From contig NZ_BLXY01000002.1 of the NCBI RefSeq assembly GCF_014193585.1, forward strand, positions 124,001 through 188,000: a stretch of 64,000 nucleotides of DNA, written 5' to 3'. This DNA is from Geomonas paludis (lineage in GTDB: Bacteria; Desulfobacterota; Desulfuromonadia; Geobacterales; Geobacteraceae). The translations under genes and the position numbers were made by a program. The notes under the pieces are model-generated. The model ran no database searches and was not told the origin of the DNA. It was given only the letters and a program-made list of their open reading frames with translations. How positions within the stretch are numbered: the stretch's first letter is position 1; each line of letters opens with the position of its first letter. This document shows positions 1 through 64,000 of this stretch, piece after piece.

Positions 1-1157
1 TTGCCGGTCAAGACCTCGACGAAACTGCCGTCGGTGATACCGGTGGTGATGGAAACCGGCACAGGCTTTCCTTCGGCGTTTAGGGTGTAGACCTTCTGCC
101 CGCCGTCCTTGCCCCCCGGCCTTCCCTTGGCACCGGGGCCTGAGCCCTGTCCACCGCCGGTGCCGGTCATGCCGCCACTCCCTGGCTTGCCGGAGGCCTT
201 CGTGTCCTTGTCGGAGCGCGGCTTGAAACGGAGCGCGGCTGCGGGGACCTTGAGCAGGTTGTCCTTCCTCAGGGTCTCCACGGTGACGTTGGCGGTCATG
301 CCCGGTTTAAGCTTCAACTCCTTGTTGTCCACCGCGATGACGGTGACATAGGTGACCACGTTCTGGGTCACCACCGGCGCGTTCCTGATCTGCACTACGG
401 ACCCCTCGAACTGCCGGTCCGAATAGGCATCCACGGTGAAGGTCGCCTTCTGCCCCACCTTGAGCTTGCTGATGTCAGACTCGTCGACGCTGGTGTCGAT
501 CTGCATCTTGGTGAGGTCCTGGGCGATGGTGAACAGGGTCGGCGTCTGGAAGGAGGCCGCCACGGTCTGCCCAACGTCCACGTTGCGGGAGACGACGGTG
601 CCGTCCACAGGCGACCTGATGGTGGAGTAATTGAGGTTGGTTTCCGCCTGCTTCAGGGCGCCCCTGGTCTGCATCACGGAGGCCTCGGCCGCCTTCACCC
701 CGGCGAGCGCCGAGTCGTAGGCGGTCTGGGCCGCATCGAGGTCGCTCTGGGCGATGATCCCTTCTTTGAGCAGTTCCCTGTTGCGCCCCAGCGTCCTCTT
801 GGCGTCGGCGAGCGTCACCTTGGCCTTGGCGAGACTCGCCTCGGCGTTCAGTGCGTTGCCGCGCGACTGCTGCACCGCGGAATTGAACAGGGCCGGGTCG
901 ATCTGCGCTATAGGCTGCCCTTTCTTTACCGGCGAGTTGAAGTCCACGTAGAGCTTGGCGATGGTCCCGGAGACCTGGGTACCCACCTGGACCGTGACCA
1001 CCGCGTTCAAGGTGCCGGTGGCAGAAACCGTGGAGGTGATGGCGCCGCGCTCGACCTTCTGAGTCTTGTACTGCGCTTTCGGGGGTTGTTTGAAGTAGAA
1101 ATAGCCGGCCACTCCCAGAACGGTCAACAGTATGACGGCACCTACGATTCTTTTCAC
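1..1157 (-). CDS. MacA-like periplasmic adaptor of a tripartite efflux/ABC export system (3-prime end cut by window)
   Basis: Membrane-fusion (HlyD/RND adaptor) subunit that would link an inner-membrane ABC or RND pump to an outer-membrane channel. Read on the minus strand from a GTG at 1155-1157 preceded by an AGAGGTGG ribosome site. Residues 1-25 are one N-terminal membrane anchor, followed by the barrel/lipoyl half (VSATGTLNAVVTVQVG, then SGTIAKLYVDFNSPVKKGQ), a coiled-coil hairpin rich in Ala/Lys/Leu, and the second lipoyl half (STIRSPVDGTVVSRNVDVGQ). The C-terminal part seen here has a Gly/Pro/Lys-rich loop before KVYTLNAEGKPVPVSI, which resembles MacA. The stop lies beyond base 1, so the partner MacB-like pump is probably further left. 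Family is clear; the substrate cannot be told. Confidence 0.88.
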   Translation of the reverse strand, partial: MKRIVGAVILLTVLGVAGYFYFKQPPKAQYKTQKVERGAITSTVSATGTLNAVVTVQVGTQVSGTIAKLYVDFNSPVKKGQPIAQIDPALFNSAVQQSRGNALNAEASLAKAKVTLADAKRTLGRNRELLKEGIIAQSDLDAAQTAYDSALAGVKAAEASVMQTRGALKQAETNLNYSTIRSPVDGTVVSRNVDVGQTVAASFQTPTLFTIAQDLTKMQIDTSVDESDISKLKVGQKATFTVDAYSDRQFEGSVVQIRNAPVVTQNVVTYVTVIAVDNKELKLKPGMTANVTVETLRKDNLLKVPAAALRFKPRSDKDTKASGKPGSGGMTGTGGGQGSGPGAKGRPGGKDGGQKVYTLNAEGKPVPVSITTGITDGSFVEVLTG

Positions 1158-1199
1158 GAGACCACCTCTTGGTTGATTCTTATGACTGTCCTTGCACTG

Positions 1200-1267
1200 A
1201 AAAGGGGACAGGCTACTTTTCCAAGTGCCTATCTGCCACCGCATGCAAAAGTAGCCTGTCCCCTTTT
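1200..1267. repeat. Inverted repeat with 21-bp perfect arms
   Basis: Arms at 1200-1220 and 1247-1267 are exact reverse complements (AAAAGGGGACAGGCTACTTTT) around a 26-base spacer. It lies in the gap between the macA-like gene and sodB, which otherwise holds only the sodB promoter. The GGGGACAGGC start is shared with the 29-bp dispersed palindromes found elsewhere in the window, so the two may be related repeat families. A hairpin here could also act as a bidirectional transcription barrier. Confidence 0.85.
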
Positions 1268-1443
1268 CCTGTCCCAACGGCATCGGCAAGCGACACAGTA
1301 ACTACTAAATGTGCAAGAAAGATGAAATGGAGAGTGTTTGTCCAATTCACAGTCAAACCGTCACTTTAACCATCGAAGCACCAGCGGTCAATGAAAATAA
1401 TCTATGGCAACCAGCCGGCAAGGCCTCCCTGCTTACTCAACAT

Positions 1444-1471
1444 TTGACAGCACTAATCATCCTTGTACAAT
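1444..1471 (+). promoter_or_regulatory. Sigma-70-type promoter for sodB
   Basis: TTGACA at 1444-1449 and TACAAT at 1466-1471 are separated by 16 bases. Transcription would start near 1478, giving a leader of about 54 bases before the sodB ATG. Match to consensus is by eye only. Confidence 0.65.
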
Positions 1472-1531
1472 TGGTCAGTATTTTTGCGGAGCCGCTGCAA
1501 AGGTCCAATACTACATAAAAAGGAGAGAGAC

Positions 1532-2116
1532 ATGACGGCGTTCACGGCGAAAGACTACTCCCAGCTGATCGGGATGCCCGGCTTCAGCGAGGCGCTTCTC
1601 AACAATCATTTCACCCTGTACCAAGGGTACGTGAAAAACAGCAATGCCCTCGACGAGCAGCTCACGCAGTTGCGCAAGGACGGCAAGGGCTCCGACCCCA
1701 CGTTTGCCGAGTTGAAGAGGCGTTTCGGATGGGAGTTCAACGGCATGAAGTTGCACGAACTCTACTTCGAGAACCTCGGCGGGAACCAGCCTATCAACCA
1801 GGACGGCAGGTTGGCGGCCCGGCTGCACCAGGACTTCGGGAGCTACGACGAGTGGGTCCAGGACTTCAAGTCCGTCGGCGCCATGCGCGGCATCGGCTGG
1901 GCCATCCTGTACCAGGACGCGCACAGCGGCAGGCTGATGAACTGCTGGATCAACGAGCACGACGTCGGTCACCCCACCTGCTGCGTTCCCATCCTGGTGA
2001 TGGACGTGTTCGAGCACGCCTTCATGACCGATTACGGCCTCAAACGCGCCGACTACATCAACTCTTTCTTCCAGAACATAGAGTGGACCAAGGCTGAGGA
2101 GCGCATGCAGATGTAA
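1532..2116 (+). CDS. sodB: Superoxide dismutase, Fe/Mn family
   Basis: Converts superoxide to oxygen and hydrogen peroxide in the cytoplasm. The 194-residue product has no signal peptide and is the usual family length. All four metal ligands of the family can be placed: His in LNNHFTLYQGYV, His in KLHELYFENLGG, and Asp and His in DVFEHAFMTDYG. GIGWAILYQD matches the conserved GSGW segment. The sequence is somewhat divergent, with a CC pair before the last metal motif (PTCCVPILVMDVFEH). Start is the ATG at 1532 after AAAAAGGAGAG; a longer frame from 1463 has no ribosome site and overlaps the promoter. Fe versus Mn cannot be decided by eye. It has its own promoter and terminator, so it is probably monocistronic. 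Confidence 0.93.
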   Translation: MTAFTAKDYSQLIGMPGFSEALLNNHFTLYQGYVKNSNALDEQLTQLRKDGKGSDPTFAELKRRFGWEFNGMKLHELYFENLGGNQPINQDGRLAARLHQDFGSYDEWVQDFKSVGAMRGIGWAILYQDAHSGRLMNCWINEHDVGHPTCCVPILVMDVFEHAFMTDYGLKRADYINSFFQNIEWTKAEERMQM

Positions 2117-2144
2117 GTCACAGACTTTGCATTACTCGTTAAGC

Positions 2145-2180
2145 ACAAAAGGGTCTCCTGCAGAGGCCCTTTTGTTTTAC
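2145..2180 (+). terminator. Rho-independent terminator after sodB
   Basis: ACAAAAGGG and CCCTTTTGT arms around a short loop, followed by TTTT, 28 bases past the sodB stop. Confidence 0.75.
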
Positions 2181-2221
2181 CTCAAACTTCAAGGGGGATC
2201 CCCCCTAAGGCCAGCGTGTAG

Positions 2222-2283
2222 GGCTGAACGGGGGTATGGTCAGGGCTGACCGGCATGCCGTTAAGGCTGAACGGGGGTATGGT
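2222..2283. repeat. Short direct repeat pair
   Basis: The 19-mer GGCTGAACGGGGGTATGGT occurs at 2222-2240 and again at 2265-2283, separated by 24 bases with a CCGGCATGCCG-like palindrome. No function is assigned. Confidence 0.7.
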
Positions 2284-2292
2284 TAGCGTTCT

Positions 2293-2460
2293 TCAGCGGC
2301 GGCAGGACTCGCAGAACTTGTCGTCGGTGCCGGCGAGCTGGCAGCCGCAGGAAGCGCAGGCGTTGTCCCATTCCGGGTGTCCCGCCTCCGTCGCCCTCTT
2401 CTTAGCCTCCAACCGCCGCACCTCTGCTTCCATCTCCTCGTTGTACTGCATCTCGAACAT
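2293..2460 (-). CDS. Small zinc-ribbon protein
   Basis: 55-residue protein with an acidic helical first half (MQYNEEMEAEVRRLEAKKR) and a C-terminal zinc ribbon: CASC, then 10 residues, then CESC at the extreme end. The ATG at 2460 is preferred over the one at 2481 because AAAGGAG lies 9 bases upstream of it and inside the longer version. Two-CXXC mini-proteins of this kind are usually structural or nucleic-acid/protein-binding; no specific role is claimed. It lies 27 bases downstream of the MFS gene on the same strand and may be cotranscribed. Confidence 0.7.
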   Translation of the reverse strand: MFEMQYNEEMEAEVRRLEAKKRATEAGHPEWDNACASCGCQLAGTDDKFCESCRR

Positions 2461-2487
2461 CGTGCTGCTCTCCTTTTGCATGGGTAA

Positions 2488-3777
2488 CTATCCGACTCGC
2501 GCTGCTTGCTTACTTTTTTCCTTCACGAAAAAGGAAAGCACCATTCCCGTGCCGAGAAAGCAGACGGCGGCGGCAAAGCTGTAGAACGAGGCCAGCGCGG
2601 GTTGACCGGGAAAGCGGTCTTTCATCGCCGCCACAAGCTGTGGCCCGGCAACCCCGGCAGCCGACCAGGCAGTGAGGATGGCGCCGTAAACCGCGGGCAT
2701 GAGCCGCGCTCCGAACATGTCCAGGACAAACGAAGGCATGGTCCCGAACCCGCCTCCATAACAGAGCAGGATGTAGCAGACAAGGGCCGCGAACAGCCAT
2801 GGATGCGAGGCCTGCATCAAAAGGGCGAACGCTGCGATCTGCGAAGCAAGGATCAGCCTGAAGGTCCGGAGTCTCCCCAGACGGTCGGATAAAGCGCCCC
2901 ACAGAAAGCGCCCGATGCCATTGAACACGGAACTTGCGGCGATCAGGGTTCCGCCGTAGCCGGCGAGGGTTTCCGCCCCGAGTGCCGGGTCGAGCTTGGC
3001 GCAGACATCCTGGAACAATGGGGATTGGAAACCGATGAGTGCGATCCCGGCGGTTATATTGCAGAAGAAGATCAACCACATCAAGACGAAGGGGGTTGAG
3101 GCGATGCAACTTCCGGCAGTGCCCGCGTCACCGTCCGAAACAGCACTGGCTGTAGCGTTGGCAGGCGAAGAAACGGGAGGGTTGCAAATAAAGGCGGCGG
3201 ACAGCAGCGAAAGAGCGAGGAAGATTACGCCCATCACCGTGAAGGCGAGCACCATGTCTCCGCCGACGCTGCGCAGCAAAAAGGGAGCGATTACCTTCGA
3301 CATGAGCAGCGCGCCGAAGCCGAACCCCATCACGACCGTCCCGGTTGCCAGTCCCTTGCGGTCGGGAAACCATCGTGACACAGTGGCGACGGGAGTTACG
3401 TAGCCGAGCCCGAGGCCGATGCCGCCGACAACACCGTAGCCGAGATAGAGAAGCGGCAACGAGTGCATCCGGAGTGCGAGCGCCGCGAGGAGATACCCCG
3501 AACCGAAAAAGACAGCGCCGGCAAGAGCAAGCGGACGCGGCCCGCTTTTGGGGAGGATGAGACCGCCGGCAGCGGCGGAAAGACCGAGGAAGCAGATGGC
3601 GAGGCTGAAGGTCCAGACGACCTGGCTGTTGGACCACCCATAGGCTTCGCACAGCGGTTTCTGGAAGAAGCTCCACGCATACACCGTCCCCAGGTTCAAC
3701 ATGAGCAGCGTGCAGGCAGCGGCAATGACTACTCTACGAGTTCCGTTTTCAGATGGCAATGTGGCTCCTGCGATCAT
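2488..3777 (-). CDS. MFS transporter, oxalate/formate antiporter (OFA) type
   Basis: Inner-membrane major-facilitator carrier of 429 residues with about 12 hydrophobic segments. The N-terminus LGTVYAWSFFQKPLCEAYGWSN and the loop GLGYVTPVATVSRWFPDRKG are typical of the OFA/OxlT branch, which exchanges small carboxylates. The second half carries GRFLWGALSDRLGRLRTF, the MFS loop-8/9 repeat. The start codon lies 5 bases after the lipocalin stop, so the two are translationally close. Transport of a monocarboxylate is a family-level inference; the substrate is unknown. Confidence 0.88.
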   Translation of the reverse strand: MIAGATLPSENGTRRVVIAAACTLLMLNLGTVYAWSFFQKPLCEAYGWSNSQVVWTFSLAICFLGLSAAAGGLILPKSGPRPLALAGAVFFGSGYLLAALALRMHSLPLLYLGYGVVGGIGLGLGYVTPVATVSRWFPDRKGLATGTVVMGFGFGALLMSKVIAPFLLRSVGGDMVLAFTVMGVIFLALSLLSAAFICNPPVSSPANATASAVSDGDAGTAGSCIASTPFVLMWLIFFCNITAGIALIGFQSPLFQDVCAKLDPALGAETLAGYGGTLIAASSVFNGIGRFLWGALSDRLGRLRTFRLILASQIAAFALLMQASHPWLFAALVCYILLCYGGGFGTMPSFVLDMFGARLMPAVYGAILTAWSAAGVAGPQLVAAMKDRFPGQPALASFYSFAAAVCFLGTGMVLSFFVKEKSKQAARVG

Positions 3778-3782
3778 TTTCT

Positions 3783-4295
3783 TTAGTCGTGGGTAACGTA
3801 GATGAGTTTGCTGGTGTCAAAGCCGAGTGAAGCAGCCTTTGCCACGAGGCGGTCTTTAACCGAAGCTTCCATAGCCGGGCTTCGTGACAGTATCCAGAGG
3901 TAACCTGTGTTTGGACCGCAGACCAGCGAGTATTGGTAGTTGTCATGGTCAAGGTCGAATATGACGTACGAGCCATAAAAGGGGCCGAAGAAGGAGACCT
4001 TCAGGAAACCTTTGTCAGGGGCATCTGCAAAATACGCCTTGCCGATGGCTTGCTTCCATCTGTTCTCTTTTGCCAGGTAGCCTCGGTTGATTACCTTGAT
4101 GCCGCCATCCTCTCGCAAGCTGTATTCCGCGCTGACGCGGCTCAAGCCTCGTTCGAAGGAATGATCCAGTCGCGCGATTTCGTACCATTTCCCCAGGTAC
4201 TTCTGCACGTCGAAGTTGTCAACCGGTTTCACCCGTTCCGGCATTCCTGTGCAGCCTGACAACAAAAGCGTCAACCATAGCGATAGTTTCTTCAT
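3783..4295 (-). CDS. blc: Outer-membrane lipocalin lipoprotein (Blc-like)
   Basis: Bacterial lipocalin that binds lysophospholipids or fatty acids at the outer membrane. The 170-residue protein starts with a lipoprotein signal ending in the lipobox LLSGC (Cys about residue 15). The lipocalin first motif follows (VQKYLGKWYEIARLDHSFERGL, with the GxW core), as does the second motif in DLDHDNYQYSLVCGPNTGYLWILSR, where the TDY-type strand is YSLVCGP. Length equals the E. coli Blc family. It is followed immediately by the OFA-type MFS gene, an arrangement suggesting one transcript but not an obvious shared substrate. Confidence 0.9.
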   Translation of the reverse strand: MKKLSLWLTLLLSGCTGMPERVKPVDNFDVQKYLGKWYEIARLDHSFERGLSRVSAEYSLREDGGIKVINRGYLAKENRWKQAIGKAYFADAPDKGFLKVSFFGPFYGSYVIFDLDHDNYQYSLVCGPNTGYLWILSRSPAMEASVKDRLVAKAASLGFDTSKLIYVTHD

Positions 4296-4346
4296 GTCGC
4301 TCTCCCTGCCGGCGTATTATCAGAGACTATGACAGCACCAACAGAG

Positions 4347-5090
4347 TTACCCACGCTCTGCACTGTGCTGGCGCAATGACACCATCGTCCCCCAGATGAT
4401 GGCAGCTGCCATGACGACACCACCGGCTGCAAAGAAAAATGTGCCGATCCCGTGATCCCATGTCAGGAGTCCAAGCTTCCCGAGCATCACTTCCCAGTCG
4501 TGGTAATCTTCCACCTCGCTCCCGGTCACGCCGCCCAGAAGCGGGAGCTGCCCGGCACGCGCATCGTCCGCGTAAGGAGCCACATCAGCCATGCTCTCCC
4601 CCAACCACCAGATACCAACGGCTGCAGCGTAAAAGTCACGGCGCATGTAGAAGGAGATTGCCACAACCACCGGGACGAGAAGCTGCATGATCGTCCCCCC
4701 GGCAACCTGGAGGAATCGGCCCAAAGGCGAAAACAGGACGTGCCCCGCCTCGTGGAAGGGAAGATTGACCAAGTGCAGGAATGTTTCGCCGACGTAATTG
4801 GAGGCAATGGAATGGCTCAGGATACGCAAGCTATAGAACGCGAGCAGGGCGAGGAATGCGCACCGGGCCGCGACCACACCAGAGGCGGCAGGTCCCCCTG
4901 CAACAGCAGCAGGAGCATAAACGGCTTCCTCTGACTGGGCGGGCGCCTGGTCCGAACGTTGCCGCACCTTGGCGAAGATAACCCCGCACCTGGGGCAGGT
5001 GTCAGTATTAGGTGGCCGCATTGCTGCACACTTAGGGCAAACCGCCTGTTCAGTCCTTGTCCCCGATGTATTGTCTCTCGATGAAATCAC
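4347..5090 (-). CDS. Zinc-ribbon plus HEAGH integral membrane protein (putative M50-like peptidase)
   Basis: An N-terminal zinc ribbon (CPKC...CPRCG, about residues 15-35) is joined to a membrane domain with four or five hydrophobic segments. The segment VNLPFHEAGHVLFSPLG contains HEAGH, the HExxH zinc signature of site-2-protease (M50-type) membrane peptidases. A second metal ligand motif such as NxxPxxxLDG is not obvious, so catalytic activity is uncertain. The frame is open to an ATG at 5159, but that stretch overlaps a better-looking small ORF. A GTG at 5088-5090 is therefore used, without a strong ribosome site, so the start is doubtful. Cytoplasmic zinc ribbon plus membrane HExxH suggests regulated intramembrane cleavage, which is inference. 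Confidence 0.7.
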   Translation of the reverse strand: MISSRDNTSGTRTEQAVCPKCAAMRPPNTDTCPRCGVIFAKVRQRSDQAPAQSEEAVYAPAAVAGGPAASGVVAARCAFLALLAFYSLRILSHSIASNYVGETFLHLVNLPFHEAGHVLFSPLGRFLQVAGGTIMQLLVPVVVAISFYMRRDFYAAAVGIWWLGESMADVAPYADDARAGQLPLLGGVTGSEVEDYHDWEVMLGKLGLLTWDHGIGTFFFAAGGVVMAAAIIWGTMVSLRQHSAERG

Positions 5091-5103
5091 TGTCGTAATC
5101 CCG

Positions 5104-5220
5104 TTAATCCTCTGATGAAGTCTCCTCCGGTTTGACAACCGGCACCCCGGTAACTGCATCGGCTATGTTATAGACCACCACGGGCAGGCTGTGGTCGTCA
5201 AGAAAGGCCACGGCCAACAT
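5104..5220 (-). CDS. Possible 38-residue ORF or gene remnant upstream of the HEAGH protein
   Basis: Frame from ATG 5220 to TAA 5104: MLAVAFLDDHSLPVVVYNIA, then DAVTGVPVVKPEETSSED. Codon use (GTG, GCC, GAC, CTG, CCC, GAG) matches neighbouring genes, and the peptide looks like the end of a beta-rich protein. An in-frame TAG lies 8 codons before the ATG and the ribosome site is weak. It could be a short gene coupled to the next one (stop 13 bases before its GTG) or the tail of a decayed gene. No family recognised. Confidence 0.4.
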   Translation of the reverse strand: MLAVAFLDDHSLPVVVYNIADAVTGVPVVKPEETSSED

Positions 5221-5266
5221 GCAGCGTGTGTCCCGCCGGGACTAGAGGCACAACTCCTCGCCCCGG

Positions 5267-6478
5267 TTACTTCGTTGGCAAAACAAATAAACCCGTCCCT
5301 AAGGTAGCAATGATATCAGGCATATCATCGCTAGTAACATCGGCCAGTGCCATTGCCTGATGAACTGAGGTTCCTCCAGCAAACCGCGTCTGTAAATAAA
5401 ACGATTTCGAGGTATCAAATGAATGATCTGCTGACTGAGGTAGGATGTGTACCATGCTTTGCCCACTCAATATGACGATATCGTTCAATCCGTCTCCGTT
5501 CATATCGGCAATTTTAACTTCATCCTGGGCAGTCAAGAGCGTCAACTGAAGAATTTGAGGGCCGGTTATGCCTCCATCGGAGTTTTGAACAAAAATATTG
5601 AGACCATTACTCGCAGGGTCAGCGGCAACAATATCTGCTAAACCATCGCCGTTAATGTCCCCCACCGCAAACGATCTAAAATCCGGCCAATAACTTGTTT
5701 GGACGGTGTAAAAATCGGGTGTTATATCGAAGCCCCCCATCGAAAGTTGCTTAATTACCGCCACCTGTTTCAGGTCGCTTTGAACGATGATATCGTTGCG
5801 GCCATCATTGTTTACATCCGCCACATGAACCTCTCCTCCATATACAACCGAAACCGAGGTGTAGGTTTGTTCAGCGCCTAGTCCACCGTTTTCTTGAAAG
5901 AAGATCGATAAAAGTCCATTGCTTCCTTGAACACTTGCTACCACAATATCCTTGCGACCGTCACCGTTGAGGTCAGCGATTGCGAGTGTTCCTGCGGTAG
6001 CGGTTGAGAGAGCATATTCCCGGGCTTCGTTGAGAGCATGTGTTGATCCATTCTGAGTATAAATTTTTACTCTGCCACGTAGTCCTGGAAGCCCAGGAAT
6101 GTCTCCGGTAATCACTAAATCCGCCAAACCGTCATTATCAACATCTCCGATGGCAATTCCCTTTAGTTCTAAGGATGAATTAACAACTAGTGGCTCATTC
6201 AGCATGCCTGTTGCATTCTGGTAATAGATAAGGATTCCTTTACTACCATTTGCCTCGATAACCACAACATCATTTCGTCCATCACCATTTAAATCACCTG
6301 TAGCTGTATCGCCGAATGCGTTGGAAAAAGCTGTTGCAGGCACCGGATATTCAATGCCAGTGCGGAATCGCAGTTGGGTATTCCGGGGCTGTTGGTTGTT
6401 AGGATTCTGCCCCCCACAACCAGACACCAGTATAAAGATGCAGAGCCCCACAAAAATGTTCAACAAAGTACGTCCCAT
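5267..6478 (-). CDS. FG-GAP/VCBS-repeat lipoprotein
   Basis: 403-residue exported lipoprotein with signal and lipobox LVSGC near residue 21, followed by an Asn/Gln-rich linker. The rest is a run of about seven FG-GAP/VCBS-type blades, each with a Ca-binding DxNxDGxxD loop: DLNGDGRNDVVV, DVDNDGLADLVI, DLNGDGRKDIVV, DVNNDGRNDIIV, DINGDGLADIVA, DMNGDGLNDIVI, and a degenerate last one, DVTSDDMPDIIA. Seven blades suggest a complete integrin-like beta-propeller. Third-position GC is visibly lower than in neighbouring genes, which hints at recent acquisition. Start ATG is preceded by AAGAGG. Likely surface or periplasmic binding role; partner unknown. Confidence 0.88.
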   Translation of the reverse strand: MGRTLLNIFVGLCIFILVSGCGGQNPNNQQPRNTQLRFRTGIEYPVPATAFSNAFGDTATGDLNGDGRNDVVVIEANGSKGILIYYQNATGMLNEPLVVNSSLELKGIAIGDVDNDGLADLVITGDIPGLPGLRGRVKIYTQNGSTHALNEAREYALSTATAGTLAIADLNGDGRKDIVVASVQGSNGLLSIFFQENGGLGAEQTYTSVSVVYGGEVHVADVNNDGRNDIIVQSDLKQVAVIKQLSMGGFDITPDFYTVQTSYWPDFRSFAVGDINGDGLADIVAADPASNGLNIFVQNSDGGITGPQILQLTLLTAQDEVKIADMNGDGLNDIVILSGQSMVHILPQSADHSFDTSKSFYLQTRFAGGTSVHQAMALADVTSDDMPDIIATLGTGLFVLPTK

Positions 6479-6543
6479 AATGATTTAACCTCTTACCAGC
6501 AAAATTTTTCCTTGAATGATCACTGTCGTTGTGACCCGTTTGC

Positions 6544-6599
6544 AGGCCGAGCCGCTTGGTACCCTTCTGCCCCGGTTTCAGATGGGCCTGTTTCTTCAT
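6544..6599 (-). pseudogene. Remnant of a small conserved gene (LKPGQKGTKRL N-terminus)
   Basis: From ATG 6599 the minus strand reads MKKQAHLKPGQKGTKRL and then diverges into a tail with no protein-like character that runs into the FG-GAP gene start. From memory this N-terminus resembles a family of short conserved hypothetical proteins in Geobacter-type genomes; I cannot verify that here. A truncated copy fits the idea that the FG-GAP gene was inserted or the region rearranged. The rest of 6479-6816 shows no gene. Confidence 0.35.
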
Positions 6600-6816
6600 G
6601 TCCTGGAGGATGAACGCCTCCGATGGGGCTGCTCGAACAGCCGCCCGGCACACTAACACGCAGAGTTAGCCTTGATCAATGTAAAACTTCTTGTAAAGGG
6701 CTGAAACCACTAGGGGGAAAGATGGAAAGCGGTCACGGGAGCGCTCCATGATGCCATATCGGGAAGGGATTCCAGGAGGCGTAGACGCGGCGGCGCGTGC
6801 TCGTGGCATGGAAAGA

Positions 6817-6850
6817 CAAAAGGCTTAGCCCGAAGGGGCTAAGCCTTTTG
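6817..6850 (-). terminator. Terminator of tRNA-Leu
   Basis: Perfect 14-bp arms (CAAAAGGCTTAGCC at 6817-6830 with its complement at 6837-6850), 10 bases past the tRNA 3-prime end. The minus-strand right arm ends in TTTTG. Confidence 0.7.
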
Positions 6851-6860
6851 ATTGTATATA

Positions 6861-6945
6861 TGGTACCGGAGGCCGGGGTCGAACCGGCACGCCTTGCGGC
6901 GCTGGATTTTGAGTCCAGTGCGTCTACCAATTTCACCACTCCGGC
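6861..6945 (-). tRNA. tRNA-Leu (CAA)
   Basis: 85-base class II tRNA with long variable arm. Acceptor GCCGGAG pairs with CTCCGGT. The D arm contains GGTAGACGC, the anticodon loop is CTCAAAA (anticodon CAA), the T arm is GCCGGTTCGACCCCGGC, and CCA is encoded at 6861-6863. Reads UUG leucine codons. Its own promoter and terminator flank it. Confidence 0.95.
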
Positions 6946-6989
6946 ATCTTTTAAAACGGAATTGTTATCCCGCCGCAAAAGAGACACAT

Positions 6990-7018
6990 CTTATACCAAC
7001 AAAACGAACGCGGGTCAA
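6990..7018 (-). promoter_or_regulatory. Promoter of tRNA-Leu
   Basis: On the minus strand TTGACC (7013-7018), 17 bases, TATAAG (6990-6995); start expected near 6983, 38 bases before the mature tRNA. Confidence 0.65.
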
Positions 7019-7028
7019 GTAACTTTCC

Positions 7029-9923
7029 CTAACCTCTTTCACTCTCCGCCCGTTGCGCCAGATACTGCTCCGCGTCTTCTTCTGTCAGAGGCTTGCTGAA
7101 GAAATACCCCTGGATGATGTCACAGCCGTGCTGAACGAGGAAGTCAAGCTGGGCCTGAGTCTCCACCCCTTCCGCCACCACTTTCTTGCCCAGTGTGTGC
7201 GCCATGCCGATGGTCGCGGAGGCGATCGCGGCATCGTCGGGATCGACCTCGATGTCCTTCACGAAGGAGCGGTCGATCTTCAGCTTGTCCACCGGGAAGA
7301 GCTTCAGGTAGCTCAGTGACGAGTACCCGGTGCCGAAATCGTCGATGGCAAGACCGATCCCCATGGCTTTCAAGGCGCCCAGGATCCTGACGCTCTCCAC
7401 GGGACGCTCCATGGTCATGCTTTCGGTCACCTCCAACTCGATCATGTGGGGATCGGCGCCGCACTCTTTCATGATCTCCGATAGCATCTCGGGAAGATCG
7501 GGCTGCCGCAACTGCCGGGCGGAGAGGTTGACGGCAATGGGTACCACCGGATGCCCCGCTGCGCGCCACCGTGCAGCCTGCCGGCAGGCCTTCTCGAACA
7601 CATGCCTGCCGATCTCCAGTATCATCCCGGTCTCTTCGGCGACGGGAATGAAGCGGTCCGGGTAGACCAGGCCGCTCTCCGGGCTCTGCCAGCGCACCAG
7701 GGCCTCGAAGCCGACCAGGTTGCCGGTGGCCGCGTCCACCTGGGGCTGGTAATGGAGCACGAACTGGTCGCCGGCGACCGCGCTGCGCAGGCTGTTCTCG
7801 ATGGCGAGCCGCTGCTGCGCGGCGGTGTGCATCTCCTTGGTGAACATCTGGTACGTGTTACGCCCGGCGGCCTTGGCATGGTACATCGCCGCGTCCGCGT
7901 TCTTGAACAGTTCCGCAACGGTGGTCCCGTCATTGGGGAAGACGCTGATGCCGATACTCGGGCTGGTGTAGACCGTGTTGTTGTCCAAAAAGTACGGGGC
8001 CGCCACGGTCTTGAGGATCTTCTCGGCCAGGTGCGCGGGTTCCACCTGTGACCGGATCGTGGGCTGCACCACCACGAACTCGTCCCCGCCGAAACGGGCC
8101 ACGACATCCTCGGCCCGCAGCGAGCCCTTGAGCCGGGAGGCCACTTCCATGAGCAGCAGGTCGCCGACATGATGCCCGAGCGTGTCGTTGATCATCTTGA
8201 AACGGTCCAGGTCGACGAAAAGGACGGCGAGCAGGTGGCCGCCGCGCCTGGCCTGTTCCAGCGCCTGGGTCAGCCGCTCTACCAGCGTGTGCCGGTTGGG
8301 AAGCGAGGTGAGGGTATCGGTATGGGCCAACTGCTCGATGCGCTTCTCCGCCTCCTTGCGCTGGGTGATGTCCGAGAAGGTGGCAAAGTAGTTGGTGATG
8401 ACGTTGTCCTCGCCGCGGATGGCAGTGATGGTGAGCCACTTGGGATAGAGCGAGCCGTCCTTGCGCTTGTCCCAGATTTCTCCCTGCCAGTAATTGGTCT
8501 CCAGGATGGAGCGCCACATGTTCTCGTAGAACTTCTTGTCCTCTATGCCCGACTTGAGCACCCTGGGATTCTTGCCGAGGGCTTCCTCGCGCGAATAGCC
8601 GGTGAACTGGGCGAAGGCCTTGTTGGTCTCCATGATCCTGTTTTCGCTGTCGGTTATGACGATCGCTTCGCCGCTCTCGTTGAAGATCTTTGCCAGCAGC
8701 TTGATCCGCTTCTGCGCCTTCATCTGCTCGGTGTTGTCCCGGATGCACTCGATGGCGCCGATGACCTCCCCCTTGGAGTTGCGCAGCACCGAAGCGGCCG
8801 AGGTAAGGTACGCTGGGCGGTCTCCGACACACGGGACCCAGCATTCGCCGTGCACGATGTCGCCGATGCGGGTAAACCCTTCATAGCGTCCGTCGCAGTC
8901 CAGCACCGGATTCATGGCCACATCGATCAGGAGCGGGCGACGGTGCCCGTAGAAAGGGAGGGAATACTGCAAATCGCCCCGACCGATCATGGCCTCGGCC
9001 GCCACGCCGGTCAGCCTGGCTAACTCTCTGTTCCACCCGACCACCTGCCCCGAGCTGTCGATGATGAGGGTGGCATCGGGCAAAAAGTCGATGATGGTCA
9101 ACAGGTACTGCCTGGAATCCTGCAACTCGAGGTTTTTCTCCTTGAGTTGGGCCTCCTGCTGCGAGCGCTCCACCTCGACTGTAATGGTGCGGCGTGTAAG
9201 AAAACCGATGGAGACGAGTCCAAGGAGCCAGATGGCACCGTGACTGAGGGCGACTCCCCGGGCCTGTTTTCCTGCAGCTGCATAAAAAGGAGCCAGCGGA
9301 ATCGAGACGTCGGTGCCGCCGCGCAGTTCACCCACCTTGATACCGGTCCAGGCGTGGCACTTGAGGCAGGACTCCTCCATGATCATGGGCTGCATCATGC
9401 GCAGGTACGGCTGCCCGTCGATCATGGTGGCGGCATGGTAGTTTTCGCGGGTCCCCTCGACGATGAACAGGGCTGTCTGCTCCCACGGGTCGGGCGCGTC
9501 CAAGGGGTTGAGGTACAGCCTGGAGGTAATTCTGGTGTTGACGCCGTGAAATTCGGGCGCCTCCCGGATGATCTCGTTCATGATCATGGCCGGATTTTTC
9601 AGCGTCAGACGCAGTCCCCGGGTCGTCTCCAGGTCCCGGTCCGGTACGTGGTTCAGAAAAGGGCTCGGAGAGACCAGCGGGCCGTGCTCCATGTAGATCC
9701 GGCCTCGTTTGGAGGCCCACTTCCTGAAAGCGAGGTCTTTGGCCAGCGCCATCTCTGCCTGGGTCTTGGCGAGCTCATGCGCCTGCTGGTAGGCAACGTG
9801 GACGTTCCACCATACGGCGAGGGCCAGCAGCTGGGTCCAGGCCAGGGCGGTAACTACAGCTCTAGAGAGGATTGTTTTTACGAAGCCGTTGTGCTGGAAG
9901 GAATTTTGGGGATCGGATTTCAC
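7029..9923 (-). CDS. Heme-motif PAS-GGDEF-EAL sensor (c-di-GMP cyclase/phosphodiesterase)
   Basis: Membrane sensor making and/or degrading c-di-GMP, 964 residues from GTG 9923 (GGGAGA lies 9 bases upstream; another GTG is at 9932). Transmembrane segment about 20-42. A periplasmic DUF3365/Tll0287-like domain about 45-215 contains ESCLKCHAW, a CxxCH c-type heme-binding motif. Second hydrophobic segment about 220-240. Two PAS regions about 270-390 and 400-520. GGDEF near 611 is intact (ARFGGDEFVVV) with an RxxD inhibitory site (RAED) five residues before it. EAL near 739 (FEALVRW) keeps NLSARQL, EVTES, IDDFGTGYSS, KIDRSFV and AEGVET, so both catalytic domains look active. Heme binding suggests redox or gas sensing. 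Monocistronic. Confidence 0.93.
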   Translation of the reverse strand: MKSDPQNSFQHNGFVKTILSRAVVTALAWTQLLALAVWWNVHVAYQQAHELAKTQAEMALAKDLAFRKWASKRGRIYMEHGPLVSPSPFLNHVPDRDLETTRGLRLTLKNPAMIMNEIIREAPEFHGVNTRITSRLYLNPLDAPDPWEQTALFIVEGTRENYHAATMIDGQPYLRMMQPMIMEESCLKCHAWTGIKVGELRGGTDVSIPLAPFYAAAGKQARGVALSHGAIWLLGLVSIGFLTRRTITVEVERSQQEAQLKEKNLELQDSRQYLLTIIDFLPDATLIIDSSGQVVGWNRELARLTGVAAEAMIGRGDLQYSLPFYGHRRPLLIDVAMNPVLDCDGRYEGFTRIGDIVHGECWVPCVGDRPAYLTSAASVLRNSKGEVIGAIECIRDNTEQMKAQKRIKLLAKIFNESGEAIVITDSENRIMETNKAFAQFTGYSREEALGKNPRVLKSGIEDKKFYENMWRSILETNYWQGEIWDKRKDGSLYPKWLTITAIRGEDNVITNYFATFSDITQRKEAEKRIEQLAHTDTLTSLPNRHTLVERLTQALEQARRGGHLLAVLFVDLDRFKMINDTLGHHVGDLLLMEVASRLKGSLRAEDVVARFGGDEFVVVQPTIRSQVEPAHLAEKILKTVAAPYFLDNNTVYTSPSIGISVFPNDGTTVAELFKNADAAMYHAKAAGRNTYQMFTKEMHTAAQQRLAIENSLRSAVAGDQFVLHYQPQVDAATGNLVGFEALVRWQSPESGLVYPDRFIPVAEETGMILEIGRHVFEKACRQAARWRAAGHPVVPIAVNLSARQLRQPDLPEMLSEIMKECGADPHMIELEVTESMTMERPVESVRILGALKAMGIGLAIDDFGTGYSSLSYLKLFPVDKLKIDRSFVKDIEVDPDDAAIASATIGMAHTLGKKVVAEGVETQAQLDFLVQHGCDIIQGYFFSKPLTEEDAEQYLAQRAESERG

Positions 9924-10103
9924 CTCAGCCACTCTCCCGGGGGTTCAGAGTACTCGGCCGATAGTTCATACAACGCAAGCTGGATAGCCAGCCATGGTGA
10001 CAACTGACCACAGTTTGGCTGCAGTTGTTACTATCGGGTCACAGAGGCGATGGCTGTATAGGACGAATGGAAATAACGATTTCGCAGAACCCTCATGGAT
10101 GAA

Positions 10104-10132
10104 GGGGACAGGCACCTGCGGAGCCAGTCCTC
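10104..10132. repeat. Dispersed 29-bp palindrome, copy 1
   Basis: GGGGACAGGC...GAGCCAGTCCTC, one base off the consensus GTCCCC end. It sits in the 370-base gap between the GGDEF-EAL gene and the tRNA-Ala promoter, where no gene is seen. Confidence 0.8.
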
Positions 10133-10292
10133 AATTCACTATCACAGGAGGGTGGCAGCCAACTCATCATGCAGGGCACAATCTTAGGAGACTGGAACAG
10201 GAAGTGGTTAATTGAGCAGGCACGGGAACGTAGAGCCGCAACCAGGGCGGCTATGCGGGATAATTTTTTTTGGTCCAGCACAGAATTATGTA

Positions 10293-10321
10293 TTGACAGT
10301 CAAATCAGCGTTTGCTATAAA
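10293..10321 (+). promoter_or_regulatory. Promoter of tRNA-Ala
   Basis: TTGACA (10293-10298), 17 bases, TATAAA (10316-10321): near-perfect sigma-70 promoter, start expected near 10328, 9 bases before the tRNA. Confidence 0.8.
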
Positions 10322-10336
10322 CAGGACTCCTTCGAT

Positions 10337-10412
<76 letters not shown>

Positions 10413-10420
10413 TCATTTAC

Positions 10421-10456
10421 AAAGGACTTAGGGATTTCCTAAGTCCTTTTTTTGTT
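10421..10456 (+). terminator. Terminator of tRNA-Ala
   Basis: AAAGGACTTAGG and CCTAAGTCCTTT arms followed by a run of T, 8 bases past the tRNA. Confidence 0.88.
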
Positions 10457-10488
10457 TCTGCATTAAACACAATCTGCTACTCAACGTG

Positions 10489-10526
10489 AAAAGCACCAGG
10501 CAACAGCGCCGGGTGCTTTTCTTTTT
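10489..10526 (+). terminator. Second hairpin-T terminator
   Basis: AAAAGCACC/GGTGCTTTT arms then CTTTTT. A backup terminator for tRNA-Ala, or a weaker one for the AttH-like gene coming from the other side. Confidence 0.5.
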
Positions 10527-10562
10527 GGGGCTCTCTTAGCCCGTGGGCCCTCATCCGAAGGA

Positions 10563-10667
10563 GGGGACTGGCTCCGCCAGGTGCCTGTCACCTTGGGGCA
10601 TGGCGAATTCGGCAGGGCTGAAATGAGCGTCCCGCTAGGGGGACAGGCACCTGCGGAGCCGGTCCCC
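10563..10667. repeat. Two dispersed palindromes in inverted orientation (copies 2 and 3)
   Basis: Copy at 10563-10592 reads GGGGACTGGC...CCTGTCACC (30 bases, with CGCCAGG in the loop). Copy at 10639-10667 reads GGGGACAGGC...GCCGGTCCCC. They face each other across 46 bases, directly downstream of the AttH-like gene stop. Confidence 0.8.
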
Positions 10668-10685
10668 TCTGCTTGCCACACTGCC

Positions 10686-11858
10686 TCAGCGCAACGGTTC
10701 CTTGTTTTCCGCAGCAGCACCCTTGTACCCAGTCATCTCCAAGTACCCGGAACCGCCGGGGCTCCCATCCAAACCGCGCACCGCGACTGCCCCCTCCCAA
10801 TAGCGAAACGCAGTAAGCAGCTCCTGTTCTGCTAACCAGGGCACCACCTCCAGGGCAAGCCCCTGTGTCGGAATCCGCAGCCGCCACACCGAGGGGTAGC
10901 GGACGCCGCTGGCGGGGCTCTGCCACCAACTCACCACTTCCAACTGCACCTCATCACGGCTCAGGTTTCTGCTGCTGCCGTCGGCGGCGACCAGGGTCCC
11001 ACCCGAGAAGGGATCGCTGCTGCCGTCGCGCCTGCGCAGCTGGTAGAACATCAGGTCCCTGCCGTCATCGAGGTGCAGGGCGAACCAGTCCCAGCCGACC
11101 TGGTCCGGTTCGAGGGCGCTGGTGCTCCATTCACGGTCTAGCCAGGAGAGCCCGCTCACGGCGAACCGCTCCGTGCCGAGGCGGAGCGTCCCCGAGGTTG
11201 CCAGGCGCGGTATCGAGTAGTAGTACGAGGCGTTTCCCGGCGTCGCCCCCTTGCGGCTCAGCCCCCCTGCCCCATTTAGTACCTCGGGCTTGACGCTGAC
11301 CAGATCGAAGTCGACGGCGAAATCGGGCTCGGCGGCAGTCAGGCGGACACCCCAGGGGCGGGGCGAGGTCTGCAGCGCGGACCAGTCTTCCAGGCGCACC
11401 GCGAGCGGATCCCCGCCGGCCCCGGCCAGCCCCAGCGCGGCCCGGCTGAAGCGCTCGGCGAAGCGATACTTCCTGCCCGCCACATCGGTCACCGCGAAAT
11501 GCGCCATGTAGACCTCGTTGGTCCCCCAGGCCGATGCCCTGGTGACGGCAACGGGAGTAAGCGCGGTCTTGAAAAAGGTGAGCTGGTAGCCGAAACGACG
11601 CCCGTCGGCGGCATGAAGGTTGCCGGTGAAGTACCACCACTCGTTGCGAAAGCCAGGATGCGGTCCGTGGTCGGCGGGAAAGGAGAAGCGGCGCGGCTTG
11701 TCGGCGCGCAGATACCCGGGTGCGGCGGCACCGCCCAGGGTCTGGGAGACGCTGAAGGTCTCCTGGCGCGTGTTACCGGCAGGGCGCGTGGCGGACCACA
11801 AGAACCAGATCAGCAGCAAGGCGCAAGCAGCAGCCGCGCAGATCAGGATCCGTCGCAT
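10686..11858 (-). CDS. AttH/CrtC-like secreted lipocalin-fold protein
   Basis: 390 residues with an N-terminal hydrophobic signal/anchor (about 5-22) and then a two-lipocalin-domain fold of the AttH / carotenoid 1,2-hydratase family. FSFPADHGPHPGFRNEWWYFTG holds the typical NEWWY motif, and WLDREWSTSALEPDQVGWDW is the conserved second-half motif. In AttEFGH-type systems this protein accompanies an ABC transporter, and here the ATG lies one base after the permease stop, with AGGAGG inside the junction. The role is probably periplasmic binding or modification of a hydrophobic cargo; hydratase activity is not implied. Confidence 0.85.
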   Translation of the reverse strand: MRRILICAAAACALLLIWFLWSATRPAGNTRQETFSVSQTLGGAAAPGYLRADKPRRFSFPADHGPHPGFRNEWWYFTGNLHAADGRRFGYQLTFFKTALTPVAVTRASAWGTNEVYMAHFAVTDVAGRKYRFAERFSRAALGLAGAGGDPLAVRLEDWSALQTSPRPWGVRLTAAEPDFAVDFDLVSVKPEVLNGAGGLSRKGATPGNASYYYSIPRLATSGTLRLGTERFAVSGLSWLDREWSTSALEPDQVGWDWFALHLDDGRDLMFYQLRRRDGSSDPFSGGTLVAADGSSRNLSRDEVQLEVVSWWQSPASGVRYPSVWRLRIPTQGLALEVVPWLAEQELLTAFRYWEGAVAVRGLDGSPGGSGYLEMTGYKGAAAENKEPLR

Positions 11859-11859
11859 G

Positions 11860-14394
11860 CTAATCCTCCTCCTTCAGGGCCAAGGCGGGAGAGGTGCGGG
11901 CGATCCTGAGCGACGGATAGATGCCGGCCAGGAACGCTGCCGTCACCGAGAGGAGCAAGGCCTGGCCGAGCTGCGCCGGCGTGATGGCGAGCTGCATGGT
12001 CCAGCCGAAGGAGCGGAGGTTGATCACGTAGATCAAAACCAGCGCCTCGGCGATGCCCAGGGGGAGCGACAGCAGCCCGGCGATGAGCCCGATCAGGACC
12101 GTCTCGCCACAGACGACACCCCAGACCTGCCCCGGTGTCAGCCCGATGGCGCGCAGCACGGCGAGCTCGCGGGCCCGCTCCACCTGCATGGCCATGAGCG
12201 CGGAGAGGATCCCCACGAAGGCGACCAGCATGGTCAGCATGCGCAGCACCCCGGTGATGGCGAAGGTGCGATCGAAGACCTCGACCGTGGCCTGGCGTAA
12301 CTGCGCGTTGGAGACCACCGTCACCTGCTCCCCCCCTACCCTTGCCCGCACCAACTCCAAAAGCCGCGCCAGGTCCAGCCCCGGCCGCGCCGTGAAGGAC
12401 ATGCCGTCCACGCTCTCATCGGCGAAATTGGCGAGGTAACCGGCGCGGCTCATGATGACGATGCCGGTATCGGAGCCGTAGTCGTAGATGACGCCGGCGA
12501 CGGGGAAGCGGCGCTCGCCGCGGCTGGTGCGCAGGGTGACGCTGTCCCCCGGGTGCAGGTGATGCCGGTAACTGTAGGGCTCGGAAACGAGCACGGCTGC
12601 GCCGCTGCGGAATGTGCTCCAGGCGCGGGCGGGATCGCCCTCCTTGAAGGGATAGCGCAGGAAGGTCCGCTCCGGGACCTGCAACGAAAACAGTTCCGTC
12701 CCACCGGCCGCGCCCTCGATGCGGACCCGGCGCGACAGCGTCACCAGGGCCTCCCCCTCGAGCACGGAGAGGCGGCGCACCAGGGCCGGGTCGAGCGGAG
12801 GCCGGTAGCGCCCGCCGCCGCGATCCGCCGAGGTCACGTAGACGTCGGCCTGCAGCCAGTTGGCGAGCCAGTTCTGCACCGTGAGCCGGAACCCTCCCAC
12901 CATGATGCCGACGCCGATCCCTGCCGAGACCGCAACCACCAGCGCCGCCGTCGCCACCCCGGTGCGGGAGAGGGACACCACCACGCCACGGGCGGCCATC
13001 CTGCCCAGCGAACCGAGCACCGTTTCCAGCAGAGGGCGCAGCAGCGCAGAGAGGAGCATGACGGCGGCCGGAACCAGCAGGGTGTAGCCGACGATGACGG
13101 CGAAGAGCCCGAGGAAGCCGCCCACGATGCCGCCACGCTCGGTGAAAAACAGCCCACAGCCGGCGGCGATAAGGACAAAGCCGCCGCAGGTCGCCAGCGG
13201 CAGGAGCCTCCTGCGCCGGGTCTCCACCTGCGAGCGCGACAGCACCGCGCGCGGGGGTGCGCCGGTCGCCTCCAGGGCGGCGGGCATGGTGGCGGCCAGG
13301 GTGGCGGCCACGCCGAGAAGCGCCCCTTTCCAGAGCGCGCCCGGTAGCAGCGGCACCCGGCGCACCTCCATGACGAAGTAGAGGTCGTTGATGGTCCTGG
13401 TAACCAGCCGGGTCAGTTCCGAGCCAAGCAGCGCCCCCGCCACCAGGCCGGCCACGGTGCCGGCTACCCCGATCAGCAGCGCTTCGGCGCAGATCATGGC
13501 GAAGACTTCCCTGCGGCTCACCCCGAGCGCCCGCAGCATCCCGATCAGACGTCGTCTGCGTACCACCGAGAAGGTCATCGTGTTGTAGATGAGGAACATG
13601 CCGACCACGAGGGCGAGCAGGCTCAGGGCCTTCAGGTTGAGCCGGAAGGCGCGGGTCATCTGGTCCAGGGCGCCCGCCCTGGCGCCGGCGGGGACGATGT
13701 CGGCGCCGGGGGGGAGGATGGCCCGCACCTCCCTGAGCACCCTGCCCCCCTCCGCCCCGTCCGGCAGGATCAGGTCGATGCGCGACAGTCGCCCCACCAT
13801 GCCCAGCAGCTCCTGCGCCGTGGCGATGTCGCACACCAGCACCGAGGCAAGCGCCACCCGGCTCACCTGGTCGGGAGGCTCCAGGAACCCTGCCAGCGCC
13901 AGCTGCCGCCTGACACCGGCGCTGTCGGCGGGATAGGTCGCGCCGCGCTCCAGGCGCAGTTCTGCGGCACTCTCCGGGAGCATCAGCACGGTGCCCGGGC
14001 GGGTCATGAGGGTGGTGAGCAGGCCGCGGTCGGCGAAGCGCGAGGAAAAGCTTCTCAAGGGAGGTTCGGCAAAGGGATCGATGCCGATCAGTTGGAAGGT
14101 ACGGCCGGCGAGTTGCAGGTGCCCGGACACCACCGGGGCCGAGCCCCGCACGCGCAGCTCCACGCGCATCCTGCGGTAGATATCCTCGGCAAGGCCGGTC
14201 GGGCCGCCGACGACCTGGTGCGTGGCGCGCCCGGCGACGGTCTCCGCGGCAAGACGAAAGGCACGCTGGGCCGCCTCGTTGGCGTGGTCCACCGCGGTGA
14301 CCACGGCTACCCCGAGCGCGACGCCCAGGACCGCCAGCACCGTGAGCCAGGGGTGGCGCAGCACGTTGCGCATCCCCGCGCGCCACAGGATCAT
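11860..14394 (-). CDS. ABC transporter permease, duplicated FtsX/MacB-type, 844 residues
   Basis: Inner-membrane permease made of two FtsX-like halves. The first half has TM about 17-38, a long extracytoplasmic (MacB periplasmic-core-like) domain to about 250, and three TM with [19 protein letters not shown] at the coupling loop. The second half repeats the plan, ending [20 protein letters not shown], more TM and a C-terminal [17 protein letters not shown]. The start is ATG 14394, overlapping the ATPase stop as ATGA. The same frame stays open much further upstream through the ATPase gene, an artefact of GC-rich codon use. Lol/Att-type exporters move lipoproteins or hydrophobic molecules away from the inner membrane; the exact cargo is unknown. 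Confidence 0.92.
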
Positions 14395-15095
14395 GCCCCT
14401 GCCCCCGGGACGCCGGCGGCATCGACCAGGACGCCGTCCTTGATGCTGAGCACGCGGTCGGCCAGGGAGGCCACCTCGCCGCTGTGGGTCACCAGCACCA
14501 GCGTGGTGCCGGCCGGGCGGAGCAGGCGCTGGAACAGGTCGAGCACCTGGCGCCCGGTCTGGGCATCGAGGTTGCCGGTCGGCTCGTCGGCGAGGACGAG
14601 CTTGGGAGCGTGCACCAGGGCGCGGGCCACGGCGACCCGCTGCTGCTCGCCCCCGGAGAGCCGGTCGGGAAAGGCGCGCCCCCGGTCGGCAAGGCCCACC
14701 GCGTCCAGGAGCTCGGCGGCACGGCGCCGTCCCGCCGGGGTCAGGGTCCCGGAGAGCTCCAGGGGAAGCAGGACGTTCTCCTCGACGGTAAGGGTGGGGA
14801 TCAGGTTGTAGAACTGGAAGACGAAGCCGATGTGGTTGCGGCGAAACAGGGTGCGCTCGCGTTCGGAGAGGCGGGAAAGATCGGAGCCGTCCACTCTCAC
14901 CTCTCCCCGGTCGGGAAGGTCGATGCCGGAGACCAGGTTCAGCAAGGTCGACTTGCCGGAACCGCTGCGCCCGAAAAGGAAGACCCAGGCGCCGGGCTCT
15001 ATGGACAGGGAGGCGTCGCGAAACACGACCCGCTCCCGGTCCCCCTCGTGGAAACTCTTGCCCACCCCCCTCAGTTCGACAATCGGTTCTGCCAT
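14391..15095 (-). CDS. ABC transporter ATPase, LolD/MacB type
   Basis: Cytoplasmic ATPase of 234 residues that powers the downstream FtsX-type permease. Walker [10 protein letters not shown] (about residues 38-46), Q-loop FVFQFYN, signature LSGGEQQR, Walker [13 protein letters not shown], switch His in LVTHSGE. The ATG at 15095 follows AAGGA by six bases; a GTG directly before it is the alternative. The ATPase, permease and AttH-like genes overlap or nearly touch, forming one operon read right to left. The ribosome site lies in a 14-bp sequence duplicated at 15279-15292 on the far side of a repeat element. Confidence 0.94.
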
Positions 15096-15292
15096 CACAT
15101 ATCCTTTTCCGATCAGGCATGATCTTCCGCCACATGGTTCCAGCCCCCTCTCCCTCCGGGAGAGGGCTAGGGTGAGGGCGTTGCCCAGAGCAGATTATCT
15201 GAGCCGGCAAACGCTTTCACCCGCCCGTTGGGCACCCTCTCCCAGAGGGAGAGGGACTAGCGGATGATCGTCGCTAGTCACATATCCTTTTC
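15096..15292. repeat. GC-rich inverted-repeat element flanked by a 14-bp direct repeat
   Basis: CACATATCCTTTTC occurs at 15096-15109 and 15279-15292. Between them, 15144-15255 is an imperfect palindrome with CCCTCTCCC/GGGAGAGGG at each end and inner GGGTGAGGGC and TTTCACCCGCCC segments. A homologous element in the opposite orientation is at 22815-22927. The flanking repeats look like a target duplication and contain the AAAAGGA ribosome site of the ATPase gene. Confidence 0.75.
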
Positions 15293-15311
15293 GGTAATGG
15301 GAGGGCGCCGA

Positions 15312-16229
15312 TCAGCTCCCCTGCTTGGCCTGCAAAGCCTCCTGCTGGGCCCGCTCCATTTTCTTGTTGCTCAGGTAGGCGGCCTTGTCGATCTCCTTCA
15401 ACTGGCGCGGGTACTTGGCAGTCATGTCGTACCAGCGGTTCAGGCGCTGCTCGAATCGCTGCCCCTCCGGGGTCTTCAGGGTGTCCAGGTAGGTCTGTAG
15501 GGCCAGGTAGTAGCGCATGGTGTTGCGCTCCACCGCGCCGCGCACCCCGTCGATGTAGGTCTGCTTCCCGTCCTCCCCGACCATGGTGAAGCCCACCTTG
15601 TCCCGCCCCAGCGTGGCGAAGTAGGTCTTGATGGCCATGCGCGCCATGGTGCCGTGGCTGTAGGTGTAGCTGAAGTGCAGGAAAGTGGCCTGTCCCTCCA
15701 GGGGGACCGCCTGCACCCCGATGCGGTGGTCACGGGTGCCGAAAGGCCCCTCCTCGCCCACCAGTGACAGCTCCAGGTAATCGGGGCGGCTGGCCCCGAC
15801 CCGGAAGGCAAGCTTCAGCGGATAGGCGTCGGAGGGGGGCTGAAAGTACTTGCGGCCGCTGTAGAGGGTCAACTGCGTCTGCTGCTTGGTGGTCTTGTAG
15901 ACGCAGGCCTTGATGTTGATGTGCAGGGGGGTGATTTCGCACCACGCCGCGGGAGACTGCAGCGCCTCGCGCACGGTCTCGAAGGGGTGATGGAAGACGC
16001 CGTACATGTCGACCCGCACCGAGTCCTGCCCCTCCGTCGACTCCAAGTAGATGGGGGCGCCGAACTGGTTCTTGTCCAGCTTCCCTTTCAGGGCGGCGTA
16101 CTTGGCAAGAAGGGCGTGTTCCCCGGCGGACTCGCCGTCAGCGGCGCAGGCGAGACCGTAGCAGAAAACGGCGATCAAAAGGACCAAAGCGGCGAGGGTC
16201 GCCCGGGTTATCCTCTGGGTAGCTACCAT
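15312..16229 (-). CDS. Exported protein of unknown function, possibly SRPBCC/START-like
   Basis: 305 residues from ATG 16229, which follows AGGAGGATTTTTCGT; a longer frame to 16283 only adds an Arg-rich stretch. Signal peptide about 5-30 ([20 protein letters not shown], cleavage after AxA). The middle reads [10 protein letters not shown]-type sequence followed by [20 protein letters not shown], similar in flavour to SRPBCC/START ligand-binding folds, though I cannot confirm that. The C-terminus is Lys/Gln-rich ([15 protein letters not shown]). It lies between the AI-2E-family transporter (53 bases upstream) and the exporter operon, all on one strand, so a periplasmic lipid-related role is possible. 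Confidence 0.72.
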
Positions 16230-16282
16230 ACGAAAAATCCTCCTCCGCCGCCCGCCTCTGCAGCCGGGCCAAGGCGCGGGCA

Positions 16283-17347
16283 TCAGGGAATTTCTGCTTC
16301 GTTCGTTGCCTCGGCATCGGCTACGGCATCATCCCACAGCGAGAACAGGACGGCGAAGATGACGGGCCCGACGATGAGACCAAGGAGCCCCAGGCTGACC
16401 ACGCCGCAGATGGCGCCCAGCACCACGGCCAGGGTCGAGATGTCGCTGGAGGCGCCGATGGCCAGGGGGCGGATGGCGTTGTCGGCAATGCCTACGAAGA
16501 TGATGCACCAGGCGGCCAGCAGCCCTGCGGCGAGGTAAGAGCCGTTCAGGGCGAGGACGCCGACCAGCGGCACCCAGACCACCGCGGTGCCCACCACGGG
16601 GACCAGTGCGGCGATGGCCGTGAGCGCCCCGCAGAAGATCGGCGCCGGCACCCCCGCGACCCAGTAGCCGAGCCCGGCGAGCGCCCCCTGGGTGGCGCAG
16701 GTAAGGACCGTACCCACCGTCACCGCCGTGGTGATGGAGCGGACCTGGGAGGCGAAGTGCTGGGCCTTGCGCGGATCGGGGGCCAGTCTGCCGATGAAGG
16801 TGGCAACCGCCCGTTCCCCGTCGCGATAGATGAAGTAAAGGATGAACAGTGCAATGGCAAGGGTGCCGAGAAAGCTGAACATGTTGCGCGCCAGGTCCGC
16901 GGCAAGCCCCAGTACCAGTGTGGAACTGGTGGAGGCGATCTTGCCCCCGAGGCCGGCCAGGTCGATGTCGAACCGGTCCACCAGCGACATGATCTTCTGC
17001 ACCACGGGATAGTGGCCGAAGTTGGTGGTGCCTGTCTTCGCTACCGTCTGCACCAGTTGCACCACCTGCCTGTACCACTCGGGGGCGTTGACCGCCGCGG
17101 TGACCACCAGTGCTGCCACCGGCAGGACGAAGCAGATCGCGACGGCGAACACCATGATTCCGGCCGAGCGGTCGGGATGCTCAGGGTAGCGACGCAGCAC
17201 GCGGTTGTAATGGGGCATGGTGGCAACGCCGATGATGAGTCCCCAGGCCAGCGGCTTCAAGACGGGAGCGGCCAGGATAACCATCACTACGACAACAGCG
17301 GCCGTTATCAAGGCCGCAAGGATGCTGAGATAGAGTTTTCTGTCCAT
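16283..17347 (-). CDS. AI-2E family transporter (PerM/YdiK-like)
   Basis: 354-residue integral membrane protein with about eight hydrophobic helices. N-terminal pair at 8-30 and 32-50 (LAWGLIIGVATMPHYNRVL), a soluble middle region 110-165, then the conserved C-terminal block with YFIYRDGERA and LGLLGLIVGPVIFAVLFSLWDD, which is the family signature GPxxxxxxxxxW. Members have been linked to AI-2 or Na+(Li+)/H+ export, so substrate is not inferred. ATG preceded by AAGGGGAG. Confidence 0.88.
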   Translation of the reverse strand: MDRKLYLSILAALITAAVVVVMVILAAPVLKPLAWGLIIGVATMPHYNRVLRRYPEHPDRSAGIMVFAVAICFVLPVAALVVTAAVNAPEWYRQVVQLVQTVAKTGTTNFGHYPVVQKIMSLVDRFDIDLAGLGGKIASTSSTLVLGLAADLARNMFSFLGTLAIALFILYFIYRDGERAVATFIGRLAPDPRKAQHFASQVRSITTAVTVGTVLTCATQGALAGLGYWVAGVPAPIFCGALTAIAALVPVVGTAVVWVPLVGVLALNGSYLAAGLLAAWCIIFVGIADNAIRPLAIGASSDISTLAVVLGAICGVVSLGLLGLIVGPVIFAVLFSLWDDAVADAEATNEAEIP

Positions 17348-17481
17348 CGGGCTCCCCTTGGAGGGTGGTATGGCATTGCTGGATTACCGGGGTGCTTCGG
17401 GAAGTGCCATGGCTGGACCGGATCGGTCCATGATGTAGGCGGGCACCGGGGGCGCCCGCCTGACGGGTAAGGTAGCTATAG

Positions 17482-17511
17482 GGGGACTGGCTCCGCCAGG
17501 TGCCTGTCCCC
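17482..17511. repeat. Dispersed palindrome, copy 4 (abuts a stop codon)
   Basis: GGGGACTGGC...GCCTGTCCCC, 30 bases. The TAA of the small lipoprotein gene is at 17512-17514, so the element begins immediately after the stop in the direction of transcription. A GC-rich hairpin (GGCGGGC/GCCCGCC) is at 17437-17460. Confidence 0.85.
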
Positions 17512-17796
17512 TTAACGCGTGGTTTCGATCTTGCGTCCCTTCTCCTCGGGCGCCGCGGTCGGGCGCTGGGTCCCCTCGGGCTGCACCGACTGCTCGGTCT
17601 GGAACGGCAGCCGCTCGCGCCGCTCGTTGCCCAGGGCGGGCGGTTCCTCGACGACTTTCCAGTTCTTGCCGACCGGGACCGAGAGTTCTTTTACCGGTGC
17701 CGGTTGTACCTGGGGCTGCTGTTTGGCAGCGAAGATGGTGCAGGCACTGAGTGACAGCAGAGCGATTACAAGTAGCGTTGAACGTGCGTGTCTCAT
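17512..17796 (-). CDS. Small lipoprotein, unknown
   Basis: 94 residues from ATG 17796 (CAGGAG ribosome site). Lipoprotein signal with lipobox SLSAC (Cys about 19), then a Gln/Pro/Lys/Glu-rich, apparently disordered mature region (AAKQQPQVQPAPVKEL and QPEGTQRPTAAPEEKG). No family recognised. The extended frame to 17898 has no ribosome site. Confidence 0.68.
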   Translation of the reverse strand: MRHARSTLLVIALLSLSACTIFAAKQQPQVQPAPVKELSVPVGKNWKVVEEPPALGNERRERLPFQTEQSVQPEGTQRPTAAPEEKGRKIETTR

Positions 17797-18043
17797 GGCG
17801 TCGACTCCTGAAGGATTTGTTGCCGGTGAGCTGAGTCTGCTTCTGCTGCTGACCGTTCTTACCGCACTCCCCGCCGGTCCTGAGAGTAAGGATAGCAAGA
17901 CGCGGAAATAATTAAAAGTTTTGTTTTGAACGGCTCAGCAACTGCAGCCATAGCAACAACAATTCCTTCTGATCGAACTGCCGTCGAAAACACAACCAAG
18001 GGCTAATTATGGCAAAGAACCGGGCGCGGTCAACCTTGTCGCG

Positions 18044-18745
18044 TCACATGGCCCTGAACTCGGAGAGCGGATAGACCGCCATTCCCGACAGCTCGGGTTT
18101 CAGCGTCGACGCCTCCACCGGCGCATTCAACTGCGGCTCGTCGAAGACGATGCGCACCTCCCCCCCGGCGGCGCTGCGGATCTCGATGGTCTCCGGGAAG
18201 GGGACCCCGTCCAGGCTTTGATACCCCTGGTAGCGCACCTGGTCACCGGACGGGGCGACCTTGCGCTCCAGCATGCCGATCTCGTCGAAGTAGTAGGTGG
18301 TCCCGGCGACCTCCACCTTCTCTTTGAGCGGCCCGGGCAGCGGCAGCGGGGACGGCGCCATCACCCAGCGGAACAGCTGCAGGCTCTTCAGCGAACTCTG
18401 CTGCGGCAATTCCGAGAGCAGCCCGGTGAAGGCGACCTGCTTGGAGGGGATGACGCAGGTGAAACGGTCGTCCTCGCCGAAGGCTTCCAGCATGGTCTGC
18501 CCGAACGGGGACAGGATGAGCAGGTGGTACAGGTCGGGCGCCTGGTAGACCAGGTAGCCCCGGCCTGCGCTGCTGCGCTCTCCCGAGGTGGCCGACAGGC
18601 TCACCGATGACTGCAGCGTGGTGATGCTGCGCCCCGGCACCAGGCCGGTAAGAGGCTTCTTTACGGTGGCGCAGCCGGAAAGGGTCGCGGCGCAGATAAG
18701 CAGCACAATCAGGAGCAATGAACGAAAAGTGTTGTGAGCGTTCAA
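18044..18745 (-). CDS. LolB-like outer-membrane lipoprotein
   Basis: 233 residues. Starts at TTG 18745 after GAGG. Lipoprotein signal with TLSGC (Cys about 25), then a beta-rich mature part resembling LolB/DUF4292: GYLVYQAPDLYHLLILSPFG, FTCVIPSKQVAFTG and a C-terminal VRIVFDEPQLNAPV. LolB receives lipoproteins from LolA and inserts them in the outer membrane; the resemblance is by fold pattern only. It lies 35 bases downstream of the spinster-type transporter on the same strand, placing an envelope lipoprotein beside a lipid transporter and acyltransferase. Confidence 0.68.
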   Translation of the reverse strand: MNAHNTFRSLLLIVLLICAATLSGCATVKKPLTGLVPGRSITTLQSSVSLSATSGERSSAGRGYLVYQAPDLYHLLILSPFGQTMLEAFGEDDRFTCVIPSKQVAFTGLLSELPQQSSLKSLQLFRWVMAPSPLPLPGPLKEKVEVAGTTYYFDEIGMLERKVAPSGDQVRYQGYQSLDGVPFPETIEIRSAAGGEVRIVFDEPQLNAPVEASTLKPELSGMAVYPLSEFRAM

Positions 18746-18780
18746 GGTAACCTCGCGTCGGGTAATAGGGAGTCCAGGGG

Positions 18781-20025
18781 TCAGGGGGCCGGCTCGGCCT
18801 GCGCCATGTCATGGGCGACGAAGCGGCCGCAGACGAAGCAGAAGACGCCGGCCAGGGCCATCACCAGCGGGGTCGACAACAGCGCGTTGCGCAGCCCCCA
18901 CTGGTCGGAGAACCACCCAAGGATGGACGGGGAAATGGCGTCGCCCAGGGCGTGGATGAAGAAGATGTTCACCGCGAAGGCCATGGCGCGCATGCCGGGG
19001 TTGGTAACGTTGATGATGACGGTGTTGAGCGGACCGGTGTTGAGGAACAGGAAGAACTCCGCCATGAAGATCGCCGCCATGCAGGAGGGGACGTCACCGG
19101 CCAGGATGGCCCAGGCGGCGAAAGGGGCGCCGATGAAGAAACCCCACCCCGATACCAGCAGGTATCCCTTGCTGCTCTTCTTCTGCCAGCGGTCGCCCAG
19201 GATGCCCCCCGCCAGTGTGCCGAGGATACCGGCCACCACGGTCACGGCGCCGAACATCAGGTTGGCCTTCTCCACGTTGAGGGCATGGGTGCGGAACAGG
19301 AAGGTGGGGATCCACTGGGCCAGCCCGCCGATGGCGAAGGTCATGGCGGCCATGGCCAGCGTGTTGGTGACGAAGGAGCGGTTGTAGAACAGCTGCAGGT
19401 AGCCGACGAGCCCCTCCCCCTGCCCCGCCGCCGGCTGGTCGTCCGCCATCTGGCGCTCGGGGGTGCGCAGGAACCAGAGCGGCACGGCGACCAGAAGCCC
19501 GGGCAGGCCGACCATCAGGAAGGCCGAGTGCCAGCCGAAACGCTGGCCGAGCACGCCGCCCAAGAGATAGCCCAGGGCGCTGCCGACGGGAATGGCGACG
19601 TAGAACCAGGAGAGGACGCTGCCGCGTTTCTCCTTTTCGAAAAAGTCGGCGATGAGTCCCGGCGAGACGGTGCCGAAGCTGGCCTCCCCTACCCCGACGG
19701 TGGCGCGGGCGGCGAGGAGCGAGCGGTAGCCCGGGGCGAAACCGGCCAGGATGGTGGCGAAGCTCCAGATCACCACGCCGGTGGAGGCGAGCTTGACCCG
19801 GTCCCAGTGGTCCCCCAGCCAGCCGAATACCGGGGCGATCACCATGTAGCTCACCATGAAGGCGCTGCCCAGGAGGCCCAGTTCCGTGTCCGTTATGGAG
19901 AGGTCCGCCTTGATCAGCGGGAAGACGGCAAACAGCACCTGCCGGTCGATGTAGTTCAAGAGGTTCACCGCCAGCAAAAGCCCGAGGGCATAGCGGCGGT
20001 AAGCCAGAGAAACGGGTTCCTTCAT
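18781..20025 (-). CDS. MFS transporter, spinster (SPNS) type
   Basis: 414-residue, 12-helix carrier. The N-terminus YALGLLLAVNLLNYIDRQVL and the loop GWLGDHWDRVKLASTG are hallmarks of the spinster branch; GEASFGTVSPGLIADFFEKEKRG is the conserved helix 4-5 region. Start is ATG 20025 with AAGGAG eight bases before. Mammalian SPNS1 exports lysophospholipids and SPNS2 sphingosine-1-phosphate. The gene follows the ligase-acyltransferase gene by 24 bases, recalling E. coli LplT-Aas, so lysophospholipid transport is a reasonable inference. Confidence 0.88.
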   Translation of the reverse strand: MKEPVSLAYRRYALGLLLAVNLLNYIDRQVLFAVFPLIKADLSITDTELGLLGSAFMVSYMVIAPVFGWLGDHWDRVKLASTGVVIWSFATILAGFAPGYRSLLAARATVGVGEASFGTVSPGLIADFFEKEKRGSVLSWFYVAIPVGSALGYLLGGVLGQRFGWHSAFLMVGLPGLLVAVPLWFLRTPERQMADDQPAAGQGEGLVGYLQLFYNRSFVTNTLAMAAMTFAIGGLAQWIPTFLFRTHALNVEKANLMFGAVTVVAGILGTLAGGILGDRWQKKSSKGYLLVSGWGFFIGAPFAAWAILAGDVPSCMAAIFMAEFFLFLNTGPLNTVIINVTNPGMRAMAFAVNIFFIHALGDAISPSILGWFSDQWGLRNALLSTPLVMALAGVFCFVCGRFVAHDMAQAEPAP

Positions 20026-20049
20026 CCCACACACTCCTTCATCGCAACA

Positions 20050-22530
20050 TCATTGAATTTCAGCCACCGCGGCCTGCGCCCGCGCCACGATCTCGGCCGG
20101 TTCCTCGAACCGGAAGCGGAGCGGTTTGCCGAAGCTGACCGTCACCGTGCCCCGGTTGGGAAGGCCGGTATGTTTAGGCGGGAGGATCTTGTCGGTCCCC
20201 ACGATCTTCACCGGCACGATGGGAATCTCCAGCTCCTTGGCGATGATGCCCAGGCCGAGCTGGAAGTCCTGCATGGCGCCGTCGTGCGAATGCCCCCCCT
20301 CCGGGAAGATGAGGGTGTTGAGCCCGCGGTCGGTCAGTTTCCCCATGTACTTGACGGCAGTGGAGAAGCCGCTGGTCTGCGGCAGCGGGAACAGGTTCAG
20401 GAACAGGGTCCCGTACTGGTAGGCTGCCAGGCGCAGGAAACGGTCCAGGCCGTGGTAGTCGCCGAAGAAGAATTCCTCCCAGGCCGCGGTCGCCGTGCGG
20501 TAGCGGACCTCCCTGGGGAGCGCGAACATCAGCGAGGGCTGGTCGAAGTACCCCAGGTGGTTGCCGATGAAGATCACCGGCCCGTCAAGGTGTTCGACGT
20601 TCTCGCGCCCGCGCACCTCGAGCTTCACGAAGAGCCGGTACAGGGGGTAGTTCAGGAGCGCGTCGCCCAGCATGCGCAGCGCGCGCACCGGGGCCGAGTT
20701 GGTCCAGAAGCGGTAGTGGCCGCGCCGGTGCCCCTTTTCGCGCCGGGCGATGATGCGGCGCACCTCGGCGACCCTGGTCTGGGGCCCGATCTGGGAGTCC
20801 TCGATGTCGAGACGGAACTCCTGCTCCAGGTAGTTGACCAGTTCCAGCCGCCCGATCGAGGTGAGCCCGAGGTCGGCGACCAGCAGGGATTCCTCTTTGA
20901 TTTCAGCCGGGTCGGCACCGGTCACCTTGGCCAGAAGATTAACCAGGTGGTCCTGGGTGGTACCGGCGCCTCCCGCGGCGGCGCCTTGTTTCACCTGCTC
21001 CTTGACCTGGAACTTCTTGATCTTGAGCGTGGTGGTCTTCGGGAACTCGGGTTCGCGCCAGATGGTGCAGCCGGTGATCTGGTGCATGGTGTCCAACTGG
21101 GCGTTGGCCCGGGCCAGGATCTCGTCCGGCTTGGCGCCGCTATCGTCCAGCAAGAGGACCGCGTGCACCTCCTCCCCTGCCCCGCGGTCCAGGCCGATGA
21201 CGCAGGATTCCTTGACGCCGGGAACCTTGTTCAGCACCGCTTCCAGTTCGTCCGGGTAGACGTTGACCCCGCCGCCGGTGACGATCAGCTCCTTCTCGCG
21301 CCCCTTGATGGTGAGCCAGCCATCCGGCCCGATCTCGCCCAGGTCGCCGGTCTTGAACCAGCCGTCGGCGGTGAAGGCGTCCCGGGTCGCCGCCTCGTTC
21401 TGGTAGTACCCCGGGAAGACGTTGTCGCCCCGCACCACCACCTCCTTGCCGTCCAGCCTGAGCTCGACGCCCGGAAGCGGCGGCCCCACCGAGCCCGCCA
21501 CCTGCTTGTCGATGGTGTTGACGCAGAGGACCGGCGAGCACTCGGAAAGCCCGTACCCCTCCAGCACGGTGAAGCCCATGCTGTCCCAGAAGCGGAACAC
21601 GTCCGGGTCGAGCGGAGCCCCGCCCGAGACGAAGACGGTAAAGTGGGCGCCGAATTTCCTCTGCACCGGGAAGAAGAGCTTCTTGCGCGCCGGCTTGGAG
21701 AGCCCCGCCCCGATCCTGGCCAGCGCGGCAAAAACCCCGGTGAGATGCTTCTCGGCCAACTCGCGCTCGATGGTGGTCTTCAAAAGCTGCATCAGGCGCG
21801 GCACGGACATGATGACGTAGACGTCTTCCTCGCCGAGGGCCTCCATGATGGCGGAAGGCTTGAGCGTGCGCGGGTAGATGACGGCGCCGCCGCGGTACAG
21901 CGGCGTGAAGAAGCCACCCATCTGCTCGAACATGTGCGACAGCGGCAGCAGCGAGAGAAAGGAAAACTCCGGGGTGATGATGGGCACCTGCCGGTTGATC
22001 TGCAGGATGTTGGCCACCAGGTTCTTGTGGGTCAGGATCACCCCTTTGGGGTTGCCGGTGGTTCCCGAGGTGTAGATGAGCTGCGCGATGTCGTCCGGCG
22101 CGGGATGCACCACGTCCGGGTACGGTGCTACCTCCTCCAGCAGGTACTTCAGGTCCTCGAGCAGCAGGGAGTTTTCCACCTGGAGCCGCTCCGGCTTGAA
22201 GCGGCTTTGCAGCACCACCTTGGCCTGGGTCAGCTTCAGGATCGATTCGGCGCGGCCGCGGTCGGACATGAAGTCGACCGGAACGGCGATGGCGCCGCGC
22301 ATGATGATGCCCCAGTAGGCAACGCCCCACCAGGACGAGTTGGGACCCCACAAGAGGACGCGGTCGCCGGGCTCGACGCCGTGTCGCGCCAGCAGGGCCG
22401 CCATTTTCAGGGACAGTACCGAAAGCTCGCCATACGAGACAGCGAAACGGCGCACGCCGGTGCGATTCACCAAGGCGGTCTTGTCGCCCCGCGGCGCGAA
22501 ACTATGGAATAGATCTACCAGTGTCCGCAT
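20050..22530 (-). CDS. Fused AMP-forming acyl ligase - carrier - PlsC acyltransferase (Aas-like)
   Basis: 826 residues from ATG 22530 (GGGAG upstream). Domain order: ANL adenylating domain about 1-500 with P-loop YTSGTTGNPKGV (153-164), EGYGLSECSP and WFKTGDLGEIG; acyl-carrier-like domain about 520-600 with the phosphopantetheine site in GLTSIGRLEL (Ser 558); PlsC/LPLAT domain about 640-800 with NHLGYFD (HX4D) and IFPEGGHSHDG. It would activate a fatty acid, load it on its own carrier and transfer it to a lysophospholipid. E. coli Aas has the acyltransferase first and no built-in carrier, so this is a rearranged version. Cytoplasmic face of the inner membrane. Confidence 0.9.
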   Translation of the reverse strand: MRTLVDLFHSFAPRGDKTALVNRTGVRRFAVSYGELSVLSLKMAALLARHGVEPGDRVLLWGPNSSWWGVAYWGIIMRGAIAVPVDFMSDRGRAESILKLTQAKVVLQSRFKPERLQVENSLLLEDLKYLLEEVAPYPDVVHPAPDDIAQLIYTSGTTGNPKGVILTHKNLVANILQINRQVPIITPEFSFLSLLPLSHMFEQMGGFFTPLYRGGAVIYPRTLKPSAIMEALGEEDVYVIMSVPRLMQLLKTTIERELAEKHLTGVFAALARIGAGLSKPARKKLFFPVQRKFGAHFTVFVSGGAPLDPDVFRFWDSMGFTVLEGYGLSECSPVLCVNTIDKQVAGSVGPPLPGVELRLDGKEVVVRGDNVFPGYYQNEAATRDAFTADGWFKTGDLGEIGPDGWLTIKGREKELIVTGGGVNVYPDELEAVLNKVPGVKESCVIGLDRGAGEEVHAVLLLDDSGAKPDEILARANAQLDTMHQITGCTIWREPEFPKTTTLKIKKFQVKEQVKQGAAAGGAGTTQDHLVNLLAKVTGADPAEIKEESLLVADLGLTSIGRLELVNYLEQEFRLDIEDSQIGPQTRVAEVRRIIARREKGHRRGHYRFWTNSAPVRALRMLGDALLNYPLYRLFVKLEVRGRENVEHLDGPVIFIGNHLGYFDQPSLMFALPREVRYRTATAAWEEFFFGDYHGLDRFLRLAAYQYGTLFLNLFPLPQTSGFSTAVKYMGKLTDRGLNTLIFPEGGHSHDGAMQDFQLGLGIIAKELEIPIVPVKIVGTDKILPPKHTGLPNRGTVTVSFGKPLRFRFEEPAEIVARAQAAVAEIQ

Positions 22531-22814
22531 ATCTGACTCCCGTAGGCGGCGCATGTCAGTTGCAGCTTCACGATATACATCTGATTCGAACCAAGAAAGA
22601 CCCGGCGGCACCACCTACTGACACTATTTCATCCGTGTCTTTTCTCCCAAGCAAGCATTGTCACACGCAGGCATCGCTTTGGCAACCAAACAAACGCAAT
22701 GAGCAATCAATGGCCACTTTGTGAGCAACTGCGCCGGGGTGGCGAGTTTAACCGAAGCTGCCGGCAAAAACCAATGCAAAAAAGGAATAAGGGGACGCGC
22801 TGCGACACGATGAA
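22531..22814. other. Intergenic region, no gene seen
   Basis: Gap upstream of the ligase gene. It contains lower-GC sequence, no convincing ORF and no clear promoter match. Confidence 0.4.
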
Positions 22815-22927
22815 CCTCTCCCCCTGGGAGAGGGTGCCCGAAGGGCGGGTGAGGGCTCTGGCGAGCTGCAATTATTTTGACCTTGGCAACGCCCTCACCC
22901 CTGCCCCTCTCCCGAAGGGCGAGGGGG
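22815..22927. repeat. GC-rich inverted-repeat element (same family as 15144-15255)
   Basis: CCTCTCCCC...GGGAGAGGGTGCCC at the left, GCCCTCACCC...CCCCTCTCCC at the right. Aligned in reverse to the 15144-15255 element it shares both outer palindromes and the GGGCGGGTGA / CAACGCCCTCACCC inner segments, differing in the short core. Confidence 0.75.
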
Positions 22928-22937
22928 TGTGGAATAT

Positions 22938-22972
22938 AAAAAAAGCCGCCCCGGTGTGGGAGCGGCTTTTTA
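22938..22972 (-). terminator. Terminator of the MucR gene
   Basis: Minus strand AAAAGCCGC...GCGGCTTTT arms followed by TTTTTT, 25 bases past the stop. Confidence 0.85.
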
Positions 22973-22994
22973 ACAGAGTCGGGAACGATCGGGA

Positions 22995-23540
22995 TCAGGC
23001 CACCTTGGCCTTGGCGCTTTCCTTGGGAGCCTTGGCGACCTTGGTGACCTTGGCGGGCTTGGCAGCCTTCGCGGCCTTGGCAGGCTTGGCTGCCTTGGCG
23101 GGAACGGCCTTCTTGGCCTCGATGTTGGCCATGCGCACGCCGCGCGCCTTGGCGAGATTGTCGGCCAACCCACGGTCCAGCGCCATCTTCCGGCGCGCCT
23201 CGGAGTAGTTCTTGGCGGCCAGCGGCTGCTTGCCCGGAATGCCGAACTGCTTCTTGTACTCGCCCGGCTTCATGCCGTGCGCGGTGTTCAGATGGCGGGC
23301 CAGCGTCTTGAAGCCCCCTTTACCGCACAGCATGCAGACGACCTCACCTTTCTTGAACGCTTCTTTGACGGTCATGGAAGCCTTCGGTTCCTCTACACCC
23401 TCGACAGGTTCGCCGGCTTCAAGGTTTTTGAGGGCGCTGTGCACTTTGCTGATTTCGAATATAAGCTGATCAGAAGTCATAGGAGTGCTAGACGCATGTG
23501 ACGCTACGATCTGAGCCGCAATCTCTACCAAAGTTGCCAT
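22995..23540 (-). CDS. MucR/Ros-family transcriptional regulator with H1-like tail
   Basis: 181-residue DNA-binding protein. The MucR core about 1-135 includes the Ros-type zinc finger VVCMLCGKGGFKTLARHLNTAH (CxxC plus HxxxxH ligands) and the invariant region MKPGEYKKQFGIPGKQPLAAKNYS. The last 45 residues are a Lys/Ala/Pro tail with PAKAAK-type repeats resembling histone H1, absent from classical MucR. MucR proteins act like H-NS on AT-rich DNA. A promoter with TTGACA is readable upstream, and AT-rich sequence there would suit autoregulation. ATG preceded by GGAGGG. Confidence 0.9.
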   Translation of the reverse strand: MATLVEIAAQIVASHASSTPMTSDQLIFEISKVHSALKNLEAGEPVEGVEEPKASMTVKEAFKKGEVVCMLCGKGGFKTLARHLNTAHGMKPGEYKKQFGIPGKQPLAAKNYSEARRKMALDRGLADNLAKARGVRMANIEAKKAVPAKAAKPAKAAKAAKPAKVTKVAKAPKESAKAKVA

Positions 23541-23574
23541 TGATTATCCCTCCATTGATCATTATCTGCCTTGC

Positions 23575-23605
23575 AATATAGTGGCAGGTTTCCATGCATT
23601 GTCAA
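23575..23605 (-). promoter_or_regulatory. Putative promoter of the MucR gene
   Basis: Minus strand TTGACA (23600-23605), 19 bases, TATATT (23575-23580). The spacer is longer than ideal. Just upstream is an AT-rich near-palindrome, CACAAAATAAAGTTTGTTTGTG, that could be an autoregulatory site. Confidence 0.45.
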
Positions 23606-23912
23606 ATCCACAAAATAAAGTTTGTTTGTGTCAGCCGGTATAGCCACTGAGGGTAAGCAATGACAGGCAATGTGACTAGCGGATGTCAGTAAGCGAAAAA
23701 AGGAATCGACACAATGTTCGATTGCCGTCAGCTATGAAAGAGAAATAGGTGATAACCGTTGCTCCAGATATAGGAACAGGCCTCCATATACCACAAGCGC
23801 TCCAGGCGCGCCGCCAGCATAATGCGGCGGCACCAGGCAACACCAGCAGCGCGGTAGGGTAAAGATTTGCCGAAAATAACTTTTACATTAGTCAAAGAGT
23901 CGAGATTTACGG
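23606..23912. other. Divergent intergenic region, no gene seen
   Basis: Between the MucR promoter and the met promoter. A 63-codon minus-strand frame (23728-23919) has no ribosome site or recognisable features and is not called. Confidence 0.4.
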
Positions 23913-23941
23913 TTGACAAAACTTCAGCGTCCCAGTATTAG
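23913..23941 (+). promoter_or_regulatory. Promoter of the SAM-riboswitch met operon
   Basis: TTGACA (23913-23918), 17 bases, TATTAG (23936-23941). Start near 23948 leaves about 40 bases before the riboswitch aptamer. Confidence 0.6.
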
Positions 23942-23986
23942 TAAGACACTGATTCAAGCAGAACCCCTTACAACCGAATAGCATTA

Positions 23987-24087
23987 CTTATCTAGAGCGA
24001 TCGAGGGACGGGCCCTATGACGTCGCGGCAACCTCCCCATGTGGGGAAGGTGCCAAATCCTGCGGAACGGAAGTTCCGGAAGATAAG
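23987..24087 (+). promoter_or_regulatory. SAM-I (S-box) riboswitch aptamer
   Basis: Helix P1 pairs CTTATCT (23987-23993) with AGATAAG (24081-24087). Inside are the S-box core segments AGAGcGATcGAGGGA, GGGCCC-ATGA, CGGCAACC, GGTGCCAAATCC and a GGAAC-loop-GTTCC stem. A strong terminator follows at 24113. S-adenosylmethionine binding should stabilise P1 and allow the terminator, shutting off the two downstream Cys/Met PLP-enzyme genes when SAM is abundant. Confidence 0.92.
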
Positions 24088-24112
24088 GAAGTGCGGACCG
24101 AGCCATAGAGAC

Positions 24113-24146
24113 AAGTCCCCTTCCGACCCCGGAAGGGGACTTTTTT
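24113..24146 (+). terminator. Riboswitch-controlled attenuator terminator
   Basis: AAGTCCCCTTCC and GGAAGGGGACTT arms with a GACCCC-type loop, then TTTT, ending 15 bases before the ATG of the first enzyme. Confidence 0.9.
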
Positions 24147-24161
24147 CATTCGGAGGCTACG

Positions 24162-25307
24162 ATGAACATCGCAACAACCGCAGCACAGATAGGCCTGGAG
24201 CGTGAGAGCCGGACCGGCGCCGTCACCGTTCCCATCTACCAGACTGCCACATTCCGCCACCCCGGCCTCGGTCAGAGTACCGGGTACGACTACAGCCGCT
24301 CCGGCAACCCGACCCGCCAGGCCCTCGAGGAAGGTCTGGCCCGGCTCGAAGGCGCCAGCCGCGGCTTCGCCTACGCCTCTGGGATGGCCGCCATCACCAG
24401 CCTCATGTTCCTGTTCCAGCAGGGAGACCACCTGATCGTCACCGAAGACCTCTACGGCGGGAGCTACCGGCTCTTCGAGAAGCTGTTCCAGCAGTTCGGC
24501 CTGACCTTCAGTTATGTCGACACCAGCGACGTGGAACAGGTGCGCCAGGCGATCCGCCCCAACACCCGCGCTCTCTTCGTGGAATCGCTCACCAACCCGC
24601 TTTTGAAGGTCGCCGACGTGCGCGGGCTGGCCGAGGTGTGTAAGGCCAACGACATGCTCTGCATCGTCGACAACACCTTCCTGACCCCCTACCTGCTGCG
24701 CTGCCTCGACCTTGGCGCCGACATCACCGTGTACTCCGGCAGCAAGTACCTGGCCGGCCACAACGACGTCGTCTGCGGCCTGGTGGCGGTGAAGGACGCG
24801 GCGCTGGCCGAAAAGGTCTACTTCCACCAGAACGGCGCCGGCGCGGTACTCGGGCCGCAGGATTCCTGGCTCACCATCCGCGGCATCAAGACCCTCGGCC
24901 TGCGCATGGACCGCCAGCAGGAAAACGCCCTGGCGCTGGCGCAGTGGCTCGAGCAGCATCCCAAGGTGGGGCGCGTGTATTACCCCGGCCTCCCCAATCA
25001 CCCGGGGCACGCGCTGATGCAGCACCAGTGCGGCGGCTTCGGCGCCATGATCGCCTTCGAAGTGACCGAACCGGCGCTGGTGAACCAGCTCTTGATGAAG
25101 ACCCAGATCATCTCCTTCGCCGAGAGCCTGGGCGGGGTCGAGAGCCTGATCACCTTCCCCCAGGTGCAGACCCATGCCGACATCGAGCCGGAGAAACTGC
25201 AGCGGCTCGGCATCAACCACCTGCTCTTGCGCCTCTCCGTGGGGATCGAAGACAAGGACGACCTGATCGCCGACCTGGCGCAGGCTTTTGAAGGAGAAGA
25301 CGCATGA
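24162..25307 (+). CDS. metB: Cys/Met-metabolism PLP enzyme, cystathionine gamma-synthase-like
   Basis: 381 residues, cytoplasmic, fold-type I PLP enzyme. YDYSRSGNPTRQALE, ASGMAAI, the Asp of IVDNTF that contacts the pyridine nitrogen, and the PLP lysine in YSGSKYLAGHND are all present. C-terminal SLGGVESLITFP is family-wide. Members include cystathionine gamma-synthase, gamma-lyase and O-acetylhomoserine sulfhydrylases. SAM-riboswitch control argues for biosynthesis (synthase) over catabolism. ATG 24162 follows GGAGG by five bases. Its TGA overlaps the next ATG, so it is coupled to the second enzyme as in B. subtilis metI-metC. Exact reaction needs alignment. Confidence 0.85.
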   Translation: MNIATTAAQIGLERESRTGAVTVPIYQTATFRHPGLGQSTGYDYSRSGNPTRQALEEGLARLEGASRGFAYASGMAAITSLMFLFQQGDHLIVTEDLYGGSYRLFEKLFQQFGLTFSYVDTSDVEQVRQAIRPNTRALFVESLTNPLLKVADVRGLAEVCKANDMLCIVDNTFLTPYLLRCLDLGADITVYSGSKYLAGHNDVVCGLVAVKDAALAEKVYFHQNGAGAVLGPQDSWLTIRGIKTLGLRMDRQQENALALAQWLEQHPKVGRVYYPGLPNHPGHALMQHQCGGFGAMIAFEVTEPALVNQLLMKTQIISFAESLGGVESLITFPQVQTHADIEPEKLQRLGINHLLLRLSVGIEDKDDLIADLAQAFEGEDA

Positions 25308-26440
25308 AATTCGCCACCGAACTGATCCACGGCCTGGACCCGATCGACGCCCAGCACGGCTCCGTCAGCCACCCCATCTACCTCTCCTCGACCTTTGCGC
25401 AGCGCTCCATCGACAGCTTCGGGCGCTACGACTACGCCCGCTCCGGCAATCCGACCCGCGAGGCGCTGGAAGAGGCGGTAGCCGGGCTGGAAAAGGGAGC
25501 CGTCGGCCTCGCCTTCGCCTCGGGAATCGCGGCCACCGCCTCCACCCTGCTCCTGTTCCGGCCGGGCGACCACCTGGTGGTGTGCGAGGACGTCTATGGC
25601 GGCACCTTCCGGCTGCTCACCACCCTGTTCAAGGGGTGGGGGCTGGAGGCCACCTTCGTCGATGCAACCGACAACGACGCCATTGCCGCGGCCATCCGTC
25701 CGGAGACCAGGGCGCTCTACCTGGAGACCCCGTCCAACCCGCTGATCAAGATCACCGATCTCTCCGCCGCGGTGGCGCTGGCCAAGGAGCACGCGATCCT
25801 CACCATCGTTGACAACACCTTCATGACCCCGTACCTGCAGCGGCCCTTGGAGCTTGGCTGCGATATCGTCGTGCACAGCGGGACCAAGTTCCTCAACGGC
25901 CACTCCGATGTCATCTGCGGGTTCGCGGTGGCGAAGGATGCCGAGTTGGGGCAGCGGCTGCGTTTCATCCAGAATGCCTTCGGCGCCGTGCTCGGTCCGC
26001 AGGACTGCTGGCTGGTGCTGCGCGGGCTGAAAACCCTCAAGGTACGCATGGAGGAACACCAGGCAAGTGCGCGGAAAATAGTGGCATGGCTTGGCGAGCA
26101 GAAAGAGGTGCGGCAGGTTTACTATCCCGGCCTCCCCGACCATCCCGGTTACGAGATCCACAACCGCCAGGCAAGCGGCCCCGGTGGTGTGCTCTCCTTC
26201 GAGCTTGCCAGCTACGACACCACCAAGCGGCTGTTGGAAGGGGTGAAGCTGGCGGCCTTTGCCGTGAGCCTCGGGGGCGTCGAGAGCATCCTCTCCTACC
26301 CCGCCAAGATGTCGCACGCGGCGATGCCGCCGGCCGAACGCGAGGCGCGCGGGATCAAGGATACGCTGGTGCGTCTGTCGGTGGGTCTCGAGGACCCCGA
26401 TGACCTGATTGCCGACATGGCAAGGTTCCTCAACGTTTAA
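25304..26440 (+). CDS. metC: Cys/Met-metabolism PLP enzyme, cystathionine beta-lyase-like
   Basis: 378-residue paralogue of the preceding enzyme, start overlapping it as ATGA. Conserved: YDYARSGNPTREALEE, ASGIAATAS, IVDNTFMTPYLQ, PLP lysine in HSGTKFLNGHSD, SLGGVESILSYP. As the second gene of a SAM-regulated pair it most likely cleaves cystathionine to homocysteine, completing transsulfuration, but gamma-lyase cannot be excluded. The two genes may descend from a duplication. No intergenic signal separates them. Confidence 0.85.
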   Translation: MKFATELIHGLDPIDAQHGSVSHPIYLSSTFAQRSIDSFGRYDYARSGNPTREALEEAVAGLEKGAVGLAFASGIAATASTLLLFRPGDHLVVCEDVYGGTFRLLTTLFKGWGLEATFVDATDNDAIAAAIRPETRALYLETPSNPLIKITDLSAAVALAKEHAILTIVDNTFMTPYLQRPLELGCDIVVHSGTKFLNGHSDVICGFAVAKDAELGQRLRFIQNAFGAVLGPQDCWLVLRGLKTLKVRMEEHQASARKIVAWLGEQKEVRQVYYPGLPDHPGYEIHNRQASGPGGVLSFELASYDTTKRLLEGVKLAAFAVSLGGVESILSYPAKMSHAAMPPAEREARGIKDTLVRLSVGLEDPDDLIADMARFLNV

Positions 26441-26449
26441 AAAAAATAC

Positions 26450-26570
26450 AAGCAGTTACGCAAAGAACGCTGAGTATCCGCGATGGACGCAAAGAAAGAC
26501 TCGGGATGGTAACCCCAAAAGCTTTCATTGCGTTCTTCGCGCCTACTTGAAGTTCTTTGCGTAACTGCTT
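26450..26570. repeat. 121-base two-tier palindrome
   Basis: Outer arms of 19 perfect bases (AAGCAGTTACGCAAAGAAC at 26450-26468, complement at 26552-26570). Inner arms at about 26480-26498 and 26522-26540 match at 15 of 19 positions. It begins 10 bases after the metC-like stop. The CGCAAAGAA word recurs three times in the element. Confidence 0.85.
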
Positions 26571-26576
26571 TTTCAA

Positions 26577-26612
26577 CAAAAAAAAGCCCAGGGAAATCAT
26601 CTCCTGGGTTTA
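26577..26612 (-). terminator. Terminator of the J-domain/LRR gene
   Basis: Minus strand CCCAGG...CCTGGG hairpin followed by TTTTTTTT, 35 bases past the stop. Confidence 0.75.
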
Positions 26613-26646
26613 TTCTACAATTTGTACAGCGTCCCCCGCCCTTACC

Positions 26647-27993
26647 TCACCTCTTCCACTTGAAGCTCACCGTCTTCACCCCCGGGATCGCCTGCTGGAA
26701 TACCGCTAACCCCTCGTCCGTGATGCTGTTGCCGCTGCTGGTAAGCCCCTGCAGCCCCTGCATCCCCTGCAGGTACACCAAGCCGCGATCGGAGATGCGG
26801 GTCTGGTACAGGTAGATCCGTTTCAGGTTGGCGAGCGTCGAGATGCTGAGCAGCGCCGCGTCGCTCAACTCCGGCCCGCACAGGTAAAGCTCCTCGAGCC
26901 CGGAGAGGTGGACGATGCTGTCCAGGTCGGCGTCGCAGACGTCGTACAAAAAGAGGGCCTGCAGATCCTCCGGACCGAGCCCCTGCAACGACTTCAGCTT
27001 CCGCGGCGCCCCCTCTTTCACATCCAGCCGCAGGGCCTGGTCCAGGTAGACCTGCACCGGACCGATGGCGGGCCCCGCCTTCTTCCAGGCGTTGAAACTG
27101 ACCGAGTTGAGCTCGCGCAGGTATAGCGTGCCGCAGGGAAGGTCGTTGGGGAAAGTGACCGTGCGGCTGCGTTTGCTCGCGCCTTGCGCACGGACCCGCC
27201 CCTTTTCCCCCTGCAGGGCGGCCAGGCGCCGCTGGGCGCGGGCGATGTTGATCTCGGCAGCAGCCACCAGGTCGGCAAAGAGATCGCTGCCAGCCGCGGC
27301 GCTTTCATCGACGCGCAGCTTGAAACGGTGCACGTAGCTGCCGCGCAACTGCTCGACCTGCTCGTTGATCTCCCGGATCGCCTCGATCTCGACCGCTATC
27401 TGCTTTTTCAGCCGGGCCAGCTCGGCCCTCAGGTCGCTCTGCTCGGCCTGCTCCGGGAAATGCCTGCGCCAGTTCCTGAGGATCTCGCGCAGGGTACGGT
27501 GGTCCTCCTCGGCGTAGGCCTTGTTCGCCTTCAGCATCAACTCATGCCGCAGCGAGCCGGCGCCCTCCCCCGCCAGGTCGGGATGAATGGCCTTGGCCAC
27601 CTCGCGATAGAGAGCCTTGATGTCGCCCTCATCGGCCTTCCAGACCCGCCCCCGCACCTGTCCCTCGCCGCGGAAGGCTGTGCCGCGCCGGTAGGTCTGG
27701 CCATCGCTGACATCATCTTCGTCGCGCCGGCAGGTCTGCTCGTCGACGCCGTCCGTCTCGGGCGGGACGTAGCTTCCGGAAAGGCGGGCGATCTCCTCTT
27801 CCAGCCGTTCCAACTCGGCCATGCGCCGCCCAAGCGTCTGCTGGTAGCTTCTCTCGAAACCGGCGATCTCCTCGCGCAGATGGTGCAAGACGGCAGCGGC
27901 CTCGGCATGCCGGGCACGCAGGGAGGCCAGCTCGGCACGCTTGTGCTCGAGTTCCACTTCCTGGGCAGACCTTTGTTGATAGTGTGCTGTCAT
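26647..27993 (-). CDS. Coiled-coil / J-domain-like / leucine-rich-repeat protein
   Basis: 448 residues, no signal peptide. Coiled coil about 8-72 (ELEHKRAELASLRARHAEAA). A J-domain-like segment about 118-170 has IKALYREVAKAIHPDLAGEG, keeping the HPD tripeptide (137-139) used by DnaJ proteins to stimulate Hsp70. Second coiled coil about 188-225. C-terminal leucine-rich repeats about 335-448 show the LxxLxxLxL rhythm (LSGLEELYLCGPELSDAALL, then LANLKRIYLYQTRISDRGLV). This combination suggests an Hsp70 co-chaperone with LRR-based client recognition, which is inference. Own terminator; weak ribosome site at ATG 27993. Confidence 0.82.
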   Translation of the reverse strand: MTAHYQQRSAQEVELEHKRAELASLRARHAEAAAVLHHLREEIAGFERSYQQTLGRRMAELERLEEEIARLSGSYVPPETDGVDEQTCRRDEDDVSDGQTYRRGTAFRGEGQVRGRVWKADEGDIKALYREVAKAIHPDLAGEGAGSLRHELMLKANKAYAEEDHRTLREILRNWRRHFPEQAEQSDLRAELARLKKQIAVEIEAIREINEQVEQLRGSYVHRFKLRVDESAAAGSDLFADLVAAAEINIARAQRRLAALQGEKGRVRAQGASKRSRTVTFPNDLPCGTLYLRELNSVSFNAWKKAGPAIGPVQVYLDQALRLDVKEGAPRKLKSLQGLGPEDLQALFLYDVCDADLDSIVHLSGLEELYLCGPELSDAALLSISTLANLKRIYLYQTRISDRGLVYLQGMQGLQGLTSSGNSITDEGLAVFQQAIPGVKTVSFKWKR

Positions 27994-28139
27994 AGGCGTC
28001 GCACTGTCTCAGATATTATTGAGAAGCCGTGAATTTTGAGCAGACATTAACACGACCTGAGCCTGAGTTACAAAAGATTTTATCACACTGAGGGAAATGT
28101 AGATTCAGGGCAGGAGAAAGACTGTAACAGGAGAGAAGC

Positions 28140-28211
28140 CCCTCACCCTGACCCTCTCCCAGAGGGAGAGGGGACTGTGTAGGGTGGACCCTCTCCAGGC
28201 GGAGAGAGGAC
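28140..28211. repeat. Degraded copy of the GAGAGGG-type element
   Basis: CCCTCACCCTGACCCTCTCCC then AGAGGGAGAGGGG, a second CCCTCTCC/GGAGAGAGG stem follows. Lies between the J-LRR gene and yaiI. Confidence 0.6.
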
Positions 28212-28248
28212 TGTTAAGGGTTGGAAGGTTGGAAGGGGATCGTAAAGG

Positions 28249-28710
28249 TCAGGGACGGTCGCCGCGCACCATGCGGGTCAGCAGGCGGTCCAGTGCCGAG
28301 GCGAAACGCTGCCGGTCGGCAAGGTTGAACTGGGGCGGGCCACCGAGCAGCATGCCATCGTTGCGCAACTCCTGCATCAGGTTACGCATAGACAGGCGCT
28401 CGCCGACGTTCTCTTCGGTGTAGAGCTCGCCGCGCGGGTCGAGCGCCACGCCTCCCTTTTCAACCACGCGCGCGGCCAGCGGGATGTCGGCGGTGATGAC
28501 CAGGTCGCTCGCCGCGGCATGGTCGGCGATATAGTCGTCGGCGATATCGAAGCCGGCAGCGACACGGACGGATGTGATCAGGGAGGTGTGCGCGCGGGAC
28601 AGGTCGCTGTTGGCGACCAGACAGACCGGCACCTTCAGGCGCTGGGAAGCGCGGAACACTATCTCCTTGATCACTCGCGGGCATGCATCGGCATCGATCC
28701 AGATCTTCAT
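28249..28710 (-). CDS. yaiI: YaiI/YqxD family protein (UPF0178, DUF188)
   Basis: 153 residues from ATG 28710, preceded by [28 protein letters not shown] is the family N-terminus with the Asp cluster of a PIN/NYN-like fold. [19 protein letters not shown] and [19 protein letters not shown] are the other conserved blocks. Function is not established; the PIN-like acidic residues suggest a nuclease or nucleotide-binding protein. The longer frame to 28767 has no ribosome site. Confidence 0.92.
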
Positions 28711-28893
28711 AGGCTCATTTCCTCGGGTTACAGCTCTAGCAAGCTTATCGATACGGCGTTCTGGCATAGCAGCAGGATGTGCCGAAACCGGTTCAGTGTG
28801 GCGGTCAGGTCACGCTACTACAGCGGACCGGCTATGTCAACGCGGCGAATTCCGTATACAAAGCAAAAAACTTTAAATCTAATTTAAAATAGA

Positions 28894-28922
28894 TTGACAC
28901 GCCTTTGGCTGGGTGGTATTGT
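28894..28922 (+). promoter_or_regulatory. Promoter of cspA-like gene
   Basis: TTGACA (28894-28899), 17 bases, TATTGT (28917-28922), with an AT-rich UP-like stretch directly upstream. Start near 28929 gives a leader of about 55 bases, shorter than the roughly 160-base E. coli cspA leader. Confidence 0.7.
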
Positions 28923-28984
28923 TACGCGTCCTCGAATACCCGTGGATTAAAACCAAAAAGAAGTAATATGGGAGAAGTAAGTAA

Positions 28985-29185
28985 ATGGTAAACGGTACTG
29001 TAAAGTGGTTTAACGACAGCAAGGGGTTTGGCTTTCTTGAGCAGGAGAACGGCGAGGATGTCTTCGTTCACTTCTCCGCTATCAACAGCGACGGCTTCAA
29101 ATCCCTCACCGAGGGCGACAGCGTGACCTTCGAAATCGTCAAGGGACCGAAAGGCCTCCAGGCAGCCAACGTCAGCAGGGTTTAA
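28985..29185 (+). CDS. cspA: Cold-shock domain protein (CspA family)
   Basis: 66-residue single-stranded nucleic-acid-binding OB-fold protein. RNP1 KGFGFLEQ (about 16-23) and RNP2 VFVHFSAI (about 29-36) are intact, with the typical [15 protein letters not shown] start. GGAG lies upstream of ATG 28985. Acts as an RNA chaperone/antiterminator in the cytoplasm. Standalone gene with its own promoter and terminator. Confidence 0.96.
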
Positions 29186-29213
29186 TCCCAATCACATAGC
29201 GTAGAACTTTACG

Positions 29214-29248
29214 AAAGCCCCGGAGGAATCCGGGGCTTTCTTTTTTTC
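29214..29248 (+). terminator. Terminator of cspA
   Basis: AAAGCCCCGGA/TCCGGGGCTTT perfect 11-bp arms, GGAA tetraloop, then a long T run. Confidence 0.95.
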
Positions 29249-29251
29249 AGA

Positions 29252-29358
29252 AGGGACTGGCTCCGTCAGGTGCCTGTCCCTCTAGCGTAACGCTCCTTTC
29301 TGCTCTGACAGCTCCCCCAAACAACTAAGGGGACAGGCACCTGGCGGAGCCAGTCCCC
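29252..29358. repeat. Two dispersed palindromes, inverted pair (copies 5 and 6)
   Basis: Copy at 29252-29281 (AGGGACTGGC...TGCCTGTCCCT) and copy at 29329-29358 (GGGGACAGGC...GCCAGTCCCC), 47 bases apart facing each other. The second lies inside the 3-prime end of cbiO. The arrangement matches the pair at 10563-10667. Confidence 0.85.
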
Positions 29359-30107
29359 TCCTTGCCGCAGACGGGGCACCCCTGCATGGAAAGCGGCTTT
29401 TCCAGCCGGCACTCCCTGAGCAGCACCTCGTCCCGGAAGATTTCCAGCGTGGGCCCGTCGGCCCGCACCACCCCTTGCGAAAGCACCACGGTCCGCTCGC
29501 ACACCTCCAGCACCATGTCCAGGTCGTGGCTGGTGATGATCTTGCTGTGGTGGAAATCCTTCAAAAGCCCGATCAGCTGCCTGCGGGCGTACGGGTCGAG
29601 TCCGTTGGTCGGCTCGTCCATGACCAGGATGTCCGGCGACATGGAGAGCACCGTGGCGATGGCCACCCTCCTCTTCTCCCCGGCGGAGAGATGATAGGGC
29701 GCCTTCCCGGACAGGTGCTCCGCGTCGACCCGGCGCAGCGCCCCTGTCACGCAACTCTCCAACTCGGCGCCGGTCAGCCCCAGGTTCAACGGCCCGAAAG
29801 CGACGTCCTCGTACACGGTGGGCATGAAGAGCTGGTCATCCGGGTCATGGAACACCATGCCCACGGTGCGCCGCGCCTCGTGCAGGTTGGTCCGGTCCAC
29901 CGGGACGTGCCCGATGCGCACCTCGCCGGAATGGGGCAGCAGGTGGCCGTTCAGGTGCGCCAGGAGCGTGGACTTCCCGGCGCCGTTGGCGCCGATCACG
30001 GCCACCGACTCGCCGTGGCAGACACTGAAGGTGACGTCGCGCAACGCCTCGGTGCCGTCGGGATAGACGTGGCGCAGGTGGTCGATTTCCAGAATGTGGT
30101 GGCTCAT
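29325..30107 (-). CDS. cbiO: Energy-coupling-factor ATPase CbiO
   Basis: 260-residue cytoplasmic ATPase of a Co2+/Ni2+ ECF-type importer. Walker A GANGAGKST (about 40-48), MVFHDPDDQLFMPTVYEDV (CbiO Q-loop region), signature LSAGEKRR, Walker B ILVMDEPTNGLD, switch ITSHDLD. ATG 30107 overlaps the cbiQ stop (ATGA). The C-terminus ends MQGCPVCGKEG and then GTGSARCLSP, whose codons lie inside the dispersed palindrome at 29329-29358. The last ten residues and stop therefore seem to have been replaced by the repeat, possibly cutting off a zinc-binding tail. Confidence 0.93.
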   Translation of the reverse strand: MSHHILEIDHLRHVYPDGTEALRDVTFSVCHGESVAVIGANGAGKSTLLAHLNGHLLPHSGEVRIGHVPVDRTNLHEARRTVGMVFHDPDDQLFMPTVYEDVAFGPLNLGLTGAELESCVTGALRRVDAEHLSGKAPYHLSAGEKRRVAIATVLSMSPDILVMDEPTNGLDPYARRQLIGLLKDFHHSKIITSHDLDMVLEVCERTVVLSQGVVRADGPTLEIFRDEVLLRECRLEKPLSMQGCPVCGKEGTGSARCLSP

Positions 30108-30916
30108 GGCAGATACCCCGTTACCAGCGTCCCGAGCAGTTCGGCGCCGTTGTACAGCCTCAAGATGATGCAGAGTGCGCTCCAGAAGAGCACGAAGGCG
30201 AATTCCCGCGCGCCGAAACGCCCCCCTTGGGCAGCGGGAAAGGTTCCGGTGTAGCCGCGCGCCAGCATCGCCATGTGCATCCGCTCGGCCCGCTGCCAGG
30301 TGCGCAGCAGCAGGTGCCCCAAAAGCGAGCCGTAGCTGGCGAGGCCCAACCCCTTGCGGCCGAAGGAGCGCAGTTCCCGCGCCCGCGACGCCCGCCCCCC
30401 CTCCTCGGCCAGCACGAACAGGTAGCGGTACAGGAAGAGAAGCTGCATGGCGAACGCCTTGGGCATCCCCAGCCGGACCAGGGCGCGGCAGATGGAGGCG
30501 AACCCGGTGAGTGCGGTCAGGGTGAGCGCGGCGGCGACGGTAAGCGCGGTGCGCACGACGATGGAGGCAAAGGAGAGCCATCCCCCGGTGATGCCCAGCG
30601 GCCCCAGGTGCACCAGGACGCTACGGTCGAAGAAGGGGTTGCAGATGCCGACCGCAACGGCGAACGGCGCCACCAGGGCCACCTTGGCAGCCAGGTAGCC
30701 GGCGGGAAGGCGTCCGGCAGCGATCAGACAGGCGGGAAAGATGAAGAAGGGAATCAGGGCCGAAACCTGGTAACGGCCGAAGGAAACGACGCAGACGATG
30801 AAGACCAGGGTGGCGAGCACCTTGGCGCGTGGGTCCAGCCGGTGCACGGCGGTGTCCCCCGCCGCGAGCTGATCCAGCCGCTTCAAATCCAGCAATGCCC
30901 CGTGTACCGATGCCAT
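30104..30916 (-). CDS. cbiQ: Energy-coupling-factor transmembrane subunit CbiQ
   Basis: 270-residue membrane T-component that couples CbiO to the substrate-binding CbiM. About six hydrophobic helices. ECF coupling motifs appear as RARELRSFGRKG and RMHMAMLARGYTG (the A-R-G signatures that insert in the ATPase grooves). N-terminus contains HRLDPRAKVLATLVFIV, typical for CbiQ. It sits between cbiM (37-base gap) and cbiO (4-base overlap). Confidence 0.93.
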   Translation of the reverse strand: MASVHGALLDLKRLDQLAAGDTAVHRLDPRAKVLATLVFIVCVVSFGRYQVSALIPFFIFPACLIAAGRLPAGYLAAKVALVAPFAVAVGICNPFFDRSVLVHLGPLGITGGWLSFASIVVRTALTVAAALTLTALTGFASICRALVRLGMPKAFAMQLLFLYRYLFVLAEEGGRASRARELRSFGRKGLGLASYGSLLGHLLLRTWQRAERMHMAMLARGYTGTFPAAQGGRFGAREFAFVLFWSALCIILRLYNGAELLGTLVTGYLP

Positions 30917-30953
30917 CAGGCTCCCATCCTCGCCGGCCGAAGCCGGGCCACCG

Positions 30954-32006
30954 CTACGCCTCGGGGGCTACCGCTCCACGGTTCGACCTGCGCAGCAGGA
31001 AGGCTGAGCCCGCAACCAGCAGGACGGAGACGACGGTGCCGACGATACCCGCTACCGCGCTCCCCTTGCCGGCCACAGCACCCGCCTGCGGGGCGCTGCT
31101 TGCCGAAGCGGATGCGCTGCCCGGCACTGCGGCAGGAACGGCCTGGTACTCGGGAAAACGGGCGGTCTTTTTCTGCAGCGCGGCCAGGAAACCGCCCACC
31201 CCGGCGCGGTGCTCGGAGAGGGAGGCTTGTCCCGCGACCTTGGCCACCGACCACTCCAGCCCGTCAGGTTTTTCCGAAGCGAACCGGGACAGGCCGCCTG
31301 CAACGAGCACGGCACCGACCAGCACAGACGCGAGCACGACGCGACCGGAAACGGCGCTGGGACGGTTCCCCCTGGTGAGCAGTTCGGGGCGCGCCTTGCG
31401 CAGGAAGGAGACCACGGCCAGCGTTACCGCCCCCTCGACCAGGCCGATGGCCAGGTGAATGGGCTGCATCAGGAGCAGGAATTTGTCCAACGGCAGCGCG
31501 GAGATGCCCGAGACCGCCGTTTCCAGGACCACGCAGAGCGCGCCCAGTTGCATGGCGATAAGGGCCGAGAACATGGTGACCGCGGCTTCGCGCCGACGCC
31601 CGGGAGCGGGACCGACGAGTCTCCGGTAACAGAGCGGGTAGACCAGCAGCGCAGGGATCATGCCGAGGTTGAAGATATTGCAGCCGAGGGCAAGGAGTCC
31701 CCCGTCGGCAAAGAAAAACGCCTGGATCATCAGGACGGAGGCGACGGTGAGGAAGGCGGCGCTGGGGCCTAGCAGTATGGCGAGGAGGATCCCCCCGGTC
31801 AGGTGGCCGCTCGACCCGGTGCCGGGGATGGAGAAGTTGATCATCTGGGCGGCGAAGAGAAAGCCCCCCAGCACGCCCATGAGCGGGGCCAGGCGGTCGT
31901 CCCGCTCCCGGCGTAACCGTGCCGAGCCCAGGGCGACGCCCCCCGCGGATACGGCCCACATGGCCGCGCCTACCGTGGGCGAGAGCAGAGCGTCCGCCAT
32001 GTGCAT
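30954..32006 (-). CDS. cbiM: Co2+/Ni2+ ECF substrate-binding protein CbiM/NikM fused to a PDGLE (CbiN-like) domain
   Basis: 350 residues. Begins MHMADALLSPTVG: the metal-binding His2 next to the start Met fixes the start at ATG 32006, with GAGGAAGATC upstream. CbiM membrane domain about 1-210 with SGHLTGGILLAILLGPSAAF. The last third carries a TM and SEKPDGLEW, the PDGLE signature of CbiN/NikN, so M and N components are fused. A C-terminal TM follows a Ser/Ala-rich linker. Imports cobalt or nickel. The upstream region has a sigma-70 promoter with an overlapping palindrome and no cobalamin riboswitch signature. Confidence 0.92.
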   Translation of the reverse strand: MHMADALLSPTVGAAMWAVSAGGVALGSARLRRERDDRLAPLMGVLGGFLFAAQMINFSIPGTGSSGHLTGGILLAILLGPSAAFLTVASVLMIQAFFFADGGLLALGCNIFNLGMIPALLVYPLCYRRLVGPAPGRRREAAVTMFSALIAMQLGALCVVLETAVSGISALPLDKFLLLMQPIHLAIGLVEGAVTLAVVSFLRKARPELLTRGNRPSAVSGRVVLASVLVGAVLVAGGLSRFASEKPDGLEWSVAKVAGQASLSEHRAGVGGFLAALQKKTARFPEYQAVPAAVPGSASASASSAPQAGAVAGKGSAVAGIVGTVVSVLLVAGSAFLLRRSNRGAVAPEA

Positions 32007-32068
32007 GATCTTCCTCCCCGTGCCGCGCCAAGCGCAGTAGCACGAATTTCCATTCAGTAACACCGCAA

Positions 32069-32097
32069 TTTATACAAGAAGCCCCTGACAGTGTCAA
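32069..32097 (-). promoter_or_regulatory. Promoter (and possible operator) of cbiMQO
   Basis: Minus strand TTGACA (32092-32097), 17 bases, TATAAA (32069-32074). The -35 box is part of the 11-base palindrome TGACAGTGTCA at 32086-32096, a candidate repressor site. Leader about 56 bases. Confidence 0.7.
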
Positions 32098-32160
32098 TCG
32101 CATATGGGCGCTGTTGACGGTGCTGATACGTATACATCAAATACAAACCTGGAACCCTTC

Positions 32161-32288
32161 ACAAGGAGAAAATCTGAGAACATCTGAGAAAAGCGGAGAA
32201 AGAGGAGACAGAAAGTTTTCGTTTTACCCCGATGAGTGGTTATCTCCCGCTCCTGGTTGTCTCAGATCTCCTCAGATGTTCTCCTTGT
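32161..32288. repeat. Long inverted repeat with ATCTGAGA words
   Basis: Arms 32161-32189 (starts ACAAGGAGAA) and 32260-32288 match with about four mismatches in 29. Each arm contains two ATCTGAG words. It lies in the gap between cbiM and the hybrid kinase; the remainder of that gap shows no gene. Confidence 0.8.
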
Positions 32289-32460
32289 TAGTGGTTTGCC
32301 GTGGTAACTGGATGAACGTTTTTAGGTGAAATGCGTACAATGTTCTTCTCTTTTTCCTAAAATGGTGCTAATTTACGTCGCTGGTGATCGAGGCAATTGG
32401 CCACAGCCTGATCGCAACGCACGAGATCCTGATTTGGTCGCTGCGCAAGGAGCGCTTGCC

Positions 32461-34854
32461 ATGACTGGTTCTGAGAAGCAGACAGCCCACTTTACCGCCA
32501 ACTGCACGGTTTTGCTCGCCTTCTTCGTAGCACTGTTCTTTCCCGTCGGTTACTTCGCCATCAGCTACCAATACGCCGTCGGCAGCCTCGAAACCGAAGC
32601 CGAAATAAACGCGGGGATCATTTCCGGCCTCGGAGACCTGGTCCCCCAGTCCTGGCACAGCGAGGCGCACCGCCTGGACACCCTGCTCTCCAACCACTCC
32701 CACAAAGAAAACGAGAAGCACCGTATCCTCGACGCCCTGGGCAAGGAACTGGCGGCCAGGGGCCGCACCCCTGACATCCCAGTAATCCAGCGTTCGCAAC
32801 CCATCCATTACGGCGACAAGGTGATCGGCAGCGTCGAGATCAGCCGCTCGCTGCTCCCCATCCTCAAGAAGACGTTCGTGGTGGCGGTGATCGGGCTCAG
32901 CATCGCCCTGATCGTCTTCATACTGCTCCCCTTCCGGGCCATCAACCGCGCCAACCGCAAGTTGCAGGACTCTTACGACTTCCTGCGCAAAGTGATGGAG
33001 AGCAGCGCCAACGCCCTGATCGTGCTCAACCTGGACGGCACCATCGGCATGGTCAACGGCCGTTGCACCGAAACTAGCGGCTATACACCGGAGGAGCTGC
33101 ACGGCAAGGGGATCCCGGAGTTGGTCTGCCCGGAGTCGCAGGACATGGTGATCGAGCAGCTGCACCTTGTTGCCACCGGCATGGAGGACCTGGTCCAGTT
33201 CGAAGCCGACCTGGTCTGCAAGGACGGCAGCAGCATCACCATCGCCTGCGGCGCCACCCCCGTCTATCAGGAAGGGCGCATCGCCGGCACCGTCCTTTCC
33301 GTGGTCAACATCACCGAGCGCAGAATGGCGGTGGAAGCGCTCCGGTCCGCCAAGGAGTACACGGAAAACCTGATCCAGGCCGCCTGCGTCATGATCCTCG
33401 GGCTTGACCTCAAGGGGAGAGTCACCCTGTTCAACAGGACCGCCGAGGAGGTGACCGGCTACAGCCAGGAGGAACTGACCGGCCGGAACTGGTTCGAGAC
33501 GGTGATGGGGGCGGAGGCATTCTACAAGATGTGCGGCGCCCCGCAACAGGGCAAGGACAGCCAGCGCATGGACGCCTGCGAAGGACAGATCGTTACCAAG
33601 ACCGGGGGGGTGCGCACCATCTCCTGGCGCAACAGCGCCATCATCGAGAAAGGGGTCCGCATCGGCACCCTCTGCTTCGGCATTGACATCACCGAACACA
33701 GAAAGATCGAGGCGCAGTTCAGACACTCGCAGAAGATGGAGTCGGTCGGGCAACTGGCGGGGGGCGTCGCCCACGACTTCAACAACATGCTCAGCGTGAT
33801 GCTGGGCTACGCGCAGCTGTGCCAGCTGGAAGCGTCCGAATCATCCCCGTTATGGATGTACCTTCAGGAGATCATCAGGGCAGGCGAACGCTCCCGCGAC
33901 ATGGTGCGCAAGCTGCTCGCCTTCTCCCGCAAGGAGATCATTTCGCCGAGGACGGTGAACCTCAACGATCATTGCCTGGAAACGGAGAAGACGCTGAGCC
34001 GGCTTATCGGCGAGGAGGTCCGCTTCAGCTTCATCCCGGACCCCACGCTGTGGACGGTGAAAATCGACCCGTCGCAGGTGGACCAGATCCTGATGAACCT
34101 GGCCGTGAACGCAAGGGATGCCATGCCCGACGGCGGCGAACTCACCATAAAGACCGAGAACGTGGTGGTGGACGAAGAGTTCTGCGACTACCGCCTGGAC
34201 GCGAAGCCCGGCCCCTATGCCTGCCTGAGCGTCATGGATACCGGGACCGGTATGGACCGGGAGTTGGTGAAAAGGATCTTCGAGCCCTTCTTCACCACCA
34301 AGGAGGTGGGCAGAGGAACCGGCCTCGGCTTGGCCACGGTCTACGGCATCGTGACCCAGAACGGCGGCTTCGTCGACGTGGAGAGCGAGCCCGGGCAAGG
34401 CACCGCCTTCCGGATCTACCTCCCCCGACTGACCGGGGAAGTGCTCCCTGCCGCCCACAACGCGCCGGCCACGCTGCGCGGCACCGGCACCGTGCTGGTG
34501 GTCGAGGACGACGACATGTTGCGGGCCATGGCGACCCAGATGCTCGAGAAGATCGGCTACCAGGTGATCCAGGCGGCAACTCCGCACGTCGCCCTCTCCA
34601 TCTGCGGTGAACCCGGCCACGACATCGACCTCGTGCTCTCGGACGTAATCATGCCGGAAATGAACGGTCTGGACATGGCACGCGGTATAGCCGACCTCCG
34701 TCCGGACACCAAGGTGCTGTTCATGACCGGCTATTCGTCCGACATCATCGCCAAGTGCGGCATCAGCGCCGACCGGCAACTGCACTACATCCAGAAGCCC
34801 TTCGACATGGAGGGGCTGCACGCCAAGATCTTGGAGATGCGCGCCGCCTGCTGA
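32461..34854 (+). CDS. Hybrid sensor histidine kinase (TM-PAS-PAS-HisKA-HATPase-REC)
   Basis: 797 residues from ATG 32461, AAGGAG eight bases upstream; the frame is open to 32326 without a ribosome site. TM about 15-37, extracytoplasmic loop about 38-140, TM about 142-165, two PAS domains about 180-300 and 305-420. HisKA with [20 protein letters not shown] (phospho-His near 436). HATPase_c with [14 protein letters not shown] (N box), DTGTGMD (G1) and [11 protein letters not shown] (G2). C-terminal receiver with VLVVEDDD, phospho-Asp in [11 protein letters not shown] (near 727) and QKPFD. Phosphotransfer partner is not encoded next door. Confidence 0.93.
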
Positions 34855-34881
34855 CACGCCTGGCGCGGTTTTCCATGCGTT

Positions 34882-34910
34882 TTGCCATGCCTGGCGGCTT
34901 CTGCTAGACT
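34882..34910 (+). promoter_or_regulatory. Promoter of the DUF3300 gene
   Basis: TTGCCA (34882-34887), 17 bases, TAGACT (34905-34910); start near 34917, leader about 34 bases with TTTAGGAGAAAG ribosome site. Confidence 0.5.
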
Positions 34911-34950
34911 GAAGCGGTGGCTAAAGGCAACGCAGCTTTAGGAGAAAGCT

Positions 34951-36585
34951 ATGAATAGGTTATTGATCATCCTGCTGATGGCAGTACTGGTTCCGGTTAC
35001 TGTCACTACCGCACCGGTTCAGGCACAGTCGGAGCCGGGATACTACCAGATGTCGGACCAGAGCGGCTACCTTGACGACGACCTCCTCTATCCGGAGGAA
35101 CTGGATGACCTGCTCGCCCGGATCGCACTCTACCCCGATCCGCTGATAGCGCAGATACTGCCGGCGGCAACCTTCGTGGACCAGATCCATGATGCGGCCA
35201 ATTTCGTCCGGCTCTACGGCGATACCCCGCGCATCGACAACCAGCCCTGGGACTACAGCGTGCGCGCAATAGCGCATTACCCGCAGGTGCTGTACATGAT
35301 GGACCGCGAGTACCAGTGGACCGCATCGGTGGGACAGGCCTACATCGAGCAGCCCCAGGACGTGATGGACGCCATCCAGAGACTGCGCCGCTTCGCCTAC
35401 GACCAGGGCAACCTGTTCTCGACCCGGCAGCAGCAGGTCTTCTTCGAAGGCGACGTGATCCGCATCGTGCCGGGGCGTCCGGAATACGTCTACGTGCCGG
35501 TGTACGACCCCAACGTGGTCTACGTCGAGCGCTACTACCCCAGTTCCCCCTTCATCACCTTCAGCGTCGGCTTCGCCATCGGGCCGTGGCTGAACCGTGA
35601 CTGCAACTGGCGCGAACGCCGGGTCTACTACCACGGCTGGCGCGGAGGCGGGTGGGTCACACGCTCACGCCCCTACATCCATGATCGGCGCGGTATCTAC
35701 ATCAACAGGCGCGCTGCCACCATCACCATCAACGAGCGCGTGGTGCAGCGGGACACCCGCCGGTATCGCGAGCAGCTGCGCGTGGAGACCAGGCGTCACC
35801 GGGACGAGGGAAGGATGCCTCCGGTGCGGGTAGAACCGCGCCGCCCGAGGGTGGAGCAGCCGGCCGCCGGCAAGGTGGAGCAGCAACGCCGTGGCCAGGT
35901 TGAGCAGGTGCGTCCCGGCAAGGGACAACCGGCAACCGAGCGACGCAGGGAGCCGTGGAACCGCCGCGATGCCGCGCCCGCCCCAGGCGTGCCTGCCCCC
36001 GCGACCAAGCCGGGCCCCACCCCGCCTGCAGCACAACGGCAGCCTGCCCCGACCCAGCCCAAAGAGCAGCCCCAGGTCCAGCCTGCCCCACAGCAGCCGG
36101 CACCTGGCGCCACCAAGGAACCGACGGGAAGGACCGGCAAGGGCGAGAGCAGAGGAGAAAACCGGCGCAGGGTACCGCGCCCGATCAATCGCCCCGGCGC
36201 TGAGCCTCCCGCCGCCACGACCGCCCCGCCCCCTGCGACAACAGGTCCTGCGGTGCGCGGCGCAGCACCCCACGCTCCGGCAGCAGCACCCCACGCTCCG
36301 GCAGCAGCGCCCGCAGTGAAGGCACCGGCAGCAACCCCGGCAGTCCCGGCCGCTCCGGTGCGCCCCATCACGCCGCGGGTCGAGAAGCCGAGGGTAGCAC
36401 CGACGCCGCCCCCGGCGGTAACACCGGCGCCCAGGGCTGCACCGCCCCCCGCCCCGGCAGCGACACCGGCGCCCAGGGCCGAGCCCGCAGAACCCGCACG
36501 TCCTGCGCGTGAGCACGAGCCAGGACAAGGGCGCGGACGCGGAGAAGGCGGCGGAGGACGCGGTATGCCGAGAGAGGACCGCTGA
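34951..36585 (+). CDS. DUF3300 exported protein with Pro/Ala/Arg-rich C-terminal tail
   Basis: 544 residues. Signal peptide about 1-26 (VLVPVTVTTAPVQA). DUF3300 domain about 45-290: LDDLLARIALYPDPLIAQIL, PWDYSVRAIAHYPQVLYMM, YVYVPVYDPNVVYV. Then a basic stretch (RVEPRRPRVEQPAAGK) and about 200 residues of low-complexity Pro/Ala/Gln/Arg, including a tandem PHAPAAA duplication encoded by a 21-base repeat near 36270-36310. Function of DUF3300 is unknown; this tail would be disordered and could bind polyanions or the wall. Ends before a bidirectional terminator. Confidence 0.9.
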   Translation: MNRLLIILLMAVLVPVTVTTAPVQAQSEPGYYQMSDQSGYLDDDLLYPEELDDLLARIALYPDPLIAQILPAATFVDQIHDAANFVRLYGDTPRIDNQPWDYSVRAIAHYPQVLYMMDREYQWTASVGQAYIEQPQDVMDAIQRLRRFAYDQGNLFSTRQQQVFFEGDVIRIVPGRPEYVYVPVYDPNVVYVERYYPSSPFITFSVGFAIGPWLNRDCNWRERRVYYHGWRGGGWVTRSRPYIHDRRGIYINRRAATITINERVVQRDTRRYREQLRVETRRHRDEGRMPPVRVEPRRPRVEQPAAGKVEQQRRGQVEQVRPGKGQPATERRREPWNRRDAAPAPGVPAPATKPGPTPPAAQRQPAPTQPKEQPQVQPAPQQPAPGATKEPTGRTGKGESRGENRRRVPRPINRPGAEPPAATTAPPPATTGPAVRGAAPHAPAAAPHAPAAAPAVKAPAATPAVPAAPVRPITPRVEKPRVAPTPPPAVTPAPRAAPPPAPAATPAPRAEPAEPARPAREHEPGQGRGRGEGGGGRGMPREDR

Positions 36586-36629
36586 TAGTAGCTGGCCTTA
36601 TCAGTCCTCGTTCCCGTTCCGCATTATTG

Positions 36630-36653
36630 TAGGGGCGAATAATCATTCGCCCC
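36630..36653. repeat. GGGGCGAAT-AATC-ATTCGCCCC palindrome, copy 1
   Basis: Perfect 9-bp arms at 36632-36640 and 36645-36653 preceded by TA. A second copy at 42751-42773 overlaps the ppx stop codon. Confidence 0.9.
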
Positions 36654-36696
36654 CTCCCCCCTCGCCGGCGGATTGGATGACTGGGTAGCACGAACA

Positions 36697-36735
36697 AAAG
36701 GGGCGTATCTTGCGATACGCCCCTTTACTTTTGTT
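36697..36735. terminator. Bidirectional terminator between convergent genes
   Basis: Perfect 13-bp arms AAAGGGGCGTATC and complement around TTGC, with T-rich sequence to the right and A-rich to the left, serving the DUF3300 gene and the convergent amidohydrolase. A fragment of the GAGAGGG-type repeat is at 36785-36823. Confidence 0.85.
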
Positions 36736-36830
36736 GTTCAGATAATTCCGGGGACAGCTCCCCTGCTCCCCCCTCCTCTTGCTTCACCCCCCCCGGCCCC
36801 CTCCCGTCAAGGGAGAGGGAGGTTGGACGA

Positions 36831-38123
36831 CTATCCCACCGGCAGCAGGTCGCAGGCCGCGGCGACCAGTGCCTTCACCCCCGCCCGCAGCGTAGGCTCC
36901 GGCAGCGGCGCATAAAGCGGCGAATGCTGCGACGGCAGCGACACCCCCTGGCGCTGCCCCTCCTCGAACAGCACCGGGTCGGCGGCCCCGAGCCAGAACA
37001 TGCAGACCGGGATCTCGCCGCCAAGCCCCCAGGAACCGAAATCCTCGCTCACCATCTTGGCCGCCGAGCGCACCACGTTGTCTTCCCCGAGTGCCGCCCG
37101 CAGCGCTTCGGCCACCCGCCCGGCAAGGACCGGATCATTGTAGGTCGCCGGATGGCAGGCGAGCACGGAAACCACGGGAGCGCGCTCCCCGGGGACGCCG
37201 GCGGCGAGGGCCACCCCGGCGCAGATGCGCCGCACCGAGTCCAGGATCTTGTCGCGCACCCGGTCGTCATAGCTCCTGATGCTCAATTGCAGCACCACCT
37301 CTTCGGGAATCACGTTGCACGCGGCGCCGCCGTGAATGGAACCGACGGTGACCACCGCCGGCTCGTGCGGGGTGATCTCGCGGCTCACGATGGTCTGCAG
37401 GGCGAGCACCAGCTGTGCCGCCATCACCACGGGGTCCTTGCCGTGCTCAGGCGCGGAACCGTGCGCCCCCACGCCGCGCACCACGATCTCCACCTCCGTG
37501 AAGCTGGCCAGGAAGTTGCCCGGGGCACAGCCCGCGCTGCCCGCCTTCAGGAACAGGGTGCTGTGCAGCGCCAGTGCGTAGTCGGGCCTTGGGCAGAGCC
37601 GGTACGCGCCGTCGTCGATCATGGCCTGGGCGCCGTCACCCCCCTCTTCCCCGGGCTGCCCCACCAGCACCAGCGTCCCGGACCAGGACTCCCTGGAACG
37701 GGCGAGCACCCGGGCGGCGCCCAGCAGACAAGCGACGTGCACGTCGTGCCCGCAGGCGTGCATCACCGGGACCTCGGTCCCGTCACGGTACATGGCCCGG
37801 GCCTTACTGGCGTACGGGAGTCCCGTCTTCTCCTCCACCGGCAGCGCGTCCATGTCCGCCCGCATCAGCAGCGTCGGGCCGGCCCCATTCTCCAGCACCG
37901 CCAGCACGCCATAGCCGGGCCAGTCGAACCTGCGATACCTGCCGATCCCCTCGGTTACCGTAAAGCCCAGTGTGTTGAGTTCCCCCGCCAGCAGCGAGGC
38001 CGTGGCACGCTCCTGTCCTGACAGTTCGGGGCAGGCGTGCAGGTGCTTGTAGATTTCCACCAGCGACGACAGTTCAGCTTCCACCAGTCCGCTCACTGAT
38101 TCGAGCTGCAATTGAGTCGGCAT
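36831..38123 (-). CDS. M20D amidohydrolase (IAA-amino-acid hydrolase / HipO-like)
   Basis: 430-residue cytoplasmic metallo-amidohydrolase. VMHACGHDVHVA supplies the Cys/His metal ligands of subfamily M20D and GQPGEEGGDGAQAM the catalytic Glu pair. Dimerisation domain about 200-320 with RGVGAHGSAPEHGKDPV. C-terminal KMVSEDFGSWG carries the final His-less metal region typical of the family. Hydrolyses N-acyl amino acids or similar amides; natural substrate unknown. ATG 38123 has only GAGAGATC upstream; a longer frame reaches 38186. Confidence 0.88.
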   Translation of the reverse strand: MPTQLQLESVSGLVEAELSSLVEIYKHLHACPELSGQERATASLLAGELNTLGFTVTEGIGRYRRFDWPGYGVLAVLENGAGPTLLMRADMDALPVEEKTGLPYASKARAMYRDGTEVPVMHACGHDVHVACLLGAARVLARSRESWSGTLVLVGQPGEEGGDGAQAMIDDGAYRLCPRPDYALALHSTLFLKAGSAGCAPGNFLASFTEVEIVVRGVGAHGSAPEHGKDPVVMAAQLVLALQTIVSREITPHEPAVVTVGSIHGGAACNVIPEEVVLQLSIRSYDDRVRDKILDSVRRICAGVALAAGVPGERAPVVSVLACHPATYNDPVLAGRVAEALRAALGEDNVVRSAAKMVSEDFGSWGLGGEIPVCMFWLGAADPVLFEEGQRQGVSLPSQHSPLYAPLPEPTLRAGVKALVAAACDLLPVG

Positions 38124-38198
38124 AAGATCTCTCAGATAGGTGATGAAATACCGGTGCAGGGTACTATGTCTGGCCTTTGTTATCAACTCTCATGTTAC

Positions 38199-38227
38199 GG
38201 GGACTGGCTCCGCAGGTGCCTGTCCCC
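38199..38227. repeat. Dispersed palindrome, copy 7
   Basis: GGGGACTGGCTCCG...CCTGTCCCC, matching the consensus exactly. It is the only structured sequence in the 323-base divergent gap between the amidohydrolase and the next gene. Confidence 0.85.
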
Positions 38228-38446
38228 CTTGCTTTGCTGCCAACTCATTGCGCGCTCAACTGCCCGATCCTAGGTGGAAGCAACGCCCCCCCGTGCCCAC
38301 GAACAGGCACGCTGGCTATTTAATGAGCAGTTGGCGGGGTCCATGCGGCGGTGCCGCCGGCTGTTACCTCGGGATTCCAACGACTTCCAGGTCAAAACGA
38401 GAGTGGCATGCTCCATGTAAAGCGCTACAGCCAAGGAGGAGTTGCC

Positions 38447-38689
38447 ATGACAGAGATCATCGACGGGATAGCACACGTCACCGCAGCGGAGGCTGCCATC
38501 GAACTCTCCACCACCGAGACCCGGGTGCTCATGCTGCTCAAGCAGAAGGCGCTGCAGGGGACCCTCTCCGACCAGGGATGGTTCATCACCAAGGCTTCCC
38601 TGGACAGCTACGAGGAGGCCGGCGAGACAGCACCGCAGCAGCCGGCCTGCCGCACCGCCTGCACCGCTACCAGGTGCGGCTGCCATTAG
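38447..38689 (+). CDS. Unknown 80-residue protein, HTH-like with Cys-rich end
   Basis: Start ATG 38447 after AAGGAGGAG. Helical N-terminal half VTAAEAAIELSTTETRVLML reads like the start of a winged-helix/excisionase-type DNA-binding domain (WFITKASLDSYEE is the usual end of such domains). The C-terminus is Cys-rich: CRTACTATRCGCH, which could bind metal. No family named. First of three closely spaced plus-strand genes. Confidence 0.72.
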   Translation: MTEIIDGIAHVTAAEAAIELSTTETRVLMLLKQKALQGTLSDQGWFITKASLDSYEEAGETAPQQPACRTACTATRCGCH

Positions 38690-38698
38690 GAGCACACC

Positions 38699-38995
38699 AT
38701 GCAACTTACCGTTCTCGCCTCCGACCTGAAGTACAAGTACCCGAAGGTGACGCAGACCCGATTCGACGCCAAGTTCTCCGGTCCCGGCGACGACGCCCCT
38801 TTCAACCGGGACGACCTGTACGACATCCTGCCGATGCTCACCGCGGTCATGAACGACCTTGAGCGCGACGACGCCGGCACCCTCCACTTCCTGGAGGACC
38901 TGATGAACCAGGACATGCCTCGCTTCCTGGTGAGCCGCGGCGAGGTCTTCGACTTTCTCACCGGCTGCGGCCGCGAGATGCTCTCCTACCGGTAG
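38699..38995 (+). CDS. Unknown 98-residue protein
   Basis: Begins 9 bases after the previous stop, with TTAGGAG upstream. Soluble, acidic middle (FSGPGDDAPFNRDDLYDILP) and mostly helical end (LHFLEDLMNQDMPRFLVSRG). A single Cys near the C-terminus. No family recognised. Probably cotranscribed and coupled with its neighbours. Confidence 0.72.
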   Translation: MQLTVLASDLKYKYPKVTQTRFDAKFSGPGDDAPFNRDDLYDILPMLTAVMNDLERDDAGTLHFLEDLMNQDMPRFLVSRGEVFDFLTGCGREMLSYR

Positions 38996-39077
38996 CAGGA
39001 CAGAAAGTAAAAGACGGGCACAGCGGCCTGAAATTCCCTGACGCGCTGCAGCGTCAGCCACATAAAGGAGAGCGGCA

Positions 39078-39677
39078 ATGAACAGCTTAGCCACCATGAC
39101 AGCGTCAACGACAGACACGGCCTACGCCGGCTTCCAGGAAACCGGCTTCACCATAGAGCCCATGCCCGCACGCCCCGGCGGCTACCGCCTGGAGATGTCC
39201 GGCTTCCTTGCACCGGGATGGAGCGGCAGGCTTGCCGCCGGACTCGCGGAGCATCGCGTGGGCATCGTGCGGGGGAGCGCGGAAAAGATCAACGCCAGCA
39301 GTTGGCGCTCCAGCTTCGAGTTGAAGAGCGCCTCCTTTGCCGGAAGCCCGCAAGGAATCGATTTCCTGCGCCTTGCCGGCACCGAGCCCAACCACAAGGC
39401 CGCCGGCATCGAGCTCCTCTCCTTCACCATGGAGCCGACGACGCGCCACGACGGCAGCCTGTTCGTCGAATTGAAAGGCGTCGACCGGCTCGGCTTTCTC
39501 GGCGACCTGCTGGACTACTTCAGTATGCGCTGCCTGTTTCCCGTGAAGATGACCATCGACACCCGGGGTGACACCGCCGTGGACCGGTTCTGGCTCAGGG
39601 GCGTAGGGGGCTCGGTCCCCTCCGAGGCCATCACCGCCGCCATGAAGAACAACCTGGAGCAGCTCCTGGTGCGCTGA
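39078..39677 (+). CDS. Unknown protein, possible double ACT-like domain
   Basis: 199 residues, AAGGAGAG before ATG 39078. Two halves each show an ACT-like beta-alpha-beta pattern: GGYRLEMSGFLAPGWSGRLA and, in the second half, LFVELKGVDRLGFLGDLLDY followed by SMRCLFPVKMTIDTRGDTA. In ACT domains the G-x-D-R-x-G-x-L turn binds an amino acid or mediates dimerisation. With the two preceding small genes this forms a compact unknown operon. Assignment to ACT is by pattern only. Confidence 0.7.
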   Translation: MNSLATMTASTTDTAYAGFQETGFTIEPMPARPGGYRLEMSGFLAPGWSGRLAAGLAEHRVGIVRGSAEKINASSWRSSFELKSASFAGSPQGIDFLRLAGTEPNHKAAGIELLSFTMEPTTRHDGSLFVELKGVDRLGFLGDLLDYFSMRCLFPVKMTIDTRGDTAVDRFWLRGVGGSVPSEAITAAMKNNLEQLLVR

Positions 39678-39710
39678 GGCTACGTCCTGCACACTGACTT
39701 CCCGCGGGTC

Positions 39711-39768
39711 CACCCTCTCCCTCTGGGAGAGGGCTGTCCCCTCCCCCACCGGAAGGGATACCTTTCCC
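39711..39768. repeat. GAGAGGG-type repeat fragment
   Basis: CACCCTCTCCCTCTGGGAGAGGG stem plus a decayed right part. Nothing else is seen between 39678 and 39948. Confidence 0.55.
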
Positions 39769-39948
39769 CTTCGACCTCACCTGCATCTCTCATCACATTT
39801 CCCCGCTCACTCACACGAGTGCCCCTGCCACTGTCGGGCCGCCAACGGCACGTTTGCCCGCCCAGTCGGCCACAGGTTGAGACAGCCGGTTGCAAATTGA
39901 AACAGATTCGTTAAAGTCTTTAACGTTGCCTAATCCAGGGGGACGTCC

Positions 39949-40470
39949 ATGATCATCCACATAGTCAGACACGCGGAAGCCATTGAGAGAACACCGGAGG
40001 TGCCCGAAGAGCACCGCTACCTCACCCGCCGCGGCAGGAGACGCTTCCGCAAGGCGGCCAAGAGCCTCGCCACGCTCGGTATCGAGCCCGACCTCGTCCT
40101 TACCAGCCCGCTGGTGCGCGCGGTGCAGACCGCCGACATCCTGGCCGAAAAGCTGCGCTACAAGCGCGAGCTGATCGTGGCGCCCCAGCTCTCGCCTGGT
40201 TTCCGCCCGGAAAAGCTCGACGAGTTGCTCAAGCTCTACCCCCAGGTGACCGAGGTTGCCCTGGTCGGCCACGAGCCGGACCTGGGGCTGGTGACACAGG
40301 CGCTCCTCGGGGAGGAATCATCCCTCACCCTCCCCAAGGGGGGCACGGTATCGTTCAAAAGAAGCGCCAGCGGCAGCGGCGAACCACTATTCCTGCAACT
40401 GGTTACCGGAACCGGCCGGATCGTCACCTCAAAGACCAAGGCGCTGGAACGCCTGCGCCAGGGTGGCTGA
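39949..40470 (+). CDS. sixA: Phosphohistidine phosphatase SixA
   Basis: 173-residue histidine-phosphatase-superfamily protein. Catalytic RHG-type motif IHIVRHAEAIE at the N-terminus (phospho-His 7), second conserved region LTSPLVRAVQTADILAEKL, and the general-acid region VALVGHEPDLGLV with the second catalytic His. SixA removes phosphate from histidines of phosphorelay or PTS proteins. First of a plus-strand run with an HhH protein and an exopolyphosphatase, all linked to phosphate chemistry. Confidence 0.92.
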   Translation: MIIHIVRHAEAIERTPEVPEEHRYLTRRGRRRFRKAAKSLATLGIEPDLVLTSPLVRAVQTADILAEKLRYKRELIVAPQLSPGFRPEKLDELLKLYPQVTEVALVGHEPDLGLVTQALLGEESSLTLPKGGTVSFKRSASGSGEPLFLQLVTGTGRIVTSKTKALERLRQGG

Positions 40471-40489
40471 CCGGAAATCACGCCGGGAA

Positions 40490-40566
40490 AACGAGGGGGA
40501 CAGGCATCAGGCAAACGAGGGGCACCTGGCAAACGAGGGGGACAGGCACCTGCGGAGCCAGTCCCC
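40490..40566. repeat. Dispersed palindrome copy 8 with upstream partial tandem copies
   Basis: The full element is 40538-40566. Before it ACGAGGGG is repeated three times, with fragments GACAGGCATCAGG and CACCTGG of the element, as if it were partly duplicated by slippage. It separates sixA from the HhH gene. Confidence 0.8.
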
Positions 40567-40591
40567 AAAAAACGCACAAGGAGTGTCAAAG

Positions 40592-41116
40592 ATGGTCCAG
40601 TCGGCAGCAGATTTCAGACAGCTGAAAGGCGTCGGCGCGATCCTCGGCAAACGGCTGTACGACGCGGGGTTCGACAGCTTCACCAAGATCGCGCAGGCAG
40701 GAGAGGAAGGCTTGAGCAAGGTGCGCGGGGTGAACCGGCGCCACCTCACGTCGATACTGCAACAGGCCCGGGAACTGGCCGGGAGGGAGCAGGACGAACA
40801 GCAGGAGCCGGCGCAGCTCATGCAGCAGCGCGTGACGGGGATGCGGGAAAAGGTGGAAAACCTGGCGCAGGCGACCCGCGATCGCTTCGCCGGGGAGATG
40901 TCGGAGAAGTGCGGCAGAAAACTGGGCTCCGACCTGGAAAGGATCGAGAACGCCTTGCTGCAGATGCATGACTTCGGCAACAAGCGCTCCAAGCGCATCG
41001 CCAAGATACTCACCAAGGCGGAAAAGAAAGTCAGCGGACTGGAAGACGCAACGCTCAAAAAGGTGCGCAAGGGTTTCAAGAAGGCGAGAAAGGCAGTGTT
41101 GAAGGCTCTGACGTAG
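40592..41116 (+). CDS. Helix-hairpin-helix protein with basic helical tail
   Basis: 174 residues from ATG 40592 (AAGGAG upstream); the frame is open to 40463 but only through repeat sequence. Residues about 8-60 form tandem HhH motifs (LKGVGAILGKRLYDAGFDSF, then LSKVRGVNRRHLTSILQQA), a non-specific DNA-binding or DUF4332-like fold. Residues 75-174 are helical and increasingly basic, ending KKVRKGFKKARKAVLKAL. The tail could contact polyphosphate or nucleic acid; its neighbours SixA and Ppx favour the former, but this is speculation. Confidence 0.78.
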   Translation: MVQSAADFRQLKGVGAILGKRLYDAGFDSFTKIAQAGEEGLSKVRGVNRRHLTSILQQARELAGREQDEQQEPAQLMQQRVTGMREKVENLAQATRDRFAGEMSEKCGRKLGSDLERIENALLQMHDFGNKRSKRIAKILTKAEKKVSGLEDATLKKVRKGFKKARKAVLKALT

Positions 41117-41140
41117 CGTCACCACTCCCGCCCTCCCGGG

Positions 41141-41170
41141 TTGTCACAATCCGCCCCGTCCTGATACAAT
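41141..41170 (+). promoter_or_regulatory. Promoter of the Ppx/GppA gene
   Basis: TTGTCA (41141-41146), 18 bases, TACAAT (41165-41170); start near 41177. Confidence 0.6.
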
Positions 41171-41202
41171 CTTGGCATCCCATCATGCTCAAGGAGTAGG
41201 CG

Positions 41203-42753
41203 TTGAAACAGAACCGGCTGGCCGCCATAGACATCGGCACCAACTCGATCCGCAGCATCATCGTGGAGACGGCGGGAAACGGCAAGTACAAGATCCTCGA
41301 CGACGAGAAGGTGCTGGTGCGCCTGGGTGAAGGACTGCACCAGACCGGCCTCATCTCGCCTGCGGCGTGGCAGCGCGCCATCGAGGCGCTGTCGCGCCAG
41401 AAAAAGATCATCGACGGCTACCGGGTCACCTCAATCGAGGCGGTGGCGACCAGCGCGGTGCGCAAGGCCGGCAACGGCCGCGAGTTGATGGCCGCGGTGA
41501 GGGAGCAGACCGGGCTGGAAATCGAGGTTATCAGCGGCGAGGAGGAGGCGGAGCTGGCCGCCCTTTCGGCCCAGCACAACTTCGAGCTGGAAGGGGTGCG
41601 GCACCTGATCTTCGACATAGGAGGCGGCAGCCTGGAACTCATCTCCGCCTTGGGGGCGCACACCGAGGAGATGCTGTCGCTGGAACTGGGCGCCGTCTTT
41701 CTCACCGAGAGCTTTCTGAAGAGCGATCCGGTGCAGCAGGCCGAGCACCAGAAGCTGCGCAAGCATGTCCGCAAGAGCCTGAAGACCGCCTACACCGGGG
41801 AGCGCACCGGCATGCAGTGCCTGGTCGGCTCGGGGGGCACCGTCACCTCCATCGCCGCCATGGTCGCCGCCGCCAGGGGCGAGAAGTTCGATTCCCTGCA
41901 CGGCTACGAGTTGCTCCGCTCGGAGCTGGTGCACCTGCTGGCCATGCTGGTGAGAAAGAGCGACAAGGAGCGCCGCGCCGTGCCGGGCCTGAACCCGGAC
42001 CGCTCCGACATCATCGTCGCCGGCGTCACCGCCGTGGACGAGCTGATGGATTTCTTCCAGGTGAACCACCTGAAGGTGAACGAGCGCGGCATCCGCGAGG
42101 GGCTCATCCTGCGCGGCCTGCGCCGGCGCAACCTGCTGCCGGAGAAGAAACAGCGCTCCTGGCGCGACAGTTCCCTGGAGTTCGCCCGCTCCTGCCACTG
42201 CGACGAAGGGCACGCCCAGCAGGTAGCAAAGCTGTCACGGCAGATCTTCCTGGCGCTCGCCAAGCGTTACGGCTGGGGGGAGAAGGAACTGAGGCTGTTG
42301 GAAGCAGCCGCCATCATGCATGACGTCGGCTACTTCATCAGTTATTCCAGCCACCACAAGCATTCCTACCACCTGATCCGTCACGCCGACCTGTTCGGCT
42401 TCACCCCGCGCGAGCGCGAGCTGATGGCCAACATCGCCCGCTACCACCGCAAGTCCATGCCCAAGAAAAAGCACGACGAGTACACCCGGCTGTCCGCTGC
42501 GGACCAGCTCCTGGTCTCCCGGCTGGGTGGCATCCTCAGGTTGTGCGACGGCCTGGACCGGCGCCGCAACGCGGTGGTGCAGCAGCTCGACTGCGTGCTC
42601 GACAAGGACCTCCTGCGGCTTACCCTGGGGGGGGCCGAGGACATGTCGGTGGAACTCTACGGCGCCAAGGCCAAAAGCGATCTGCTCCAGGAATCCTGCC
42701 GCCTCAAGCTCGAGCTCCAGTCCCTTCCCCAGCAGCCTGCGCCCCCCCTGTAG
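41203..42753 (+). CDS. ppx: Exopolyphosphatase / pppGpp phosphatase with HD-type C-terminal domain
   Basis: 516 residues beginning at TTG 41203, AAGGAG six bases upstream. ASKHA-fold Ppx/GppA domain about 1-305: LAAIDIGTNSIRSIIVE (phosphate loop), ISGEEEAELA (catalytic Glu), HLIFDIGGGSLELI and GSGGTVTSIAAM. HD-like domain about 320-500 with DEGHAQQVAKLSRQIF and IMHDVGYFISYSSHHKHS. Degrades long-chain polyphosphate and/or converts pppGpp. The TAG stop at 42751-42753 is the first part of a dispersed palindrome. Confidence 0.93.
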   Translation: MKQNRLAAIDIGTNSIRSIIVETAGNGKYKILDDEKVLVRLGEGLHQTGLISPAAWQRAIEALSRQKKIIDGYRVTSIEAVATSAVRKAGNGRELMAAVREQTGLEIEVISGEEEAELAALSAQHNFELEGVRHLIFDIGGGSLELISALGAHTEEMLSLELGAVFLTESFLKSDPVQQAEHQKLRKHVRKSLKTAYTGERTGMQCLVGSGGTVTSIAAMVAAARGEKFDSLHGYELLRSELVHLLAMLVRKSDKERRAVPGLNPDRSDIIVAGVTAVDELMDFFQVNHLKVNERGIREGLILRGLRRRNLLPEKKQRSWRDSSLEFARSCHCDEGHAQQVAKLSRQIFLALAKRYGWGEKELRLLEAAAIMHDVGYFISYSSHHKHSYHLIRHADLFGFTPRERELMANIARYHRKSMPKKKHDEYTRLSAADQLLVSRLGGILRLCDGLDRRRNAVVQQLDCVLDKDLLRLTLGGAEDMSVELYGAKAKSDLLQESCRLKLELQSLPQQPAPPL

Positions 42754-42922
42754 GGGCGAATAATCATTCGCCCGCCTCTCTCGCCCCTGCTAATACCTCT
42801 ATCCACCGTGTAGGGGCCAATAGAAAGCGCACCTCCCCCTGGAGGGGGGAGGCTGGCAGGGGGGAAGCCGGATCGAGCCGCTACGCTTCCCCCTCCCTGT
42901 CCCTCCCCCTCCGGGGGCGGGA
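42751..42922. repeat. Palindrome copy 2 (GGGCGAAT-AATC-ATTCGCCC) and GC-rich repeat debris
   Basis: 42751-42773 repeats the 36630-36653 palindrome. A partial TGTAGGGGCCAATA copy is near 42808, and a CCTCCCCCTGG...CCTCCGGGGGCGG inverted repeat fills 42830-42922. No gene seen in this 300-base gap. Confidence 0.7.
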
Positions 42923-42969
42923 ACGCTTCGGAAACTTTCTCAGAAGCGACAATTTTCTGCAAGAACAAG

Positions 42970-43004
42970 CAAAAAGGCCGGGATCGATGTTCCCGGCCTT
43001 TTCA
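42970..43004. terminator. Bidirectional terminator
   Basis: AAAAGGCCGGGA/TCCCGGCCTTTT 12-bp arms, T tracts on both sides. It ends the small membrane-protein gene (minus) and probably the ppx transcript. Confidence 0.8.
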
Positions 43005-43053
43005 CGTCTACCCGTGCTGTTAGCACCGGCCGTCCAATGTCATACGCAACAAC

Positions 43054-43236
43054 CTACAGAAGGAAAAACGAGATGATGATTATCAGGAGACCGCCCGTTA
43101 TCCTGACCGGCACCGATGACAGGAGGTGGCGTGCACGCCTGAACCACACCGGCAGCACATCCAGAAGCAGATGGCAAAGAAGCAAGATAAGAACAATGTA
43201 GATGATGCATTCGTGGCCGTAGCTTAAATATTCCAT
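43054..43236 (-). CDS. Small membrane protein, unknown
   Basis: 60 residues from ATG 43236, with GGAGGAGG ten bases before. Two hydrophobic segments (IIYIVLILLLCHLLLDVLPV and the C-terminal ITGGLLIIIISFFLL) with a basic loop RRARHLL between them. The last residues are membrane-embedded. No family recognised. Terminator lies 50 bases downstream. Confidence 0.65.
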   Translation of the reverse strand: MEYLSYGHECIIYIVLILLLCHLLLDVLPVWFRRARHLLSSVPVRITGGLLIIIISFFLL

Positions 43237-43513
43237 ACTGGCCACCTCCTCCATCGGCGGAAATTCTGTGCTCTGCAACACATCCAGAAAGGAACCGCCA
43301 CCGACTTATCCGGATAGTAGCATAGACAGTGCCATGAGCCTCTTTAACAGACGCGGACGGTTGTTGCCGGAACAAACAAAGGATCCGCCCGTTTAAAAGA
43401 CAGCCCCCCGACGCTACCGGAGCAGGCGCCGCAGGCTGTTAAACTTATCGACACTTCTCTAGAAAACCTCTGTCGATTTCCTTTACAGCTTTACACTTTT
43501 GCCCGCTGCCAGG
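43237..43513. other. Intergenic, no gene seen
   Basis: An AACAGCC...GGCTGTT inverted repeat near 43400-43440 is the only structure noted. Confidence 0.4.
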
Positions 43514-43547
43514 AAAAAAAGCGGCGGCGGGATGGTCCCGCCGCCGC
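43514..43547 (-). terminator. Terminator of the PKD-repeat gene
   Basis: Perfect 12-bp GC arms (GCGGCGGCGGGA and complement) with TGG loop, followed on the minus strand by TTTTTTT. Confidence 0.92.
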
Positions 43548-43590
43548 GAATGCAGCTTCAGCCTGGTGAGGCAAATGCAACTTCAGCTGG

Positions 43591-45729
43591 TCAGGGCTGA
43601 ACAGAGTTGTAATTCTGCCCGTCGTCCACTATGGAGTCGCCGGGGTTCTTGCTGTGGGGCACGCCGACCTGCACCGCACCGTCACAGACGCCGCCTTGAC
43701 CGTCATCCGCGCTGAAGTTGATCCGGTAGACACGGCCGTTGCCGGTCCCGGAACGCTCGGCACGCAACAGTGCCTTGCCCCCCTGGATGATCGCATCGGG
43801 GCTGGTATCCCCGTCGCCAAGACCGTCAATGGGTTCATCCTGGGTGATGCCGGTGATGGTAAGGGTCACCTTGTCGTTGTCAGGGTCGCTTACACCGGTG
43901 AGGGTAACCGGGACCAGCTTGTGGTTGGGCGGCCAGAGCGCGCCCGGCACGACCTGGGCGTGATCACAGGAGGGAGGATCGTTTACATTCAGTACCTGTA
44001 CCACCACCTCATCCGCCACTTCGCTGTCGACGAGAGCGTCATTCACGACCAGCTTAAAGGTCAAGGTCTCGCCCCCCAAGCCCACGAGAGGCGCGGTGAA
44101 GGTGGGATTCGGGCTGTGGGCGTCGGACAGGGCGACGGCGGGACCACCGACCTGGGCCCAGGTATAGCTCAGAGCATCGAGGTCGGGATCGCTGCTTGCG
44201 GTCCCGTCGAGGGCGACGATGCTTCCCTCATTCCGGGTCAGGTCCGCTCCCGCGTTCGCGACCGGCGCGTGGTTCACGTTTTCCACGACAACGTCCACCG
44301 TGTCGGTCGCGGTATCAATCCCGTCGCTTACGGTGAGCAGGAAGGTAAGCCTGGCGCCATCCACACCCACGGCAGGTGCCAAGAAGGTCGGGGCCGCCAC
44401 GGTACTGTCCAGCAGCGGCACCGTAGGACCCGCAACCTGCTGCCAGGCGTAGAACAGATTTTCACCGTCGAGATCCCAGCTGTCCGAACCATCCAGCTGC
44501 ACCTGGGACTTCTCGGCGACGGTCTGGTCGTCACCCGCGAGGGCCTGGGGCGGGTGGTTCACGTTCTTGACCGTGACGTTTACCGTATCGGGAGCGCTCG
44601 GAAAGTGGGTATCGTTGACGATCAGCTGGAAAGACAGGGTGCTCCCCCCGGCCGAAACCAGCGGGGCGACGAAGGTAGGATGAACCGGATCAGCCGTGTT
44701 CAAGGCCACCTTAGGACCAGCGATCTGGGACCACCCGTAGGACAGAGGGGCTCCGCTGATAGAGCGGCTGGCCGATCCATCCAGAACCACAACCGTACCT
44801 TCATTGAGGGAATTGTCGGCGCCCGCGTTGGCGATGGGCGGCGCTCCCTTGGCAATGCTGAAGAAGGTGCCGTTTGCGCCGGCGGGGGCGTAGAGGCCAC
44901 CTCTACCACCGGCGACGGAAACAGTTCCGTAGTTCTGCAGGGTCCCGTAGAAGATCTTGATCCGGCCGCCGCCACCTCCGCCGCCGCCGTCATCCTGTCC
45001 GCACATGCCGGGGGTGCCGCAGCCTAAGGTCCCGCCCCCACCGCCGTTGGCTTTCAGAGTCCCGGTGTTGACGATGGTGCCGCCGTAGAGGAGGATGCCG
45101 CCCCCCGCGCCTCCGCCGGTGGAATCGTTGTAGTAAATCTTGCCGTCTTCGCCGCCGGCGCTGATGATCCCGGCGTTGCTGATGGATTCCGCCTCGATCC
45201 AGAGAGCGCCGCCACCGTTGCCGCCGAAGCCGCCGTTGTTGAGGTAGTCCCAAGGCGCGGCAGCACCGGCAGCCGACCCCATTTCGATGCTGAGCGTGTC
45301 CGCTGCCCCGTACGGGGTGCCGCCGAGGCCATCGATCGTCCAGCCAGCGTCGGTGACGCCGTTGCCTCCTTTGCCACCATAGGCGCCGCCGCCACCGCCA
45401 TCGCTGTTACCGACGCGGCCGAATCCGGGTCCTTCACCGTTGCTGTTGAACACACCGCGATACCCCCTGCCATCGGCTATGATTGCCGATGTGGAGTCCA
45501 CGATGACGCTCTTTGCCGTGAGTTTCAGGTAGCCGCCTGTCGAACCATTGTAAGGCTCAACGTACAACCTGCCGCCATTGACAATGGTCACATTGTCAAA
45601 ACTCTGCTCACCTGACAATGTCTGTACCCCGCCACTGACCATCAAATCGGCAGCCGTGGCAGGAGAGACGCAGGAGATTGACAGAAGAAGCGATACTGCG
45701 GGAAAAGCCGTCAATCTGTTTCTAGACAT
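43591..45729 (-). CDS. Secreted Gly-rich protein with PKD/REJ-type repeats
   Basis: 712 residues. Signal peptide about 1-27 (VSPATA cleavage). Residues about 30-300 form a Gly-rich beta-helix-like region (DGGGGGAYGGKGGNG, GGGGGGGRIKIFYGTLQNYG), seen in outer-surface proteins. Then three PKD/cadherin-like repeats of about 95 residues, each opening ANAGADxxxxEGxxVxLDGSAS with (Y/F)xWxQVxGPxVxL in the middle. A last domain (PSCDHAQVVPGALWPPNHKL) is like those ending sugar-binding or protease exoproteins. Probably surface-exposed or adhesive. Strong promoter 116 bases upstream. Confidence 0.88.
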   Translation of the reverse strand: MSRNRLTAFPAVSLLLSISCVSPATAADLMVSGGVQTLSGEQSFDNVTIVNGGRLYVEPYNGSTGGYLKLTAKSVIVDSTSAIIADGRGYRGVFNSNGEGPGFGRVGNSDGGGGGAYGGKGGNGVTDAGWTIDGLGGTPYGAADTLSIEMGSAAGAAAPWDYLNNGGFGGNGGGALWIEAESISNAGIISAGGEDGKIYYNDSTGGGAGGGILLYGGTIVNTGTLKANGGGGGTLGCGTPGMCGQDDGGGGGGGGRIKIFYGTLQNYGTVSVAGGRGGLYAPAGANGTFFSIAKGAPPIANAGADNSLNEGTVVVLDGSASRSISGAPLSYGWSQIAGPKVALNTADPVHPTFVAPLVSAGGSTLSFQLIVNDTHFPSAPDTVNVTVKNVNHPPQALAGDDQTVAEKSQVQLDGSDSWDLDGENLFYAWQQVAGPTVPLLDSTVAAPTFLAPAVGVDGARLTFLLTVSDGIDTATDTVDVVVENVNHAPVANAGADLTRNEGSIVALDGTASSDPDLDALSYTWAQVGGPAVALSDAHSPNPTFTAPLVGLGGETLTFKLVVNDALVDSEVADEVVVQVLNVNDPPSCDHAQVVPGALWPPNHKLVPVTLTGVSDPDNDKVTLTITGITQDEPIDGLGDGDTSPDAIIQGGKALLRAERSGTGNGRVYRINFSADDGQGGVCDGAVQVGVPHSKNPGDSIVDDGQNYNSVQP

Positions 45730-45851
45730 CTTGAACCCCCCTTGAAATGGTTATCCATGACACAGAAGAAGGCAGGGGCCGATTGGGGCAAGCGTTGGCA
45801 AGCGCTTTCAGCAACGGCATCGTGCCGCCCAGCGGCGTCAAGGTGGCCGCG

Positions 45852-45880
45852 AATATATGTGCCATAATTTAATTTGTCAA
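45852..45880 (-). promoter_or_regulatory. Promoter of the PKD-repeat gene
   Basis: Minus strand TTGACA (45875-45880), 17 bases, TATATT (45852-45857), preceded by a strongly AT-rich UP-like tract. Confidence 0.78.
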
Positions 45881-45900
45881 ATTCAATTTATTTTTTTTAA

Positions 45901-46045
45901 CTTACGAAAAAGCATATCGAGGCGATCAATACGGCTGAGGAGATCATTGAGGAGGCGAAGAGGAAGCAGCAGGACCTGGGAACGGCATCGAGAATATGGC
46001 GCTGCAGGGGAAGCGAAGCGGTGGTGGGGATGGCGTGGGAACGTG
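45901..46045 (+). pseudogene. Short coding-like fragment
   Basis: Directly after an in-frame TAA the plus strand reads LTKKHIEAINTAEEIIEEAK then RKQQDLGTAS, a typical amphipathic helix, before becoming non-coding in character. No start codon or ribosome site, so it may be a remnant of a lost gene in the 380-base gap between the PKD gene and cheW. No family named. Confidence 0.25.
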
Positions 46046-46087
46046 AAAAGGGGAGGAAGGCTCCGCCCCCCTCCCCTCTTATTTTTA
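46046..46087. terminator. Terminator beside cheW
   Basis: AGGGGAGG...CCTCCCCT hairpin with TTATTTTT to the right and, on the minus strand, CTTTTC after the stem. 22 bases from the cheW stop. Confidence 0.6.
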
Positions 46088-46109
46088 CAGTCACTTCTGT
46101 TTCACATAC

Positions 46110-46607
46110 CTACCCGAAACTGGCGAAGGCATCCTGCTCGGCGCTGGTGAACATGCGGTCGAGCTGGAGCATGAGCAGCAACTGCTCGCCGTGCTTGATG
46201 ACACCGCAGATGAAGTCCTGGTCGACGCCGCCCGCGGCGATGCTGGGCGGGGGCTGAATCTCGCCGCTCGATATCCTGATCACCTCCGAGACACCGTCGA
46301 CGATGAAGCCCATGAGCTTGCCGTCGATGTCCATCACCATGATCCGGGTGTGCTGGTCGTCGTCGGTGCTGCACATGCTGAACCTGTTTCTCAGCGAGAT
46401 GATCGGTATCACCTTGCCGCGCAGGTTGATGATCCCCTCCACGCTGGGCGGGGTGTTGGGTATGTGGGTGATGGGAGTCATCCTGATGATCTCGCGCACC
46501 TTCAGCACCTCGACGGCATACTCTTCTGCGCCCAGGTTGAAGCTCACCAGTTGGATCAGTTCGCTGCTCGACTCACCTTTTTTGATCGGCAAATTCGCGG
46601 TAGACAT
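46110..46607 (-). CDS. cheW: Chemotaxis coupling protein CheW
   Basis: 165-residue cytoplasmic scaffold that joins chemoreceptors to CheA. LIQLVSFNLGAEEYAVEVLKVREI is the first CheW strand set; TPPSVEGIINLRGKVIPIISLRNRF carries the NLRGxVxPxxxL motif, and MGFIVDGVSEVIRI the next conserved block. ATG 46607 after CGGAGG. It is alone, with no CheA or receptor in the window, so it may serve a pathway encoded elsewhere. Confidence 0.94.
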   Translation of the reverse strand: MSTANLPIKKGESSSELIQLVSFNLGAEEYAVEVLKVREIIRMTPITHIPNTPPSVEGIINLRGKVIPIISLRNRFSMCSTDDDQHTRIMVMDIDGKLMGFIVDGVSEVIRISSGEIQPPPSIAAGGVDQDFICGVIKHGEQLLLMLQLDRMFTSAEQDAFASFG

Positions 46608-46760
46608 TTATTCCTCCGAGGTTTTTTGGATCTATCTCGCCACCGGATTGTGACACGCGACTGCACAGTTTCTGCTGTCAGGTCGTCAATCTCGACACTT
46701 TGTGTGACGTATCGGCACCCGCAAAGGAATCTTGAGGAGAAGTTGGCGCCGCGGCGGGCG

Positions 46761-49265
46761 TCACCCCTTCGCCTCCGGGTCCACCGGGCGGAGGTGCCAT
46801 ATCCCCTCGTTGTATTCGGAGATGGTGCGGTCGGTGGAGAACTTGCCGCTCCTGGCGCTGTTGACGATGCTCATCCGCACCCACGCCTCACGGTCCTGGT
46901 AGGCCTCGGCGGCCTGCCGCTGGGCCCTGACGAAGCTGCGGAAATCGGCGGCGACCATCCAGGGGTCGTGCGGGCTCATGATCGCTTTCACGATGGGATC
47001 GAAGATCCCCTTCTCGAACATGTTGAAGTGCCCGCTGGTCAGCAGCTGCATGACCCGCTCCAGGTCCGGATCGGCGGCCACGATGCCGGCGGGGTTGTAG
47101 TTGCGCCGCTCCCGTTCCACCTCTTCGGCGGTGAGGCCGAAGACGAAGAAGTTCTCGTCCCCCACTTCCTCCCGGATCTCGATGTTGGCGCCGTCCAGGG
47201 TGCCGATGGTGATGGCGCCGTTCATCATGAACTTCATGTTGCCGGTGCCGGAGGCCTCCTTGCCGGCGGTGGAGATCTGTTCGGAGAGGTCGGTGCCGGG
47301 GCAGATCACCTCCATGGCGGTGACGCGGTAGTTGGGCAGGAACGCCACCTTGAGCCGGTCCCCCACCACCGGGTCCTCGTTGACCACGCGGGCCACGTTG
47401 TTGATCAGCTTGATGATCAGCTTGGCCATGTAGTAGCCGGGCGCCGCCTTGCCGCCGATCAGCACGCAGCGGTCGGTCCAGCCGTCGGTGTCTCCGCGCT
47501 TGATCCGGTCGTAGAGGTGGATCACGTGCAGCACGTTCAGCAGTTGGCGCTTGTACTCGTGGATCCTTTTCACCTGGACGTCGAAGAGGCTGTCCGGGTT
47601 GAAGGTGACGCCGCACTGCTCCTGCACCAGGGCTGCCAGCCGCTCCTTATTGGCCCTCTTCACGTCGTGCCACTCCCTGCGGAACTCGGGGTCGTCGGCA
47701 AAACGGACCGCCTCGGAGATCTTGGAGAGGTCGGCCACGAAGCCGTCACCGATCCTGGCGGTGAGCAGCCGAGTGAGCCCGGGGTTGCAGCGGGCCAGCC
47801 ACCGGCGCGGCGTGACGCCGTTGGTCTTGTTGTTGAACTTCTCCGGCCACAGTTCGTAGAAGTCGCGGAACAGCCCCTGCACCAGCAGTTCGGAGTGCAG
47901 GGCGGCCACGCCGTTCACCGAGAAGCTGCCGACGATGGCGAGGTAGGCCATGCGCACCTGCTGCACCTCCCCTTCCTCGATGATGGACATGTTGCGCAGG
48001 CGCTCGCTGTCGCCGGGCCAGCGGCTGGCAACCTCGCCCAGGAAACGGGCATTGATCTCCAGGATGATCTCCAAAAGGCGCGGCATAAGCTGCCTGAACA
48101 GCGGCACGGACCACTTCTCCAGGGCCTCGGGGAGCAGGGTGTGGTTGGTGTAGGCCATGGTCCGGGTGGTGATCTGCCACGCCTCGTCCCAGGTGAGCCC
48201 CTGCTCGTCCATGAGCAGGCGCATCAGCTCCGGGACCGCGCAGCTCGGGTGGGTGTCGTTCAGCTGGAAGCAGTTGCGCTCGGCGAAGTGTGCGAAGGTC
48301 TTGCCCTGGCGCGAGATCCAGCGCTGCAGGACGTCCTGCAGGCTCGCCGAGGCCAGGAAGTACTGCTGCCTGAGCCTGAGCGCCTTGCCGTTTTCGCTGG
48401 CGTCGTTGGGGTAGAGCACCATGGTGATGTTTTCCGCCTCGTTCTTCATGGCGACCGACTCGGTGTAGCTCCCGGCGTTGAACTCCTCCAGGTCGAACAC
48501 GTCCGTGGCGGCGGCCTTCCACAGCCTCAGCGTGTTGACGGTCCCGTTGCGGTAGCCGGGGATGGGGAGGTCGTAGGGAACGGCGAACACGTCATGGGTG
48601 TCGAGCCAGCAGAAGCTCACGGTGCCGTCGTCGTTGCGCCTGGTTTCGCAGCGCCCGCCGAAGCGGACCCTTTGGGTGTACTCGGGGCGCTCCATCTCCC
48701 AGGGGTTGCCGTCGCGCAGCCAGTGGTCGGGTTCCTCGACCTGGCGCCCGTCCTCGATGCGCTGGCGGAACATGCCGTACTCGTAGCGGATGCCGTACCC
48801 CATGACCGGCAGTTGCAGGGTGGCGCAGCTGTCCAGGAAACAGGCCGCCAGGCGGCCCAGACCGCCATTGCCAAGGCCTGCATCGATCTCCTGGTCGGCC
48901 AGGTCCTCCAGGTGCAGCCCGAGCTGCTGCATGGCCTCCGCCGCCGGCTCGTCGAGCCCGAGGTTGAGGACGGCGTTGCCCAGGGCACGCCCCATCAGGA
49001 ATTCCAGGGAAAGGTAGTAGCCGGTCTTGGTGTTGGCGTTGATGTAGGCGTAGCGGGTGTTGTTCCAGCGCTCGATCAGGCGCTCGCGGATCGTATAGGC
49101 GATGGCCTGGTAGTGGTAGCGGATGTTGCGGCAGAACCTGTCGCGCCCCAGGTGGTGAAAGTAGTGGTGTGCGAAATCCTTGACCAGGCCTTCGGCGTCC
49201 ATGGGGAGCGCCTCCAGCTCGCAAATGTTCTGGGGGCAAAGGATATTCTTTTCCTTGTCGTGCAT
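46761..49265 (-). CDS. glgP: Glycogen/starch phosphorylase
   Basis: 834 residues, the normal length for GT35 alpha-glucan phosphorylase, which releases glucose-1-phosphate from storage glucan. AIAYTIRERLIERWNNT and YLSLEFLMGRALGNAVLNLG at the N-terminus, ADQEIDAGLGNGGLGRLAAC, the catalytic region RNGTVNTLRLW, and the PLP-lysine motif EASGTGNMKFMMNGA (PLP Lys about 665). C-terminus NSARSGKFSTDRTISEYNEG is conserved. ATG 49265 follows AAAGGAG; upstream in-frame codons run into repeat DNA. Cytoplasmic carbon-storage enzyme, not obviously linked to its neighbours. Confidence 0.96.
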   Translation of the reverse strand: MHDKEKNILCPQNICELEALPMDAEGLVKDFAHHYFHHLGRDRFCRNIRYHYQAIAYTIRERLIERWNNTRYAYINANTKTGYYLSLEFLMGRALGNAVLNLGLDEPAAEAMQQLGLHLEDLADQEIDAGLGNGGLGRLAACFLDSCATLQLPVMGYGIRYEYGMFRQRIEDGRQVEEPDHWLRDGNPWEMERPEYTQRVRFGGRCETRRNDDGTVSFCWLDTHDVFAVPYDLPIPGYRNGTVNTLRLWKAAATDVFDLEEFNAGSYTESVAMKNEAENITMVLYPNDASENGKALRLRQQYFLASASLQDVLQRWISRQGKTFAHFAERNCFQLNDTHPSCAVPELMRLLMDEQGLTWDEAWQITTRTMAYTNHTLLPEALEKWSVPLFRQLMPRLLEIILEINARFLGEVASRWPGDSERLRNMSIIEEGEVQQVRMAYLAIVGSFSVNGVAALHSELLVQGLFRDFYELWPEKFNNKTNGVTPRRWLARCNPGLTRLLTARIGDGFVADLSKISEAVRFADDPEFRREWHDVKRANKERLAALVQEQCGVTFNPDSLFDVQVKRIHEYKRQLLNVLHVIHLYDRIKRGDTDGWTDRCVLIGGKAAPGYYMAKLIIKLINNVARVVNEDPVVGDRLKVAFLPNYRVTAMEVICPGTDLSEQISTAGKEASGTGNMKFMMNGAITIGTLDGANIEIREEVGDENFFVFGLTAEEVERERRNYNPAGIVAADPDLERVMQLLTSGHFNMFEKGIFDPIVKAIMSPHDPWMVAADFRSFVRAQRQAAEAYQDREAWVRMSIVNSARSGKFSTDRTISEYNEGIWHLRPVDPEAKG

Positions 49266-49349
49266 AAGCGAGAACTCCTTTCGCGGAGGGTTGGGTTGAC
49301 GGCGATACATTGTACCTATTTCGGCAGAAAAACGTTTAGCTGAAGGCGA

Positions 49350-49460
49350 TTCCCTCACCCCGGCCCTCTCCCAAGGGGAGAGGGGCATGGACAGAACAGC
49401 GTGACCGGATGTTGTACCCTCGCCCTCCGGGAGAGGGTGGCCGCAGGCCGGGTGAGGGAA
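49350..49460. repeat. 111-bp element with 11-bp terminal inverted repeats
   Basis: Ends TTCCCTCACCC (49350-49360) and GGGTGAGGGAA (49450-49460) are exact complements. Inside are CCCTCTCCC...GGGAGAGGG stems like those at 15144-15255, but arranged the other way round. Confidence 0.85.
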
Positions 49461-49469
49461 GACGCGGCC

Positions 49470-51449
49470 TCAGCCCGGCTCGAACAGCTTGGCCGCGGCG
49501 CGCATCTGCTCGGGGGTGCCCAGGAGAAGCGCGATGTCCCCCTCCAAAAACTCCCAAACCGGGTCGGGATTGGCGGCGATGTCGTCTCCCCTCTTGACGG
49601 CCACCACGGTGGCCCCGGACCGGGAGCGCAGCATCCCTCCCCTGAGCCTCTCCCCCTCGATGGGCGCACTCCTGCGCACCCTGAAGCTGCCGATCTCGGC
49701 GCCGGAAAGAAACCCGGCGATGCCGACGGCGTGGCTGTGGCGCTTGCTGACGCTGCGCAGCATGTCGTATCCGTCGCGTCTGACATCGGCGATGCAGTCT
49801 TCGATCACGTCCTGCGGGATCAAAAACCGCTTCAGCACACGGGACAGGATCTCCACCGAGGTCTCGAACTCCTCTGGGATCACCTCGTTCACCCCCAGCC
49901 GGAACAGGGGCTCCATCTCCAGCAGGTAGCGGGTGCGCACGATGACGTGAATGGAAGGGTGCATGGATCGGGCCTGCGCGGCGATGCGGCGGCTGGCCGC
50001 AGCGTCGGAGATGGCGACCACCATGATGCGTGCGTCATGGATCCGGGCGTGCTCCAGTATCTCGGGTTTGGAGGCGTCGCCGAAAATGATCTCCTCCCCC
50101 TCTCTTCTCAGGCTGCGCACGGTGAAGGGGTTGGTCTCGATGATGACGCGCGGGATCTCCAGGTTCTTCAGGGTACGCGCCAGGTTCTTGCCGTTGACCC
50201 CGTAACCCACGATGATGACGTGGTCCTGGTAGCCGACCTTGTCGCCGTTTTGGGCGAGGCTGCTGCGGCCGCGGGTCCAGGAGTGCGGCAGCGTCGCGGT
50301 CATGAAGTCGGCCACCGGTCCCGCCAGCTTCATGCACAGCGGGGTGAGCGCCATGGTGGCGATGGAAGCCCCCAGGAAAAGCTGGTAGGTCTCCGGGGTG
50401 AGCAGGCCGTACTTCAAGCCGCTTCTGGAAAGGACAAAGGAGAACTCGCCGATCTGGGCCAGCGACAGTCCGGCAATGAGGGCGATGCGCATGGGGAGCC
50501 CGAGGGCGATCCCTGCCGCGGAGGCGAGCAGCGCCTTGACCACGATGATGGAAAGCACGAGGCCCAGCAGCAGCACGGGGAACTTGAACAGGATGGCGGG
50601 CTTGAGCAGCATGCCCACCGAGATGAAAAAGAGGCTCATGAAGGCCTCGCGGAAGGGCATGATGTCGCTGAGCGCCTGGTGGCTGTACTCCGATTCCGAG
50701 ATGGAGAGCCCCGCGATGAAGGCCCCGAGAGCCAGCGAGAGCCCCACCTGCGCCGTGACCCAGGCGGTGCCCATGCCGACGAAGATGATGGAGAGCACGA
50801 AGAGCTCGCGGCTCCTGGTTTTCACCACCTGTTCGAAGAGCCACGGCACCACGAAACGGGCGCCGTAGTGGGCGCCGACGATGACGGCCGCCGCCTTGGC
50901 CGAGACCAGGGCGATGTCGGCCAGCCCCTTGCCGCCGCCGGCGAGGAAGGGGGTGAAGAGCATCAGCGGTACGATGCAGAGGTCCTGGAAGATGAGGATA
51001 CCGAGTGCGGCCTTACCCTGCGGGGTGTCCATCTCGCCGGCGTCCATCATCAGCTTCATCAGGATGGCGGTCGAGGAGAGCGCGACCAGGAAACCGAAGA
51101 AGACCGCCTGGGGAAGCGGGAAGCCTCCCAGGGAGCCCAGCGCCGCCACCGCGGCGATGGTGAGAACGAGTTGCAGACCGCCGCCGAGGAGCACCATGTG
51201 GCGGATGCGCATCAGCTCCTTCAACGACAGCTCGATGCCGATGGTGAACAGCAGGAGCACCACCCCGTACTCGGCCATCTGCTCGACCTGGTGGGTGTTC
51301 CGGATGAAGCCCAGGGCATAGGGGCCGGCCAGCAGGCCGGTGATCAGGAAGCCGACGATGGAGGGAAACTTGAACCTGCGCAGCACTACCACGGTGAGGA
51401 GGGCCAGACCGAAGAGAACAACGATGTCGCGTAGTGCGTGAAAATCCAT
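49470..51449 (-). CDS. CPA2-type monovalent cation:H+ antiporter with RCK (TrkA) domains
   Basis: 659-residue inner-membrane antiporter of the KefB/KefC/YbaL type. About 12 TM over 1-385 with GLALLTVVVLRRFKFPSIVG and FFGFLVALSSTAILMKLMMD. RCK-N about 405-530 with the dinucleotide-binding VIIVGYGVNGKNLA. TrkA-C about 575-655 ending GDIALLLGTPEQMRAA. Probably K+ (or Na+) efflux coupled to proton entry, gated by nucleotide or redox state. GAGG precedes ATG 51449; the P-type ATPase gene ends 16 bases upstream, so they likely share a transcript. Confidence 0.92.
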   Translation of the reverse strand: MDFHALRDIVVLFGLALLTVVVLRRFKFPSIVGFLITGLLAGPYALGFIRNTHQVEQMAEYGVVLLLFTIGIELSLKELMRIRHMVLLGGGLQLVLTIAAVAALGSLGGFPLPQAVFFGFLVALSSTAILMKLMMDAGEMDTPQGKAALGILIFQDLCIVPLMLFTPFLAGGGKGLADIALVSAKAAAVIVGAHYGARFVVPWLFEQVVKTRSRELFVLSIIFVGMGTAWVTAQVGLSLALGAFIAGLSISESEYSHQALSDIMPFREAFMSLFFISVGMLLKPAILFKFPVLLLGLVLSIIVVKALLASAAGIALGLPMRIALIAGLSLAQIGEFSFVLSRSGLKYGLLTPETYQLFLGASIATMALTPLCMKLAGPVADFMTATLPHSWTRGRSSLAQNGDKVGYQDHVIIVGYGVNGKNLARTLKNLEIPRVIIETNPFTVRSLRREGEEIIFGDASKPEILEHARIHDARIMVVAISDAAASRRIAAQARSMHPSIHVIVRTRYLLEMEPLFRLGVNEVIPEEFETSVEILSRVLKRFLIPQDVIEDCIADVRRDGYDMLRSVSKRHSHAVGIAGFLSGAEIGSFRVRRSAPIEGERLRGGMLRSRSGATVVAVKRGDDIAANPDPVWEFLEGDIALLLGTPEQMRAAAKLFEPG

Positions 51450-51465
51450 GAAACCTCACTTTATG

Positions 51466-54216
51466 TCAATTTGCGGCGCCCCGCTGCCGCACAACCCACT
51501 TGGCCAGTTCCAGGGCCGGGACGATCGATCCCGAAGCAAGGATGATGACGCCCCAGTCGAGGGGTGTCAAGGAGAAGGTGCCGAAGGGCCGGTGCAGCAC
51601 CGGCAGGTAGACCACCACCAGCAGCAGGCCGATCTCCCAGAGGACCGCGCGGTTCAGCCACCTGTTGGCGAAGGGGCGCCTGAAGATGGAATCGCGGTCC
51701 GAACGGAAATTGTACGCGTTGAAAAACTGGATCAGCACCAGCGACACGAAGGTCACCGTCATGGCCTCGGCATCGGAACGCCCCGAGGCGCGGGCCCAGG
51801 CGAAAAGCGCCAGGTTCACCAGTGCCGACCAGGCCCCGCCCGCCAGTATCAGCGTCACCACGGCGCGGGTGAAGATGCCGCGCGTGGCGTCCCTGGGCGG
51901 ACGGCGCATGAGACCGGGTTCGGCCGGATCGACCGCGAGCGCCAGGGCGGGGAGGCCGTCGGTGGCCAGGTTCACGTACAGGATCTGCACCGCGCCCAGG
52001 GGCAGCGGCAGCCCGGCCAGCATGGCGCCCATCATGAGACCGATCTCGCCGATGTTGGAGGAAAGCAGGTACATCAGGTACTTCTTGATGTTGTCGAAGA
52101 TGGCCCGCCCCTCCTCCACCGCGGCCACGATGGAGGCGAAGTTGTCGTCGGTGAGGGTCATGGCGGCGGCCTCCTTGCTGACCGCGGTGCCGGTGATCCC
52201 CATGGCGATGCCGATATCCGCCTTCTTGAGCGCCGGGGCATCGTTGACCCCGTCGCCGGTCATGGCGACCACCTCGCCATTTTTTTGCAGGGCGGCGACG
52301 ACCCGGAGCTTGTGCGCCGGCGACACCCGGGCGTAGACCCGGATGTCGGGGACCGCGCGCTCCAGCGCTGCGTCGTCCATGGACTCCAGTTCGGCGCCGG
52401 TCACCACCCGCTCCCGGTCCAAAAGCCCCAGTTCGCGTGCCACGGCAGCGGCGGTGACCGGATGGTCCCCGGTGATCATGACGGGGCGGATGCCCGCCTC
52501 CCGGCAGACGCCGATGGCGGCGCGGGCCTCGGGACGGGGCGGATCGATCATGCCCACCAGGCCGAGAAAGGTCATGCCGCTCTCGGCCCCGTTGCGGTCG
52601 GTGCCGCTTTTGCGCGCCACGGCCAGGACACGCAGGGCGGCAGCCGCCATCTCGCGCGCGGCCCCGGCGATGCGTGCCAGCGAGGCCTCGTCCAGCGGTG
52701 GTTCGCCGTTTCCAAGGGGACAGGCACCTTCGGAGCCAGTCCCCCCTGCCAATTGGGTGGTGCAGGCGGAGAGGATCACCTCGGGCGCCCCCTTGGCGCA
52801 GGCAAACAGAGCGGAGCCTTCGCCGTGCAGCGTGGTCATGCGCTTGCGCTCGGAGCTGAAGGGAATCTCGTCAAGGCGCGGGTATCTGGCGGCCAGCTCG
52901 GCCTGGGATAGCCCCGCCTTGGCCGCAGCGACGACCAGGGCCGCCTCGGTGGGGTCCCCCTGCGCCGACCAACGCCCGGATGCCTCGTCCCGGACCACCC
53001 GGGCGTCGCAGGCCAGCACGGCCACGCGCAGCAGTTCAACCACTGCGGCGGCGGGGGGCACCACCCTCCCCTCAAGGGAAAACTCCCCCTCCGGGGCGTA
53101 GCCGGCGCCGGAAAGGTCGTACCATGCGTCGGCGCAGTACACTCTGCGCACGGTCATCTCGTCCCTGGTGAGCGTCCCGGTCTTGTCCGAGCAGATCACC
53201 GTGGTGCTCCCCAGGGTTTCCACCGCGGCCAGGCGCCGCATCAGGGCGTGGCGCTTGACCATGCGCTGCACGCCCAGGGCGAGCGAGATGGTGACCACGG
53301 CGGGTAGTGCCTCGGGGACCGCCGCTACTCCCAGGGCGATGCCGAAGAGGAGCATGCCGATGAACGGTTCGCCGCGCCAAAGCCCGGCAACAACGATGAC
53401 GACGACGGCGACCAGGGCGGCCCGGGCCAAGAGGTTGCCCACCCGGTCCAGGTTTTCCTGCAGCGGGGTCCTGCCGGTCTCGATGCCGGAGATCATCCGG
53501 GCGATGCTGCCGAACTCGGTCTGCATGGCGGTGGCGACCACCACGCCGGCTCCGCGGCCGTAGCTCACCACCGTGCCGGCGTAGACCATGTTGCCGCGCT
53601 CGGCAAGCGGGGTTTCGGGTGAGAAGGCAACCGACGCCCGTTTATCCACGGGCAGCGACTCTCCGGTCAGCGCCGCCTCGTCGAGCTGCAGGTTGTACGC
53701 CTGGGCGAGCCTGACATCGGCGGCGACCCGGTCGCCGGGGCGCAACAGGAGCAGGTCGCCCGGCACCAGGTCGCGGGCCGGCACCGTCACCTCGGCGCCC
53801 CCCCGAAGTACCGCGGCATCCGGCGCCGCCATGCGCCGTAGCGCCTCCAGGGCCCGTTCCGCCCGAAATTCCTGCCAGAACCCGAGCAGCGCCGCGAAAA
53901 TGACGATGACGGCGATGGTGACCGCCTCGACGGCATGGCCGAGGAAAGCCGACAGCAGGGCCGCGACGAACAGGATGACGATGAGGACGTTTTTGAATTG
54001 CCGGAAGAAGACGGGCCAGGGCGAGAGCGGCTTGGCGGCGGTCAGTTCGTTGGCGCCGAAGCGGGTGAGCCGCCGCGCCGCCTCGGCAGGGTCGAGGCCA
54101 CCCGGGCCTGTTTCCAGGCGGGTGTAGAGCTCGCCCGGATCGAGGCTGTGCCAGGGGACCTGAAGCTGCGCTGGCTGGTCTGGGTGGTTGCGCGGGCCGT
54201 TCCCCGATGAGATCAC
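51466..54216 (-). CDS. Cation-transporting P-type ATPase, Ca2+ (SERCA/PMR1)-like
   Basis: 916-residue P2-type ATPase. N-terminal cation-ATPase domain, TM pairs from about 70. Actuator motif LTGESLPVDK (about 187), phosphorylation motif CSDKTGTLTRDE (about 343), nucleotide domain with FSSERKRMT, hinge MTGDGVNDAPALKKADIGIA, and C-terminal TM bundle with NLATDGLPALALA. Residues 491-500 (GTGSEGACPL) in the N domain are encoded by a dispersed 29-bp palindrome at 52716-52744; the frame is kept. Ca2+ is the best guess. Its C-terminal neighbour is a CPA2 antiporter. Confidence 0.94.
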   Translation of the reverse strand: MISSGNGPRNHPDQPAQLQVPWHSLDPGELYTRLETGPGGLDPAEAARRLTRFGANELTAAKPLSPWPVFFRQFKNVLIVILFVAALLSAFLGHAVEAVTIAVIVIFAALLGFWQEFRAERALEALRRMAAPDAAVLRGGAEVTVPARDLVPGDLLLLRPGDRVAADVRLAQAYNLQLDEAALTGESLPVDKRASVAFSPETPLAERGNMVYAGTVVSYGRGAGVVVATAMQTEFGSIARMISGIETGRTPLQENLDRVGNLLARAALVAVVVIVVAGLWRGEPFIGMLLFGIALGVAAVPEALPAVVTISLALGVQRMVKRHALMRRLAAVETLGSTTVICSDKTGTLTRDEMTVRRVYCADAWYDLSGAGYAPEGEFSLEGRVVPPAAAVVELLRVAVLACDARVVRDEASGRWSAQGDPTEAALVVAAAKAGLSQAELAARYPRLDEIPFSSERKRMTTLHGEGSALFACAKGAPEVILSACTTQLAGGTGSEGACPLGNGEPPLDEASLARIAGAAREMAAAALRVLAVARKSGTDRNGAESGMTFLGLVGMIDPPRPEARAAIGVCREAGIRPVMITGDHPVTAAAVARELGLLDRERVVTGAELESMDDAALERAVPDIRVYARVSPAHKLRVVAALQKNGEVVAMTGDGVNDAPALKKADIGIAMGITGTAVSKEAAAMTLTDDNFASIVAAVEEGRAIFDNIKKYLMYLLSSNIGEIGLMMGAMLAGLPLPLGAVQILYVNLATDGLPALALAVDPAEPGLMRRPPRDATRGIFTRAVVTLILAGGAWSALVNLALFAWARASGRSDAEAMTVTFVSLVLIQFFNAYNFRSDRDSIFRRPFANRWLNRAVLWEIGLLLVVVYLPVLHRPFGTFSLTPLDWGVIILASGSIVPALELAKWVVRQRGAAN
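52716..52744. repeat. Dispersed palindrome, copy 9, inside the P-type ATPase gene
   Basis: GGGGACAGGCACCTTCGGAG then CCAGTCCCC: two differences at most from the consensus. On the coding strand it encodes GTGSEGACPLG in frame. Confidence 0.9.
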
Positions 54217-54249
54217 GGCTGCTCCTCCCGCAAAAGGTGCGGCGGCAGG

Positions 54250-54726
54250 CTACCTGGTCCCCGGACGGATCACCTGTCCGGGGCTGACGAAGGAAATGCC
54301 CTGTCCGGAAGTGGCGCCGATCATCACGGTTTCGATGATGGGCGCGTTCATGGTGCGGTCGGCCTGCCACTTCACGATGAAATTGGCGCCGAAGCCGCCG
54401 GCCACGTCCTTCTCCTCGATATGGACGTAGGTGCTGGCCAGCGGCGCCAGGGAGAGCGGCTTGTCCTGGTAGCGGCGCAGCAGTTTCCCGCTGGTGTCGT
54501 AGTAGTCGATGGCGGTGATGCGCAGCCAGGAATCCATGTCCGTGTTCCTGATGCTGAGGGTGGCGGCCAACTGGTACGGCAGGTTGCGCGGCCCGCTGAA
54601 AACGTTGGAGTAAACCGGAACGTACACGGTCTGCCCCTTGGAAAGGTGGACCTGGTCCGGCGCCGACCAGACGGACACCGGCAGGGCGACAAGAGCGAAC
54701 AGCAACAAAGATGCGGCAAGACGCAT
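54250..54726 (-). CDS. DUF3124 exported protein
   Basis: 158 residues from ATG 54726, GGAGGAAGCC upstream; the longer frame to 54924 runs through the next gene's end. Signal peptide about 1-24 (FALVALPVSVWSA). Mature DUF3124 region: QTVYVPVYSNVFSGPRNLPY, LSIRNTDMDSWLRITAIDYY and a C-terminal GATSGQGISFVSPG. Function not established; the periplasmic beta-rich domain may bind a ligand. It lies 33 bases upstream of the P-type ATPase. Confidence 0.87.
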   Translation of the reverse strand: MRLAASLLLFALVALPVSVWSAPDQVHLSKGQTVYVPVYSNVFSGPRNLPYQLAATLSIRNTDMDSWLRITAIDYYDTSGKLLRRYQDKPLSLAPLASTYVHIEEKDVAGGFGANFIVKWQADRTMNAPIIETVMIGATSGQGISFVSPGQVIRPGTR

Positions 54727-54782
54727 GGCTTCCTCCATTTCCGGCGCTGACCGGAGCAGTATATCAGGCGTCGCCGGGGCGG

Positions 54783-55127
54783 CTAGCGGTTCAGTAACGG
54801 AACCAGGCCACGCACGAGGTCCATGACGAAATTGATCCCGGCCAGTGCGCCCAGCGTCCCCACCACGCCGCAAGCGAGGGAAACGAAACCGTTTCGCACC
54901 TTCCATGCGACGGGAATGAGGCAAAAAGACATGAGCAGGTAGAGAAACAGGGTGAGCAGGTGCGCGGAAAGGCGCAGGTTGGCCGCAACGCTGAATCTGT
55001 CCATCACGGTCAGTATCACCGCGACCGCCGCGGCACGCACCAGCATCCCGGTTCCGTCGCTCCTGAGTGCGGAGCGAAAGACTACGATCCAGACGATGGC
55101 CTTAAAGAGAATAGCAAAAAAAATCAT
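54783..55127 (-). CDS. Small integral membrane protein, unknown
   Basis: 114 residues from ATG 55127, GGGAGCTTTC upstream. Four hydrophobic segments: MIFFAILFKAIVWIVVF, LVRAAAVAVILTV, LLTLFLYLLMSFCLIPVAW and a C-terminal LACGVVGTLGALAGI. No family recognised. 56 bases upstream of the DUF3124 gene; probably the first gene of the transport operon. Confidence 0.7.
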   Translation of the reverse strand: MIFFAILFKAIVWIVVFRSALRSDGTGMLVRAAAVAVILTVMDRFSVAANLRLSAHLLTLFLYLLMSFCLIPVAWKVRNGFVSLACGVVGTLGALAGINFVMDLVRGLVPLLNR

Positions 55128-55386
55128 GAAAGCTCCCTGTTGCTGTAATTTTGTTGTCCTCGCTTCATTACTCGCTGGAGCAGAGTAACATAATTCGTTC
55201 GGGATATGGTTATTCAAAGGATAAAGTGGTATTATCTAGACCTTTGCGACCGTATGTGACACTGAGACAGTAGCGATGCCGGGTCTGACAGAAACCACAT
55301 GCCCCAGATACAGAGGAGAGCCTTGTCCCGCCCTCTCATCTGAGGGAGAGGGATCGGCGCAGATCGGCGCCTGGACAGGTTTTCCC

Positions 55387-55416
55387 TTGACAAGAAAGGC
55401 TCCGGCGAAAGATAGT
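55387..55416 (+). promoter_or_regulatory. Possible promoter of the NtrC-family operon
   Basis: TTGACA (55387-55392), 18 bases, GATAGT (55411-55416). The rest of the 380-base divergent gap (55128-55510) holds a GAGAGGG-type fragment at 55330-55352 and nothing gene-like. Confidence 0.4.
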
Positions 55417-55510
55417 GATCCGATGTCTACACAATCCGGGGCAACTCCCCAAAGGCCGTGCAGCGCGCCGGGAAGCACAGCCGCCCCAAGTCTACAGGTG
55501 ACCAAGAACT

Positions 55511-56890
55511 ATGTATAACGGCAAGGTGATCATTTGCGACGACGAGGTCGAGATCCTCAGGTACCTGAGCAAGATTCTATCGGCCAAGGGGCTGGAGCTC
55601 GAGGTGTTCAGCTCCGGCACCTCCCTGATGAACTGCCTGGAAAACCGGGGGCTTGACGACGGCGACCTGATGCTCCTCGACGTGAAGATGCCCGACCTGG
55701 ACGGGCTGGAAATACTGCAGCGCGTGAAGAGGATGAAGCTGGACGTCCCGGTGGTGATGATGACCGCCTACGCCTCCATCAACTCGGCCATAGAGGCGAT
55801 GAAGCTTGGGGCCTACGACTACGTCACCAAACCCTTCCCCAAGGAAAAGATCTTCGGCATCCTGGAAAAGGTGCTGGAGCGCAAGGAACTGCTCAAGGAA
55901 AACAGCGCCCTCAAGGACGAACTGGGCATCCCCTCCGCGTCCACCCCGCTCATCTTCAGCTCCGAGACCTTCAGAAGGGTGCACGACATGGCCATGCTGG
56001 TGGCGCAAAGCGAGTCCAACGTGGTGATCCTCGGGGAGTCCGGCACCGGCAAGGAACTGGTCGCCAGCCTGATCCACAACAACAGCCCGAGGGCCAAGGA
56101 GCGCTTCCTCACCATCAACTGCGCCGCGCTCTCCGACACCCTTTTGGAAAGCCAGCTCTTCGGCCACGTGAAGGGCGCCTTCACCGGCGCCATCACCGCG
56201 CAGAAGGGGCTTTTGGAGGCCGCCAACCACGGCACGCTGTTCCTGGACGAGGTGGGCGACATGAGCCCCGCCATCCAGGCGAAACTGTTGCGCGTGCTGC
56301 AGGAGGGGGACTTCATCCCGGTCGGCGACACCAAGGCCAAGAGCGTCGACATCCGCTTCCTGGCAGCGACCAACAAGGACCTCGAGGAGGAGGTGCGCCA
56401 GAAGCGCTTCCGGGAGGACCTCTTCTTCCGGCTCAACGTGATCTCGCTGCACCTCCCTCCCCTGCGGGACCGCGGCGAGGACATCGAGCTTTTGGCGCGG
56501 CACTTCCTGGCCAAGTACTCGGCGCGCATGAAGCGCGACATCAACGACTTCACCCGCGAGGCCATGCAGCTGTTGAAGTCGTACAACTGGCCCGGCAACA
56601 TCCGCGAGCTGGAAAACGCCATCGAACGCGCCGCCATCCTGACCCGCGGCAGCACCATCACCGCGGAAACCCTCCCGGTCTGGCGCACCCCGCCCCCGCT
56701 TCCCGAAACCAGGCAGGAAGGGGGCAAGCGCCTGGTCTCCCTGGAGACCGTGGAGCGCGAGCACATCCTGCACGTCCTCAAGGCCTCCGGCAACAACAAG
56801 AGCCGCGCCGCCAAGATCCTCGAGATCGCCAGGCGCACCCTGGACCGCAAGATCGAGGAATACGGGCTGGAAGACGAGGGAGCGCGCTGA
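55511..56890 (+). CDS. Sigma-54-dependent response regulator (NtrC family)
   Basis: 459 residues. Receiver about 4-120 with IICDDE, phospho-Asp in LMLLDVKMPDLDG (about 56) and TKPFPK. AAA+ sigma-54 activation domain about 145-385: Walker A GESGTGKE (about 177), GAFTGA loop (about 224) that contacts sigma-54, Walker B GTLFLDEVGDMS, and FREDLFFRLNVISLHLPPLR. Fis-type HTH about 415-455 (NKSRAAKILEIARRTLDRKI). Activates sigma-54 promoters after phosphorylation by the kinase whose ATG overlaps its TGA by one base. Confidence 0.95.
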   Translation: MYNGKVIICDDEVEILRYLSKILSAKGLELEVFSSGTSLMNCLENRGLDDGDLMLLDVKMPDLDGLEILQRVKRMKLDVPVVMMTAYASINSAIEAMKLGAYDYVTKPFPKEKIFGILEKVLERKELLKENSALKDELGIPSASTPLIFSSETFRRVHDMAMLVAQSESNVVILGESGTGKELVASLIHNNSPRAKERFLTINCAALSDTLLESQLFGHVKGAFTGAITAQKGLLEAANHGTLFLDEVGDMSPAIQAKLLRVLQEGDFIPVGDTKAKSVDIRFLAATNKDLEEEVRQKRFREDLFFRLNVISLHLPPLRDRGEDIELLARHFLAKYSARMKRDINDFTREAMQLLKSYNWPGNIRELENAIERAAILTRGSTITAETLPVWRTPPPLPETRQEGGKRLVSLETVEREHILHVLKASGNNKSRAAKILEIARRTLDRKIEEYGLEDEGAR

Positions 56891-58896
56891 TGCTCAGGCG
56901 TTTCCCGATCCGGGCCAAACTCACCGTCGGCTCCGTCGCCCCCCTCTTCGTCGCCTTCTTCATCTGCTCCCTGGCCGGCCTCTACATCATCAACGACAAG
57001 ATCGCCAGCCAGGCCCAGGAAAAGGTGCGCACCGACCTCAACTCCGCGCGCGAGGTGTACCGCAACGAACTGGAGCGGATCCGCGAGCTGATGGATCTCA
57101 CCGCCACCAACCCCTACAACTCCAACTCCATCGTGGCGGGGGAGAAGAACATCCAGTCCCTCTTGCGCACCCGGATGGAGAACAAGCACCTCGACATCCT
57201 GACCGCGGTGGACGCTTCCGGACGGGTGCTGTTCCGCGCCCACAGCCCGCAGCTCAAAGGGGACCGGCAGTCCGCCTACTTCGTGGAACAGGCGCTCAAG
57301 GGGATCGCCGTCACCGGGACCACCGTGCTCACCCCGGACGATCTGGGCAAGGAAGGGATATCCCTCACCAACCGCGCCACCATCCCCCTTATCTCCACGC
57401 CGCATGCCCGGCCGCGCGCCGACAAGACCGAGCGCTCCGGGATGGTGATGGTGTCGGCCTTCCCGCTCAAGAACAACGCCGGCGCCGTGATCGGCGCGCT
57501 CTACGGCGGCATCCTCCTCAACAACAACAACGCCCTGGTGGACAAGATCAAGGAGATCGTCTACGAGGGGGTGCAGTTCAAGGGGACCGACGTGGGGAGC
57601 GCCACCATCTTTCTCGGCGACACCCGCATCGCGACCAACGTGCGCACCACCGACGGCGCCAGGGCCATCGGCACCCGTGTCTCCGAGCAGGTCTACAAGC
57701 AGGTGATCCAGGAGAAGAAGAAGTGGATCGGCCGCGCCTTCGTGGTCAACGACTGGTACTTCACCGCCTACGAGCCCATCATGGACCTGCAGGGGAAAGC
57801 GATCGGCTCGCTCTACGTGGGGATGCTGGAAAAGCCCTACACGCACATGCAAAAGAGCGTCAACTCCATCCTGTACCTGGTGCTCTTCGTCACCTCGCTG
57901 ATCGGCATCGCCGTCTCCGGCTTCATCGGCACCCTTTTGGCCCGCCCGATCAAGGAACTGGAGAAGCTGGCGCACCGGGTGGCCCGCGGCGAGCGCGACC
58001 TGCAGATCGAGGTGCAGTCGACCGACGAGGTGGGGGACCTGGCCGAGGCCTTCAACCTGATGACCCGCGCCCTGGGGCGCCAGGAGGCGGAGATCGGCCT
58101 CTTGCACCGGGCCCTGGAGCTGAAGATCGAGGAGCGCACCGCGCAACTCTCGGACAAGACCAAGCTCCTGGCGCAGACCCAGGCGGACCTGGCGCGCGCG
58201 GAGAAGCTCGCCGACCTCGGCATCGTGGCCGCCGGCGTGGCCCACGAGATCAACACCCCCCTGGCCATCATCCGCGGCAACACCGAGGTGCTGGAGATGT
58301 GCCTCCCCGAGGATCACCCCAACCACGAAGAAGTGGAGATCATCAGCCAGCAGACCGAGCGCATGGCCAAAATCGTGGGCAATCTCCTGACCTTCGCCCG
58401 CCAGAAGTCGCTGAACCAGCGCCAGTTCATGGTGCACGAGGTGCTGGACGACATCGTGGCGCAGATCAGGCACCAGGTCCCCATGGACGCGGTCTCGGTG
58501 AAATGGGAATACGACATGAACCTGGGGCCGGTCACCGGCGACACCGACCAGCTGAGGCAGGTGTTCAGCAACATCATCCTCAACGCGGTGCAGGCCATGC
58601 TCCCCGACGGAGGGACGCTGAGGCTCACCACCCGCCGCCACGGACCGGGCAACGGCTGCATCGTGGAGATCCGCGACACCGGCAAGGGGATCTCCGCCGA
58701 GCACCAGGAGAAGATCTTCACCCCCTTCTTCACCACCAAGGACACCGGCACCGGCCTCGGCCTCTCGGTCTCCTACGGCATCGTCAAGGACCACGGCGGT
58801 GACATCCGGGTGTCGAGCACCCCGGGGATGGGCACCTGCTTCGAAATAGAACTGCCGGGGGTGGACCCGCTCGCCCCCGCCGAAAACGAACTGTGA
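56890..58896 (+). CDS. Membrane sensor histidine kinase with Cache-type sensor and HAMP
   Basis: 668 residues. TM about 12-36, large extracytoplasmic Cache-like domain about 40-320 (VDASGRVLFRAHSPQLKG; VVNDWYFTAYEPIMDLQGKA is the typical end of such sensors), TM about 322-345, HAMP about 345-400 (RPIKELEKLAHRVARGERDL). HisKA with GIVAAGVAHEINTPLAIIRG (phospho-His near 451), HATPase_c with NAVQAMLPDG, DTGKGIS and GTGLGLSVSYG. Lacks a receiver; the preceding sigma-54 regulator is the obvious partner. The ligand is unknown; the bacteriohemerythrin 66 bases downstream hints at oxygen-related signalling. Confidence 0.93.
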   Translation: MLRRFPIRAKLTVGSVAPLFVAFFICSLAGLYIINDKIASQAQEKVRTDLNSAREVYRNELERIRELMDLTATNPYNSNSIVAGEKNIQSLLRTRMENKHLDILTAVDASGRVLFRAHSPQLKGDRQSAYFVEQALKGIAVTGTTVLTPDDLGKEGISLTNRATIPLISTPHARPRADKTERSGMVMVSAFPLKNNAGAVIGALYGGILLNNNNALVDKIKEIVYEGVQFKGTDVGSATIFLGDTRIATNVRTTDGARAIGTRVSEQVYKQVIQEKKKWIGRAFVVNDWYFTAYEPIMDLQGKAIGSLYVGMLEKPYTHMQKSVNSILYLVLFVTSLIGIAVSGFIGTLLARPIKELEKLAHRVARGERDLQIEVQSTDEVGDLAEAFNLMTRALGRQEAEIGLLHRALELKIEERTAQLSDKTKLLAQTQADLARAEKLADLGIVAAGVAHEINTPLAIIRGNTEVLEMCLPEDHPNHEEVEIISQQTERMAKIVGNLLTFARQKSLNQRQFMVHEVLDDIVAQIRHQVPMDAVSVKWEYDMNLGPVTGDTDQLRQVFSNIILNAVQAMLPDGGTLRLTTRRHGPGNGCIVEIRDTGKGISAEHQEKIFTPFFTTKDTGTGLGLSVSYGIVKDHGGDIRVSSTPGMGTCFEIELPGVDPLAPAENEL

Positions 58897-58962
58897 CGCT
58901 CCGCAGCAACCGGTACCAGAGCGCACCATAACGACAGCAGACAAACCGAAAAGGAGCACAAC

Positions 58963-59364
58963 ATGAACATCGAGTGGACCAGTGACCTGGCCATCGGCGT
59001 GAACGAGATCGACGAGCAGCACAAGGAGATTTTCAGAAGGTTCGACCGCCTGCTGAGCGCCTGCAACGAGGGAAAAGGCAACGAGGAGGTCCTCAAGCTG
59101 CTGCTCTTCCTGGAGGACTACGTCAAAGAACATTTCGCCGCCGAGGAGCAACTCCAAAAGGGGAGCAACTATCCCGACTACCCGGCGCACAAGGCGCAGC
59201 ACGTCGCCTTCATCGCCGACGTGCACAAGCTGACCGACTCCTTCCGCAACGAGGGGGCCACCCTGCCCCTGGTGATCCAGACCAACAGGACCCTGGCCAA
59301 CTGGCTGATCCAGCACATCAAGAAGGTGGACACCGCCTTCGCCAAGTACCTACGCGAGAAGTAA
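58963..59364 (+). CDS. Bacteriohemerythrin
   Basis: 133-residue O2-binding four-helix protein. Non-heme diiron ligands in order: His of DEQHKEIF, His/Glu of YVKEHFAAEEQL, the two His of YPAHKAQHVAF, His and Asp of LIQHIKKVDTAF. Length and spacing are standard. AAAAGGAG before ATG 58963. Binds oxygen reversibly in the cytoplasm, for storage, delivery or sensing; its place in the two-component operon makes a sensing or protection role plausible. Confidence 0.96.
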   Translation: MNIEWTSDLAIGVNEIDEQHKEIFRRFDRLLSACNEGKGNEEVLKLLLFLEDYVKEHFAAEEQLQKGSNYPDYPAHKAQHVAFIADVHKLTDSFRNEGATLPLVIQTNRTLANWLIQHIKKVDTAFAKYLREK

Positions 59365-59424
59365 CAAAACCTGATGAGCGACAATCTTCCGCTAAATCCC
59401 TCTCATCATCACCCCTCAGGTAAC

Positions 59425-59464
59425 AAAAAAAAGGTCCCCCTCGTGTTCGAGGGGGACCTTTTCA
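59425..59464. terminator. Bidirectional terminator between convergent genes
   Basis: AAGGTCCCCCTCG/CGAGGGGGACCTT 13-bp arms, TGTT loop, A-run before and TTTTC after. Ends the hemerythrin transcript and the opposing unknown gene. Confidence 0.9.
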
Positions 59465-59510
59465 TTTTCGAGCCGCAAGCGGCGGCGGGAGGAGCGCGAA
59501 GACGGGGCGT

Positions 59511-60380
59511 TCAGGAGGGCTTCTTCGCCTCGGACGCACCCTCGGGCTTGCGCCCGCCATCCTTGCCGTGCCGGAAGGACTTCCTGTGCCGGGACCGGCT
59601 GCGGGGACGGTCGCCCGCCGCAGGTTTCGCCTGCTGCTGTACGGCGCCCTTTTCCTTTTCCTTCTGCGGCTGACTCTTTTGCGGCTGTTCCTTCGGCTGC
59701 TGCTCGGGACGGTTGGGCGACTTGAGCCGGGCGATCAGGTCGCGCGCCCAGTCGGCATCGCCGTCGCAGCATTCCTTGGCCACGTACTGCAGGTCCTCGG
59801 GCGTGGTCTTGCTCGACTTGATCTTGAAGAGCCGCTCGATCAGCTCGCGGGACCAGTAGTACTCCCTGATGTATTTCTTGCCGTCGATCTCGTCGTAACT
59901 GTAATCGGTGCAGGGGACCACGCTCTTCAGCCACTGCGGGGTGACCTTGAGCCGGGCCGCGGCCGCCTCCTTTTCGTGGTGGTCGTGGTCCTGTTTTTTG
60001 CGCACGATGTGGCTGCCCGGTCCCTTTTCCTCGACCACCGGCGCCGCCTGCGCCTGCTGCACCAGGTGCTCCAGGTGACGGCCGAGATCCTCCAGCGCCG
60101 GGACGCTGAGCCGGGAAACGGGGGCATCGGCGCGGTAGACGACTCCGGGACGATCGACGCGGTAGTCCACCGTCGGTTCGGTCTCCCCTTCCTGGACCCC
60201 GACGCTCACCTCCAGGTCGAAGGAACCACTGGCCAGTTGCTCGGCGAGATCGCCCTCGACCGCATCGAGGATCAAGCCGGTGAGACACTCCTTGAGCGTT
60301 CCCTCTTCTACCCTGAAGTAGGCGTGACCGTGGAGCTTGGCGAGCTGGTCGGTTACTTTTTGCAGATGTTCTGAGGTCAT
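59511..60380 (-). CDS. Unknown protein with Arg/Lys/Gln-rich disordered C-terminus
   Basis: 289 residues, no signal peptide. N-terminal half about 1-115 alternates strands and helices (HAYFRVEEGTLKECLTGLIL; VSVGVQEGETEPTVDYRV). A His/Glu/Lys-rich hinge QDHDHHEKEAAAARLK follows, then a short folded region VPCTDYSYDEIDGKKYIREY and CDGDADWARDLIARLKS. The last 75 residues are low-complexity Gln/Lys/Pro then Arg/Ser (RPRSRSRHRKSFRHGKDGG), suggesting nucleic-acid or polyanion binding. No family recognised. Weak ribosome site at ATG 60380. Confidence 0.72.
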   Translation of the reverse strand: MTSEHLQKVTDQLAKLHGHAYFRVEEGTLKECLTGLILDAVEGDLAEQLASGSFDLEVSVGVQEGETEPTVDYRVDRPGVVYRADAPVSRLSVPALEDLGRHLEHLVQQAQAAPVVEEKGPGSHIVRKKQDHDHHEKEAAAARLKVTPQWLKSVVPCTDYSYDEIDGKKYIREYYWSRELIERLFKIKSSKTTPEDLQYVAKECCDGDADWARDLIARLKSPNRPEQQPKEQPQKSQPQKEKEKGAVQQQAKPAAGDRPRSRSRHRKSFRHGKDGGRKPEGASEAKKPS

Positions 60381-60582
60381 GATGAAATACCCACCCTACC
60401 GTTCATTGTATTGCCTGTAGCGGACGCAGGGGCAGCGCCCGGCGCATGGCAAAACACTACCCTAGCACAAGCAGGGGCAAATCGCATACATCAAATTGGC
60501 AGCCGGCTCACAGCAGCAGGTAAGAGCACCCACTGAGGAGGCGGCGGCCAAGGCAGACGGAGGTGTGTCACTTCCTTCCGGA

Positions 60583-60613
60583 CCAAAAAAATGGGAGCCC
60601 AAACAGGCTCCCA
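60583..60613 (-). terminator. Minus-strand terminator
   Basis: TGGGAGCC/GGCTCCCA arms followed on the minus strand by TTTTTTT, 230 bases past the CheY-like gene, the nearest upstream minus-strand gene. Confidence 0.75.
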
Positions 60614-60844
60614 GTCACGACTCAGATACAGACAACGTTAAAGTAATCAGACAACATTTGCGGCCCAAAAGGCCATAACATCTACAAACTGCAGGTCTCC
60701 ATCATATCAGCAAGACAAGTACATTAGAAAGAACATTGCATTCACCACATCACATCACTTCATCACACTACATAACATCACATCATTGCAACCGATACAG
60801 AACAATCCATGACAAGCAATCACGGCATCACATAAAGGTACGGA
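60614..60844. other. AT-rich intergenic tract with CATCACATCA-type simple sequence
   Basis: 60736-60790 is dominated by repeats of CATCAC/CATCA/CACTACATAACA words. No ORF, no clear stem. The whole region 60381-60844 lacks a gene; the part before 60583 also shows nothing. Confidence 0.5.
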
Positions 60845-61201
60845 TCAGGCAGCAATTGCCTGGTACAACTGTGCAGGCAGAAAGGGCTTGCGCAAAAAGG
60901 TGCTTCCCTCACTGCGCAGTTCCTGGGGGGGCGTCTCGAACTTGGAATATCCCCCGCTGCAGAAAACGATCCGGGTGCTGCCACCCATGTCGCGGATCTC
61001 CCGTGCCGCTTCGACGCCGGTCATCAACGGCATGTCGATGTCCATGATGGTAACGTCCGGGCGGTGCTCGCGGTACTTCTCAACCGCCTCGACACCGTTG
61101 GCGGCCTCCGCCACGATGACGTGCCCTTCCCTCTCCACCATGAAACGCAGCATCTGCCTGATATCTTCTACGTCGTCAACTATCAGGACCCTTCTCTTCA
61201 T
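60845..61201 (-). CDS. Single-domain response regulator (CheY-like)
   Basis: 118 residues from ATG 61201 (GGGGTG upstream); the frame is open to 61303. Receiver with VLIVDDVEDIRQM (acidic pair), phospho-Asp in VTIMDIDMPLMTG (near 54), Thr/Ser switch region IVFCSGGYSK, and Lys in FLRKPFLPAQ (near 106). No output domain, so it acts by protein contact. A sigma-54-like promoter can be read upstream. Confidence 0.92.
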   Translation of the reverse strand: MKRRVLIVDDVEDIRQMLRFMVEREGHVIVAEAANGVEAVEKYREHRPDVTIMDIDMPLMTGVEAAREIRDMGGSTRIVFCSGGYSKFETPPQELRSEGSTFLRKPFLPAQLYQAIAA

Positions 61202-61265
61202 TTCACACCCCAATGCATTCAACCGAGTACTGACCGCGCCCCGTGGGCATTTGACCACACACATT

Positions 61266-61281
61266 TGCCTAAAACGTGCCC
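61266..61281 (-). promoter_or_regulatory. Possible sigma-54 promoter of the CheY-like gene
   Basis: Minus strand GGGCACGTTTTAGGCA: GGCACG and GCA with ten bases between the GG and GC pairs, near the consensus TGGCACG-N4-TTGCA. Start would be about 54 bases before the ATG. Confidence 0.4.
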
Positions 61282-61678
61282 AAATTGTGCAAAGTTCGCA
61301 CATTTAGCCTCAGGTACCATGATTATTAAAAAAGGCCGCCACAGTTGGTCCTGCCAAGTTGAAGAAATCTCTGTCGATTTTTGGAGCCCGTTGAGAGCGA
61401 AATTAATGCGACGTGGGCGGGGTGCGACCGCGCACCAACAAAACGCGGCCGTGTCCGGGGCTGGCCGCGCAGTCTTTACGCCGAATCCCGCGCCCCCCTG
61501 CGCTAAATGACGTAGCGCGTGAGGCGAAATGCCCCACCTGTTGCCCAGGGAAGAAGTCTCTTGCTTTTGCAAAGGATGTGATTAGAATTTGCTAAGCCAA
61601 ATCCGGGACAGTGCCACATGCCGACACGCGGCTGAACTAAGGGGCCGAGCAACACCACGACGAAAGGAGGAACGGACA
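61282..61678. other. Divergent intergenic region, no gene seen
   Basis: Between the CheY-like gene (minus) and the DoxX gene (plus). Contains no ORF with a ribosome site and no clear repeat. Confidence 0.4.
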
Positions 61679-62188
61679 ATGGAAAGGTTATTGCTGACCA
61701 ACGACAGCTGGAGTGGGACGGTACTGAGAGTAGGGCTGGGGCTCGTGATGTTTCTACATGGCGCACAAAATCTGCTAGGATGGTTCTATGGACTGGGATT
61801 CGAGCACGCTATGGCTGTGATGACCACACAGCTAGGGATGCCGAAGATAGTCGGCGTTCTCATCATCATGACCCAGTTCTGTGGAGGTATCGCACTAATG
61901 CTGGGAGCCTACGTACGTATCGCAGCCGCTGCCGTCATCCTGGTGATGCTGGCATCATTTGGTGTGCTGAACTACGACAACGGATTCCTGACCACCTGGA
62001 GCGGAAAACAGCTGTCCCCGGGAGTGGAGTTCCAGCTTCTCGCCCTGGCGGTGGCGGCGAACATCATGATGTTCGGTGCAGGTCGCTGGTCCGTCGACCG
62101 CGCCCTGGAAAGCCCGCGCAGCAGGATCAGCCGCGAGCGTGCGGCACGAGAGGCGGAGCTGACCGTTCAGCCCCCCTCCCACCTCTGA
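61679..62188 (+). CDS. DoxX family membrane protein
   Basis: 169 residues from ATG 61679, AAAGGAGGAACGGAC upstream. Four TM helices: VLRVGLGLVMFLHGAQNLLG, PKIVGVLIIMTQFCGGIALM, VRIAAAAVILVMLASFGVL and LLALAVAANIMMFGAGRWS. Gly in FLHGAQ and the GxGxWSxD end are family features. DoxX/SURF4-like proteins are linked to redox and sulfur/thiosulfate metabolism, but many members have no known role. Followed 27 bases later by the small DUF2007 protein. Confidence 0.88.
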   Translation: MERLLLTNDSWSGTVLRVGLGLVMFLHGAQNLLGWFYGLGFEHAMAVMTTQLGMPKIVGVLIIMTQFCGGIALMLGAYVRIAAAAVILVMLASFGVLNYDNGFLTTWSGKQLSPGVEFQLLALAVAANIMMFGAGRWSVDRALESPRSRISRERAAREAELTVQPPSHL

Positions 62189-62215
62189 GGCGCCCCAGCG
62201 AACAAGGAGGAAACC

Positions 62216-62395
62216 ATGGTGAAGTTCTACGATGCCAAGAGCGAGGCCGAACTGGCCCGCGTCGAGGCGGTGCTGAAGCAGGGTGGGATCGAGTATTTCG
62301 TGACCGGCCTTGGCAAGGAAGAGGTAAGCGGTGAGATCGAGGTAGCGGAGGAAGACCTGCCCAGGGCAGAAGAACTGCTCCTCAAGACAAAGTGA
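62216..62395 (+). CDS. DUF2007-type small protein
   Basis: 59 residues, ATG 62216 after AAGGAGG. MVKFYDAKSEAELARVEAVL, then LKQGGIEYFVT and a C-terminal EIEVAEEDLPRAEELL: the beta-alpha-beta plan of the DUF2007 putative signal-transducing family (ferredoxin-like). It is cytoplasmic, and possibly regulates its DoxX neighbour; no biochemical role is known. Confidence 0.82.
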   Translation: MVKFYDAKSEAELARVEAVLKQGGIEYFVTGLGKEEVSGEIEVAEEDLPRAEELLLKTK

Positions 62396-62409
62396 AACTG
62401 GCAGCGGAC

Positions 62410-62802
62410 CTACCCGAGCGGGCGGTCCGAATGAGCATCGGCAGTAAAAGCCATCACACCTTCTACCCTGATCTCGAGCCTCCACTGCACCTGCGGCAAC
62501 CCGGCAGGCTCGAGTTCAGGGGCATATCCGTTCAGGACCGCCGTGTCGGTCGCCTTCTCCACCTTCCCCACAAACTGGTACCCGTTTCCCGTTTCGTCGG
62601 CCACCACCACCGACACGTGGGGATTTTCCTGCAGGTTCTTCATGGTCGTGGGACAGAACCAGGACTCGAACACCAGCCGGTTGGGCTCGAACAGGGCGAT
62701 GCCCCTTCCTGCCGCGAGGTGCGGGCGCCCGCCGCTATCGCAGCTAGCCACGTAGGCATGTCCCACCTGCTCCGCCAGTTCTCTTATCTTGTCGCTGATC
62801 AT
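62410..62802 (-). CDS. Pyridoxamine-5-phosphate-oxidase-like flavin-binding protein
   Basis: 130 residues from ATG 62802, GAGGAGGTACGTGAAC upstream. Split-barrel fold: IRELAEQVGHAYVASCDSGG, ALFEPNRLVFESWFC and ENPHVSVVVADETGNGYQFV follow the PNPOx/general-stress pattern. FMN or F420 binding is a family property; substrate unknown. Convergent with the DUF2007 gene, 14 bases between stops. Confidence 0.85.
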   Translation of the reverse strand: MISDKIRELAEQVGHAYVASCDSGGRPHLAAGRGIALFEPNRLVFESWFCPTTMKNLQENPHVSVVVADETGNGYQFVGKVEKATDTAVLNGYAPELEPAGLPQVQWRLEIRVEGVMAFTADAHSDRPLG

Positions 62803-63209
62803 GTTCACGTACCTCCTCTTGCCGATGCGGATCAGCCGGCGGTGCCAGCGCATCCTGATGGGCCACCGGCGTGAAGGATGACGGTGCCTGCCACAAGGAG
62901 CGCCGCAACGTCCAACGAGAGGCTGCATCCCCTGCGGGTGCGCCGCTATAGCCAGTCTGACTCTGGATCGCATCCTCGTTTCTCCTTGGGATCAATCTTT
63001 CCGTCAGCCCCCCCTTGATTTAACCGTGCGTCAGCACTAGCTTCTTGTAGCACTGGGACAAAAATAGTCAAGGAAAGGGGTCTCTGGCCGCGGTTTGCAG
63101 CGGGCCGGCGGCGGGTAATGGCAGCATGGAGCGACCAGGAGAAGAAGCCAGCGGTGAAAGGTCCCCTTTATTGGTGACGGCGCGGGAAGGATCTGACATA
63201 CTGCCGGGC
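62803..63209. other. Divergent intergenic region
   Basis: Holds no gene with a ribosome site. The 63126-63209 part is in frame with the rhomboid gene and might belong to it if ATG 63126 is used. Confidence 0.35.
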
Positions 63210-64000
63210 ATGACCGAGGACCATGAACAAGGCGTAGAGCCTCAGGATGATTGGCGTATCGTTCCGGTGTGGCGGGTGGAGGAGCGGGGGCGCAAGCTGT
63301 CCCTGCGCCAGGCCCGCCTGTGGGCGCTGGTGCTGGAGTCGCGTTTCATCGAGTGCCGCCTGGAGCCGGGGCCGCGGGGGTGGCAGGTGTGGGTAGCGCC
63401 CGAGAACTATGACGCCGCCTGCCGCGAACTGAACCTCTACGTCGAGGAGAACCGCAACTGGCCGCCGTTCCTGCCGCCGGTGCACCCCATGAAGGAGAAC
63501 ACCCTCCCTACCCTGTCCATCCTGGTCCTGCTGGCCACCTTCCACAACCTGACCAACCTGGATGTGAAGGTTTTCGGGCACTATCCGGTGGACTGGCTCG
63601 ACATCGGCAACGCCCATGCCGGGCTCATCCTGAAGGGTGAGTGGTGGCGCCTGGTGACGGCGCTCACCCTGCACGCGGACGCGCTGCACCTCATCAGCAA
63701 CCTGGCCATCGGCGGCGTCTTCATCGTTTACCTGTGCCGGGACCTCGGCTCGGGGCTCGCCTGGACCCTGCTGCTCGCCTCCGGTGTCTGCGGCAACCTC
63801 GCCAACGCCTACGTCCAGCTTCCCAGCCACACTTCGGTAGGCGCCTCGACGGCCGTGTTCGGGGCGGTCGGCATCCTGGGCGCCCTCACCATGATGCGCT
63901 ACCGGCACCACCTGCGCAGGCGCTGGCCGCTCCCCATCGCAGCGGCGCTGTCGCTTTTGGTACTGCTGGGCACCGAGGGGGAGAGGACCGACCTCGGGGC
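63210..64000 (+). CDS. Rhomboid family intramembrane serine protease (3-prime end cut by window)
   Basis: Cleaves membrane proteins within the bilayer. N-terminal soluble part about 1-95 (DDWRIVPVWRVEERGRKLSL), TM1 about 98-120, then WRLVTALTLHADALHLISNL, which contains the HxxxxHxxxN motif of TM2. TM4 holds the catalytic Ser in SVGASTAVFGAVG (GxSx). The catalytic His of TM6 lies beyond base 64000. The start is uncertain: ATG 63210 is used, but an in-frame ATG at 63126 and TTG at 63171 are possible, and none has a strong ribosome site. Confidence 0.88.
   Translation, partial: MTEDHEQGVEPQDDWRIVPVWRVEERGRKLSLRQARLWALVLESRFIECRLEPGPRGWQVWVAPENYDAACRELNLYVEENRNWPPFLPPVHPMKENTLPTLSILVLLATFHNLTNLDVKVFGHYPVDWLDIGNAHAGLILKGEWWRLVTALTLHADALHLISNLAIGGVFIVYLCRDLGSGLAWTLLLASGVCGNLANAYVQLPSHTSVGASTAVFGAVGILGALTMMRYRHHLRRRWPLPIAAALSLLVLLGTEGERTDLG

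Follow-up and report, generated by a model that had tools for sequence, protein, structure and literature searches.

A conserved pair of genes for a spinster-type transporter and a ligase-ACP-acyltransferase in Geomonas paludis: a candidate lysophospholipid salvage unit

Genes and features of the locus

The window, which is the whole stretch of 64,000 nucleotides of Geomonas paludis DNA that was analysed, carries on its minus strand a gene (20050..22530) for an 826-residue protein (P0001), which translation, Pfam and alignment identified as an acyl-AMP ligase-ACP-PlsC acyltransferase. Its AMP-binding (ligase) domain (residues 11-376, 21403..22500; Pfam 243.8 bits) contains the motif YTSGTTGNPKG at residues 153-163 and is followed by an AMP-binding_C subdomain (residues 428-501, 21028..21249) that scored marginally below the Pfam cut-off, by an acyl carrier (PP-binding) domain (residues 528-581, 20788..20949; 30.4 bits) and by an Acyltransferase/PlsC domain (residues 637-776, 20203..20622; 52.8 bits), all on the minus strand. 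In an alignment of 26 enzyme homologues, the phosphopantetheine Ser558 of the ACP (20857-20859, minus strand), His658 and Asp663 of the HX4D motif and the FPEG motif at residues 742-745 were all invariant, and so were Lys503 and Lys506, just past the AMP-binding_C subdomain. The original prediction that one protein joins a ligase, its own ACP and a PlsC domain in the order opposite to E. coli Aas, with Ser 558 and the HX4D His in place, was borne out; in E. coli Aas (L120), the PlsC domain is N-terminal. Because orthologues were found in 42 of the 48 family genomes, the enzyme gene is not a chance open reading frame.

Against Aas models with cut-offs of 1221-1349 bits, the enzyme scored 156-181 bits. 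It combines ligase and PlsC domains, both with catalytic motifs, in one protein as Aas does, but it lacks the N-terminal PlsC domain without fused ACP that is typical of Aas, its order being ligase-ACP-PlsC. Sequence comparison showed that its PlsC motif II does not have the Arg present in E. coli PlsC and is Aas-like there, which is weak evidence, and its ligase resembles general acyl-CoA synthetases. We rejected the idea that this architecture is unique to the window's lineage, since several other phyla have it at ~30% identity: Pfam detected it in MAGs named Chloroflexi, Nitrospirota and Phycisphaerae, and it also occurs in Omnitrophota MAGs (by a local profile) and in Fusobacteriota records. 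The earlier term 'rearranged Aas' is correct as to the reversed order, but the enzyme is better called a separate architecture.

The enzyme gene is followed after 15 bp by a minus-strand gene (18781..20034) for a 417-residue SPNS-type MFS transporter (P0002), assigned by solved-structure matches and alignment. The best solved relatives, similar over the full length, were human SPNS2 (E 7e-55) and SPNS1 (7e-55), matched over residues 6-414 and 17-379, and the third-ranked match was a bacterial MFS structure at 1e-28. These matches confirm the predicted SPNS-type neighbour; the transporter is not an LplT-type MFS carrier. Residues D30, R31, R110 and E117 were invariant in an alignment of 18 homologues and match D41, R42, R122 and E129 of HnSpns, in which the TM1 Asp-Arg and TM4 Arg/Glu residues are proton switches (PMC9440201). 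SPNS1 is a lysosomal LPC/LPE exporter (PMC13192786).

A further 35 bp downstream on the minus strand (18044..18745) lies a gene for a LolB-like lipoprotein (P0003; Pfam LolB 41.5 bits, cut-off 23.7), whose LSGC lipobox was recognized by eye. A LolB-like lipoprotein thus follows the transporter as predicted, but its membership of the unit is uncertain: the gene accompanies the enzyme-SPNS pair only within the window's genus, and in one genus member (L041) ACP and transferase-like genes separate the transporter from it. We therefore set it aside as a core part, and its place in the unit is doubtful. Next comes a gene for a small lipoprotein of family K6 (17512..17796, minus strand; start at Met35 of P0004), recognized by neighbourhood clustering, and then, on the same strand, genes for an AI-2E family protein, an unassigned protein, an ABC ATPase, an FtsX permease and a CrtC/Lipocalin_9 protein. 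Consensus matches alone placed three minus-strand signals in the region: a promoter-like site ahead of the enzyme gene (22657..22685), a terminator-like stem-loop separating that gene from a ROS/MucR-type regulator gene (22940..22971) and a promoter-like site before the gene for the K6 lipoprotein (18006..18033), which is possibly the start of a second transcription unit.

Conservation of the pair and its linkage to MlaYZ

Conservation of the pair in relatives had been set beforehand as a test on which the original prediction could fail, and the prediction passed it. The two genes are adjacent throughout the window's genus (19 of 19 genomes) and in many other genera, codirectional and with the enzyme first. 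The 277 genomes of the class gave 107 enzyme matches; a same-strand downstream transporter lay within 2.5 kb in 41 of them and within 15 kb in a further 11, and these counts are lower bounds because contig ends cut some loci; the other 55 matches had no linked transporter. Open reading frames of the neighbourhoods were called mechanically, and some neighbours were possibly misjudged. Identity to the window proteins was 64-100% for linked enzymes and 72-100% for linked transporters. In addition, co-occurrence at the level of the order was non-random, with both enzyme and transporter in 86 of 141 genomes (Fisher p 1.6e-6, kinship ignored). These results collectively demonstrate that the pair is no local accident.

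In a tree of 62 enzymes, the window enzyme fell in the linked group. Of the 26 loci at which the enzyme has no linked neighbours, 23 formed one clade (SH-aLRT 98) with neither SPNS nor MlaYZ nearby. Together with the 55 unlinked matches, this clade indicates that the enzyme also has another setting. Distant ligase-ACP-PlsC loci likewise had no SPNS and no MlaYZ nearby in a neighbourhood scan. Two other loci in that scan gave merely weak general MFS scores.

Neighbourhood clustering of ~80 loci, with MlaA identified by Pfam, revealed that a gene for an alpha/beta-hydrolase and then one for an MlaA lipoprotein recur beside the pair. They either follow the transporter, in many cases with the K6 lipoprotein in between, or immediately precede the enzyme, and in relatives from other genera they are usually next to the pair. 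The relatives' hydrolase begins with a signal-peptide-like stretch, its Ser-Asp-His triad is conserved in the family, and it is 36-38% identical to a P. aeruginosa hydrolase that precedes a VacJ lipoprotein. Residues 187, 388 and 415 of this P. aeruginosa hydrolase are Ser, Asp and His, and the published active site of MlaY is S187/D388/H415 (PMC11977310). By this identity and the matching triad, the relatives' hydrolase-MlaA pair is homologous to MlaY-MlaZ. The MlaYZ system of P. aeruginosa reportedly takes misplaced outer-leaflet phospholipid and degrades it (PMC11131202), and phospholipid hydrolysis with an MlaA partner is on record for P. aeruginosa alone (PMC11131202, PMC11977310). A search of solved structures returned no significant match for the relatives' hydrolase, and NCBIfam holds no model for it.

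Frequent gene orders in relatives were SPNS-K6-MlaY-MlaZ, with the K6 family between SPNS and MlaY, and MlaY-MlaZ-enzyme-SPNS. An MlaY-like hydrolase, MlaA or both stood in the same stretch at 26 of 62 enzyme loci, and the linkage to the pair was spread over several families. G. paludis itself has a single MlaY-MlaZ pair (G000:C2:337926-340015), ~190 kb from the enzyme-SPNS pair, and its hydrolase keeps the triad. Both there and in the relatives, a secreted alpha/beta-hydrolase with an S187/D388/H415-type triad lies directly upstream of an MlaA lipoprotein.

A second association was found at 10 of 34 scanned loci and at L250 (11 genomes), where a diverged SPNS paralogue, unlinked to the enzyme, is followed by a stand-alone PlsC, the two genes overlapping or lying at most 50 bp apart. 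The PlsC profile used for the scan was built partly from three stand-alone proteins that it detected, and Pfam independently confirmed four. In the phylum's other classes, no SPNS homologue except that of L250 had an acyltransferase, MlaA or MlaY neighbour. That one carrier family occurs beside two different acyltransferase architectures speaks for a substrate in common.

We also found other phospholipid systems in the genome and the family. A canonical fused LplT-PlsC-ligase (Aas) of 1126 residues is present at L038, as in 29 of 48 family genomes including this one, and is 28% identical to the window enzyme over 298 residues. We therefore rejected the window unit as a replacement of LplT-Aas; it would be a second, additional recycler. 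MlaC was lacking in G. paludis and in 27 of 48 genomes across the family, MlaA was found in 37 of 48, and PldA was absent from the G. paludis genome and from 47 of 48 in all. In Veillonella, lipid traffic without MlaC is possible via an elongated MlaD (PMC10665443).

A candidate route for lysophospholipid salvage

The enzyme and the SPNS carrier probably form a lysophospholipid salvage unit that would act like LplT-Aas, be built from unrelated or rearranged parts and be supplied by MlaYZ. We infer its substrates, the direction of transport, the loading of the ACP in cis and the cooperation with MlaYZ in G. paludis as follows. At the outer membrane, an MlaA-family lipoprotein of the MlaZ type would take misplaced phospholipid and deliver it to MlaY, a secreted serine hydrolase, for cleavage into lysophospholipid and fatty acid. 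The SPNS carrier, probably proton-coupled, would move inner-membrane lysophospholipid to the cytoplasmic leaflet. The ligase domain would then activate the free fatty acid as acyl-AMP and load the fused ACP, and the PlsC domain would transfer the fatty acid to the lysophospholipid, so that one protein would re-use both breakdown products. The fused ACP would make the reaction independent of the cytoplasmic ACP pool.

On gene content, the case for such a putative unit is strong. Besides the conserved pair, the flip-and-reacylate function first proposed gains two independent supports, namely the MlaYZ linkage and the second type of SPNS-PlsC operon, but the unit is not the genome's only recycler. 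The linkage of the pair to MlaYZ in relatives suggests the coupling of the two systems. Salvage is further favoured by LPC/LPE export by SPNS1, by the retained HnSpns proton-switch residues, by the Aas-like PlsC motif II and by the absence of MlaC from this genome and of PldA from nearly all the family. Against it stand the canonical fused LplT-Aas in the same genome, the distance of the genome's own MlaYZ from the pair, the 55 unlinked enzymes with the 23-member clade without SPNS or MlaYZ, the SPNS homologues in other classes that lack such neighbours, and the presence of a drug transporter among the bacterial Spns proteins examined to date.

It is unlikely that the enzyme serves fatty-acid salvage and phosphatidic-acid synthesis, whereby the ligase would activate exogenous or recycled fatty acid, PlsC would acylate lysophosphatidate and SPNS would carry another lipid or a fatty acid. 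Lysophosphatidate is a common acceptor of PlsC domains, the likeness of the ligase to general acyl-CoA synthetases would fit, and the enzyme often occurs without SPNS; however, its linkage to SPNS and MlaYZ argues against this reading, and the motif II without the E. coli PlsC Arg does so weakly. Quite improbable, too, is the export by SPNS of a special lipid or amphiphile that would be made with the help of the enzyme and be carried outward by the window's LolB-like, ABC/FtsX and lipocalin proteins. SPNS2 is a sphingosine-1-phosphate exporter, the LolB-like, ABC, FtsX and CrtC/Lipocalin_9 genes do lie downstream on the same strand, and three genus members have, downstream of SPNS, genes that by eye look like those of lipid biosynthesis (ACP, LpxL-like acyltransferase, radical-SAM, thioesterase). 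These downstream genes are genus-limited, whereas the MlaYZ linkage extends across several families, and the promoter-like site before the K6 gene suggests a separate unit. A generic envelope-stress island, with neighbours brought together by shared regulation and SPNS transporting drugs or metabolites with no connection to the enzyme, is very unlikely: MsSpns handles drugs and the enzyme-SPNS stretch of relatives holds varied envelope genes (OmpA, DUF748, BrkB, MacAB-like), but the pair persists while other genes change, and separate SPNS-PlsC operons have overlapping or abutting genes.

Extending the salvage reading to the order, we tentatively propose that many of its species without MlaC or PldA might keep outer-membrane asymmetry by break-and-repair, in which MlaYZ would cut, the spinster would import and the ligase-ACP-acyltransferase would rejoin. 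If so, this would be the first bacterial spinster with a physiological role in lysophospholipid import, and the unit would supply the recycling half that the MlaYZ pathway has been missing. Outside E. coli, little is known of the way in which breakdown products of outer-membrane phospholipid get back to the inner membrane. There is no agreement either on what bacterial spinster proteins naturally carry; the members examined to date include a drug transporter that behaves both like an efflux and like an uptake carrier. In two separate arrangements of genes, a spinster carrier is here tied to a lysolipid-type acyltransferase, and many relatives add a link with a known outer-membrane phospholipid hydrolase; through the operon, both the natural substrate of bacterial spinsters and the return route become directly testable. 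Literature searches, which left most subscription papers outside their scope, returned no paper on a ligase-ACP-PlsC fusion or a bacterial spinster-acyltransferase operon, no account of the combination with MlaYZ, and nothing on the subject for Geobacter and spinster.

Comparison with known systems

The novelty lies in the combination of SPNS with a ligase-ACP-PlsC enzyme, linked to MlaYZ in relatives; the enzyme architecture itself occurs elsewhere. With LplT-Aas of E. coli, and with the LplT-PlsC-ligase fusions, the window unit shares the plan of an MFS carrier with a ligase/PlsC-type enzyme and the proposed task of lysophospholipid flip and reacylation, but its carrier is of the SPNS type and its enzyme is a ligase-ACP-PlsC protein with its own ACP. 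MlaYZ of P. aeruginosa (PA3238-PA3239) is homologous to the relatives' hydrolase-MlaA pair and has the same Ser-Asp-His triad; its neighbours are pirin, patatin and lauroyl acyltransferase genes, whereas in the window's order SPNS and the ligase-ACP-PlsC enzyme take their place. Human SPNS1 and SPNS2 and bacterial HnSpns and MsSpns have full-length homology and the proton-switch residues in common with the window transporter. Unlike them, the window transporter lies in an operon with an acyltransferase and its substrate is putative; the operon would be a bacterial parallel to the SPNS1-dependent salvage of lysophospholipids in lysosomes.

Phospholipid-recycling genes in the genome and family

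The same genome also carries a canonical LplT-PlsC-ligase fusion of 1126 aa (L038, a separate locus of this genome, 5894-9274, minus strand). In addition, MlaA was present without MlaC, a combination also found in many of the family members, and PldA was nearly absent across the family.

Neighbours of the enzyme and transporter in relatives

In one family of the order (L081-L105), an OprF/OmpA protein and two small, unassigned, exported-looking families (K5 and K8) were recurrently found 5' of the ligase-ACP-PlsC enzyme. In three members of the genus (L041, L042 and L079), inspection by eye showed what resembles a lipid/polyketide-like biosynthetic cluster between or after SPNS, with ACP, LpxL-like acyltransferase, radical-SAM, thioesterase and SDR genes. 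The LolB-like gene of the window may be a remnant of such a cluster.

Palindromic repeats and surrounding genes

The palindrome CCTCTCCC-NNN-GGGAGAGGG occurs at eight sites in the window (15146-15255, 22814-22925, 28152-28172, 39713-39733 and 49364-49437), far more than expected by chance. Three pairs with 50-90 bp spacing account for six of the eight sites, and two pairs flank the block that bears the operon. Elsewhere, two adjoining paralogous genes (24162-26440, plus strand; 381 and 378 aa) look like PLP-dependent Cys/Met metabolism enzymes.

Downstream of the operon on the same strand, a 323-aa protein (15312-16283, minus strand) had no Pfam or NCBIfam matches and is kept across the genus, adjoining AI-2E and ABC/FtsX genes; from its sequence, we would guess at a secreted protein of a lipid-binding type. 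The tightly packed ABC ATPase, FtsX permease and CrtC/Lipocalin_9 genes (10686-15098, minus strand) resemble a lipophile export module.

Follow-up and report, generated by a model that had tools for sequence, protein, structure and literature searches.

A helix-I-less J core joined to leucine-rich repeats in Geomonas looks like the fused form of a J-module and repeat-adapter system

Within the window, by which we mean the whole 64,000-nucleotide stretch of Geomonas paludis DNA that was analysed (contig NZ_BLXY01000002.1, positions 124,001 to 188,000), an open reading frame of 448 amino acids lies on the minus strand at 26647..27993, as first noted, and its full-length homologues are co-linear with it and free of internal stops in every case found. 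A preliminary description of the sequence had read the product as a coiled-coil protein with an HPD-bearing J-like segment in its middle and leucine-rich repeats (LRR) at its C-terminus, and this order of parts was borne out by the full-length AlphaFold2 model (58-row alignment; mean pLDDT 83.5, pTM 0.46) and by matches to LRR structures. The model begins with one long helix, coiled coil 1 (residues 10-72; 27778..27966, minus strand, as are all coordinates of parts given here), which is conserved in the stand-alone modules described below. It is followed by a variable linker (residues 73-122; 27628..27777) that occupies the place of helix I in a canonical J-domain and is of low confidence at residues 80-122 (pLDDT below 50). 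The J core (residues 125-178; 27460..27621) consists of helix II (125-136), a loop with the HPD motif (residues 137-139; 27577..27585), helix III (146-161) and helix IV (165-178). A second helical segment, coiled coil 2 (residues 180-270; 27184..27456; helices at 180-217, 220-233 and 238-270), closes what we call the CC-J-CC module and is likewise homologous to stand-alone modules. After it come a beta cap (strands within residues 276-325; 27019..27168) with the pattern FP.D....G.LY.R...S, and the leucine-rich repeats (residues 329-448; 26650..27009), modelled as alternating strands and helices at residues 329-444. The earlier outline thus stands for the coiled coil, the HPD J core and the LRR, with these amendments: coiled-coil-like helices flank the J core on both sides, a small beta cap stands before the repeats, and a recognisable helix I is missing from the J part.

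The gene is convergent with two genes for Cys/Met-metabolism PLP enzymes, which form an adjacent tandem pair at 24162-26440 (Pfam E 1e-146 and 4e-147), and a DUF188 gene and genes for cobalt transport lie upstream of it. A 49-nt inverted repeat (26450-26570; 82% complementary, with 23 nt between the arms) is located between the J-LRR gene and its convergent Cys/Met-enzyme neighbour, and upstream of the J-LRR gene, at 28120-28215, a repetitive CCCTCACCCTGACCCTCTCC-like sequence was spotted by eye; a promoter scan found no promoter. None of the Geomonas neighbours points to a client, and we discarded this neighbourhood as functional evidence, as it is conserved within close relatives only.

The LRR arm is supported by comparison with solved structures. 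Residues of about 274-448 match LRR structures including InlB and an FBXL2 complex at VIA Z scores of 11-15 among the matches listed, most of which are LRR proteins as judged by their titles. In Foldseek, a single match had E below 0.001, to a chain of the GGTase3-FBXL2-SKP1 complex, and phmmer aligned the window protein with InlB at E 6e-6. A Pfam scan of the window protein itself gave LRR_8 below its gathering score (12.8 of 27 bits); of 58 relatives, 34 match LRR_4 with E values up to 0.01. The predicted tandem strand-turn-helix repeats are those of an LRR fold, which the arm has in common with bacterial LRR proteins such as internalin B and the Roco LRR; compared with these, the Geomonas arm is short (about five repeats), carries its own beta cap and is fused to a J-module.

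A search of relatives' genomes returned matches in 54 of 97 genomes and 13 of 28 genera. One of these, in genome G086 (L068), is an ordinary DnaJ-type protein matched at E 1.5e-4, and after its removal 53 of the 97 genomes have a member of the fused family, whole or as a fragment. The fused gene is present in all 18 other genomes of the genus and so, with its own, in 19 of 19 as a stable single gene; it was also found in 4 of 29 genomes of other genera of the family and in most of one further family of the order (f4). Across the order (Geomonas, Citrifermentans, Trichlorobacter and Oryzomonas relatives) it is single-copy and co-linear with a constant order of parts, and the closest named relative by the fused protein is Geomonas anaerohicana, at 95%. 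In an alignment of 52 distinct fused homologues, from which two fragments (L066 and L067) and L068 were left out, HPDL is invariant down to about 31-35% identity. Mean pairwise identity is highest in the J core (0.71 over residues 126-160), with 0.47-0.49 in the coiled coils, 0.52 in the cap, 0.53 in the LRR and 0.21 in the linker. By chance, 0.016 HPD motifs would be expected per protein of the same composition (327 of 20,000 shuffled sequences had one). In many relatives (among L022-L065), the end of the linker next to the J core carries an acidic motif, TDLLDD, which is missing from the window protein.

Helix I belongs to every textbook J-domain. The J core was examined by both sequence and structure. 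In HHalign, the J segments of 58 relatives, taken as a profile, aligned to 11 canonical J-domains with a probability of 97.96% (E 2.9e-13, 43 columns), compared with at most 2.2% for eight decoy windows cut from the coiled-coil parts of these proteins. When the J-segment profile was run against PDB sequences, the top row was a designed protein; among J-domain proteins the best match was DNAJA3 (E 8e-4), followed by DnaJ2, CbpA, auxilin and further ones. In helix III, the A-N-x-A-Y signature is the sequence counterpart of I-N-E-A-Y in canonical J-domains. Pfam DnaJ matches stay below threshold: the window protein scores 15.3 of 27.8 bits (residues 120-141), 18 of 58 relatives match with a best E of 5.5e-5, and of two stand-alone modules scanned the higher-scoring one reaches 23.6 bits. 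The profile comparisons support a J-domain origin for what the preliminary description had called a J-like segment. The structure prediction it had named as a check gave a divided answer. A model of the J segment alone (pLDDT 83.7, pTM 0.72) shows helix II, the HPD loop, helix III and helix IV, and so has the helix-HPD-helix hairpin; in neither this nor the full-length model is there any confident helix before residue 125 except coiled coil 1, and real J-domains match the J-only model weakly in VIA (auxilin at Z 3.5 over 48 residues and 3.3 A, CbpA at Z 2.8). Designed three-helix bundles came first in both Foldseek and VIA, with unrelated bundles at Z 5-8. Our reading of these comparisons is that the J core is probably a true J-domain descendant in which helix I has been lost or displaced and the DnaK-facing hairpin kept. 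It is conceivable that helix I forms only in a complex, the linker being of low confidence in the models, and the TDLLDD motif of the relatives' linkers could be a stand-in for it.

No DnaJ region other than the J core was matched in the window protein, and the core lies in mid-protein; the protein is of class C as that class is defined, namely by a J-domain without the G/F and zinc-finger regions and at any position. Like other class C proteins, it has the HPD between two antiparallel helices and its J core within a larger protein with interaction domains, and it differs from them in the missing helix I, in the long helices that enclose the J core and in falling below the Pfam DnaJ cut-off. 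The same genome encodes DnaK and, besides this sub-threshold protein, three J proteins above the Pfam cut-off.

The equivalent of residues 1-270, the CC-J-CC module, also occurs without the LRR in at least six phyla, with hosts in Methylomirabilota, Acidobacteria, Cyanobacteria, Hydrogenedentes, Acidimicrobiia and other members of the window's phylum, and on a Paraburkholderia plasmid. In the phyla counted, it was present in 6 of the 386 cyanobacterial-phylum genomes (E 1e-30 or better), in 1 of 60 from the Methylomirabilota phylum and, at E 1e-8, in 12 of 119 from the Acidobacteria phylum, two of these twelve being distant J-type matches only. There are two plasmid matches to the module, in Granulicella and Paraburkholderia, and no match to the full fused protein in 72,556 plasmid records; neither the 50,697 phage records nor the scanned viral contigs contained a match to the module. 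Sixteen modules, fused and stand-alone, align without a break from the first coiled coil to the second, and every one of them has HPDL. Across 86 distinct modules (52 fused and 34 stand-alone) HPD is present in every one, and N-x-A-Y of helix III is nearly as constant. This J type extends beyond the module: longer proteins of 350-410 aa (L199 and L201-L217, which are cyanobacterial and of 350-390 aa, and L162, L228 and L229) have the same helix-I-less J with a similar turn before helix IV, and they were excluded from the module counts because they do not have coiled coil 1.

To describe the surroundings of the stand-alone module, we examined 34 loci, leaving out two contig-cut fused genes (L133 and L137) and three contig-cut modules (L146, L184 and L233). 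Half of these loci (17 of the 34) have a repeat-protein gene as the immediate downstream neighbour in the same orientation, most often abutting or overlapping the module gene; by Pfam, the repeats are Sel1 in eight cases, TPR in five, WD40 in two, and LRR and WG in one each. The distance from module to partner gene ranges from -14 to +189 nt and is within +20 nt in 14 of the 17 pairs, six of which overlap by exactly 4 nt. One such arrangement is visible in the record annotation of Granulicella plasmid pACIX902 as a hypothetical protein followed by an overlapping "tetratricopeptide repeat protein", in which Pfam finds Sel1 repeats. The other 17 loci have no recognisable repeat partner; they include the whole of a separate module subfamily (VRKLFRDVAKAIHPDL) of eight loci in Acidobacteria and Acidimicrobiia (L140-L145, L147 and L148). 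An upstream ORF at the Paraburkholderia locus L267, with a faintly motif-like start, was considered as a partner and rejected, having none of the listed repeat types and no motif score, and the locus was counted as having no partner. Two Sel1 partners carry an extra C-terminal domain, of the UDG superfamily or of sigma-70 region 4 (L139:3644-5815 and L179:5532-6002), and may be effectors rather than plain adapters.

The partners have in common an N-terminal motif ahead of their repeats, roughly S..L[VIL].RGL[DEN]L (S..LVxRGLDL). As it was first spotted post hoc, we scored it by leaving out groups of related partners in turn, and found that 11 of the 17 partners outscore all 3,587 background N-termini taken from the other ORFs of the same loci; the six that fail are five near-identical Sel1 proteins of Acidobacteria and L269. 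This is a fairer test than a regular expression, which was written after viewing the partners, misses 7 of the 17, and had five matches among 3,450 ORFs, all of them partner genes. In searches of whole genomes with a profile of all partners, the best match was the module-adjacent gene in 16 of 16 genomes (E 2e-9 to 4e-21), a result that is partly circular as the searched genomes supplied the profile. The second-best match in these genomes was at E 0.025 or worse, so that no genome has a comparable second protein.

One locus, L178 in genome G156, shows the two halves of the Geomonas protein as separate genes. Here an LRR gene overlaps the module gene by 14 nt, and its product carries the N-terminal motif (E 5.9e-8 in the leave-out test) and, after the motif, a beta cap shared with the Geomonas protein (E 8e-15); the class to which this genome belongs has three genomes with this one match. 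The motif is absent from the 52 fused proteins (best score 4.2 bits), and is therefore present where the pieces are separate and absent where they are joined. The existence of module and LRR both as neighbours and as a fusion is classic evidence that they work together, and we propose that the fused protein can do without the motif because its link is covalent. In a tree of 52 modules, the fused proteins form a supported group with the exception of one long branch (L047), and a single group of all 18 fused modules was not rejected by the AU test (p 0.44). The module of the split LRR pair falls outside the fused clade with modest support, and its grouping with the fused modules was not rejected (AU p 0.22). 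When modules without a partner are left out, the tree requires seven changes of partner class; a single origin was not rejected for either Sel1 (p 0.073) or TPR (p 0.083), and repeated swapping is therefore not proven by the tree. We therefore see in the Geomonas protein what seems to be a fused version of a system of J-module and exchangeable repeat adapter, with fusion of once separate pieces the presumed direction of change.

We therefore favour, with somewhat better than even confidence, the view that a helix-I-less J core in a coiled-coil scaffold with an LRR arm constitutes a class C-like J-domain co-chaperone and the fused form of a two-part system. In this co-chaperone, the LRR arm would bind a particular set of targets or a cellular location, and DnaK would then be recruited by the HPD loop and fired at the arm's target. 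The wider two-part system would pair the constant CC-J-CC module with a repeat protein from the following gene, and the conserved motif at the N-terminus of this partner is probably what docks it on the module. The earlier suggestion that the LRR could select clients for DnaK fits the pairing of the same module with separate repeat proteins elsewhere. A broader formulation, which we offer tentatively and with slightly less than even confidence, is that of a previously undescribed modular bacterial Hsp70 system, in which a constant helix-I-less CC-J-CC module would work with interchangeable LRR, TPR, Sel1, WD40 or WG adapters through a common docking motif and would be hard-wired by fusion in Geomonas and its relatives.

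The same gene pairs could also be read with the roles reversed, the repeat protein being itself the client and the CC-J-CC module a dedicated chaperone that brings DnaK to its partner, a service that fusion would make permanent. Overlapping co-encoded pairs fit a dedicated chaperone, and the authors of the work on AtcJ consider that DnaK might act on AtcC or AtcB as a substrate (PMC6715715). However, one N-terminal motif across five unrelated classes of repeat suits docking better than a need for folding, and a permanently fused client would presumably hold the J core after folding had ended; we consider this explanation unlikely. That the J core has lost its part in Hsp70 activation and serves as a structural piece of a helical scaffold, with HPD kept for some other reason, would agree with the missing helix I, the designed bundles nearest to the J-only model and the sub-threshold Pfam scores. 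We nevertheless regard it as decidedly improbable, given the constancy of HPD and, nearly, of the helix III residues across all distinct modules, and since pseudo-J proteins are defined by a replaced HPD, as stated in a review (PMC13254874).

The gene order of one group of relatives raises the possibility of a role in replication or repair, in which DnaA-family or RuvAB complexes would be remodelled with DnaK. In the Trichlorobacter/Oryzomonas group the order is ruvB (identified by eye), an Hda-like AAA+ gene (Bac_DnaA E 2e-19, Hda_lid 4e-12) and the CC-J-LRR gene, with overlapping ends (for example L108:8038-11317), and the Hda-like gene is directly upstream, mostly overlapping, in 51 of 76 loci, a count in which a few genomes appear twice. 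J proteins and DnaK are known to act together on replication initiators. The arrangement is, however, confined to this group, and Geomonas and the other families have different neighbours; we consider such a role very unlikely. We give even less credence to a role in conflict or defence, in which the exchangeable repeats would act as sensors: the patchy distribution, the variety of repeat classes and the UDG-superfamily and sigma-70 region 4 domains on one partner each would suit it, but PADLOC returned repeat cross-hits only and nothing meaningful, the module is absent from the phage records and viral contigs scanned, and the gene is a stable single gene throughout the genus.

Among known systems, AtcJ-AtcC of Shewanella is the nearest experimental precedent for the co-chaperone reading that we prefer. 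AtcJ, a short J protein of the atcJABC operon of Shewanella oneidensis, binds AtcC tightly through a 21-residue C-terminal tail (PMC6715715). The module and its partner would resemble this in arrangement, as a small dedicated J protein linked to the product of the same operon by a short peptide extension. The two differ in that the peptide is at the C-terminus of the J protein there and the conserved motif at the N-terminus of the partner here, and in that the partners here belong to several classes of repeat protein and, in Geobacterales, module and repeat arm form one protein. DNAJC7/TPR2 is similar in that its J-domain is fused to repeats that bind other proteins (PMC13254874); its TPRs precede the J-domain, and it has no LRR, coiled-coil module or split pairs.

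Neither the LRR nor the CC-J-CC module appears among the J-protein combinations in the available portions of three reviews (PMC8215388, PMC13254874 and PMC10939069), and in the literature searched we found no description of a bacterial J protein with LRR, or of a CC-J-CC module with repeat partners. The survey of Barriot et al. 2020 may list the combination, and priority for both the J-LRR combination and the module system is uncertain.

The choice of targets for Hsp70 by J proteins is mostly known as one fixed adapter per protein. If our reading is correct, a constant J-module with an arm that varies over five unrelated repeat folds, either separate or fused, would make it possible to test directly whether the targets of DnaK are set by the adapter alone. 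A J core that apparently lacks helix I also bears on the minimum that is needed to trigger Hsp70.
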